35,437 nt of DNA, taken from positions 1-35,437 of the forward strand of contig DATKMQ010000122.1 in assembly GCA_035541755.1 (NCBI GenBank), in the 5' to 3' direction. Made by a program: the position numbers and the translations under genes. The stretch comes from Syntrophorhabdaceae bacterium (lineage in GTDB: Bacteria > Desulfobacterota > Syntrophorhabdia > Syntrophorhabdales > Syntrophorhabdaceae). A model generated the notes under the pieces. That model was given only the letters and a program-made list of their open reading frames with translations, was not told the DNA's origin and did not search any database. This document shows positions 1 to 35,437 of this stretch, one piece after another (the first letter of the stretch is position 1; every line of letters starts with the position of its first letter).

Positions 1-219
1 CTTCATCCCATACAGCAGGCATTCGTGGATATCGGCGGCCTGCAGTGCGGTTTCTGCACGCCCGGCATGGTGCTGTCTGCAAAAGCCCTGCTCGACCATA
101 ACTTGAACCCCTCAGATCAAGAGATACGAAAGGGGCTGGAAGGGAATTTCTGTCGCTGCACAGGATACACGAAGATCATCGAGTCGGTCAAAGTCGCCGC
201 CGAGAAGATGCGCGGATGA
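1..219 (+). CDS. Molybdenum hydroxylase [2Fe-2S] subunit, C-terminal end (partial)
   Basis: This is the last 72 codons of the small iron-sulfur subunit of a xanthine dehydrogenase/CO dehydrogenase/4-hydroxybenzoyl-CoA reductase-type enzyme; the start lies outside the window. The visible part is the helical domain that binds the second [2Fe-2S] cluster, with QCGFCTPG (residues 16-23 of the fragment) and FCRCTGY near residue 55 supplying the four cysteines. In this family the subunit carries electrons between the molybdenum site and FAD or an external partner. The molybdopterin subunit follows after 70 bases, so the two are almost certainly one operon. No FAD subunit lies between them; it may be upstream. 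The reading frame is open from base 1, so the GTG at base 25 is internal and not a start. Substrate cannot be told from this fragment. Confidence 0.93.
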   Translation, partial: LHPIQQAFVDIGGLQCGFCTPGMVLSAKALLDHNLNPSDQEIRKGLEGNFCRCTGYTKIIESVKVAAEKMRG

Positions 220-289
220 TTGCCTTAAGATACTCGCATAGTCTTTCCGCGAAGAAGTGCCGAACGGCTAAAACTTAAGAGGTGAAACA

Positions 290-2620
290 ATGAGTGATTA
301 TGCGGTTATCGGAAAACGGGTTCCGAGGATTGACGGTAAAGAAAAGGTTATGGGGCAGGCCAAATATGCCGCCGATTACTCTCTACCTGATATGCTCTGG
401 TGTAAGGTGGCAAGAGCTCCGTTTCCCCATGCCAGGATTCTCAATATCGATACGAGCAGGGCTGAGAAGCTGCCGGGGGTGAGGGCGGTCATAACGGGCA
501 AGGACTTCGGCGGCTGGACCTGGGGTTTTATGGCGACCACCAGGGATGAGCCACCCCTTGCCGTAGATAAGGTGCGTTATCTCTACGAAGGTGTCGCAGC
601 CGTCGCTGCGATTGACGAGGATATAGCCGAAGAAGCATGTGAACTTATCAAGGTTGATTACGAAGAGCTTCCTGGCGTTTTCGATCCCCGGGAAGCGATG
701 AAGCCGGGCGCCCCGGTGATCCACGACTACCGGCCGAATAACGTGAGCGTTGAATACCACTGGGACTTCGGGGACGTGGAAAAAGCTTTTGCAGAATCTT
801 ACCTCGTACGAGAGGATACATTTAATACAGGGAGGGTGCTCACAGGCTTTCTGGAACCCCCCGCTTCGCTGGCCTATTACGATCCATCGGGGTATATCAC
901 GGTATGGCCTGCCAAGCAGAGTCCCTACTTTCACTACCGGCATCTCGCGGGTTGTTTCAAGCTACCCTTAAGCAAGATACGGATCATTCAGCCCTTTATC
1001 GGAGGCGGCTTCGGTGGGACGAAGAATGATTCTGTGGCAGGCGACCTGTGCGTGGTCATGCTCTCGAAAAAGACAGGTAAACCCGTCAAATACATCTACA
1101 CCATGCAGGAAGTGCTCACCACATGCCGCAGACGACACAACATGACTATCTATAACAAGATGGGTATGACGAAAGAGGGCCTGCTCACCGCCATAGAGAG
1201 CCGCGTCATCGGTCATGGAGGGGCATATACCGCCATCGGTCCCCTCACCATGTTTCTCACCGGTTACGGCACGCCCGTTCCATACAGGCTGCCCAATTAC
1301 AAATACGACTGCTGGCGTGTTTTTACCAACAATCCCGTTTCGGCTGCCATGCGCGGTCACGGGTTCACCCATACCCGTTTCGCCTGCGACGTGCAGATGG
1401 GGATGATGGCTGAAGAGCTCGGCATAGATCCTGTGGAGATCAAGATGCGTAATGCCATCGATAACATGAAACCGGGGGAGGCATACAAAGCCGTTACCGG
1501 CTTTAAATTGAAAACGTGCGGGATCAAAGAGGCTTTGCAGGCTGTGACCAAGGAAGAGATTTGGAGAGATAAAGATAAGAAGCCTAAACGGGAAGGCGCG
1601 GTCTCCTATGGGGTGGGCCTTTCCGGCACTGCTTATCATGGTGGGGCCCGTCAGCTTGGGCACCAGGCATGCGCCGCTATTGTCCGAATCTGTGAGGATG
1701 GCACGGTCAACCTCCTTACCGGTGCCACCGACTGTGGTCAGGGGTCCGACACGGTGCTCGCTATGATAGCGGCTGAAGAACTTGGCGTGAGATACGAGGA
1801 TGTATCGATCAAAAGAGTTGACACCGCCTATACGCCGGTGGACCCGGGGAGCTACGGAAGCAGGGTAACGCTGCTCGCCGGCCAGGCAACGCAGCTTGCC
1901 GCAAGAGACGCGAAGAATCAGCTGCTCCAAGCTGGAGCCAAAGCCTGGAAGGTGCAGCCTCATGATATTGAAATCAGAAACGGCGTTGTTTCAATGAAAA
2001 CGAACCCAGATAAGCGCATGTCATTTGAGAAACTCGCGAAAATAGCCTGTTACGAGGGAGCCGGCGCTGTAATCCTCGGCAGGGGCCACTCGGACTACGG
2101 CGTGGACGAGCCCCTTGATTTTGATAAGGGCAGCGGAGAGGGTGGCATCAACTTCAGCTTTACGGCTCAGAGCGTTCGCCTTGGTGTGGATATGGAGACC
2201 GGAAAAATCAACGTAGATAACTTTACCATAGCGCATGACGCCGGATTCCCTCTGCACCCCGTCAGCGTGGAGGCTCAGAATGAAGGCGGGGCCATACAAG
2301 GCTTGGGCCAGGCCATCTACGAAGGATTTATCATGGAGAAGGGAAATACCAGAAACAGCACGCTTCTCGACTACAAAATGCCCCGTTCTACAGATACGCC
2401 GGATATAAAGGTGATTGACATTATCACCAAGGATCCCGACGGCCCCTTCGGGGCCAAGGAGGCTTCGGAAGGAAGTATTGTGAGCACCCCATCGGCGGTC
2501 ATCGATGCCCTTCATGCCGCTACAGGGGTATGGTTCAAGGAGCTTCCGGTCACCCCGGAGAAGATAGTAAAGGCTTTGAAAGAAGCAGGTAAATGGATGA
2601 AGGCGCCCGATGAGGCGTAA
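290..2620 (+). CDS. Molybdopterin-binding subunit of a xanthine dehydrogenase/4-hydroxybenzoyl-CoA reductase-type enzyme
   Basis: The 776-residue protein is the catalytic large subunit that holds the molybdopterin cytosine dinucleotide cofactor and hydroxylates (or reductively dehydroxylates) its substrate. Family signatures appear in order: an N-terminal 'hammerhead' domain (about 15-130), GGGFGG at 238-243, MRGHGF at 354-359 where most relatives have RGFG, a TDCGQGSDT cofactor loop near 480, YGSRVT near 522, and the C-terminal GAKEASEG at 721-728 with the presumed catalytic glutamate E727. The last motif departs from the GAKGxGE of xanthine dehydrogenases and is closer to what I recall for 4-hydroxybenzoyl-CoA reductase-like enzymes; that assignment is inference. 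AAGAGGTG just upstream supports the ATG. The preceding [2Fe-2S] gene and the following MoaD-like and TRAP genes suggest a role in catabolism of an imported acid. Confidence 0.92.
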   Translation: MSDYAVIGKRVPRIDGKEKVMGQAKYAADYSLPDMLWCKVARAPFPHARILNIDTSRAEKLPGVRAVITGKDFGGWTWGFMATTRDEPPLAVDKVRYLYEGVAAVAAIDEDIAEEACELIKVDYEELPGVFDPREAMKPGAPVIHDYRPNNVSVEYHWDFGDVEKAFAESYLVREDTFNTGRVLTGFLEPPASLAYYDPSGYITVWPAKQSPYFHYRHLAGCFKLPLSKIRIIQPFIGGGFGGTKNDSVAGDLCVVMLSKKTGKPVKYIYTMQEVLTTCRRRHNMTIYNKMGMTKEGLLTAIESRVIGHGGAYTAIGPLTMFLTGYGTPVPYRLPNYKYDCWRVFTNNPVSAAMRGHGFTHTRFACDVQMGMMAEELGIDPVEIKMRNAIDNMKPGEAYKAVTGFKLKTCGIKEALQAVTKEEIWRDKDKKPKREGAVSYGVGLSGTAYHGGARQLGHQACAAIVRICEDGTVNLLTGATDCGQGSDTVLAMIAAEELGVRYEDVSIKRVDTAYTPVDPGSYGSRVTLLAGQATQLAARDAKNQLLQAGAKAWKVQPHDIEIRNGVVSMKTNPDKRMSFEKLAKIACYEGAGAVILGRGHSDYGVDEPLDFDKGSGEGGINFSFTAQSVRLGVDMETGKINVDNFTIAHDAGFPLHPVSVEAQNEGGAIQGLGQAIYEGFIMEKGNTRNSTLLDYKMPRSTDTPDIKVIDIITKDPDGPFGAKEASEGSIVSTPSAVIDALHAATGVWFKELPVTPEKIVKALKEAGKWMKAPDEA

Positions 2621-2745
2621 GGCTCTCTCCAAGGGGCACGGCGAGTGCGAGTTAAGAGGCCTCAAAGAGCAAAGCAGGGTGTGGAATTCGTAAAATAGAT
2701 TGAAAATGTTCGCGGCTTAAACGGCCGGTGAACTCGTCCGGGAAA

Positions 2746-3027
2746 ATGAAAATAACCATAAAGAAGACCGTCCAAATACCGGAAATACCGTCCGAAGTGG
2801 AGACGGATTCGGGTAGCACTCTGCAGAACTTACTCGATCGTTTGCTGCGAGAGACTTATTTTGCCCGCGAAGTCACAGATCAAAGAACGGGGGAGCTGAC
2901 CCTCGACGGCATTTTCAAGGTAGAGTTGAACGGCGTTTCGTACTACAGTCTCCCCCAGGGCCTGGCCACGGAATTAACTGACGGCGATACCCTGACCCTC
3001 ACCTTAATCTTGATCGGAGGCGGATGA
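2746..3027 (+). CDS. MoaD/ThiS-like ubiquitin-fold sulfur carrier protein
   Basis: The protein has 93 residues from the ATG at 2746; an in-frame GTG at 2728 would add six. MoaD-family proteins are adenylated and thiocarboxylated at a C-terminal Gly-Gly and donate sulfur to molybdopterin or related cofactors. Here the chain ends LILIGGG, and it has the expected beta-grasp length, the internal LNG segment and a DGDTLTLT strand near the C-terminus. The third terminal glycine is slightly unusual. The gene lies between a molybdenum hydroxylase and a TRAP transporter, which fits a supply role for the molybdenum cofactor, but no MoaE, MoeB or sulfurtransferase gene is visible here. No strong ribosome binding site was found for either start, so the exact start is uncertain. 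It could also serve another sulfur-transfer pathway. Confidence 0.75.
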   Translation: MKITIKKTVQIPEIPSEVETDSGSTLQNLLDRLLRETYFAREVTDQRTGELTLDGIFKVELNGVSYYSLPQGLATELTDGDTLTLTLILIGGG

Positions 3028-3116
3028 CCGTCCCTTACTCCAAATCGTTCGCCAACATGTGCTCCTCGGCGGATAGATGCGCCATGGCGAGCTTACGGCC
3101 GTAAGGGAAAAAAAGT

Positions 3117-3145
3117 TTGCCAACGGTTTAGCACATTGGTATACT
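3117..3145 (+). promoter_or_regulatory. Sigma70-type promoter upstream of the TRAP operon
   Basis: TTGCCA (3117-3122), a 17-base spacer and TATACT (3140-3145) match the sigma70 consensus well, and TGG directly before the -10 box makes an extended -10. Transcription would start near 3152, leaving a leader of about 100 bases before dctQ. This implies that the TRAP genes can be expressed independently of the upstream molybdenum hydroxylase genes. Confidence 0.65.
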
Positions 3146-3253
3146 AATACTCATCACTTCGTATATGGACCCTGCTTGAAATTCCTTACAGGAAAGGATT
3201 TTGGGCATCAAAACAAAACTGAAAGCAACACAGAATACACAGGAGGTCAGGTG

Positions 3254-3739
3254 ATGGGTGGCTTTGAGCGGTTCATCTATCGAGTGAGCAATCTGGGGGG
3301 TTACCTCGCTGAGTTCTTCATCGCCATGGTCGTGATCCTCGTTGTTGCCACGGTCGTGGGCAGAGCCCTGGGTGTCGCTCTCCCCGGCGCGTTCGATCTT
3401 GTAGAAACCTTTATCGTGGTCGGCGTCTCCTTCTCACTTGTCAAGGCCGAGATGGCCGACCATCACACCAAGGCCGATGTACTGGTAAAACATCTATCAA
3501 AAAGGGGTCGGGCCTGGGTCGAGACCATAAACCAGACATTAAGCCTGTTTGTGTGGGCTGTCATCGTCTATGCGAGTTATTTCCTTACCGTACAAAAGGC
3601 CGAGAACCATGAGATGACCGAATTCCTCAAAGTCCCCATATATCCCTTCCGCGCTGCCTTTACCGTGGCGTCGTTTCTCTTCTGTATCGTTCTCTTGATC
3701 AAAGTCGTCCATCACATCAAGCAAGGGGTATCCAAATGA
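3254..3739 (+). CDS. dctQ: TRAP transporter small membrane subunit (DctQ)
   Basis: This 161-residue integral membrane protein is the small permease component of a tripartite ATP-independent periplasmic transporter. Four hydrophobic segments are visible (about residues 15-40, 50-68, 88-110 and 128-150), as is usual for DctQ. The ATG at 3254 was chosen because AGGAGG at 3241-3246 sits seven bases upstream and the family-typical N-terminus begins there. The frame is open back to 3077, but the added 59 residues do not look like this family. The stop overlaps the dctM start by four bases (ATGA), so the two are translationally coupled. Together with DctM and the binding protein it would import an organic acid using the sodium or proton gradient. 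Confidence 0.9.
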   Translation: MGGFERFIYRVSNLGGYLAEFFIAMVVILVVATVVGRALGVALPGAFDLVETFIVVGVSFSLVKAEMADHHTKADVLVKHLSKRGRAWVETINQTLSLFVWAVIVYASYFLTVQKAENHEMTEFLKVPIYPFRAAFTVASFLFCIVLLIKVVHHIKQGVSK

Positions 3740-5037
3740 GTCCCGTGATCATCGGTCTTCTCGGTTTTGCCATTCTCTTTGTCTTGCTCGGAAGCGGTAT
3801 GTCCATCGGGTTTGCCATGGGTCTTATCGGTTTCCTCGGCATGTGCCTTCTTTATCCCCTGCCTGCAGCTGTAGCCAAGATGGCCATTACCCCGTATCAC
3901 GCGATCGCCAACTACTCCCTCGCCGTGCTCCCTCTCTTTTTGCTCATGGCCCATGTGATCTTTCAGTGCGGTTTCGGTAAAGACCTCTTCAAGGTGGCTG
4001 GCAAATGGCTTGGCCATATGCGCGGGGGGCTTGCGATGACAAGTATAGGCGCCTGCGCCGCCTTCGCCGCGGTGAGCGGCACGAGCCTTGCCACGGCGGC
4101 TACCGTCGGTCTTCTCGCGCTACCTGAGATGAAGAAGCGGGGTTATGACCCCGGGTTTGCCGCAGGATCGGTTGCCGCGGGCGGATCCATCGGCGCCCTC
4201 ATTCCGCCGAGCGGGACTCTCATCATTTATGGCGTACTTACCGAAACCTCTATCGGCAAGCTCTTTGCCGGGGCCGTGATTCCGGCCATTATCACGGTCA
4301 TTTCTTACCTTGCCACGGCCTGGTTCTTGTGCTGGATAAAACCAAGCCTCGGACCTCGTGGCGAAAAGGTGAGCTTCAAGGAAAAGGTAGTCTCCCTCAA
4401 GGATTGCTGGGAATTGATTTTGCTCGTCTGTTTCTCCATAGGAGGGATCATTTTGGGGTGGTTTACGGCAACCGAAGCAGGCGGTGTTGGGGCCGGAGGC
4501 GCGATCCTCCTTTCCACCCTGCGTAGACGCCTGACCTGGAAAAAACTCTTTTTGGCCTTTGAAGACACAATGCGGACTACAGGTATGATCTACGGCATAA
4601 TCATCGGGGCGTTCATATTTAACTATTTTGTGGCCAAGACGACCCTTCCGCAGGCAGTGGGCGAATGGGTGGCCGCCCTCGCTGCTCCACCTATGGTCAT
4701 CGTAAGCATTATTGTGGTCATCTACATACTCCTCGCCGTGGTCATGGAAGGACCCTCGATTCAACTTCTTACGCTACCCATATTTTTCCCTCTTCTCATG
4801 GGCCTCGGTTTTGATCCGGTCTGGTTCGGTGTGATTCAGGTGCGTCTGCTCGAAATCGGTCTCATCGTGCCCCCGCTTGGTATGTGCATGTTTGTTGTTG
4901 CAGGGTTGGATAAGGAGATACCTCTTACAACCGTGTACAGGGGCTGTATCTCTTTTCTTGTTATAGACATTGTCACCATGCCCATCTTTATGTGGTGGCC
5001 AAAGACCGTTACATGGCTCCCGAGCGTCATGAAATGA
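3736..5037 (+). CDS. dctM: TRAP transporter large membrane subunit (DctM)
   Basis: The 433-residue protein is the large permease subunit of the TRAP transporter and forms the translocation path in the inner membrane. It consists almost entirely of hydrophobic helices and contains the family hallmark GSIGALIPPSG near residue 152, followed by TETSIGKLFAGAVIPA, and a C-terminal PPLGMCMF segment near 375. Length is normal for DctM. Its start overlaps the end of dctQ by four bases, and the binding-protein gene follows after 156 bases, so this is a complete dctQMP set. The substrate cannot be read from this subunit. Confidence 0.95.
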   Translation: MSPVIIGLLGFAILFVLLGSGMSIGFAMGLIGFLGMCLLYPLPAAVAKMAITPYHAIANYSLAVLPLFLLMAHVIFQCGFGKDLFKVAGKWLGHMRGGLAMTSIGACAAFAAVSGTSLATAATVGLLALPEMKKRGYDPGFAAGSVAAGGSIGALIPPSGTLIIYGVLTETSIGKLFAGAVIPAIITVISYLATAWFLCWIKPSLGPRGEKVSFKEKVVSLKDCWELILLVCFSIGGIILGWFTATEAGGVGAGGAILLSTLRRRLTWKKLFLAFEDTMRTTGMIYGIIIGAFIFNYFVAKTTLPQAVGEWVAALAAPPMVIVSIIVVIYILLAVVMEGPSIQLLTLPIFFPLLMGLGFDPVWFGVIQVRLLEIGLIVPPLGMCMFVVAGLDKEIPLTTVYRGCISFLVIDIVTMPIFMWWPKTVTWLPSVMK

Positions 5038-5193
5038 AAAGGGTGAGGGTCCAAACAGGACCGAGGAAAGGGGGATTTACGAGGAAGCGCTACGTGAAGG
5101 GCCCGTCGTAAAGCACACGAATGGAGTTCGCTTGAGATGACGGCATGCAGTGTAATGCCAGTTGAGAAAAACAAAATATCTAAGGGAGGGACA

Positions 5194-6225
5194 ATGAAAC
5201 GTACAAAAATTTTGGCCGTATTATTTGTGGGGGCTTTCTTTGTCATGCTGACTCTGCCCGGCGTGACAATAGCACAGGCCCAGAACGTTATCAAGCTGAC
5301 CTATGCCTCACCCTATGGACCTGATCATTCCTTTAGCAAAGCCGACAAAAGGTATTTCGACAAGATCGAGAAGGATACAAAAGGCCGTGTAAAGATTACC
5401 CCTTACTGGGGCGGTACGCTGATGACAGGCGCTGATGCAATCGATGAACTTGCGGCGGGTACGGCAGACATGGCCCTCATCTCGCCGTCTGCGGCAAAGG
5501 CGGGATACGACCTCACTAAAGCAAGCGTGCTCTTCTTCTTTGGCGCCAATCAGCAAGACGGCCACAAGGTCTTCATGGAAACCATAAAGAAAATCCCGGA
5601 ACTGGAGAAAGAGTTCAAGGGGCTCAAGGTGCTCGCATGGACCGGCGGGGCTGATTTCCAGCTTTTGACGCGTAGGCCCGTCCGTAAGATAGATGATTTC
5701 AAGGGCCTACGTATTAAAGCCCGCGGCGATACAGGCGATGTCTATACTCCTTTTGGAGTCGCAACTGTTCCGAACCCCATGGGTGAGGTTTACATGATGA
5801 TCCAGAAGAATATGCTCGATGGAGTTGATGCCCCCATCTCAGTATTGAAGGTTTTGAAGATGGCAGACGTTACGAAGTATTGCACCATGCTCGGCACATT
5901 CGGCACACCTACCGGCACACGGGCCATGAATATAAACACTTACAATAAACTGCCTGCGGACATCAGGAAGATTTTCGATGACAACGTAGACTACTACAGT
6001 GTCATAGCCGAAGAGGAAGTACAGAATGATGACAAAGTCGGTTTGGAATATGCCAAGGCCAACGGTGTGGAGTTCATAAATCTGCCAAAGGCTGACCTCG
6101 ACAAGCTACGCGCTGTATGGTACGAAAAGGCACAAAAAGAGGCCAAAACCCTCGATGCGAAAGGACTGCCGGGGACCAAGTTCCTGAATGAAGCCCAGGC
6201 CGTGATTAAAAAGTATGCGAAGTAG
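5194..6225 (+). CDS. dctP: TRAP transporter periplasmic solute-binding protein (DctP)
   Basis: The 343-residue protein captures the substrate in the periplasm and delivers it to DctQM. It begins with a typical Sec signal peptide: MKR, a hydrophobic stretch to about residue 22, then an AQAQ cleavage region near 27-30. The mature part has the DctP fold, including DDFKGLRIKARGD near residue 167, whose arginine normally grips a substrate carboxylate. The ATG at 5194 follows GGGAGGG at 5184-5190; an in-frame ATG at 5137 lacks a ribosome site and would bury the signal peptide. The likely ligand is an organic anion, possibly aromatic or dicarboxylic given the neighbouring hydroxylase, but this is inference. 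The 156-base gap before it holds no gene. Confidence 0.94.
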   Translation: MKRTKILAVLFVGAFFVMLTLPGVTIAQAQNVIKLTYASPYGPDHSFSKADKRYFDKIEKDTKGRVKITPYWGGTLMTGADAIDELAAGTADMALISPSAAKAGYDLTKASVLFFFGANQQDGHKVFMETIKKIPELEKEFKGLKVLAWTGGADFQLLTRRPVRKIDDFKGLRIKARGDTGDVYTPFGVATVPNPMGEVYMMIQKNMLDGVDAPISVLKVLKMADVTKYCTMLGTFGTPTGTRAMNINTYNKLPADIRKIFDDNVDYYSVIAEEEVQNDDKVGLEYAKANGVEFINLPKADLDKLRAVWYEKAQKEAKTLDAKGLPGTKFLNEAQAVIKKYAK

Positions 6226-6383
6226 GGCGCAAAGCTGACAGAGCTTATACGGGAGGGAATGGAGCTTACTTTGGCCCGTTCTCTCCCAGGGGTATTTTGG
6301 ATTTGGCGCGCCATGGCACGCTCGATCAGGCCCATTCACGGACCTGATTAAGACGGCTCAAACACAAGAACCGGGAGGAATAT

Positions 6384-7508
6384 ATGGCACACGATAAAGA
6401 AGTTCTTTTTTACGCAGTTGCCGATCTGGCTCCTGACAGGGAAAAGCCCATCACCATATTCGACCGTGTAGCGCCGGTCCTGAAAAAGGCTGACATCGTC
6501 TTCGGCCAGTTGGAGACCGTGCTCTCATTGCACGGCTCCCGTCTGCCTCAGGCACGACACGCCGTGCTCACACATCCTAAGGCTGCCGCAGATATGAAAG
6601 CGGCTGGCTTTAATGTGATCTCCTGTGCGGGTAATCACTGTATGGATTGGGGGAGAGAGGCCTTTCTCGATACGCTCGATGTCTTGGCAAAAGCGGGTAT
6701 TTCCGTGATCGGTGCCGGCGCCAATATCAGGGAGGCGAGAAAACCGGCGATCTTTCGTACGAAGGGGAGTAACATAGCCCTTCTCGCCTACAATACGATC
6801 CTTCCTATGGCCTACTGGGCCGAAGAGACAAGACCGGGCTGCACGCCACTTCGGGCATGGACATACTATGAGCAGATCGAACATGACCAGCCGGGCACAC
6901 CCTGCCGTATCCATACCTTCCCTCATAAAGAAGACATGAAGAACATGATCGATGATATTAAGACTGCAAAATCCGTATCCGATGTGGTCATCGTCTCCAT
7001 GCACTTCGGTATTCATTTCATCCCCGCGGTACTCGCCGACTACCAGAAAGAAATGGCGTATGCTGCGATAGATGCCGGGGCCGACCTCATACTCGGCCAC
7101 CATGCCCACATCCTCAAAGGAGCTGAAGTCTATAAAGGAAAGAACATCTTCTACAGCATGTGCAATTTTGCCGTAGACTTAAGGATGGATAAAGCCCACG
7201 CAGAAAGCAAGAGTTTTAGAGAAATCCAGAAGCTCAATCCCGACTGGATCCCCGATTTCGAGGCCCTGTACAATTTTCCCACGGACTCGCAGAAGACCCT
7301 GGTCGTGAAGTGTGTCATTGAAGAGGGCGTCATGAAGAGCGTCTGTTTTCTGCCCACCTATGTGGATAAGAAGACGGCTGCGCCCGAAATCCTCAGGGCA
7401 TCCGATGCCCGTTTCGGACAGGTCGTGAGATATATGGAAGAGATTTCAAAGAATGCCGGTCTCACGACAAAATATGTGGTGAACGGCGACGAAGTGGTGT
7501 TGGCATAA
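6384..7508 (+). CDS. CapA-family metallophosphatase-like protein
   Basis: The 374-residue protein matches the CapA/PGA-cap family, which has a calcineurin-like metallophosphoesterase fold. Recognisable elements are QLETVLS near residue 42, GNHCMDWG near 82, MHFG near 206 and LILGHHAHILKGAEVYKG near 235, ending in the family's YS-CNF strand. The first metal-ligand motif, usually GD, reads VADLAPD here, and the usual NLE reads QLE, so the active site is somewhat altered. There is no signal peptide or membrane segment, so it is probably cytoplasmic and not a capsule-synthesis protein. GGAGG at 6374-6378 supports the start. It lies between a TRAP binding protein and an MmgE/PrpD gene, suggesting a role in processing the imported compound. 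The actual reaction is unknown. Confidence 0.85.
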   Translation: MAHDKEVLFYAVADLAPDREKPITIFDRVAPVLKKADIVFGQLETVLSLHGSRLPQARHAVLTHPKAAADMKAAGFNVISCAGNHCMDWGREAFLDTLDVLAKAGISVIGAGANIREARKPAIFRTKGSNIALLAYNTILPMAYWAEETRPGCTPLRAWTYYEQIEHDQPGTPCRIHTFPHKEDMKNMIDDIKTAKSVSDVVIVSMHFGIHFIPAVLADYQKEMAYAAIDAGADLILGHHAHILKGAEVYKGKNIFYSMCNFAVDLRMDKAHAESKSFREIQKLNPDWIPDFEALYNFPTDSQKTLVVKCVIEEGVMKSVCFLPTYVDKKTAAPEILRASDARFGQVVRYMEEISKNAGLTTKYVVNGDEVVLA

Positions 7509-7546
7509 GGAGAGAAACTGAATTTCTTAAGGGAGGCTACTCGCCC

Positions 7547-8923
7547 ATGGATGAGTCTTTAACGTTTGCGAAACATGTCGTTTGTATCACCTACGACGAC
7601 CTGTCCCAGCATGTAGTGGATGTGACAAAAAAGAGCCTGCTTGACGCTTTAGCCGTCACCCTTGCCGCCGGTACCATGGGTGAAGGATGCAGGACCTTCG
7701 TTGACCTTGCTCTGTCCGGTGCAGGCAAGAAAGAGAGCACAATCATCGGATTTCGCGCCAAGGCACCGTCCTATATGGCCGCTTTTGCTAATGCCTCCAT
7801 GTCACACGCCCTCGATTTTGAGGATACCCACGACGCCGCCACGGTCCACGCCAACGCTGCCGCCATACCCGCCGCACTCGCTGTGGCCGAAAGCACGGGA
7901 GGGGTGAGCGGCAAGGACCTCATCACCGCCATTGCCATAGGAAGTGATCTGGTCTGCAGATTGGGTCTTGCCCTTACCGTAAATGCTATAGATTATGGCT
8001 GGTATCTGCCCCCTGTTCTTGAGGCCTTTGGCGCCACGGCATCGGCGGCCAAATTACTGAGGCTTTCCGAGCGGGAGATACTGGACGCCTTCTCACTAAC
8101 GCTCTGTCAGGCCACATGTAGCGCCGAAATCATTTACAGTCCCACATCCGTGGTGAGGGCTATCCGCGACGCCTTTTCAGCAAAAGCGGCTGTGCTATCA
8201 GCGCTCCTTGCGCAAAAAAAGATTACCGGCTTTGACCATCCTATCGAAGGCAAGGCCGGGCTTTTTTCGATTTACGTGAGAGGGAACTACGATCCCAACA
8301 TATTGACCAATGAATTAGGGAAAACATTTGAAGGAGCCAACGTGAGCTTCAAACCGTGGCCGAGTTGCAGGGGGACCCACTCGTGCATCGATGCCGCCCT
8401 TGAGATGAGAAAGACGTACAAGATAAGGCCGTCCGACGTGGAAACGATTCATCTCATTGTAAGCCCGCTCAATAAGATGCTCTGTGAGCCGCATCAGAGC
8501 AAGAAGAGCCCTGCTACGGCCATAGATGCCAAGTTCAGCCTGCCCTTTACGGTGGCGCAGGCGATTGTCCACGGGAATGTTTCTCTCGACAGTTTTACGG
8601 CTGAGGCCCTGGCCGACCAAGAAGTGATAACGCTCGCACAGAAGATCAGCTATGAAGTAGATCCGGCGTTGACCCGAACAAGGGCTGTTGAAGGAACAGT
8701 CGAGATAAGGATGAAAGATGGCGCTACCCACAGTGAGACCGTGCAGTTAGTCTACGGCCACCCTGAAAACCCCATGTCCGAACAGGCTTTTATGGCCAAA
8801 TTCTCCGATTGCGCGAAGCACGCTCCAAAAAAGCTCTCGAAGAAGAGAGTGGAAACCCTGGTAGGTTTGATCCTGAACCTGGAGCATCTCGATGATATTT
8901 CCCTGATTACTAAGTACCTGTAA
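7547..8923 (+). CDS. MmgE/PrpD family protein
   Basis: The 458-residue protein belongs to the MmgE/PrpD family, whose best known member is 2-methylcitrate dehydratase; other members include cis-aconitate decarboxylase, and many are uncharacterised. The N-terminal all-helical domain carries the hallmark NASMSHALDFEDTHD near residue 83 followed by VHANAAAIPAALA, and the C-terminal lid domain begins with SFKPWPSCRGTHS near 265. Length is normal. GGGAGG lies about 10 bases upstream of the ATG. No methylcitrate synthase or methylisocitrate lyase is nearby, so the textbook propionate role is not supported. Proximity to a TRAP system, as often seen for this family, points to dehydration or isomerisation of an imported hydroxy-acid. 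That substrate class is inference. Confidence 0.92.
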   Translation: MDESLTFAKHVVCITYDDLSQHVVDVTKKSLLDALAVTLAAGTMGEGCRTFVDLALSGAGKKESTIIGFRAKAPSYMAAFANASMSHALDFEDTHDAATVHANAAAIPAALAVAESTGGVSGKDLITAIAIGSDLVCRLGLALTVNAIDYGWYLPPVLEAFGATASAAKLLRLSEREILDAFSLTLCQATCSAEIIYSPTSVVRAIRDAFSAKAAVLSALLAQKKITGFDHPIEGKAGLFSIYVRGNYDPNILTNELGKTFEGANVSFKPWPSCRGTHSCIDAALEMRKTYKIRPSDVETIHLIVSPLNKMLCEPHQSKKSPATAIDAKFSLPFTVAQAIVHGNVSLDSFTAEALADQEVITLAQKISYEVDPALTRTRAVEGTVEIRMKDGATHSETVQLVYGHPENPMSEQAFMAKFSDCAKHAPKKLSKKRVETLVGLILNLEHLDDISLITKYL

Positions 8924-9006
8924 CCGGAACCGGTTCTCTCGTCCTTTTATACGGAAGTGATCCACACATGAGACAGAAGATCAAAATTCTATTGGAGGAG
9001 GTCTAC

Positions 9007-10713
9007 ATGAGAATGCAAAGAACCTTCCAGGCTATTCGGAGCATCTGTTTTTTTGTTGTGCTGGTCGTGGGGCTGTGGTTAGGTGCTGCAGCCGCGTCAG
9101 GGCATGAGCCGTTTGTGAGCGCTCTGCACCCGGGTGCGTACCTGCCGCAGGTGGCCTCAGTGCCGCTCGCGCCACGTTTGCCGGGTATTGAGAACAAAAC
9201 TATCTACCTTATCACCATCAATTCTCCTAAAGATCCGGCAATGGATAGCCTTGCCGACAGAGTGGAGAAGATGCTTACCGGGCGCTTCGCGAAGGTTATT
9301 CATAAAATCAAGACCACGGCCTATAATGCCGATGACAAACCGCTGTGGGAAGAAATCAAGAAGAACGGCAATGCCTTTGTCTATTTCGCCACTGCTCAGA
9401 GTTCCACGACCATGTATGCCGGTCAATGGTCCGCTGCGCTGGAGAAAAACGGCGTTCCCGGCGTTGTGGCGATCTTCGATCTTTTTGAGCCAACGGCACA
9501 GGCCACATCAGAGAAACTCGGCACCATGCTCCGCACAGTTTCCGTGCCTATGGCATTTGATAAGGCTTCAGACAAACAGCTCTCCGATATTATGGATAAG
9601 ATCATCAAAGCGATCACTACGCCTCTTAACAAGAAAGAAACCATGACAGGCATGTACACGCCAAGAAGGCCGCCCCGGATAGCGATAAAGGGCACCGAGG
9701 AAAAAGTACGGAAATACTTCATGGACCAGGGGTTCACCGATGGCCTGCCTATTGTGATCCCCACCGCCCAAAGAGTGGCCGCAATGCTCAAGGGTACGAG
9801 CCACAAGCCGGAAGAAGTGGTAAGCAGGAAGATGCCGCCAAATGATTATGAGGTGACCGTGGAAAAAGTGGCCATCAACGGAGTCATGGCAGGCTGTAAG
9901 CCTGAATATATGCCGGTGCTGCTCGCCGCCGTGCAGGCCTTTGTTGAAGGAGACAACGGAGGAGGAATTGTCTCCACGAATTCCTTCTCGTTCATGATGC
10001 TCGTCAACGGCCCGATGAGGAGTGAGATAGGCATGAACGCGGGAGTCTTCGCCTTAGGGCCGGGAAACCAGGCGAACGCCAGCATTGGACGGGCCTTAAG
10101 ACTTTTCACGCTCAATCTCGGCGGTGGTAAGGTAGGTGAAAACATCATGGGTACCCAGGGAAACGTGAGTCTCTACTCCTTCTGTTTTCCTGAGAACGAG
10201 GAGGGAAGCCCCTGGGAACCGTACCACGTGAGCCAGGGATATAAGCGTGAGGAAAGCACGGTCACCATTTTCAGCGGAGGATGGAGCCATGCAGGTAACT
10301 ATATGTTCTCTGAAGGCCATGAAAAACTCTCCAGGGCCATCGCCCAGTTTGAATACCCCAATGGTGTTGTTATCCTCATGTCGCCTCCCAAGGCCAGGCA
10401 GTTTTCATCGAAAGGTTTGAGTAAACAGGATGTAGAGGAACGCATCTGGTCATCGGCCACCGTGACCATGAGAGAATTCAAGGATTCCACCTATTACCGG
10501 AGCTTCATAGAGCCGGTGCTCAAGGGAGGACTTGTGCGTGGCGAGCAGTACATATGGCCCAAGGAATACCTTGGCAAACCTGATGACGCCATTGTACAGG
10601 TTTATCCTCGCAAATACGTGAAGGTTGTTGTGGTGGGCGGAGAGATTAATGATGTGGCCCAGGGTTGGAAAATGGCCGGTCCGTCTACTGCATCCATCGA
10701 TAAGTGGAGATGA
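9007..10713 (+). CDS. Exported two-domain protein: UGSC-like domain lacking the UGSC motif, plus its usual partner domain
   Basis: The 568-residue protein starts with a signal peptide or anchor (hydrophobic residues about 12-30 ending AAAASG). Residues about 50-190 resemble the UGSC (seleno)protein family: LAPRLPGIENKTIYL leads into a Rossmann-like segment and ALEKNGVPGVVA follows the motif position. By my ungapped alignment from memory, the redox U/C-G-S-C is replaced by QSST at 131-134. Residues about 225-568 match a conserved domain I recall beside UGSC genes, with GFTDGLPIVIPT near 242, NGVMAGC (C297) and YSFCFPENEE (C393). Function is unknown for both parts. GGAGGAGG at 8994-9001 selects the ATG at 9007; an upstream in-frame ATG at 8968 has no ribosome site. 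It is the last gene before a strong terminator, and the export signal places it in the same compartment as DctP. Confidence 0.75.
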   Translation: MRMQRTFQAIRSICFFVVLVVGLWLGAAAASGHEPFVSALHPGAYLPQVASVPLAPRLPGIENKTIYLITINSPKDPAMDSLADRVEKMLTGRFAKVIHKIKTTAYNADDKPLWEEIKKNGNAFVYFATAQSSTTMYAGQWSAALEKNGVPGVVAIFDLFEPTAQATSEKLGTMLRTVSVPMAFDKASDKQLSDIMDKIIKAITTPLNKKETMTGMYTPRRPPRIAIKGTEEKVRKYFMDQGFTDGLPIVIPTAQRVAAMLKGTSHKPEEVVSRKMPPNDYEVTVEKVAINGVMAGCKPEYMPVLLAAVQAFVEGDNGGGIVSTNSFSFMMLVNGPMRSEIGMNAGVFALGPGNQANASIGRALRLFTLNLGGGKVGENIMGTQGNVSLYSFCFPENEEGSPWEPYHVSQGYKREESTVTIFSGGWSHAGNYMFSEGHEKLSRAIAQFEYPNGVVILMSPPKARQFSSKGLSKQDVEERIWSSATVTMREFKDSTYYRSFIEPVLKGGLVRGEQYIWPKEYLGKPDDAIVQVYPRKYVKVVVVGGEINDVAQGWKMAGPSTASIDKWR

Positions 10714-10748
10714 ACCACCGTGCGACTAAAGCACTAAAACCCGCTTCG

Positions 10749-10787
10749 AGCAAGGGTCCCTCTACTACCACGGGCCCTTGCTTTTTT
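10749..10787 (+). terminator. Rho-independent terminator closing the transport/catabolic block
   Basis: AGCAAGGG and CCC on the left arm (one bulged T between them) pair with GGGCCCTTGCT on the right arm, giving 11 base pairs around an 11-base loop. Six T residues (10782-10787) follow directly. It lies 35 bases after the stop of the UGSC-like gene and ends the operon-like run that began before base 1. Confidence 0.9.
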
Positions 10788-10845
10788 GTCGGAGGTTTCA
10801 TAGTCTTTCACCCGAATGCCACGATACAAGAGAACGATTTGGTTC

Positions 10846-10874
10846 TTGACTTCGTTATACTTCCACGATACATA
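10846..10874 (+). promoter_or_regulatory. Promoter for the endonuclease Q-like gene, set almost on the start codon
   Basis: TTGACT (10846-10851), 17 bases, then TACATA (10869-10874) form a plausible sigma70 promoter; CATAAT at 10871-10876 is an alternative -10. Transcription would begin at about 10881-10883, which is the ATG itself (10882). No Shine-Dalgarno sequence is present, so the messenger may be leaderless. Confidence 0.55.
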
Positions 10875-10881
10875 ATGTTCT

Positions 10882-12153
10882 ATGCGATTCATTGCCGACC
10901 TTCACATCCATTCGAGTTATTCGCGGTCTACGAGCAAGGAACTGACCCCCGAGATGCTCTGGAAATGGGCGCAGATCAAGGGCATCACGGTTCTCGGCAC
11001 CGGCGACTTCACGCACCCGGCCTGGTTCAAGGAACTCGCGCAGAAACTCGAGCCCTTAAGTAATGGGCTTTTTCGTCTGCGGACAGAGTTTCAGAACCAG
11101 ACTGTCCCCGACTTATGCGCCGCCGACGTTTTTTTCCTTCTCACCACAGAGATAAGCTGTATCTATAGGAAGAAGGACAGAACGAGGAAAGTCCACTGCC
11201 TGATCTTTGTGCCGGATCTCGAAAGCGTGATGAGAATCAGTGCGGCTTTAGCCAGGATCGGAAACCTCAAGGCCGACGGCAGGCCCATCCTCGGTCTCGA
11301 TGCCAAAGAACTTTTGAAAATCGTCATCGATGCAAACCCCGAGGCTGTGTTCGTGCCCGCCCACGCCTGGACACCTCATTTCTCGGTGTTTGGAGCCGTA
11401 TCAGGTTTTGACTCCCTGGAGGAATGTTTTGAGGAGTTGACGCCGCGCATCTATGCGATCGAAACGGGGCTTTCCTCGGACCCTCCTATGAACTGGCGTC
11501 TTTCAGCCCTGGATGGGATAACGTTGATCTCTAATTCTGATGCTCACTCGCCTGCCAAACTGGGCAGGGAAGCGAATATCTTCGATTCTGATCTTTCCTA
11601 CACCGCCATGATGGAGGCCATCCGGACACGAAAGGGTTTTCTCGGGACTATCGAATTTTTTCCCGAGGAAGGCAAGTACCACCACGACGGCCACAGGACA
11701 TGTAAGGTACGGCTATCGCCCAAAGAGACCATAGCGGCCGATTACGTCTGCCCGGTATGCGGCAAAAAGGTCACAGTGGGCGTATTACACAGAGTAGAGA
11801 AACTCGCCGACAGGGACTTGGCGATGAGGCCCAAAGGCGCTCCCCCCTACTATTCCCTTATTCCTCTGGCCGAGATCATTGCCGAAGCCCTCGATGTGGG
11901 CGTCGGGAGCAGGGCCGTGGACAGGGAATACCAGAACCTGATAGGCAAACTTGGAAACGAATTCAAAATACTTATGGACGTTCCCCTCCACGATATTGAG
12001 CGAGTGGGATCGCCGCTCATCTGCGAGGCGATCGCGCGAGTGCGGGAGGGTAACGTACACATCGCAGCCGGCTACGACGGTGAATACGGCACGATCAGGA
12101 TCTTCAAGGGCGCCGAACGCATAAAGATACGAGGTCAGGCAACGCTGTTTTGA
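10882..12153 (+). CDS. Endonuclease Q-type PHP phosphoesterase with zinc ribbon
   Basis: The 423-residue protein belongs to the PHP-domain plus zinc-ribbon family that includes archaeal and Bacillus endonuclease Q, which nicks DNA on the 5' side of deaminated bases and abasic sites. The N-terminal PHP domain has DLHIHSSYS (H8, H10), TGDFTHP near 40, TTEISC near 89, PAHAW near 159 and SNSDAHSP near 217, all metal-ligand motifs. A zinc-binding segment follows, with a cysteine near 273 and CPVC near 290. No other start is possible because the PHP motif begins at residue 6. The gene lacks a ribosome binding site and has its own promoter after the upstream terminator. A compact UvrD helicase lies about 3.2 kb downstream; relatives of this protein are often annotated with, or fused to, such helicases. 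The DNA-repair role is inferred from the family. Confidence 0.85.
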   Translation: MRFIADLHIHSSYSRSTSKELTPEMLWKWAQIKGITVLGTGDFTHPAWFKELAQKLEPLSNGLFRLRTEFQNQTVPDLCAADVFFLLTTEISCIYRKKDRTRKVHCLIFVPDLESVMRISAALARIGNLKADGRPILGLDAKELLKIVIDANPEAVFVPAHAWTPHFSVFGAVSGFDSLEECFEELTPRIYAIETGLSSDPPMNWRLSALDGITLISNSDAHSPAKLGREANIFDSDLSYTAMMEAIRTRKGFLGTIEFFPEEGKYHHDGHRTCKVRLSPKETIAADYVCPVCGKKVTVGVLHRVEKLADRDLAMRPKGAPPYYSLIPLAEIIAEALDVGVGSRAVDREYQNLIGKLGNEFKILMDVPLHDIERVGSPLICEAIARVREGNVHIAAGYDGEYGTIRIFKGAERIKIRGQATLF

Positions 12154-12243
12154 GAAGTAAGAGGCGTTGGGCGGAAGTGCGCTTCAGTCGGAGGTGTTAT
12201 TTGTTGAACGTTCGTGGGCGGTGAATACCCGTAAGGAGGCGTC

Positions 12244-13035
12244 ATGACAGAAAAGAGCACAGCTCTCCCCGATTACGGCAACTGGGTTCCAAAGAAGATG
12301 ATCTTTACCGCAGGTATCATCGCCATGAGCCTATCAGCTCTCACCATAGTTCTCTTGTCCAATGCTTACGGTGTCCTCGCCGTTATTGCCGGTTCTGCGG
12401 CATTGTTTTTTGTTGGAGTATTCTTCTATTTTCTATATGCTCACCACGCCTTTTCCCCCAAAGGCGGAAATCTTCAAAACAGGATATACGATTTGATTTT
12501 GGACCATATTGATTTCAGCAACCGCGGTCAGATTATAGATATTGGATGCGGAAACGGAGGTCTTACGATTAAAATGGCCAAGAAATATCCCGAGGCGACT
12601 CTTACCGGGATAGATTACTGGGGAGGCATGTGGGACTACTCTGAGAGAACCTGTGTGGAAAATGCAAAAGCAGAGGGCGTAGATACGCGCACGGTGTTCA
12701 GACAGGCGAGCGCCTCTTCGCTGCCCTTTGACGACGGGATCTTCGATCTGGCGATAAGCAACTTTGTTTTTCATGAAGTCAGGGACGCAAGGAACAAGAA
12801 AGATGTAATCAAAGAAGCCTTAAGGGTCGTCAAGAAGGGCGGCAATTTCGTGTTCCAGGATCTATTTCAATCACGCCTCTACTATGGCGGTATCGGCGAT
12901 ATGGTGGAGGAGATAAGATCGTGGGGTACAGAAAAAGTGGTTTTTGTGGATACAAGCAAATCAGACTTCATTCCGAAGGCCCTAAAGTTACCGTTTATGG
13001 TTGGCCGGATCGGCATCATCTGCGGCGTAAAATAG
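12244..13035 (+). CDS. Membrane-anchored class I SAM-dependent methyltransferase
   Basis: The 263-residue protein has two predicted transmembrane helices at the N-terminus (about residues 18-40 and 43-65) and then a methyltransferase domain. The SAM-binding motif IDIGCGNGG lies near residue 99, the acidic loop LTGIDYW near 120, SSLPFDDGIFDLAIS near 159 and the later strand VVKKGGNFVFQDLF near 198. It resembles the Methyltransf_11/25 type. AAGGAGG at 12232-12238 supports the ATG. The methyl acceptor is unknown; the anchor suggests a membrane-associated substrate such as a quinone or lipid, but nothing nearby confirms that. It is preceded by the endonuclease Q-like gene and followed by a DJ-1 family gene on the same strand. 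Confidence 0.85.
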   Translation: MTEKSTALPDYGNWVPKKMIFTAGIIAMSLSALTIVLLSNAYGVLAVIAGSAALFFVGVFFYFLYAHHAFSPKGGNLQNRIYDLILDHIDFSNRGQIIDIGCGNGGLTIKMAKKYPEATLTGIDYWGGMWDYSERTCVENAKAEGVDTRTVFRQASASSLPFDDGIFDLAISNFVFHEVRDARNKKDVIKEALRVVKKGGNFVFQDLFQSRLYYGGIGDMVEEIRSWGTEKVVFVDTSKSDFIPKALKLPFMVGRIGIICGVK

Positions 13036-13089
13036 TGGCCTCTGCGTCGGCGTCGGGGTACAAAAAAAGAGGTATAAAGGAGGATCCGC

Positions 13090-13710
13090 GTGAAGGCTGT
13101 ACAGATTCTTACCCTTCTTTTCGACGGATACACGGCCCTCGACGTCATCGGGCCCTACGAGGTATTGGCCAGGGTGCCTCAGGTAAAATTCTATTTTGTA
13201 GGCGATGAAAAAAGGGATTATAAGGATTCATACGGACTGAAGCTATCTGCCGACTATTCCCTTGATGAAGTCGCCCGGGGCGATGTCCTCTTCATACCTG
13301 GCGGGTTCGGCATAGACAGTATTCTGAAAGACGAAAGAATCCTCGAATGGGTCCGTAAGGTTGACAGTACGAGCACATGGACCGTCGCGGTCTGTTCAGG
13401 ATCGCTGCTTCTCGCCCAGGCGGGACTGCTCGACGGAAGGAAGTGCACCACGCACTGGAGACGCAAGAAGCAATTGGCGGCGTACGGTGTTGCGGTCAAA
13501 GATGAACGCTACGTTGAAGACGGTAAGTTCATCACTTCGGCGGGGGTATCGGCCGGTGTAGACATGGCTTTGTATCTGGCGAGCAAGCTCGCGTCAGACC
13601 GGATAGCGCAGATGATACAGCTGGGGCTCGAATATGCCCCTCGGCCGCCCTTTGATTGCGGGACTCCTGATAAGGCGCCGCTGGAAGTGCTGGAAATGAT
13701 GAAGGGGTAG
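13090..13710 (+). CDS. DJ-1/PfpI family protein, isonitrile hydratase-like
   Basis: The 206-residue protein has the DJ-1/PfpI (class I glutaminase-like) fold. The nucleophile elbow is VCSGSLLLAQAGLL with C102, and D18 in the N-terminal ALDVIGPYEVL and the downstream TTHW (H122) match the isonitrile hydratase (InhA) branch, in which the Asp and Cys are catalytic. There is no C-terminal AraC DNA-binding domain, so it is not a GlxA-type regulator. The start is GTG, supported by AAGGAGG at 13077-13083, six bases upstream. It could instead act as a glyoxalase or chaperone-like protein, as do other members. The 54 bases between it and the methyltransferase suggest co-transcription. Confidence 0.85.
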   Translation: MKAVQILTLLFDGYTALDVIGPYEVLARVPQVKFYFVGDEKRDYKDSYGLKLSADYSLDEVARGDVLFIPGGFGIDSILKDERILEWVRKVDSTSTWTVAVCSGSLLLAQAGLLDGRKCTTHWRRKKQLAAYGVAVKDERYVEDGKFITSAGVSAGVDMALYLASKLASDRIAQMIQLGLEYAPRPPFDCGTPDKAPLEVLEMMKG

Positions 13711-13760
13711 GGCTACGATAATCAGTGCGTGCCGTCGGCCTTAGCCGGGAAACCGTGCTA

Positions 13761-13790
13761 TTGTCGGAGTAGCGAGACATAGAGGATATT
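13761..13790 (+). promoter_or_regulatory. Weak candidate promoter before the DUF3795 gene
   Basis: TTGTCG (13761-13766) and GATATT (13785-13790) are separated by 18 bases. Transcription would start near 13797, inside or next to the AAAGGAGG ribosome site at 13795-13802. That is tight, so this is offered with low confidence. Confidence 0.3.
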
Positions 13791-13811
13791 TTTAAAGGAG
13801 GCCTTGTTCAC

Positions 13812-14249
13812 ATGATTGACAACGAGAGGAAATTTATGGTCGCTCCCTGCGGGATAGACTGCGGCATCTGTGAAGTCTCGACGTGCAAGGAGGATCCGCA
13901 GCTGCTGGCGCACCTCGTATCCAGAGGGATACCGGGAGAGAAGCTTCCCTGTGGGGGGTGCAGAAACGTAAAGGGCCACTGTCCCGTCATTGGAGACCAG
14001 TGCGCCACGTACCAGTGTGTCACAGCCAGAGGCCTTGATTTTTGTTATGATTGCGGCGAATTCCCCTGCACAAAATTGCACCCTTCGTCAGACAGGGCAG
14101 ATGTGCTTCCGCATAACACGAAAGTCTTTAACCTCTGCACCATCAGAAGGGCAGGGGTGGAAGGCTTTATCGGCTTATCATCCGAAATAAAGCGGAGATA
14201 TTACAAAGGGAAAATGGAAATCGGTGAAGGCCCTAAAATAGATACATGA
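13812..14249 (+). CDS. DUF3795 cysteine-rich protein
   Basis: The 145-residue protein matches the DUF3795 family, which is common in anaerobic bacteria and archaea and has no established function. Its N-terminal two thirds is rich in cysteine: APCGIDCGICEVSTC at 12-26, then GGC, HC, CATYQC and FCYDCGEFPC through about residue 85. These are likely to bind zinc or an iron-sulfur cluster. The C-terminal third is basic and helical. AAAGGAGG lies nine bases upstream of the ATG. The next gene (DUF3467) starts 33 bases later, so the two probably share a transcript. No catalytic role can be inferred. Confidence 0.85.
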   Translation: MIDNERKFMVAPCGIDCGICEVSTCKEDPQLLAHLVSRGIPGEKLPCGGCRNVKGHCPVIGDQCATYQCVTARGLDFCYDCGEFPCTKLHPSSDRADVLPHNTKVFNLCTIRRAGVEGFIGLSSEIKRRYYKGKMEIGEGPKIDT

Positions 14250-14281
14250 GGGTATCCTCGGTAACAGTCCCAGGAGGAGCT

Positions 14282-14563
14282 ATGACAAACGAGACTAAAG
14301 CACCAGCCATACAGATCAATACCACGGACGAGACGTCACGGGGCCGGTTCAGTAACACTATGCTTGTGGCCCACGGGCCGGAAGAGTTCATCATCGACTG
14401 GCTTCTGAATTCACCCAACGGGGCGCACCTTGTTTCCCGGATTATAGTGACGCCGGGCCACATGAAGCGCGTAGTAAAGGCCCTGCAGGAGAACATCGAG
14501 GTGTACGAACAGAATTTCGGAGAGATCAAAGTCGTCGAGGCCGCTTCCCCCATGGTTCAGTAA
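14282..14563 (+). CDS. DUF3467 family protein
   Basis: The 93-residue protein resembles the DUF3467 family of small conserved proteins of unknown function. The family signature is the middle and C-terminal part, with HGPEEFIIDW, then RIIVTPGHMKRVVKALQENI and YEQNFGEI. The ATG at 14282 follows AGGAGGAG at 14272-14279; an in-frame upstream alternative at 14246 has no ribosome site. It sits between a DUF3795 gene and a separately promoted GNAT gene. Confidence 0.85.
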   Translation: MTNETKAPAIQINTTDETSRGRFSNTMLVAHGPEEFIIDWLLNSPNGAHLVSRIIVTPGHMKRVVKALQENIEVYEQNFGEIKVVEAASPMVQ

Positions 14564-14570
14564 GGACCTC

Positions 14571-14598
14571 TTGACATCCGGTGGATTGCAATTAGAAT
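14571..14598 (+). promoter_or_regulatory. Strong sigma70-type promoter for the GNAT gene
   Basis: A perfect TTGACA (14571-14576) is followed after 16 bases by TAGAAT (14593-14598). Transcription would begin near 14605, giving a leader of about 47 bases with the AAGGAGGA ribosome site. It is the best consensus promoter in the window. Confidence 0.7.
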
Positions 14599-14651
14599 CA
14601 TAATAGCCTGTCATAACCGCAGGGTCAAATCCTTTGAACAAGGAGGAAACC

Positions 14652-15059
14652 ATGGCAATCGAATATCGTTTCACGAAAGATGTAGACAGAAAGAAATTGC
14701 AGGACCTTTTTCTCTCGAACAAGTGGGATTCGGGAAACTACCCCGATAAGCTTGAAACGGCGCTCAAGGGTTCCCACCGGGTTGTCACGGCCTGGGATGG
14801 CGACAGGCTTGTGGGTCTCATGAACGCACTGGCCGATGGTATCATGAATGTCTTTTTCCTCTACCTGATCGTTCATCCTGATTACCAGAAGAAAGGTATC
14901 GGAAAAGAACTCGTCCAAACCATGCTCCACGAATACAAGGACTATGCGCGAAAAATGGTCATCGCGTATGATGAGGCCATGGAATTCTTTCAGAAGAGCG
15001 GCTTTGAAGTTGGAGAAAATAACGTGCCGATGTTCGTCACATATTTGACGAACTACTGA
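14652..15059 (+). CDS. GNAT family N-acetyltransferase
   Basis: The 135-residue protein is a GCN5-related acetyltransferase that would move an acetyl group from acetyl-CoA to an amine. Motif A, the pyrophosphate-binding loop, is IVHPDYQKKGIGKEL near residues 76-90, preceded by the beta-strand FFLYL. The C-terminal FFQKSGFEVGE segment is the usual motif B region. The ATG at 14652 was chosen over an in-frame TTG at 14634 because AAGGAGGA (14640-14647) sits just before it. A strong promoter lies directly upstream, so it is probably a single-gene unit. The substrate is unknown. Confidence 0.88.
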   Translation: MAIEYRFTKDVDRKKLQDLFLSNKWDSGNYPDKLETALKGSHRVVTAWDGDRLVGLMNALADGIMNVFFLYLIVHPDYQKKGIGKELVQTMLHEYKDYARKMVIAYDEAMEFFQKSGFEVGENNVPMFVTYLTNY

Positions 15060-15361
15060 TACGTTGCTCTATTATTAAGGATTTTCCATCGGACGGGCGT
15101 GCATGTCGGAGCATGCGTGTCGGGATGTCCTCCACAGACACGCTCATTCACTTAAGCGGTTCCATTCGCTCCCGTTCGACTTCGGAACTTTTGCCTGTGG
15201 CAAAAGACCGAGCTTTTCTGTCTCACGAGGGTCTGCCTGGACAAACCCGACACGCTGCTCAAATGACAAATTTGGGATTATTCCTTGATTCCATGAAGAA
15301 TTGAAGGTAGAGTTTTGCCCAAATAATAGCAGTACACACGAACGTTCATGAGGGCAATCCG
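15060..15361. other. Gene-poor stretch with hairpins between the GNAT and helicase genes
   Basis: No convincing gene was found in these 302 bases; two short open frames here lack ribosome sites and recognisable content. The stretch holds an inverted repeat GCGTGTC (15115-15121)/GACACGC (15137-15143) and a stronger hairpin at 15183-15210. No clear promoter for the helicase gene was recognised. Confidence 0.6.
15183..15210 (+). repeat. Hairpin, possible transcription terminator
   Basis: CTTTTGCC (15188-15195) pairs perfectly with GGCAAAAG (15199-15206) over a three-base loop, and CGG/CCG extend it outward past a small internal loop. A run of four T (15213-15216) follows after two bases. It may end the GNAT transcript, though it lies 124 bases past that stop codon and the T-tract is short. 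Confidence 0.45.
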
Positions 15362-17098
15362 GTGATAAGTGCTGAACTGATCTTCAACGGTTTGAACATG
15401 GCACAGAGAGAGGCCGTTACGGCCAGCCAGGGCCACCTCCTTGTGGTCGCGGGACCAGGCGCGGGCAAGACCTTGACCATCATCAGAATGATCGCCAGGC
15501 TCATCCATATGGGTGTAAGCCCCGACCAGATCGTGGCGGTCACGTTTACCAATCGGGCGGCAAGGGAAATGCGCGAGAGGACCGAGACCTTTCTGGGAAC
15601 GGCTGCGCACGGCGTCTTCATCGGCACGCTCCACATGCTCGGATTGAAAATCTTAAGGTATCACGCATCGAGTGATTTCCTGATCTACGCAAGAGGTGAA
15701 CAAGAAGCGCTCATCAAAAAGACTTTTGACATGTCGCTTCCCGCATCGAGAACCATGGCCGAACGTATATCGAAGGTGAAGAACGGCATCGAAAAGACTG
15801 ACGACGAGATCTTAGGCATGGTCGATCGTTACGACAGTGCCCTGGCTCAAGAACACGCACTCGATTTTGACGACCTTATCGTCAAGCCAATCGCGTTGCT
15901 TACGGAGAGGTCGACCTCCGATATATGCGGCGGCGCTTTCAAATACATCATTGTTGACGAATACCAGGACATAAACCCCGCTGAGCATCGGTTGATCAAG
16001 CTTCTATCCGAGCGGGGAGCATGGGTGCACGCAATCGGCGATCCGGATCAGGCCATATACGCATTCAGGGGCGCCGATGTGACAAACTTTCTCAATTTTG
16101 AAGAAGATTTTGTAAATGCTAAGCAGATAATGTTCACCGATAATTACCGCTCCACGGCTACGATTGTGGGGGCGTCAATTACGGTCGTAAGAAACAACAG
16201 GCGTCGTATCGATAGACAGATCAACCCTCTCAGGGAGACGGGAAGCCGCATCGCCCTCATGTCCCTGCCAGACGAGAGGGCAGAGGGGGAGTTCATCGTT
16301 CGCGAGATAGAGGCGCGGTTGGGGGGTACGAGCCACCACAGCCTCCGGAGCACGAATCCGGCCCGCGACCTTGGTGATGGGTCATACGGGTTTGCCGATT
16401 TCGCGATTATGTACAGGACAAACGCCCGGGCCGCGGCTATTGAGGAAGCGTTTAACGATTCGGGCATCCCATATCAGGTGATAGGCGCGAGACTTACGGA
16501 CAGAAAAAGAAGCATGACCGATATTATCTCGCGGCTCAAGGACTACGTGGCCCGGACGGATGACAGGGCCTCTGGCGAGTTGATCTCAGCTACAGCGCTC
16601 GTGAGAAAGGTTCTCGATGAAGGGCCGATGATCGAAGGTGATGACACCGGCGAGTATATCAAAGAGTGCGCCGAATTCTATGATATGACGCATACGGGTA
16701 AGACACCCGTCAATTTTGTTAATGAATTGACCCTGCTTACGCCTCCGGATGATTTTGATCCCAGGGCCGACGCGGTCACACTCATGACGATGCACATGGG
16801 CAAGGGGCTTGAATTCAGGACCGTCTTCATTACGGGGGTGGAAAAGGGGCTTTTGCCGTATGAGATGAACGGCTTCTGTGATGATGTGGAGGAGGAACGA
16901 AGGTTATTCTATGTGGGCATGACGAGAGCCAAAGACGAACTGTTCCTCACGTACGCGCGAAGCAGGACGATCTTCGGCAAGAAAGACGTGAGATCACCAT
17001 CGCCTTTTCTCAATGAGATTCCCGAAGAATATATTGACGCAAGGATTATGCCCGACAGGCGTAAAAAACAGGAAGGCAAGCAGTTAGAGCTTTTCTAA
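15362..17098 (+). CDS. Compact UvrD/Rep-family DNA helicase (superfamily 1)
   Basis: The 578-residue protein carries all the SF1A helicase motifs: the Q motif LNMAQREAV (11-19), Walker A GPGAGKT (31-37), TFTNRAAREM (61-70), Walker B VDEYQD (198-203), GDPDQAIYAFRG (226-237), DNYRST (260-265), TMHMGKGLEF (476-485) and RRLFYVGMTRAK (513-524). It would unwind DNA in the 3'-5' direction. It is clearly shorter than UvrD/PcrA (about 720 residues); most of the shortening falls in the 2B subdomain region (about 375-470) and the C-terminal tail. The start is GTG at 15362, with a modest GAGGG upstream. The endonuclease Q-like gene lies upstream on the same strand, and I recall fusions of these two protein types in other bacteria. 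This supports a joint repair role, which remains inference. Confidence 0.92.
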   Translation: MISAELIFNGLNMAQREAVTASQGHLLVVAGPGAGKTLTIIRMIARLIHMGVSPDQIVAVTFTNRAAREMRERTETFLGTAAHGVFIGTLHMLGLKILRYHASSDFLIYARGEQEALIKKTFDMSLPASRTMAERISKVKNGIEKTDDEILGMVDRYDSALAQEHALDFDDLIVKPIALLTERSTSDICGGAFKYIIVDEYQDINPAEHRLIKLLSERGAWVHAIGDPDQAIYAFRGADVTNFLNFEEDFVNAKQIMFTDNYRSTATIVGASITVVRNNRRRIDRQINPLRETGSRIALMSLPDERAEGEFIVREIEARLGGTSHHSLRSTNPARDLGDGSYGFADFAIMYRTNARAAAIEEAFNDSGIPYQVIGARLTDRKRSMTDIISRLKDYVARTDDRASGELISATALVRKVLDEGPMIEGDDTGEYIKECAEFYDMTHTGKTPVNFVNELTLLTPPDDFDPRADAVTLMTMHMGKGLEFRTVFITGVEKGLLPYEMNGFCDDVEEERRLFYVGMTRAKDELFLTYARSRTIFGKKDVRSPSPFLNEIPEEYIDARIMPDRRKKQEGKQLELF

Positions 17099-17215
17099 CG
17101 CTGGGGCGCCGAGCGTCTAAAGTACGCTTAATATCTGTACCACCGCACGTTCGGAAATTGCATCCGCGGCGTCTGGCGAGACTTCAAAGATCAAGATCTA
17201 TGTATGCTGTGTGCC

Positions 17216-17356
17216 TGGAGACAGGCTTGTTCGGAAAAGCGCCTCTGCGCGTCCTGCCGCGCCTCGCGCCATCAGACATACATTCAGTATAGTCTTCGGC
17301 CAGCGAGCCACAACAGCCCATCGCATATTCATCTTTCCACTTCAAGCCTGTCTCCA
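17216..17356. repeat. 141-bp segment bounded by 14-bp perfect inverted repeats
   Basis: TGGAGACAGGCTTG (17216-17229) is the exact reverse complement of CAAGCCTGTCTCCA (17343-17356). Just inside, GGAAAAG and CTTTCC can pair further with a bulge. The interior is GC-rich and has no gene. No flanking target-site duplication is evident. Confidence 0.65.
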
Positions 17357-17362
17357 TTCCAC

Positions 17363-17397
17363 CCGCGGTCCTTAAGCTACGTTGCTTAAGTCCGCGG
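17363..17397. repeat. Hairpin of nested palindromes
   Basis: CCGCGG (17363-17368) and CTTAAGC (17371-17377) pair with GCTTAAG (17384-17390) and CCGCGG (17392-17397), giving 13 base pairs with a small internal loop and a six-base loop. Function is unknown. Confidence 0.6.
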
Positions 17398-17483
17398 TTA
17401 TTGCATCTGAACCATACAATGACTGTTCGCAGCGCAAGCGCAGCTTACAAGGTTTGACCCATTAATCGCCGTTAGCTGTCCTT

Positions 17484-17512
17484 CGCGATTCCGGTACGCT
17501 CCGGCAATCGCG
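17484..17512. repeat. Hairpin
   Basis: CGCGATT and CCGG (17484-17494) pair with CCGG and AATCGCG (17501-17512), with one bulged C and a six-base loop. No T-run follows on either strand. Confidence 0.55.
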
Positions 17513-17595
17513 GAATCTACACTAACTATGCCGTCCAGAAAAGATATGACTTCGATTGTTTTAAACACACACGCATTTTGATTTACGGATTTGCC

Positions 17596-18471
17596 TTATT
17601 CGGGCTTGCGGGGTGAGACCCACTCCCCCACATCCTTATATCGAAGGATCGTTTGAATGGTTTGTTTTCGTTTGGCGAGGAACTTCGCTTTCATACTTCT
17701 CAACCAGGCCTTGTGGAGAAGCATGTGGTCGGGAGGTCCGAGCATGCCGCCATCCTTTAGCTTCACGAAGCTTCCTTTCCGGTCTATCTTGAAGCGCCCA
17801 TGACAGAGCGTACAGATGACCGCGTTCTTGCCCAGACGGACGATCTCACATCCGCAAAAAGGACAGCCCTCTTTGCTTATCGACCTTTTTGTCGGTAAGA
17901 AGAGCGACCCGCCGAGTTTCTTCGCGCGCTTTATATTCGATTGAATCATGACCGCCTCCCCGGGCAGGGCAGCCCTGATATTCACGCTTGCCTTAATATC
18001 GAGACCCAGAAAAGTCGCGAAGGCCCTGAGCATTTGGGGGGCCATCCCGATCCTGTCTTTAATCCCGTAAAAATTGACGAGAATACATGGTTTGGCGTAG
18101 GTCTCACGGAGCACAGTATAGAAAAGGAAACCCCTGTCGAGGATATTCTTAATGATTCCGTTCGAACCGAGATAATAGACGGGAGCGGCGATCATGACGG
18201 CGTCGGCATGCACGATTTCATCAAGCAAAAACTTCATGTCGTCCTTGTTCGGACAGGGCTCATCCATGATACAGCCGTAGCATGCCATGCAAGGCTCGAT
18301 ATTGAGGGTCGTGAGCCGTATCAGCTTCAAGGTATGCTCTTCCCCCACATGTCTCGACATCTCTTTGATGAAGAGTTCACAGTTTCCTGACTTACGAGGC
18401 GATGCAACGAGGCCCAGGATCCGCTTGGGACCGGTCGCTATGCCTCCGGCAATCTCCCCTGTAAGTTTCAT
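17596..18471 (-). CDS. NADPH-dependent FMN reductase/iron-sulfur flavoprotein-like with C-terminal zinc ribbon
   Basis: The 291-residue protein has an N-terminal flavodoxin-like fold that binds FMN: GLVASPRKSGNCE (about 20-32) is the phosphate-binding loop and APVYYLGSNG (96-105) the second flavin contact. Between them, C61, C64, C67 and C73 form a CxxCxxCx5C cluster motif as in iron-sulfur flavoproteins that transfer electrons in anaerobes. Beyond about residue 200 comes a separate four-cysteine module, C203/C206/C220/C223, which looks like a zinc ribbon and is not part of the usual family architecture. The basic C-terminal tail follows. It is transcribed away from ftsH. No Shine-Dalgarno sequence precedes the ATG, and a possible promoter ends nine bases upstream. 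The redox partner is unknown. Confidence 0.85.
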   Translation of the reverse strand: MKLTGEIAGGIATGPKRILGLVASPRKSGNCELFIKEMSRHVGEEHTLKLIRLTTLNIEPCMACYGCIMDEPCPNKDDMKFLLDEIVHADAVMIAAPVYYLGSNGIIKNILDRGFLFYTVLRETYAKPCILVNFYGIKDRIGMAPQMLRAFATFLGLDIKASVNIRAALPGEAVMIQSNIKRAKKLGGSLFLPTKRSISKEGCPFCGCEIVRLGKNAVICTLCHGRFKIDRKGSFVKLKDGGMLGPPDHMLLHKAWLRSMKAKFLAKRKQTIQTILRYKDVGEWVSPRKPE

Positions 18472-18480
18472 TCAACGTCT

Positions 18481-18509
18481 TTTATCTCATATGAGGGGGC
18501 GAATTGCAA
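18481..18509 (-). promoter_or_regulatory. Candidate promoter for the flavoprotein gene
   Basis: On the - strand, TTGCAA (18509-18504), a 17-base spacer and GATAAA (18486-18481) resemble a sigma70 promoter, matching four of six bases in each box. Transcription would start about three or four bases before the ATG. A 10-base perfect palindrome, CTCATATGAG (18486-18495), overlaps the spacer and could be an operator. Confidence 0.4.
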
Positions 18510-18572
18510 CGAAAAACGGCCCGGGTCTTAGGCCGGAACATGCCTTCTCAAGGGCCAAAGGCCGCAAAAGAA

Positions 18573-18602
18573 TTGATAAATGCGGCAGACATGTGGTACA
18601 GT
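18573..18602 (+). promoter_or_regulatory. Candidate promoter for ftsH
   Basis: TTGATA (18573-18578), an 18-base spacer and TACAGT (18597-18602), preceded by TGG as an extended -10, precede ftsH. The expected start of transcription (about 18609) coincides with the GTG start codon at 18608, and no ribosome binding site is visible. Confidence 0.5.
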
Positions 18603-18607
18603 AACCT

Positions 18608-20446
18608 GTGGCGCAAAGAACGACAAATCAACCTCCGCAGAATAGAAATATCTTTATTATCCTGCTCCTCATCCTTCTGGGTTTTTTTATCTTCAAAGTC
18701 TTTCCTGTTTCCAAGAAAGAATATGAGAACGTGATCTTCAGTGACTTCGTCAACGCGGTCCAGGCGGATAAAATATCGTCCATCACGATCCAGGGGCGAA
18801 ATATCATCGGCACCTATAAGGAAGGCAAGGATTTCAAGAGTTACGCGCCCGAAGACCCTGAACTTATGAAGATGCTCAGGGAACATAACGTTAAAATAAA
18901 CGCAAAACCCGACGAGGAAACCGGACTCTGGCAGTCTATACTCGTATCCTGGGTGCCCATCATTCTGCTCATCGGCGTGTGGATTTTCTTCATGCGTCAG
19001 ATGCAGGCTGGCGGCGGTAAGGCCATGTCTTTCGGCAAAAGCAAGGCGCGACTCTTCACCGGAAAGGACAATAAGGTTACGTTTCGTGATGTGGCAGGTA
19101 TCGATGAGGCAAAAGAGGAGCTTCAGGAGATCATCGAATTTCTTATCGACCCGAAAAAGTTCACCAAACTTGGCGGACGCATACCCAAAGGTGTTCTGCT
19201 CGTGGGCCCGCCGGGCACAGGCAAAACACTTCTCGCGCGGGCAATCGCCGGCGAGGCGAACGTGCCTTTTTTCAGCATCAGCGGTTCTGATTTTGTTGAA
19301 ATGTTTGTGGGCGTCGGCGCATCGCGGGTGAGAGATCTCTTTACGCAGGGCAAAAAGAACGCGCCCTGCATCATTTTTATTGACGAAATAGATGCCGTAG
19401 GTAGACACCGGGGCGCGGGACTCGGCGGCGGTCACGACGAGCGAGAGCAGACCTTGAATCAGCTTCTCGTAGAGATGGATGGTTTTGAGTCCAACGAAGG
19501 GGTCATCGTCATGTCGGCGACGAACAGACCCGATGTTCTTGATCCGGCCCTGCTTCGGCCGGGCAGGTTTGACAGGCAGATCGTAGTATCCATCCCCGAC
19601 GTGAAGGGACGCGAAGAGATCCTGAAGGTCCATGCCCGGAAAACGGTGGTCGAAGAAGGGGTTGACATGTCGATTATTGCTCGAGGAACCCCGGGGTTTT
19701 CGGGCGCCGACCTGGAGAACCTCGTGAATGAAGCGGCGCTTATTGCCGCGAGACGGGGTAAAGTCGCCATCGAGATGAACGACTTCGAGCACGCCAAAGA
19801 CAAGGTTCTCATGGGGGTCGAGCGCAGAAGCATGATCATCTCCCTTGAGGAACGGAAAAACACGGCTTATCATGAGGCCGGTCACGCCCTTGTGGCAAAA
19901 CTGATCCCCGGATCGGACCCCATCCACAAGGTTACTATTATCCCCAGGGGCAGGGCCCTCGGTCTAACCCAGCAGCTTCCGATCGATGAACGTCACAATT
20001 ATTCCAAGGAATATCTTGTGAACAGTATCGCTATTTTGCTTGGGGGTAGAGCCGCCGAACAGCTTGTCCTGACGCATGAGACAACCGGAGCGGGAAATGA
20101 CATCGAGCGGGCCACAAAACTCGCGCGCAAGATGATCTGTGAATGGGGTATGAGCGACAGACTCGGGCCTCTCAATTATGGAAAGGACGAAGAGCACGTG
20201 TTCCTCGGAAGGGAGATCGCCAAACACCGAGATTTCAGTGAAAGGACCGCTGAGGATATAGACGGGGAGCTCAAAAATCTCGTCCATGGCTGCTATGAAA
20301 GGGCAAAGGGGCTGCTGTCGAGTAATATAGATTCCCTCCATGCTATCGCCAACGCGCTTTTAGAAAAAGAAACTCTTGACGGACAGGAAATCGATACGAT
20401 TATCAAGGAAAGTACTGATGGCAAGGGAGCTCCCGAGCAACAATAG
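18608..20446 (+). CDS. ftsH: ATP-dependent zinc metalloprotease FtsH
   Basis: The 612-residue protein is the membrane-anchored AAA+ protease that degrades unassembled membrane proteins and regulators. Two transmembrane helices (about 14-33 and 110-129) flank a periplasmic domain. The AAA module has GPPGTGKT (200-207), [11 protein letters not shown] (255-265) and the second region of homology [19 protein letters not shown] (304-322). The zinc site is HEAGH (422-426) with D498 as third ligand, and the [11 protein letters not shown] pore loop is present. Length is normal. The start is GTG, with no Shine-Dalgarno sequence and a -10 box five bases upstream, so it may be leaderless. It heads the run ftsH-folP-cdaA-cdaR-glmM and overlaps folP by 29 bases. 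Confidence 0.97.
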
Positions 20447-21236
20447 ACCCCTCATCATGGGCATTCTCAATGTGACACCCGACTCCTTCTTTGACGGCGG
20501 CCGATATGACAGTGAAAACAGGGCGGTTGAACAAGCCCTTGCCTTGATCTCAGACGGAGCGGATATCATTGATGTGGGAGGGGAATCGACAAGACCCAAC
20601 GCGGATTCGGTGAGCGTTGAAGAAGAGTTGGCGCGAGTTGTTCCGGTAATCGGGAAAATTCGCGAACACTCCGATGTTTTTATTTCTGTCGATACGTACA
20701 AATCGGAGGTCGCCCGTGAGGCCTGTCGCGCGGGCGCCGATATGATCAACGACATAAGCGGCCTTACCTTCGACGCGGATATGGCCCTGCTGGCGGGTAG
20801 GCTCGGGGCTTACGTGGTGATCATGCATATTAAAGGGACGCCCAAGGACATGCAAAAGGACCCTCATTACGACGACGTTGTTTTCGAGATAAATGATTTT
20901 TTTGCCCGGCAGATTGAGACGGCAACAAAATCGGGCGTCAGAGAGGAACATATCATCCTTGATCCGGGCATCGGGTTCGGGAAGAGGGTAGAGGATAATC
21001 TGAGAATTCTCAAAAGGCTCGGCGAATTCAAGAAACTCGGCAGGCCGGTGCTTGTAGGCGCCTCCATGAAGAGCTTCATCGGCGCCGTAACCGGCGCTCC
21101 TGTGGACATGAGGGCTTACGGCACGCTCGCGGCCGTGGCTGTGTCGCTTATGAACGGGGCCGATATCGTTCGCGTGCACGATGTGAAAAAGACGAGAGAG
21201 GTACTTCAAATCGTTGAGGCGGTGATGACGTCATGA
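20418..21236 (+). CDS. folP: Dihydropteroate synthase
   Basis: This 272-residue enzyme condenses 4-aminobenzoate with hydroxymethyl-dihydropterin pyrophosphate in folate synthesis. Signatures are [14 protein letters not shown] (15-28), DVGGESTRP (52-60), [20 protein letters not shown] and the C-terminal VRVHDV. The ATG at 20418 lies inside the end of ftsH and has AAGGAAAG upstream. A TTG at 20376 in the same frame would add residues that do not match the family. The overlap with ftsH and the ATGA overlap with cdaA indicate translational coupling. Confidence 0.96.
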
Positions 21237-21994
21237 CGCCGGTTGCCGGATGGCAAGATGCAACAGATATACTGAGAGACGTCATCGATATACTGATCGT
21301 CTCGTTCATCATTTACCGGACGTTTCTCTTGATAAAAGGCACCAGGGCAATACAGCTCATTCTGGGCCTCGTCATTGTCATGTTCGTCTTCGCCCTGGCC
21401 AAGCAGTTCGGCCTCTTTACCATCGGATGGATCTTCAACAGTTTTGTCAGTTCCATCATATTCGTCATCGTGGTCATATTCCAGGATGACATACGAAGGT
21501 TGTTGCTCGCCCTCGGGAGAAGTCCCTTTTTCAAGAAGATTACCTATGTCCAGGAGACGCTCTTTTACGATGAACTGGTAAATGCCTGCGTCGTCATGGC
21601 AAAGAGAAGAACAGGCTCCTTGATTGTGATTGAGCGGGAGGTCGGACTGGAAGAGTTTATGGAGGTGGGCGTGCGTTTCGATGCCGAGGTCAATACGGAG
21701 TTAATCGTGAGCGTTTTTCAGCATGGATCGCCCATTCACGATGGGGCCATGATAATCAGGGAAGGAAGAATTAAGGCCGCGGGCTGTGTGCTCCCGCTGA
21801 CTTCGAATGATGAAGTGGACAAGAGTTTTGGCACGCGACACAGGGCGGGTATGGGCATAACCGAGGTCACGGACGCCGTTGCCCTCATCGTGTCTGAGGA
21901 GAGGGGCGTGGTCTCTTACACCTATCGGGGTGAGATATTTCCCAATGTGAGTGGAGATGAGTTGAAGAAGGTGCTGAGAGAACTTCTCCGTTGA
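21233..21994 (+). CDS. cdaA: Diadenylate cyclase CdaA (c-di-AMP synthesis)
   Basis: The 253-residue membrane protein makes the second messenger c-di-AMP from two ATP. Three hydrophobic helices occupy about residues 15-85, followed by a DisA_N/DAC catalytic domain with the DGA motif in SPIHDGAMII (D170) and RHR (202-204) in GTRHRAGMGITE. Length matches CdaA. The start overlaps the folP stop by four bases. It is followed by the YbbR/CdaR regulator and glmM, the same trio in which CdaR and GlmM modulate CdaA in Firmicutes. Confidence 0.96.
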   Translation: MTPVAGWQDATDILRDVIDILIVSFIIYRTFLLIKGTRAIQLILGLVIVMFVFALAKQFGLFTIGWIFNSFVSSIIFVIVVIFQDDIRRLLLALGRSPFFKKITYVQETLFYDELVNACVVMAKRRTGSLIVIEREVGLEEFMEVGVRFDAEVNTELIVSVFQHGSPIHDGAMIIREGRIKAAGCVLPLTSNDEVDKSFGTRHRAGMGITEVTDAVALIVSEERGVVSYTYRGEIFPNVSGDELKKVLRELLR

Positions 21995-22004
21995 GATATT
22001 AGCT

Positions 22005-22670
22005 ATGAAGACCCTGAAGAAATATATTCTCGATAATTGGAAGCTCAAGCTTCTCTCTATTATTCTTGCAATTATGTTGTGGATCACGGTTTATCTCATC
22101 GGCGAGATGAAAAAAGAGATCACCGTCCCGGTTTCAATAAGCGGTTTGAGTAGAGAATTTGTGATCATGAAGATCGATACTGAGAAGATCGACGTGACGC
22201 TCAGCGGACGCGTGTCGATCCTCAAGGACGTGAGGGACAACGATGCAAAGGTCTTGATCAATGGCTCAGAGGCGCGAGACGGTGAGAATATTTTCAACAT
22301 AACGAGGGGCAACATACAGATACCTAAGGGCGTGCAAATAGATGAGATCAAGCCGAGCGCAATCAAGGTCGATCTCGACCGGATCATCCAAAAGAAACTG
22401 AGAACCGTGGTAAAATTGGAAAAAAAATGGGCCGGCAAGTACGATGTAGCGTCGTGGAGTCCACAGTACGTGAGCATTTCCGGCCCGGCAAGGATACTGG
22501 AAGGAAAGACTGTCATCGAAACGAATCCAGTGGGCGGTGCCCTGAAGCAGGACCAGGAGGTTATTTCCGTCACGCTCGATACGGAAGGATTGGTGCGCAG
22601 CAAGATAGCGCCGGATACGGTGAGGGTTATTCTGAGGAGGCATCATGGAAAGGAAGCTTTTCGGAACTGA
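22005..22670 (+). CDS. cdaR: YbbR-domain protein, CdaA regulator
   Basis: The 221-residue protein has one N-terminal transmembrane helix (about residues 13-31) and an extracytoplasmic part built of YbbR repeats, roughly two here, fewer than the four in Bacillus CdaR. In Firmicutes such proteins bind CdaA in the membrane and tune c-di-AMP production. It begins 10 bases after cdaA and overlaps the start of glmM by 26 bases. Function here is inferred from gene order and domain type. Confidence 0.9.
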
Positions 22671-24003
22671 CGGAATCAGAGGCATAGCGAATGCGTATCC
22701 GATGACCTCGGAGATAGCCTTGAAGCTCGGCCGGGCGGTTTCGCACGTATTCAAAGAACGTCACGGCAGAGGCAGGATTGTCGTGGGAAAAGACACGCGG
22801 CTTTCAGGGTATATGCTGGAGACCGCCATCGCTTCAGGCGTTTGTTCAATGGGCCTTGACGTGTGGATTGTAGGACCACTACCCACACCGGGGATTGCCT
22901 TCATTACGAGCAGCATGAGGGCGGACGCCGGTATTGTAATATCAGCCTCCCACAACCCTTATCAGGACAACGGCATCAAGATATTTTCGGGAGACGGTTT
23001 CAAGCTCCCCGACGATTTGGAGAGCGAAATCGAACAACTGATTTTCGATGATTCCCTCGATGCCTTGAGGCCCGTGGCAAATGAGATCGGCAAGGCCCAC
23101 AGAATCGAAGACGCCATCGGACGCTATATCGTCTTCCTCAAGAACATATTCCCCCAGAAGTACTCCCTTGACGGCCTGCGCATTGTGGTCGATTGCGCCA
23201 ACGGTGCTGCATATAAGGTGGCGCCCAGCGTGTTTGAAGAACTCGGCGCCCATGTGGTGACCTGCGGCGTTGACCCGGACGGCGAAAACATCAACCGGAA
23301 GTGTGGCTCCCTGTATCCGGAGTATTTGCAGGAACTTGTGGTGGAGCACGACGCCCACATCGGTATCGCCTTTGACGGCGATGCCGACAGGGTGATATTC
23401 GTTGACGAGAAGGGCGGTGTGGTTGACGGCGACGCGGTTATGACGATCCTCGGCACACATCTGAAGGAGCAAAGCCGACTCAACAAGAACACAGTGGTTG
23501 CCACCATTGCGAGCAATATGGGTCTCGAAGTCTGTCTGAAGGAACAGGGGATCAACCTTCTCAGGGCTAATGTGGGAGATCGCTATGTGCTCGAAACTTT
23601 ACTCAAACAGGGACTCAATTTCGGCGGAGAAAAATCGGGTCACGTGGTCTTCCTCGACCACAACACAACGGGAGACGGCATGGTGACGGCCCTCAGGATG
23701 CTCAATGTGATTATCGAAAAGGAAAAGACGCTGGGGGAGCTGAGCCGTAGTTTCATAGAATATCCCCAGGTGGAGCACAACGTGAAAGTCCGTGAAAAAA
23801 AGCCCATCGATCAATGCCCTCCTCTTGCCGATACCATTTCAAAGATCACCAAAGCGCTTGGAGATTCCGGAAGGGTCGTGGTGCGATATTCGGGCACCGA
23901 GAAGCTCCTTCGGGTCATGGTGGAAGGCGTGGACCGCGAGATCGTCAATACTTACGCGGCAGAGATATCCGACGTAGCAAGACAATACCTTTCGGAGGAA
24001 TAG
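22645..24003 (+). CDS. glmM: Phosphoglucosamine mutase
   Basis: The 452-residue enzyme interconverts glucosamine-6-phosphate and glucosamine-1-phosphate on the way to UDP-GlcNAc and peptidoglycan. It opens with [13 protein letters not shown] (4-16). The phosphoserine loop is [12 protein letters not shown], with S102 as the phosphorylated residue. The metal site is FDGDADR and the C-terminal phosphate-binding loop is [15 protein letters not shown]. Length is normal. It is coupled to cdaR by overlap, and in other bacteria GlmM binds and inhibits CdaA. Confidence 0.97.
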
Positions 24004-24004
24004 G

Positions 24005-24721
24005 ATGGCGGACCTGATGGTAAATATCGATCACGTGGCCACATTAAGAGAGGCTCGAGGCACTAATTATCCCGATCCGGTACACGCGGCCTTAACTGCC
24101 GAGATGGCAGGTGCCTCGGGTATCATCGTACACTTAAGAGAAGACCGAAGACACATTAAAGACAGGGATGTGGCCATACTAAAGGATGTGATCAAGACAA
24201 AGCTGAATCTTGAGATGGCAGCGGCACCGGAGATAGTGGCCATTGCCTGTGATATAAAGCCGGACATGGTCACACTCGTGCCGGAGAAGAGAAAAGAGCT
24301 GACGACCGAAGGCGGGCTTGACGTGGTAAAGCTTTCTGATCGTTTAGCAAGGGTCGTTGAAAAAGTCAAAGGCAAGGGTATTCAGGTAAGTCTCTTTATC
24401 GATCCCGTGCAGACCCAGATCGAGATGGCCCACAGGATTCATGCCGATATGATAGAGATTCATACGGGGGCATTTAGCGATGCCCAATCGGAAAGGGCGA
24501 AACAAGGTGAACTAAAAAAAATCGTGAATGTGGCCGTACGTGGAAAGGAGTTGGGGCTCGGTGTCAACGCGGGTCACGGTCTTAATTACCATAACGTGAA
24601 AGAGGTGGCGGCCATTCAGGAGATTGACGAATTGAGTATCGGCCACAGTATTATAGCGCGGGCGGTCTTCGTGGGTCTTGACCGGGCAGTGATAGACATG
24701 ATCGCGCTCATGAAGACGTGA
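24005..24721 (+). CDS. pdxJ: Pyridoxine 5'-phosphate synthase
   Basis: The 238-residue TIM-barrel enzyme condenses 1-deoxyxylulose-5-phosphate with 3-amino-2-oxopropyl phosphate to form pyridoxine phosphate. Signatures are VNIDHVATLREARGTNYPDP at the N-terminus, HLREDRRHI near 45-53, LEMAAAPEI near 77, the VTLVPEKR segment and LGVNAGHGLNYHN near 190. One base separates it from glmM, and acpS follows at once. Confidence 0.96.
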   Translation: MADLMVNIDHVATLREARGTNYPDPVHAALTAEMAGASGIIVHLREDRRHIKDRDVAILKDVIKTKLNLEMAAAPEIVAIACDIKPDMVTLVPEKRKELTTEGGLDVVKLSDRLARVVEKVKGKGIQVSLFIDPVQTQIEMAHRIHADMIEIHTGAFSDAQSERAKQGELKKIVNVAVRGKELGLGVNAGHGLNYHNVKEVAAIQEIDELSIGHSIIARAVFVGLDRAVIDMIALMKT

Positions 24722-24723
24722 CA

Positions 24724-25053
24724 ATGATCGGCGTCGATATTGTGGACATAGCAAGGATACACAGGATAGTAGAGAGATATGGGGAACGCTTTCTTGACAG
24801 GGTCTATTCGAAAGACGAAGCAAACTACGCCAGAGGGAAGCGGAGGATGGAAGAGACCCTCGCCGGACAGTTCGCCGCCAAAGAGGCATTCATCAAGGCG
24901 CTGGGCAGAGGAGTCCCGTGGAGAGATATTGTTGTCTGTCATGAAGGCGCTCGGCCATTCATCCGTTTCCGGGGGAAGCGCTACGATGACGTCAGCATAT
25001 CTCACGAACATGCATACGCTGTGGCCGTGGTAAACATCAACGAAGAGAAATAA
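24724..25053 (+). CDS. acpS: Holo-[acyl-carrier-protein] synthase
   Basis: The 109-residue enzyme transfers 4'-phosphopantetheine from CoA to acyl carrier protein. It has GVDIVDIARI at residues 3-12 with the metal-binding aspartate, and FAAKEAFIKALG near 56-67 with the second metal ligand, then SISHEHAYA near 91-99. The ATG at 24724 gives the family-typical N-terminus; a GTG at 24718 overlapping the pdxJ stop would add two residues and cannot be excluded. It ends the first part of the operon before a 391-base gap. Confidence 0.95.
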   Translation: MIGVDIVDIARIHRIVERYGERFLDRVYSKDEANYARGKRRMEETLAGQFAAKEAFIKALGRGVPWRDIVVCHEGARPFIRFRGKRYDDVSISHEHAYAVAVVNINEEK

Positions 25054-25444
25054 TTCAAAAAAATCAGATTCCGTTTTGGGAACGGTGAGCGGTGTTCGGA
25101 AGCCGCATCTTAAGCCCGCTTCACGCCTTCCGTCCACTCACCCGGCGGTCGAGGCCCGCCCCGGCAATCGCAGCATAGTCGCAGAGTATTCACTTGGCAA
25201 CTATGCTGCGCGGAGCACAGTTTGTGGGTGTATGGCAACCTCGATTGTGTCAAGTCAATGTGATTCTCTTTAACGTGCTATCTAGAGAAGCGTGGGGCTA
25301 ATATGGGGCCGTGGTGTTTACTGAGCGTGAGCTAAGGCATTTCCAGGATGACATAAAATTAGCGATAATATGACCGTAATAGGTTATAATAATAGACGAA
25401 TATGATCAAAAGTCTTTCGCGCTGCACTCAAGGAGGATGATGGT
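25054..25444. other. Intergenic region with inverted repeats inside the housekeeping block
   Basis: No gene was found in these 391 bases. Two small inverted repeats are CCGTT/AACGG (25071-25085) and TTCTCT/AGAGAA near 25262-25290; a larger one at 25169-25210 is listed separately. The right end becomes AT-rich, with a TATAAT at 25385-25390 that could be the -10 box for the next gene, but no matching -35 was recognised. Confidence 0.55.
25169..25210. repeat. 11-bp perfect inverted repeat
   Basis: CGCAGCATAGT (25169-25179) pairs exactly with ACTATGCTGCG (25200-25210) across a 20-base loop. No T-run follows, so it is not a standard terminator. It could be a protein-binding site or a remnant of a mobile repeat. 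Confidence 0.6.
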
Positions 25445-27019
25445 ATGAAGATTCTCTCACCGGAACGGATGGCCAGATATGACGCGTATGCTATAAAGAC
25501 CTGGGGCATTCCTTCGGCGGTACTCATGGAGAATGCGGGCCGCAACACCTACCGGCTCATGAAAGAAAAATATCTTGCCGACAAAAGACATATCGCAGTC
25601 GTGTGCGGAAGAGGTAACAACGGGGGCGATGGGTTTGTGATCGCCCGATACGCCCTGGCCGATCAATACAAAACCAAAGTCTATCTGCTTTGCAGGCGCG
25701 AAGATTTGAGCGGTGATGCAGCGCTCAACATGAATTTGTACACATCAATGGGAGGCGAGATTATTGAGTGCGATGGCAGTCCGAAGATTGTCAAGGAAGG
25801 TTTGAAGGACACCCATATCGTGGTCGACGCAATCTTTGGCACGGGACTCTCCAAGGAGGTCAAAGGCAGAGAAAGGGTTACCATTGAAGAGATTAACCGT
25901 TCGGGCAAACCGGTCATCGCTGTCGACATACCTTCGGGTATCGATGGAAGAAGCGGGGTTGCCCTCGGGGCGGCCGTGAAGGCGACGCACACCTACACGT
26001 ACGGCTACCCGAAGTTGGGACACCTTCTTTATCCCGGAGCGGACCATGCGGGCAGGATCACCGTTATTGATATTTCGATCCCAACTTTAGCCGAAAGCGA
26101 GCTCGGCATAGACGGTCAAGTTGTGGATGGGAACCTGCTTAGAGGATTTCTGCGTCCGAGGCTTCCTTGGTCTCACAAGGGTACATATGGTCATGTGGCG
26201 GTGGTCGCCGGGTCCGTTGGCAAGACAGGTGCTGCCTCCATGTCGTCCCTTGCCGCTTTGAAGATCGGCGCCGGACTTGTCACCCTTGCTATACCGGCGA
26301 GCCTCAATGCCATTATGGAAGCGAAGCTCACCGAGGTCATGACATATCCTGTGGAAGATCAAGGCAGGGGATGCTTTCTTCTCTCCTCGTACAGGAAGAT
26401 CATGGATTTCCTAGAAGACAAGGATGTGATCGTGGTTGGCCCCGGCCTTTCCCGGTTTGGAGAATCTATGGAGATCGTGAGAAAACTTGTTGTCGACGCC
26501 AAAAAGCCGTTTGTCATCGATGCAGACGGCATCAATGCCTTTGAAGGGCATCTCAAAGTCTTGAGCAAACTCAAGGCAGAAGCGGTGCTGACCCCCCATC
26601 CCGGAGAGTTTGCGCGCCTGACCGGTACGACGCCACAGGCCGTGAACGCAGACAGGATAGGGGCCGGCGTGAAATTCGTCCAGAAGTACGGGGTAAACCT
26701 CCTTCTGAAGGGTGCACGAAGTATCCTCTTCACGAGTGATAAGGAAATATTCATCAATCCTACCGGAAATGCCGCACTCGCAAAAGGCGGGAGCGGAGAC
26801 ATCCTCACGGGGTTTATCGGGGGATTGGCGGCCCAGGGATACACGCTTCAAGAGTCGGCCACACTTGGCGCGTACCTGCACGGGTACATGGCGGACCTGT
26901 GGACAGACGAGAGGGGCGATACGGACCTTCTCGCAACCGATCTTCTCCACGGGATTGGCAGGGCGGTGAAGGAAATTCGGAATGGAGAAGAGAGAATTTA
27001 TATCGAGAAGTCCCTCTGA
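25445..27019 (+). CDS. nnr: Bifunctional NAD(P)H-hydrate epimerase/ADP-dependent NAD(P)H-hydrate dehydratase
   Basis: The 524-residue fusion repairs damaged NAD(P)H. The N-terminal YjeF_N domain (about 1-215), with NNGGDGF (58-64), epimerises the S and R hydrates; the C-terminal carbohydrate-kinase-like domain (about 225-515) dehydrates S-NAD(P)HX using ADP. The C-domain shows SHKGTYGHVAVVAGS, DADGINA and LTPHPGEFARL and the catalytic AKGGSGDILTGF near 448. AAGGAGGA before the ATG gives a clear start. The end overlaps tsaE by 38 bases. The same pairing with tsaE occurs in many bacteria. Confidence 0.96.
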   Translation: MKILSPERMARYDAYAIKTWGIPSAVLMENAGRNTYRLMKEKYLADKRHIAVVCGRGNNGGDGFVIARYALADQYKTKVYLLCRREDLSGDAALNMNLYTSMGGEIIECDGSPKIVKEGLKDTHIVVDAIFGTGLSKEVKGRERVTIEEINRSGKPVIAVDIPSGIDGRSGVALGAAVKATHTYTYGYPKLGHLLYPGADHAGRITVIDISIPTLAESELGIDGQVVDGNLLRGFLRPRLPWSHKGTYGHVAVVAGSVGKTGAASMSSLAALKIGAGLVTLAIPASLNAIMEAKLTEVMTYPVEDQGRGCFLLSSYRKIMDFLEDKDVIVVGPGLSRFGESMEIVRKLVVDAKKPFVIDADGINAFEGHLKVLSKLKAEAVLTPHPGEFARLTGTTPQAVNADRIGAGVKFVQKYGVNLLLKGARSILFTSDKEIFINPTGNAALAKGGSGDILTGFIGGLAAQGYTLQESATLGAYLHGYMADLWTDERGDTDLLATDLLHGIGRAVKEIRNGEERIYIEKSL

Positions 27020-27398
27020 AACGTTCGATATCGGGGATCGCATAGGAAGACAGGCGAACCGCGGCGAAGTGTATGCCCTGTACGGGGAGCTTGGATCCGG
27101 AAAAACCCATCTGGTGAAGGGTATTGCGCGGGGCATGGGGGTACCCGATTGGGAATACGTGATGAGCCCTTCCTTTGCTATCATGAATCTCTATGAAGGA
27201 ACATCCGTACTCTGCCACGTGGATCTCTACAGAATAGAAGCCGACGAGGTTCACGATCTTAATCTCGAAGAGTTTCTGGACACGGGGATTGTGGTCGTGG
27301 AATGGGCCGATAAAGGCCTTCCGTGGAACGACAATATCGAGATCCAGGTAGAAATTACTGGAGAAAATGAACGAAAAATTGTTATGATCAAACGATAA
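26982..27398 (+). CDS. tsaE: tRNA t6A biosynthesis ATPase TsaE
   Basis: The 138-residue P-loop ATPase works with TsaB and TsaD to make N6-threonylcarbamoyladenosine at position 37 of ANN-decoding tRNAs. Walker A is GELGSGKT (35-42), followed by SPSFAIMNLYEG, the HVDLYRIE segment and the family's VVVEWADKG near 105. It starts inside the end of nnr, so it is probably translationally coupled. The partner genes tsaB and tsaD are not in the window. Confidence 0.95.
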   Translation: MEKREFISRSPSETFDIGDRIGRQANRGEVYALYGELGSGKTHLVKGIARGMGVPDWEYVMSPSFAIMNLYEGTSVLCHVDLYRIEADEVHDLNLEEFLDTGIVVVEWADKGLPWNDNIEIQVEITGENERKIVMIKR

Positions 27399-27477
27399 GG
27401 CAGCGGCTTGGCTCGCGGTATGTATACGGCGAGCGCTGACTGTCCATAGAGAAAGCTGAGTCTTGGAGGAAACAGGC

Positions 27478-28713
27478 ATGCTTGTGGTGCAGAAATACGG
27501 CGGAACTTCAGTCAAAGATATTGAGCGTATACGGAACGTGGCGAACAAAGCCATTGCGTACAAAAAAAGGGGAATGGATGTGATTGTCGTCGTGTCAGCT
27601 ATGTCAGGGGAGACGGATAGGCTCCTTAATATTGCCCATGACGTTGCGAAATTTCCCGATGAGAGAGAGCTTGATGTGCTGATCTCTACGGGGGAACAGG
27701 TTACCTCAGCCCTTCTGGCGATTACCCTCAAAGAGATGGGCCAGGATGCCATTTCTCTGCAGGCAGATCAGATACCCATCGTGAGTGATTCGAGTTTTGG
27801 TTCGGCTCGCATAGCCCGCATAGAAAGTGACAACATTCTTACTGAGCTCAAGGCGGGGAAAATAGTTGTGGTGCCGGGTTTTCAGGGTATTACGGAACAA
27901 GGGCATATCACGACGCTCGGCAGGGGAGGATCGGACACGACCGCGGTGGCCCTTGCAGCGGCCCTCAAAGCTGACGTTTGCGAGATCTACACCGATGTGG
28001 ATGGCGTGTATACGACGGACCCGAATATCTGCGAAAAGGCGCGAAGACTAGAAAAAATATCGTATGACGAGATGCTCGAGATGGCGAGCCTTGGGGCCAA
28101 GGTTTTGCAAATACGCTCCGTGGAGCTTGCTCAGAAGTATAACGTGCCGATTCTCGTGAAATCATCTCTTATGGAAGGCGAAGGAACGCTCGTGTGTAAG
28201 GAGGACAAGGTCATGATGGAAAAGGTTGTCGTTTCGGGGGTTACCTACAGCAAGAACGAAATCAAGATTACCGTGAGCAGGGTTCCGGACAAACCCGGCA
28301 TCGCATCAAAGATATTTAGTGCGCTCGCCGATGCAAATATCGTTGTCGATATGATCGTCCAGAACGTAAGCCATGACAAGTATAACGACATTACATTCAC
28401 CGTTGTAAAAGCGGACGCCAAAAAGGCGCTGAAGATTACTGAAGAGATGGCTAAGGGGCTTGACAGTGTGAAAGTCGGCCTCGATGAAGATATCGCCAAG
28501 GTTTCTATCGTGGGGCTCGGCATGCGTTCCCACGCGGGTATCGCGGCCAAGATGTTTACCATACTTGCAAACGAAGGCATTAATATCGAGCTGATCAGCA
28601 CATCGGAGATCAAGATATCCTGTGTAATCGAGAGCAAATACGGCGAACTTGCGGTAAGGGCGCTTCACAAGCATTTCGGCCTTGACGCCGAAGAGGTGAA
28701 GGAGGAGACGTGA
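27478..28713 (+). CDS. lysC: Aspartate kinase
   Basis: The 411-residue enzyme phosphorylates aspartate at the entry to lysine, methionine, threonine and, in many anaerobes, diaminopimelate synthesis. It begins [10 protein letters not shown] (2-12), the amino-acid-kinase hallmark, and has FQGITEQG and [11 protein letters not shown] in the catalytic domain. Two ACT domains occupy about 265-411, matching the single-chain, feedback-inhibited type. The ATG at 27478 follows GGAGGAA; an in-frame TTG at 27463 is less likely. The last base pairs overlap the GTG of cimA. Confidence 0.97.
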
Positions 28714-30281
28714 GGGTCGAATTCTACGACACCACGTTACGAGACGGTGCACAATCGGAAGATATCGCCTTTACGTTGACCGATAAGCTCCGGATCACGG
28801 AGAAACTTGACGAATTTGGCATGCACTACATAGAAGGGGGCTGGCCCGGATCAAACCCGAAAGATCTCCAGTACTTCAAAGAAGTCAAGAAGCTGAATCT
28901 CAGGAATGCGAAAGTTGTTGCCTTCAGTAGCACCATGAAAGCCGGGTCAAGCCCGCAAAATGATGAGATCATCATGGCCCTCATGAACGCCCACACAGAG
29001 TACATCGCGATCGTGGGCAAGAGCTGGGACCTCCACGTAAAAGACGCCCTGCGGGTAGGCCTTGACACGAACCTCGAGATGATTGATAGGACCATTGCGT
29101 ATCTCAAACAAATGGCGAAGAAGGTCTTTTTCGATGCGGAACATTTCTTCGACGGTTACAAGAAGAACAGGGCATATGCCATGCGCGTCATCGAGACGGC
29201 ATACAACGCCGGGGCAGATACGATTGTTCTGTGTGACACTAACGGAGGCAGTATGCCCTATGAGGTGCATGACATCGTGAGCAATGTGAAGGCCGCTCTC
29301 AGAGCGCCGCTCGGTATTCACACCCATAACGATACCGAGCTTGGTGTGGCCAATACGCTCATGGCCGTACAGGCAGGATGCACGCAGGTCCAGGGAACCG
29401 TGAATGGTTACGGTGAGCGGTGTGGAAATGCAAACCTCTGCTCCATCATCCCAAACGTGATCCTCAAGATGGGTCACAGCGGGATACAGAAACCAAAACT
29501 CCGGAAGCTTCGCGAGTTGAGTCTTTTCATCGACGAACTGGCGAATTTTATCCCTGACAAACACAGACCCTACGTGGGTGAAAGCGCCTTCGCGCATAAG
29601 GGTGGCATCCACGTGAGTGCCATACGGAGAAACGCCGCGACGTACGAGCACGTACAGCCCGAATATGTGGGCAACAAGCAGCGGGTGCTCATCTCCGACC
29701 TATCGGGTGAGAGCAATATTCTCTACAAGGCCAAAGAGTTCAACATCGACATGGGCAAAGACAGAAAGGTGGTCAAGGATATCGTGCAGAAGATCAAGAC
29801 TCTGGAGATGCACGGTTATCAGTTCGAAGCGGCGGAAGGCTCCCTCGAGCTTCTTATCAAGAAAGACCTCGGTATCCATAAGAGCTATTTCGATCTTGTA
29901 GGCTTTAGAATCATAGTGGAGAAAAAGGAGCGGGCCCACCCCGTTACGGAAGCGACAATCCATGTCAAAGTCGGCGACAAGACCGAACACACGGCTGCGC
30001 TCGGCAAGGGCCCCGTGAATGCCCTCGACAATGCCCTGAGAAAGGCCCTGCATAAATTCTACCCCGAGCTCAAGGAAATGGACCTTGTGGACTACAAGGT
30101 CAGGGTGCTGTCGACCAAGGACGGCACCGGCGCTCGCACGCGAGTGCTCATTGAAAGCAGTGACGGGAAGCATACCTGGGGGACCGTAGGCGTGTCGGAG
30201 AATATTATCGAGGCGAGCTGGAGAGCGCTTGTGGATAGTATCGATTATAAACTGCTTATCGAAGAGGAAAGAAACAGGTGA
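28710..30281 (+). CDS. cimA: (R)-citramalate synthase
   Basis: The 523-residue enzyme condenses pyruvate and acetyl-CoA to citramalate, the first step of the threonine-independent route to isoleucine. The DRE-TIM barrel shows DTTLRDGAQ (7-15), [10 protein letters not shown] (43-52), LCDTNGG, HTHND (204-208) and [11 protein letters not shown] (294-304). The length and GGWPGSNP favour the CimA branch over 2-isopropylmalate synthase. A LeuA-type allosteric domain (about 410-515) carries [12 protein letters not shown] and SENIIEAS. The start is GTG, overlapping the lysC stop by four bases, with GGAGGAG close upstream. A second, free-standing copy of the allosteric domain follows. Confidence 0.95.
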
Positions 30282-30745
30282 AGAAGCTTCTTAATATTAC
30301 GGACGCCACAAAAGAACTCAACATTCTTCGCTCTCGGAAGGGATATAAGAGCCCCTTCAAAGCGGTGGGGACATATCGGCTCATAGATGACGGACTAAGA
30401 CCCGAGGCTACGGTCATTATCGAAACCGAGAAACAACGCATGCATGAGGCATCAACAGGCGTGGGCCCCGTGGATGCCCTCGCCAATGTGTTGAAAAAAT
30501 CCCTTTCCTCCATTTTCCCTGTAATCCAGGGGGTCAAGCTTGTCGATTTCTCCTCGAGGATCCATGATTCGAAGGCCGGGACCTCCGCCAAGGTGGAGGT
30601 AAACATTATTTTTTCTGATGGAAACAATGTCTGGAGCGTTGTGGCCATTTCGGAGAACATCAATATGGCCTCATTCATGGCGCTTCTCGACGGCTTTGAA
30701 TACGCGATACTGTCAGGGAGACTATCCGAACAGGAAAAGAGGTGA
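30278..30745 (+). CDS. Stand-alone LeuA/CimA-type allosteric (dimerisation) domain protein
   Basis: This 155-residue protein consists almost only of the LeuA_dimer regulatory domain, without a catalytic barrel. It shares with the CimA C-terminus GxGPVxALxNxLxK (61-74), LVDF at 88-91 versus LVDY, SDG, WxVV and SENINMAS (125-132) versus SENIIEAS, in the same order and spacing, so it is a divergent paralogue. The GTG start overlaps the cimA stop by four bases, indicating coupled translation. In 2-isopropylmalate and citramalate synthases this domain binds the end-product amino acid. A separate copy could form mixed dimers with CimA or sense another ligand; both ideas are inference. It could alternatively be evolving away from regulation. 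Confidence 0.88.
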
Positions 30746-30821
30746 GCAGAGGATATGGCCGACATGTGTGCGACAAGGCCACTTCTCGCCGGTGGAAAGA
30801 AACAAATAGTGAGGTAATGGT

Positions 30822-32729
30822 TTGAAGAAAGAGCAACAACCGCAAGAACAAATATCACCCGAGGGTGACGAAGAGGGTCTGTCCCAGAAGCTCGTGAGGG
30901 AACGCGAAGCCATTTACGACTCTCTTTTTCAGAATACGGGGGTAGTAATGCTTCTTATAGATCCACTGACGGGCAGCATCGTGCATGCCAACCCTGCCGC
31001 GTGTCGTTTTTACGGATACGATAACGAACGATTGTCCACGATGACAGTCTTTGACCTCAATATCCTGCCCAAAGATCTTGTCCTGGAAGAGATGAACAAG
31101 GCAAACCTGAACAAAGAAAATTTCTTCAGTTTTCGGCATCGTCTGGCGGACGGTGAGGTAAGAGACGTGGAGGTATACAGCGGGCCTCTTCGGCTGAGGG
31201 GACTAGAGCTTCTCCATTCCATTATCCATGACGTCACAGAAAGGAAACGGGCCGAAGCAAGAACCGAGGAATCGGAGAGGTCGTTGAGGGCCATCCTGTC
31301 TGTTTCTCCCATCGGCATTTGTCGTGTGAAGAACAGGACCTTCGAATGGGTCAACGAAGCCATGTGTCGGATGACTGGATATTCCTTTGAAGAATTTGCG
31401 GGCAAGAATCTCCGATTTCTGTACGCCAATGATGCAGAGTATGAAAGGGTAGGGGGGTTGAGGGATGCAGGGCCCTTGTGTGAAACAGAACATAGAAGGA
31501 AAGATGGTTCCATCGTCCAGATTCTTCTCCAGTCAGCGCCAATCGATGATTCTACGAGGATCGTGACTGTTACCGATATTACAGGTCGGAAAGATGCGGA
31601 AATGGAACAGGAGAAGATGGGGAAACTTGAATCCCTGGGCGTCCTTGCCGGAGGCATTGCTCACGATTTTAATAATATCCTCACCATGATCCTGGGCAAC
31701 GTCTCGCTGGCAAGAATGTATATGGACAAGAATCAGGAAAAGGCCCAGGAAAAGCTAACCAACGCTGAACAGGCCATTATGCGGGCAAAGGACCTGACGC
31801 AGCAACTCCTCACCTTTTCGAAGGGCGGGGCACCCATAAAGAAGGTGGTTGCCATCGGCGATTTCCTGAAAGATGTCTGCCAGTTTACCCTTATCGGCAC
31901 CTCCGTAGTCTGTAAGTTCGATCTTGCCTCGGATCTTTTGCCTGTTGAGATCGACGAGGGGCAGGTCACCCAGGCAGTAGGGCATATCGTGATTAACGGG
32001 TCTCAGGCCATGCCCAACGGAGGCACAATTGTGGTGCAGGCGGAGAATGCGATCATGGATACGCCGACACCCCACCTTAAAGCTGGAAGATATGTAAAGA
32101 TATCGATCATTGACCAGGGGATCGGTATTCCGGAAGACCACCTCAATAAGATATTTGATCCTTACTTTACCACCAAACAAAAAGGGAGCGGCCTGGGACT
32201 TGCCATAGCCTACTCGGTTATCAAGAATCACGGAGGTCACATTGCCGTGGAATCGGCTTTGGGCGTGGGTACCACATTTCATGTGTACCTCCCCGTTTTT
32301 CAGGGCATTCTTACTTCCGAGAGAAACCTCGAACAGTCGTTGCCTCCATCGGGCGCAAGAATACTCGTGATGGACGATGAGGATTCCATACGGGACCTGG
32401 TAGGCGATATATTAAATCTTCACGGATATGCGGTAGATTTTGCAAAAAACGGGGAAGAGGCCGTTGCGCTTTATCAGGAACACGCCTACGATGCAGTGAT
32501 GCTTGATCTTACCGTGCCGGGTGGGATGGGAGGCAAAGAGACAGTCAAAGAACTCTTGAAAATCGATCCTCACGCCAGGGCTATCGTATCGAGCGGCTAT
32601 TCCAGCGATCCTATTATGAGCGAATATGCGCAGTATGGTTTCAAAGATGTCATTGCTAAACCGTACAAGATAGACGAACTGGGAGAAGTGATTCGTCGTG
32701 TCATAGCCAGGGGCTCAAGTCTTTCGTAG
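30822..32729 (+). CDS. Orphan hybrid sensor histidine kinase (PAS-PAS-HisKA-HATPase-REC)
   Basis: The 635-residue protein has no transmembrane helix and is probably a cytoplasmic sensor. Two PAS domains span about 30-140 and 155-260. The dimerisation/phosphoacceptor segment is GGIAHDFNNIL with H281. The ATPase domain follows (IVINGSQAMPNGG, DQGIGIP, FDPYFTTK, GSGLGLAI, about 380-492). The C-terminal receiver domain has VMDDED (516-521), phosphoacceptor D562 and K613. The chain lacks a DNA-binding output. The start is TTG with GAGGT at 30811-30815; no better start exists. It follows the biosynthetic run by 76 bases but shows no obvious link to it, and no partner response regulator is in the window. 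The signal is unknown. Confidence 0.92.
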   Translation: MKKEQQPQEQISPEGDEEGLSQKLVREREAIYDSLFQNTGVVMLLIDPLTGSIVHANPAACRFYGYDNERLSTMTVFDLNILPKDLVLEEMNKANLNKENFFSFRHRLADGEVRDVEVYSGPLRLRGLELLHSIIHDVTERKRAEARTEESERSLRAILSVSPIGICRVKNRTFEWVNEAMCRMTGYSFEEFAGKNLRFLYANDAEYERVGGLRDAGPLCETEHRRKDGSIVQILLQSAPIDDSTRIVTVTDITGRKDAEMEQEKMGKLESLGVLAGGIAHDFNNILTMILGNVSLARMYMDKNQEKAQEKLTNAEQAIMRAKDLTQQLLTFSKGGAPIKKVVAIGDFLKDVCQFTLIGTSVVCKFDLASDLLPVEIDEGQVTQAVGHIVINGSQAMPNGGTIVVQAENAIMDTPTPHLKAGRYVKISIIDQGIGIPEDHLNKIFDPYFTTKQKGSGLGLAIAYSVIKNHGGHIAVESALGVGTTFHVYLPVFQGILTSERNLEQSLPPSGARILVMDDEDSIRDLVGDILNLHGYAVDFAKNGEEAVALYQEHAYDAVMLDLTVPGGMGGKETVKELLKIDPHARAIVSSGYSSDPIMSEYAQYGFKDVIAKPYKIDELGEVIRRVIARGSSLS

Positions 32730-32760
32730 AATCAAGCTCAGGTCGGAAATGAGATACGAT

Positions 32761-32783
32761 CGGTTGGATTATTGTTTCAACCG
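32761..32783. repeat. Hairpin between the convergent kinase and HNH genes
   Basis: CGGTTGGA (32761-32768) pairs with TTCAACCG (32776-32783), eight pairs including one G-U, over a seven-base loop. It lies 31 bases past the kinase stop and 16 bases past the HNH gene's stop on the other strand. It could help end both transcripts, but no T-run follows on either side. Confidence 0.4.
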
Positions 32784-32799
32784 GGGTTCTTAACCGCCT

Positions 32800-33138
32800 C
32801 TATTGTTCCTCACCCTCTCTGAAATAGTCGCCCAGCATACCCTTCTGATGCTCAGAGTCGTGACAGTAGACGCAGAGGTTTTCCCAGTTGGAGCCGTCTG
32901 GGGGATTGTTGTTGTGGTTGCCGTCTCTGTGGTGCACGGTGAGCAAGTGCCTGTCTCTATAGTCGAACTCGCGCGCACACTTGGCACAGATGAGACCGTG
33001 AATGCGTAGCGACTGTTCTCTGTAAGGGCTTAACGGGAGCGATGCCTTTAGCTTCTGCACCACCTTTTCGACAGACTTGCCGCTCTCTTTCCATTTGGGT
33101 TTTGCGCTGCTACGCATGGTGAAGGTCTTCTTCCTCAT
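32800..33138 (-). CDS. YajD-like HNH nuclease family protein
   Basis: The 112-residue protein matches the small YajD-type HNH family. It has a zinc knuckle (C51, C54 and C89, C92) framing the HNH core: TVHHRDGNHNNNP near 67-79, DGSNWENLC and CHDSEH (92-97). The N-terminal 35 residues are basic. The family is presumed to cut DNA, but its role is not established. The start was taken at 33138, where AAGG lies six bases upstream; an in-frame ATG at 33117 would remove seven residues. It has its own promoter and faces the kinase gene tail to tail. Confidence 0.85.
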   Translation of the reverse strand: MRKKTFTMRSSAKPKWKESGKSVEKVVQKLKASLPLSPYREQSLRIHGLICAKCAREFDYRDRHLLTVHHRDGNHNNNPPDGSNWENLCVYCHDSEHQKGMLGDYFREGEEQ

Positions 33139-33167
33139 TGGTTACCTTGGGCACTTCTTCTTAAATA

Positions 33168-33196
33168 AGTATAGCACGCCATACGCGCACTTTTCA
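33168..33196 (-). promoter_or_regulatory. Extended -10 promoter for the HNH gene
   Basis: On the - strand a TATACT box (33173-33168) is preceded by TGC, giving an extended -10. A weak -35, TGAAAA (33196-33191), lies 17 bases upstream. Transcription would start about 20-25 bases before the ATG at 33138. Confidence 0.5.
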
Positions 33197-33239
33197 CTAC
33201 TCTTTCTTTCCTCGGTGGTGATAAGGCAATATTCTTCTT

Positions 33240-33980
33240 TTATCCCGTTTTCTGTCTCGACGTCTTTCCCTGGGAATCAATGAGCTCGCGGAAACGGATG
33301 GCCGTTTCAGGGCCCTGTCCTTGCGGCTCTTCCTCCTCGTGCTTGAAGAAGACAAAGGCTTTATCCCAGTTCTGAGACAGGATCTTCTTCTTCCATGCAG
33401 AGAGCTCAGCGTTCGTATAATCTGTGCGGCGTAGCCTTAGATACCCCCACGACGTTGTACTGACAATCTCACGGGCCGGATTCTCCTCCGCATCGGCCGT
33501 ACAGAGGCCTAGATTCCTCTCTGTGAGCGTCTTAAGAATTTGGGCATCGAGCCAGGATGCATGGCGAAACTCAAAGGCGCAGGCGATGGTGCGCGGAATC
33601 AGGGTGAGGAACTCTTTGAGGGCGGTTGGGTTCGCATGAAAGCTTCCGGGAAACTGAAAGAGCACAGGCCCGAGTCTCACGCCCAATACTGAGAGCATCC
33701 TGAAGAGATACTTTGTTTCCTTTCCCACATCCCTTAATCGCTTGAGATGAGTAATAGTCCGGGGCGCTTTGACCGCGAAGACGAAATCCCGAGGTACCTT
33801 CTGTGCCCAGGATGTGAGGACACTTTCGGTAGGCATATGATAGAAGGTATTGTTTATCTCCACCGTGTCGAAATGCTGTGAGTAAAAGTTGAGCATCTCT
33901 TTGGGAGATATCTTCTCAGGGTAGAATGCGCCTATCCACTCCTTATAGCTGTAACCGTTTGTACCGACATGGATTTTCAC
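33240..33980 (-). CDS. DUF72 (YecE-like) protein
   Basis: The 246-residue protein belongs to the DUF72/YecE family, a TIM-barrel-like fold of unknown biochemical function. Signatures are VGTNGYSYKEWIGAFYP at 5-21, HFDTVEINNTFYHMP near 36-50, FVFAVKAP near 66, and the C-terminal domain segment AFVFFKHEEE. Its start overlaps the end of the ligD frame by four bases (ATGA), so the two would be translationally coupled on the - strand. DUF72 genes are frequent neighbours of DNA-repair genes, which may reflect a repair role; that is only association. Confidence 0.92.
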   Translation of the reverse strand: MKIHVGTNGYSYKEWIGAFYPEKISPKEMLNFYSQHFDTVEINNTFYHMPTESVLTSWAQKVPRDFVFAVKAPRTITHLKRLRDVGKETKYLFRMLSVLGVRLGPVLFQFPGSFHANPTALKEFLTLIPRTIACAFEFRHASWLDAQILKTLTERNLGLCTADAEENPAREIVSTTSWGYLRLRRTDYTNAELSAWKKKILSQNWDKAFVFFKHEEEEPQGQGPETAIRFRELIDSQGKTSRQKTG

Positions 33981-35437
33981 AGGTCACCTCCTTGGGGTAT
34001 TTCGCGTACAACCTCGCGCACAGACTTGTCCTCCCGGAGCCGCAAGAAGACGGGCTGTCGCAGGACGGCCTCACGGGTAATGCCGCGAAAAGCCACCTCG
34101 CAGACGAGTGTCGGTTTAACCCACGTGACCGGCATGTTTGTCCTGGGCACTACCTTGAAGGGAGATTTTTTGCGAATCAGAGGATGTAGTTTCCGGCGGA
34201 TCGTCTTTAACGTCTCGGCGCTGAATCCGCTTCCCGTGTGCCCGATGAAAACAAGATCGGCCCCCTCGAATACGCCAAGCACGAGGGCACCGAAATACTT
34301 TCTGCGTTCGGTGGGCTCCGTGAATCCGGCAATCACGGCTTCCTGGGTGAGCACGCTCTTTACCTTAAGCCACTCGCGGCTCCTCTCGCCCGTGCGGTAC
34401 AGACTTTGCGCATGCTTGGCCACAATCCCTTCAAGTCCTTTTTGCCTGGCTGTATTGAAGAAGAGGATACCGTCGTTAGCCACATGGGCGCTCAATTTTA
34501 TGGTCGGGGAAGAAGGCAGGATACGTGTGAGCAGGCCCTTTCTTAAGATTAACGGCATACCCGTGAGATCATGTCCCTCATAATAAAGGAGGTCGAAAAC
34601 ATAGTAGAGTAAAAAGCCGCTTCCGGTTCTTTTGTAGTCCTGCAACATCTGAAAATCGGCCCGTCCTTTTTTATCGACTACGACGATTTCCCCATCGAAC
34701 ACAGCCTCCTCGAACCCGAGTTTTCTGAGAGATTGGATAACGGCAGGGAATTTTCGGTTGAATGAGATAAGGTTTCGGGAGTAGAGTGAGATGCCCTCTT
34801 TATGGATCTCGGCGATAGCCCGGTATCCGTCCCATTTGACCTCGAAAATCCAGTCCGGGTGATCGAACGGCGCCTTGGCGAGGGTTGCGAGCATGGGTCG
34901 TATGCGGTGCGGCATGGGTCTTTTTGGTGCGTCCTTCAGGTATTCCGATTCCATAGCGCTGTGAGGAGGGATCGGACCGGCCACATCCGGTCTCGCCTTT
35001 CTCTCGGGGTCAGCCTTGATAGGTCCAATCGGCCTGCCGGACGCGACGGAACGGTCGTTTCTGAGAATGTCATCCGCAGTCGCGTACATATCCTTCTTCT
35101 TTATGAGCAACCAGGACCTGTCGTCTTTCCTGGTCTTTACCAGTGCGAATTCACCCTTGAGCTTTTCTCCGTGCAGGGTGAACTTCATGTCGCCTTTTCT
35201 CAACCCTGCTTCAAGTGCCGCCTCGCTTCTTTTCCCTCCCGCGTCCGAAGGGTGATGATAGGATCCTCTGTCCCAGATGATAACGTCTCCCGCACCGTAA
35301 TTGCCCCGCGGGATCACACCCTCGAAATCCTTGTATTCCAGCGGATGATCTTCTACCATGACGGCGAGGCGTTTGAGCGAGGGATCGAGAGTCGGTCCCT
35401 TGGGTACTGCCTAGCTCTTGAGCACCCCTTTCAGCTC
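33977..35437 (-). pseudogene. ligD: LigD-type DNA ligase (3'-phosphoesterase plus ATP-dependent ligase domains), frame interrupted by TAG; 5' end outside window
   Basis: The frame runs from the window edge and would encode the end of a phosphoesterase domain and a full ATP-dependent ligase for non-homologous end joining. In the same frame, residues LKGVLKS then TAG (35413-35411) then AVPKGPTLDP match the conserved LKSWAVPKGPSLDP, so TAG stands where tryptophan (TGG) is expected. Downstream the frame is intact for 460 codons from the ATG at 35359. It holds VEDHPLEY, the ligase nucleophile EVKWDGYRA (K175 from that ATG), DGEIVVVD, EGIVAKH and WLKVK. Restarting at 35359 would keep the ligase but lose the early phosphoesterase residues. 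There is no polymerase domain at the C-terminus. This could be a point mutation, a sequencing error or readthrough. No ku gene is visible. Confidence 0.85.

Follow-up and report, generated by a model that had tools for sequence, protein, structure and literature searches.

What a protein of the UGSC family does once it is exported and has lost both its selenocysteine and its resolving cysteine is the question raised by one gene in the window, the whole 35,437-nucleotide stretch of DNA that was analyzed. The open reading frame is intact, and its start, stop and 568-residue product are as the first-pass annotation had given them. The gene, its start signal and the parts of its product are as follows.

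8994 to 9001, forward strand: Shine-Dalgarno-like GGAGGAGG, 5 bases ahead of the ATG at 9007, from the sequence.
9007 to 10713, forward strand: coding sequence for 568 amino acids, an exported UGSC domain followed by a conserved second domain (CTD); open reading frame, with homologues that span the whole length.
9007 to 9096, forward strand: signal peptide, residues 1 to 30 (approximate), from the sequence and hydropathy.
9151 to 9627, forward strand: UGSC domain, residues 49 to 207, flavodoxin/Rossmann-like; from Pfam PF24696, the structure model, fold comparison, hhalign and NCBIfam GrdB/PrdB matches of family members.
9397 to 9408, forward strand: QSST, residues 131 to 134, replacing U-x-x-C; from alignments and profile-profile alignment.
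9658 to 10710, forward strand: CTD, residues 218 to 568; confident model, without a Pfam or NCBIfam family and without a good fold match in the PDB.
9895 to 9897, forward strand: codon of C297, where 65 of 104 Sec/Cys relatives have Ala.
10183 to 10185, forward strand: codon of C393, a Cys shared by 41 of 104 Sec/Cys relatives.

By inspection and hydropathy, the N-terminus, MRMQRTFQAIRSICFFVVLVVGLWLGAAAASG, has the character of a typical Sec signal peptide, which supports the proposed export. Pfam UGSC (PF24696) matched residues 49 to 207 with 33.3 bits, over the curated cut-off of 25 (E 6.9e-8), which confirmed the UGSC-like character ascribed earlier to the N-terminal domain. The NCBIfam selenoprotein equivalog NF041046 scored 30.6 to 34.8 bits, far under its cut-off of 125, and the window protein carries QSST at the position of that model's U/C-x-x-C motif. 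QSST was placed on U-x-x-C in every alignment made, as well as in the profile-profile alignment to GrdB described below. In the AlphaFold model (pLDDT 89, pTM 0.88), it occupies the end of the beta4 loop (strand 123 to 127) and the first turn of helix 132 to 147. Because alignments and model agree on this loop and helix start, we consider the replacement of the motif to be real; both redox residues are gone, as had been proposed.

The structure match lists of the UGSC half were filled by flavodoxin/Rossmann-like chains, in lists that exclude no other fold. The fold of UGSC proteins has been described as "likely Trx-like" (PLoS Genet 2008, PMC2398784), whereas the model and its matches point to a flavodoxin/Rossmann-like, GrdB-related domain, and a Trx-like fold was not adopted for this half. 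Its best VIA match, 8s7v_H (Z 12.4, rmsd 4.8), was not taken as kinship, and a weak sequence match to ydhR (E 0.006) was disregarded.

The whole family had been annotated as being of unknown function, and UGSC proteins, which number among the most common selenoproteins of sea and fresh water that have no known function (PMC2398784), are still listed as uncharacterized in a 2026 review (PMC13188914). Comparison with glycine and D-proline reductases narrows this. The stretch after Sec in GrdB-type proteins (UGTCT....E.E..GIP.V....) resembles UGSC domains, and alignment of the UGSC-family profile with a GrdB profile in hhalign gave a probability of 95.2 (E 2.8e-8). Masking the UGxCT columns of the two profiles left the register unchanged, at a probability of 76.8 (E 2.1e-5, score 42.0); 60 column-shuffled controls scored at most 22.0, and the reversed profile scored 13.8. 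Among 26 UGSC domains, the NCBIfam models for PrdB, GrdB, GrdF and GrdH matched 7, 5, 4 and 3, respectively (best E values 4.9e-6 to 1e-4), and were the only recurrent off-family matches. The GrdB models did not match the window sequence when it was searched alone. On the strength of the masked register, the shuffled controls and the NCBIfam matches, we accept homology between the UGSC domain and the selenocysteine domain of GrdB/PrdB. In Pfam, the GRDB model breaks off directly ahead of Sec and leaves the Sec domain of GrdB-type proteins uncovered (loci L170 to L179), which is probably why the link has not been obvious. A literature search, with few subscription papers in reach, returned none that linked UGSC to GrdB or described exported UGSC proteins.

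Fusion of UGSC to a conserved second domain has been described before as a "UGSC/Unknown_1 fusion" (PMC2398784). The CTD is also found as a separate gene adjoining standalone UGSC genes, in line with the annotated resemblance of this domain to one encoded beside UGSC genes. Scans with Pfam and NCBIfam assigned no family to the CTD of the window protein or of 106 other members; common as it is, the domain (window positions 9658 to 10710 and relatives) clearly qualifies as a candidate for a family entry of its own. Its model is confident (pLDDT 94.1), and in a PDB search the best Foldseek E value was 1.3e-3 at an rmsd of 17 A, with VIA Z scores of at most 4.8. The first-rank Foldseek matches, weak but consistent, were class I fumarate hydratases and enzymes of the cyanuric-acid-hydrolase type. 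We do not claim kinship with either, as rmsd values were 12 to 18 A and VIA Z scores were below 5. A relationship to GrdB or GrdE/PrdA found no support, as hhalign of the CTD against GrdB and GrdE gave probabilities below 1.

The loss of the motif is shared by relatives. The window protein belongs to a six-protein clade (SH-aLRT 98) in which the motif reads QSST (window), SCST (L057), SATS (L056), TGSL (L054b), SSST (L081) and SCST (L082). Positions 131 and 134 show no variation among the 104 Sec/Cys members, and all six clade proteins have lost both residues; Ser or Thr occupies position 133 in six of six and position 134 in five of six. CTD invariants are kept throughout the clade (P252, A289, M294, G296, G335, N357, G361, R362, E396, W403 and G411). 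The loss of the chalcogen positions together with retention of these residues fits a retained function without redox chemistry and not decay. H407, found in 88% of Sec members, is Ser or Ala in five of the six, a hint of a changed site, and is kept in the window protein. Five of six carry a signal peptide, the exception being the Bacillota member L082. The sister group (support 95) consists of L063 from the same genome (UGSC), L083 (UGSC) and L165 from a Variovorax plasmid (CGSC), each with a TrxR-like gene nearby. L056, L057 and L081 lie on contigs so short that their gene context cannot be read.

Losing the two most conserved residues might indicate a decaying pseudogene or an assembly artefact. 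This explanation, to which we give practically no credence, is already refuted by intact orthologues: motif-less proteins from other families share 47 to 53% full-length identity, none with stops, and dN is 0.43 to 0.51 with dS saturated. The open reading frame itself retains a Shine-Dalgarno site and a terminator. It is well supported that the window protein is an intact, exported two-domain UGSC/CTD paralogue that lacks selenocysteine and the resolving cysteine, like its whole orthologous clade.

Nor does the genome lack the means to make selenoproteins. Its 3.85 Mb in 180 contigs contain SelB (377.6 bits), tRNA-Sec (76.3 bits) and ten UGSC genes. An in-frame UGA lies at the motif in six of them; the other four have no UGA there and read AGSC, IPSP, AASC and, in the window, QSST. 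Since Sec is decoded and six UGA-bearing paralogues are present, the loss is specific to the gene. The nearest paralogue, on contig C129 (L063:8589-10214), is 41% identical to the window protein.

We surveyed 157 UGSC-domain genes, with export assigned by our own hydropathy rule and not by SignalP. Relatives had been sampled, not counted exhaustively, by scanning 84,980 species genomes for one CTD peptide pattern. At least 569 were found, and the best 80 loci of these came from Pseudomonadota, Acidobacteriota, Chloroflexota, Bacillota, Actinomycetota and others. Among 44 fused copies with a signal peptide, 36 have Sec, 2 have Cys and 6 have neither; the corresponding numbers are 61, 9 and 12 for fused copies without a signal peptide and 28, 2 and 1 for standalone UGSC genes. 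Fused, exported copies thus usually keep Sec, and a signal peptide is missing from 12 of the 18 fused copies that have lost the motif. On a tree of 122 rows with the motif masked, motif loss required 7 changes, 6 of them forced by well-supported branches, and U/C was thus lost about six or seven times. No positive association between loss and export was found on this tree: in 6 independent pairs, the two occurred together 0.8 times and opposed 3.3 times on average. The link between export and loss, about which the first-pass annotation had asked, was not supported. Nor was its suggestion that the conserved unit acts in the periplasm supported for the family in general, as most sampled copies lack a signal peptide and the sampled copies with a TrxR-like neighbor are cytoplasmic and redox-competent.

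Two further observations were made in this sample. One 4.2-Mb genome (G077, loci L041 to L053) gave 15 tblastn matches to UGSC/CTD proteins, mostly with one UGA and many of them exported. Two metagenome-assembled genomes titled Klebsiella pneumoniae (L088) and Bordetella parapertussis (L144) carry UGSC loci of an environmental type, and their species labels look doubtful.

The neighborhoods indicate a likely source of reducing power for cytoplasmic redox-competent copies. Of the 100 redox-competent copies that lack a signal peptide, 26 have a TrxR-like gene (Pyr_redox_2) within 6 kb, and within the same distance none was found for 38 exported Sec/Cys copies or for 19 motif-less copies (Fisher P of 1.3e-4 and 0.012, uncorrected for shared ancestry). 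On contig C129, the genes for a TrxR-like protein, UGSC/CTD (Sec), SDR, SBP5, DppB, DppC, two ATPases and a second UGSC/CTD (Sec) stand in a row. A matching Opp operon in G092 has no TrxR-like gene, and in it a Sec copy is followed directly by an exported TGSL copy, a homologue that, like the window gene, lies within a transporter operon (Opp-type ABC).

It should be noted that small exported rhodanese-like proteins with a YC[DA]CGxGExDS motif are encoded directly downstream of exported Sec UGSC fusions (L064:11066-11578 and L065:7326-7781) and of a fused CGSN copy (L060:1515-2030), and about 1.4 kb from a Sec fusion (L080:8070-8480). They are possible periplasmic sulfur or redox partners where a TrxR-like gene was not found. 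An undescribed protein of about 185 to 200 amino acids, mostly with a signal peptide and, in the one member scanned, without a Pfam match, is encoded beside UGSC/CTD genes at five loci (L042:5762-6484, L108:2499-3071, L054:18424-18975, L066:7440-7988 and L126:9602-10204).

A redox role could have persisted if C297 and C393 of the CTD had taken over, and these had been annotated as kept. Both are present in the window protein, L057 and L081. However, both vary within the clade and across the family: of the 104 Sec/Cys members, 65 have Ala and 39 have Cys at position 297, and only 41 have Cys at position 393. Moreover, no reductase gene lies nearby, and we consider such a role highly improbable.

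Motif-less copies of different subfamilies adjoin one another at several loci: LDTC with NGMG at L053 and L111, AGSC with IPSP on contig C137 of the same genome, and three copies at L125. L053 and L125 also have a gene for a glycyl-radical (PFL-like) enzyme. Paired motif loss at L053, L111, L125 and C137 suggests that two subfamilies work together. Such tandem pairs, and the G092 copy that directly follows a Sec copy, would suit a catalytically dead partner or regulator, which forms mixed complexes with Sec paralogues or serves as a ligand sensor. For the window protein this is improbable, as no Sec paralogue is encoded within the window or elsewhere on its contig and a cytoplasmic paralogue would be out of reach of an exported protein.

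The surroundings of the gene offer a different clue. It is the sixth and last of a series on one strand, and the TRAP and MmgE/PrpD cluster annotated earlier is upheld by Pfam matches of the neighboring genes.

3077 to 3739, forward strand: TRAP DctQ, PF04290.
3736 to 5037, forward strand: TRAP DctM, PF06808.
5137 to 6225, forward strand: TRAP solute-binding protein DctP, PF03480; nearest solved chain 4n6d.
6384 to 7508, forward strand: PGA_cap/CapA-like protein of the metallophosphatase fold, PF09587.
7547 to 8923, forward strand: MmgE/PrpD family enzyme; nearest solved structures are cis-aconitate decarboxylase and iminodisuccinate epimerase.
10748 to 10789, forward strand: intrinsic-terminator-like hairpin with a T run at the operon end; fold of -24.2 kcal/mol, z -3.07.

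Ordinary housekeeping genes lie farther downstream of the hairpin. The CapA-like protein (6384 to 7508) also matched a lasso-peptide epimerase model, though distantly. Other motif-less copies lie near TRAP genes (contigs C122, C137 and C180 of the same genome, and G092); these come largely from one genome, and we do not claim an association.

The Se/S couple and any nearby TrxR-like gene are gone, the CTD site is kept, and the protein is exported and encoded at the end of a TRAP operon. A ligand binder in the periplasm is the simplest reading of these facts, and the binding role suggested for the UGSC half in the first-pass annotation is still the leading functional proposal. Taken as a whole, we put the probability at roughly 0.5 that this is a redox-dead UGSC/CTD paralogue of an ancestral selenol reductase that now serves as a putative periplasmic ligand binder. 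From the homology to GrdB/PrdB and the gene context, we infer that the ancestral mechanism was a selenol-dependent, substrate-specific reduction. In PrdB and GrdB, a partner holds the substrate that Sec reduces, and thiol-reducing systems then regenerate the Sec (PMC13188914). In the parent UGSC/CTD protein, reducing equivalents would pass from NAD(P)H through the TrxR-like flavoprotein to the Se-S couple of the UGSC domain, which would reductively attack an organic acid bound to the CTD; the flavoprotein would then reset the Se-S bond. The window protein has lost the couple and would retain the putative ligand-binding framework of the CTD, so that an extracytoplasmic compound is probably bound rather than reduced. 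This may be a compound handled by its own operon (TRAP DctPQM, CapA-like and MmgE/PrpD proteins), with the protein working next to DctP to scavenge, buffer or deliver it in the periplasm. At the N-terminus of the helix, the Ser/Thr-rich loop may hold an anion where the selenolate once sat.

Some points speak against the binder. The absence of a signal peptide from L082 means that export is not clade-wide, the replacement of H407 in five clade members hints at a changed site, and the CTD could catalyze a non-redox step. The last of these is the main rival: a periplasmic enzyme with lyase, hydratase, hydrolase or isomerase chemistry in the CTD, which needs no redox residue and would act on what the TRAP system carries ahead of its uptake, with the UGSC half doing no more than shaping the site. 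The CTD is the most conserved part of the protein and keeps the invariant polar residues N357, R362, E396, E398 and W403; its first-rank fold matches are to enzymes; and the MmgE/PrpD and CapA-like genes point to acid metabolism. However, those matches are as distant as described above, and the redox residues are otherwise invariant, which ties the chemistry of the parent family to the Sec domain. Such an enzyme is rather unlikely in our estimation, and we retain the ligand binder as the preferred reading. Together, the Sec-domain link, the TrxR-like neighbors and an undescribed candidate for a substrate domain make UGSC function directly testable, and a redox-dead exported clade with Sec paralogues in one genome is a natural control for separating ligand binding from reduction.

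Compared with known systems, the window protein has its presumed periplasmic place and its operon in common with the TRAP protein DctP (PF03480), and possibly the ligand; it has no sequence match to DctP, which is encoded by a separate gene. The C129 Sec paralogue has the same architecture but, unlike the window protein, has UGSC with a UGA codon, no signal peptide, and TrxR-like, SDR and Opp ABC genes beside it. Homology to the UGSC family (PF24696, NF041046) extends over the whole domain length; the window protein differs in being exported, in the replacement of both U/C positions and in its sub-threshold equivalog score. In GrdB, GrdF, GrdH and PrdB, of glycine, sarcosine, betaine and D-proline reductase, the C-terminal Sec domain aligns with the UGSC domain, UGTC on UGSC. 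In contrast to GrdB/PrdB, the window protein has neither the N-terminal GRDB domain (PF07355, no match) nor UxxC, and in place of a GrdE/PrdA pyruvoyl partner it has the undescribed CTD. We tentatively propose that UGSC/CTD may be a third architecture of GrdB/PrdB-type selenol reductases, with the same Sec domain, a new substrate domain and dedicated cytoplasmic TrxR-like recycling, expanded in the genomes of some anaerobes to a dozen copies or more and frequently exported, of which the window clade would be a redox-dead periplasmic ligand handler that keeps the substrate domain.
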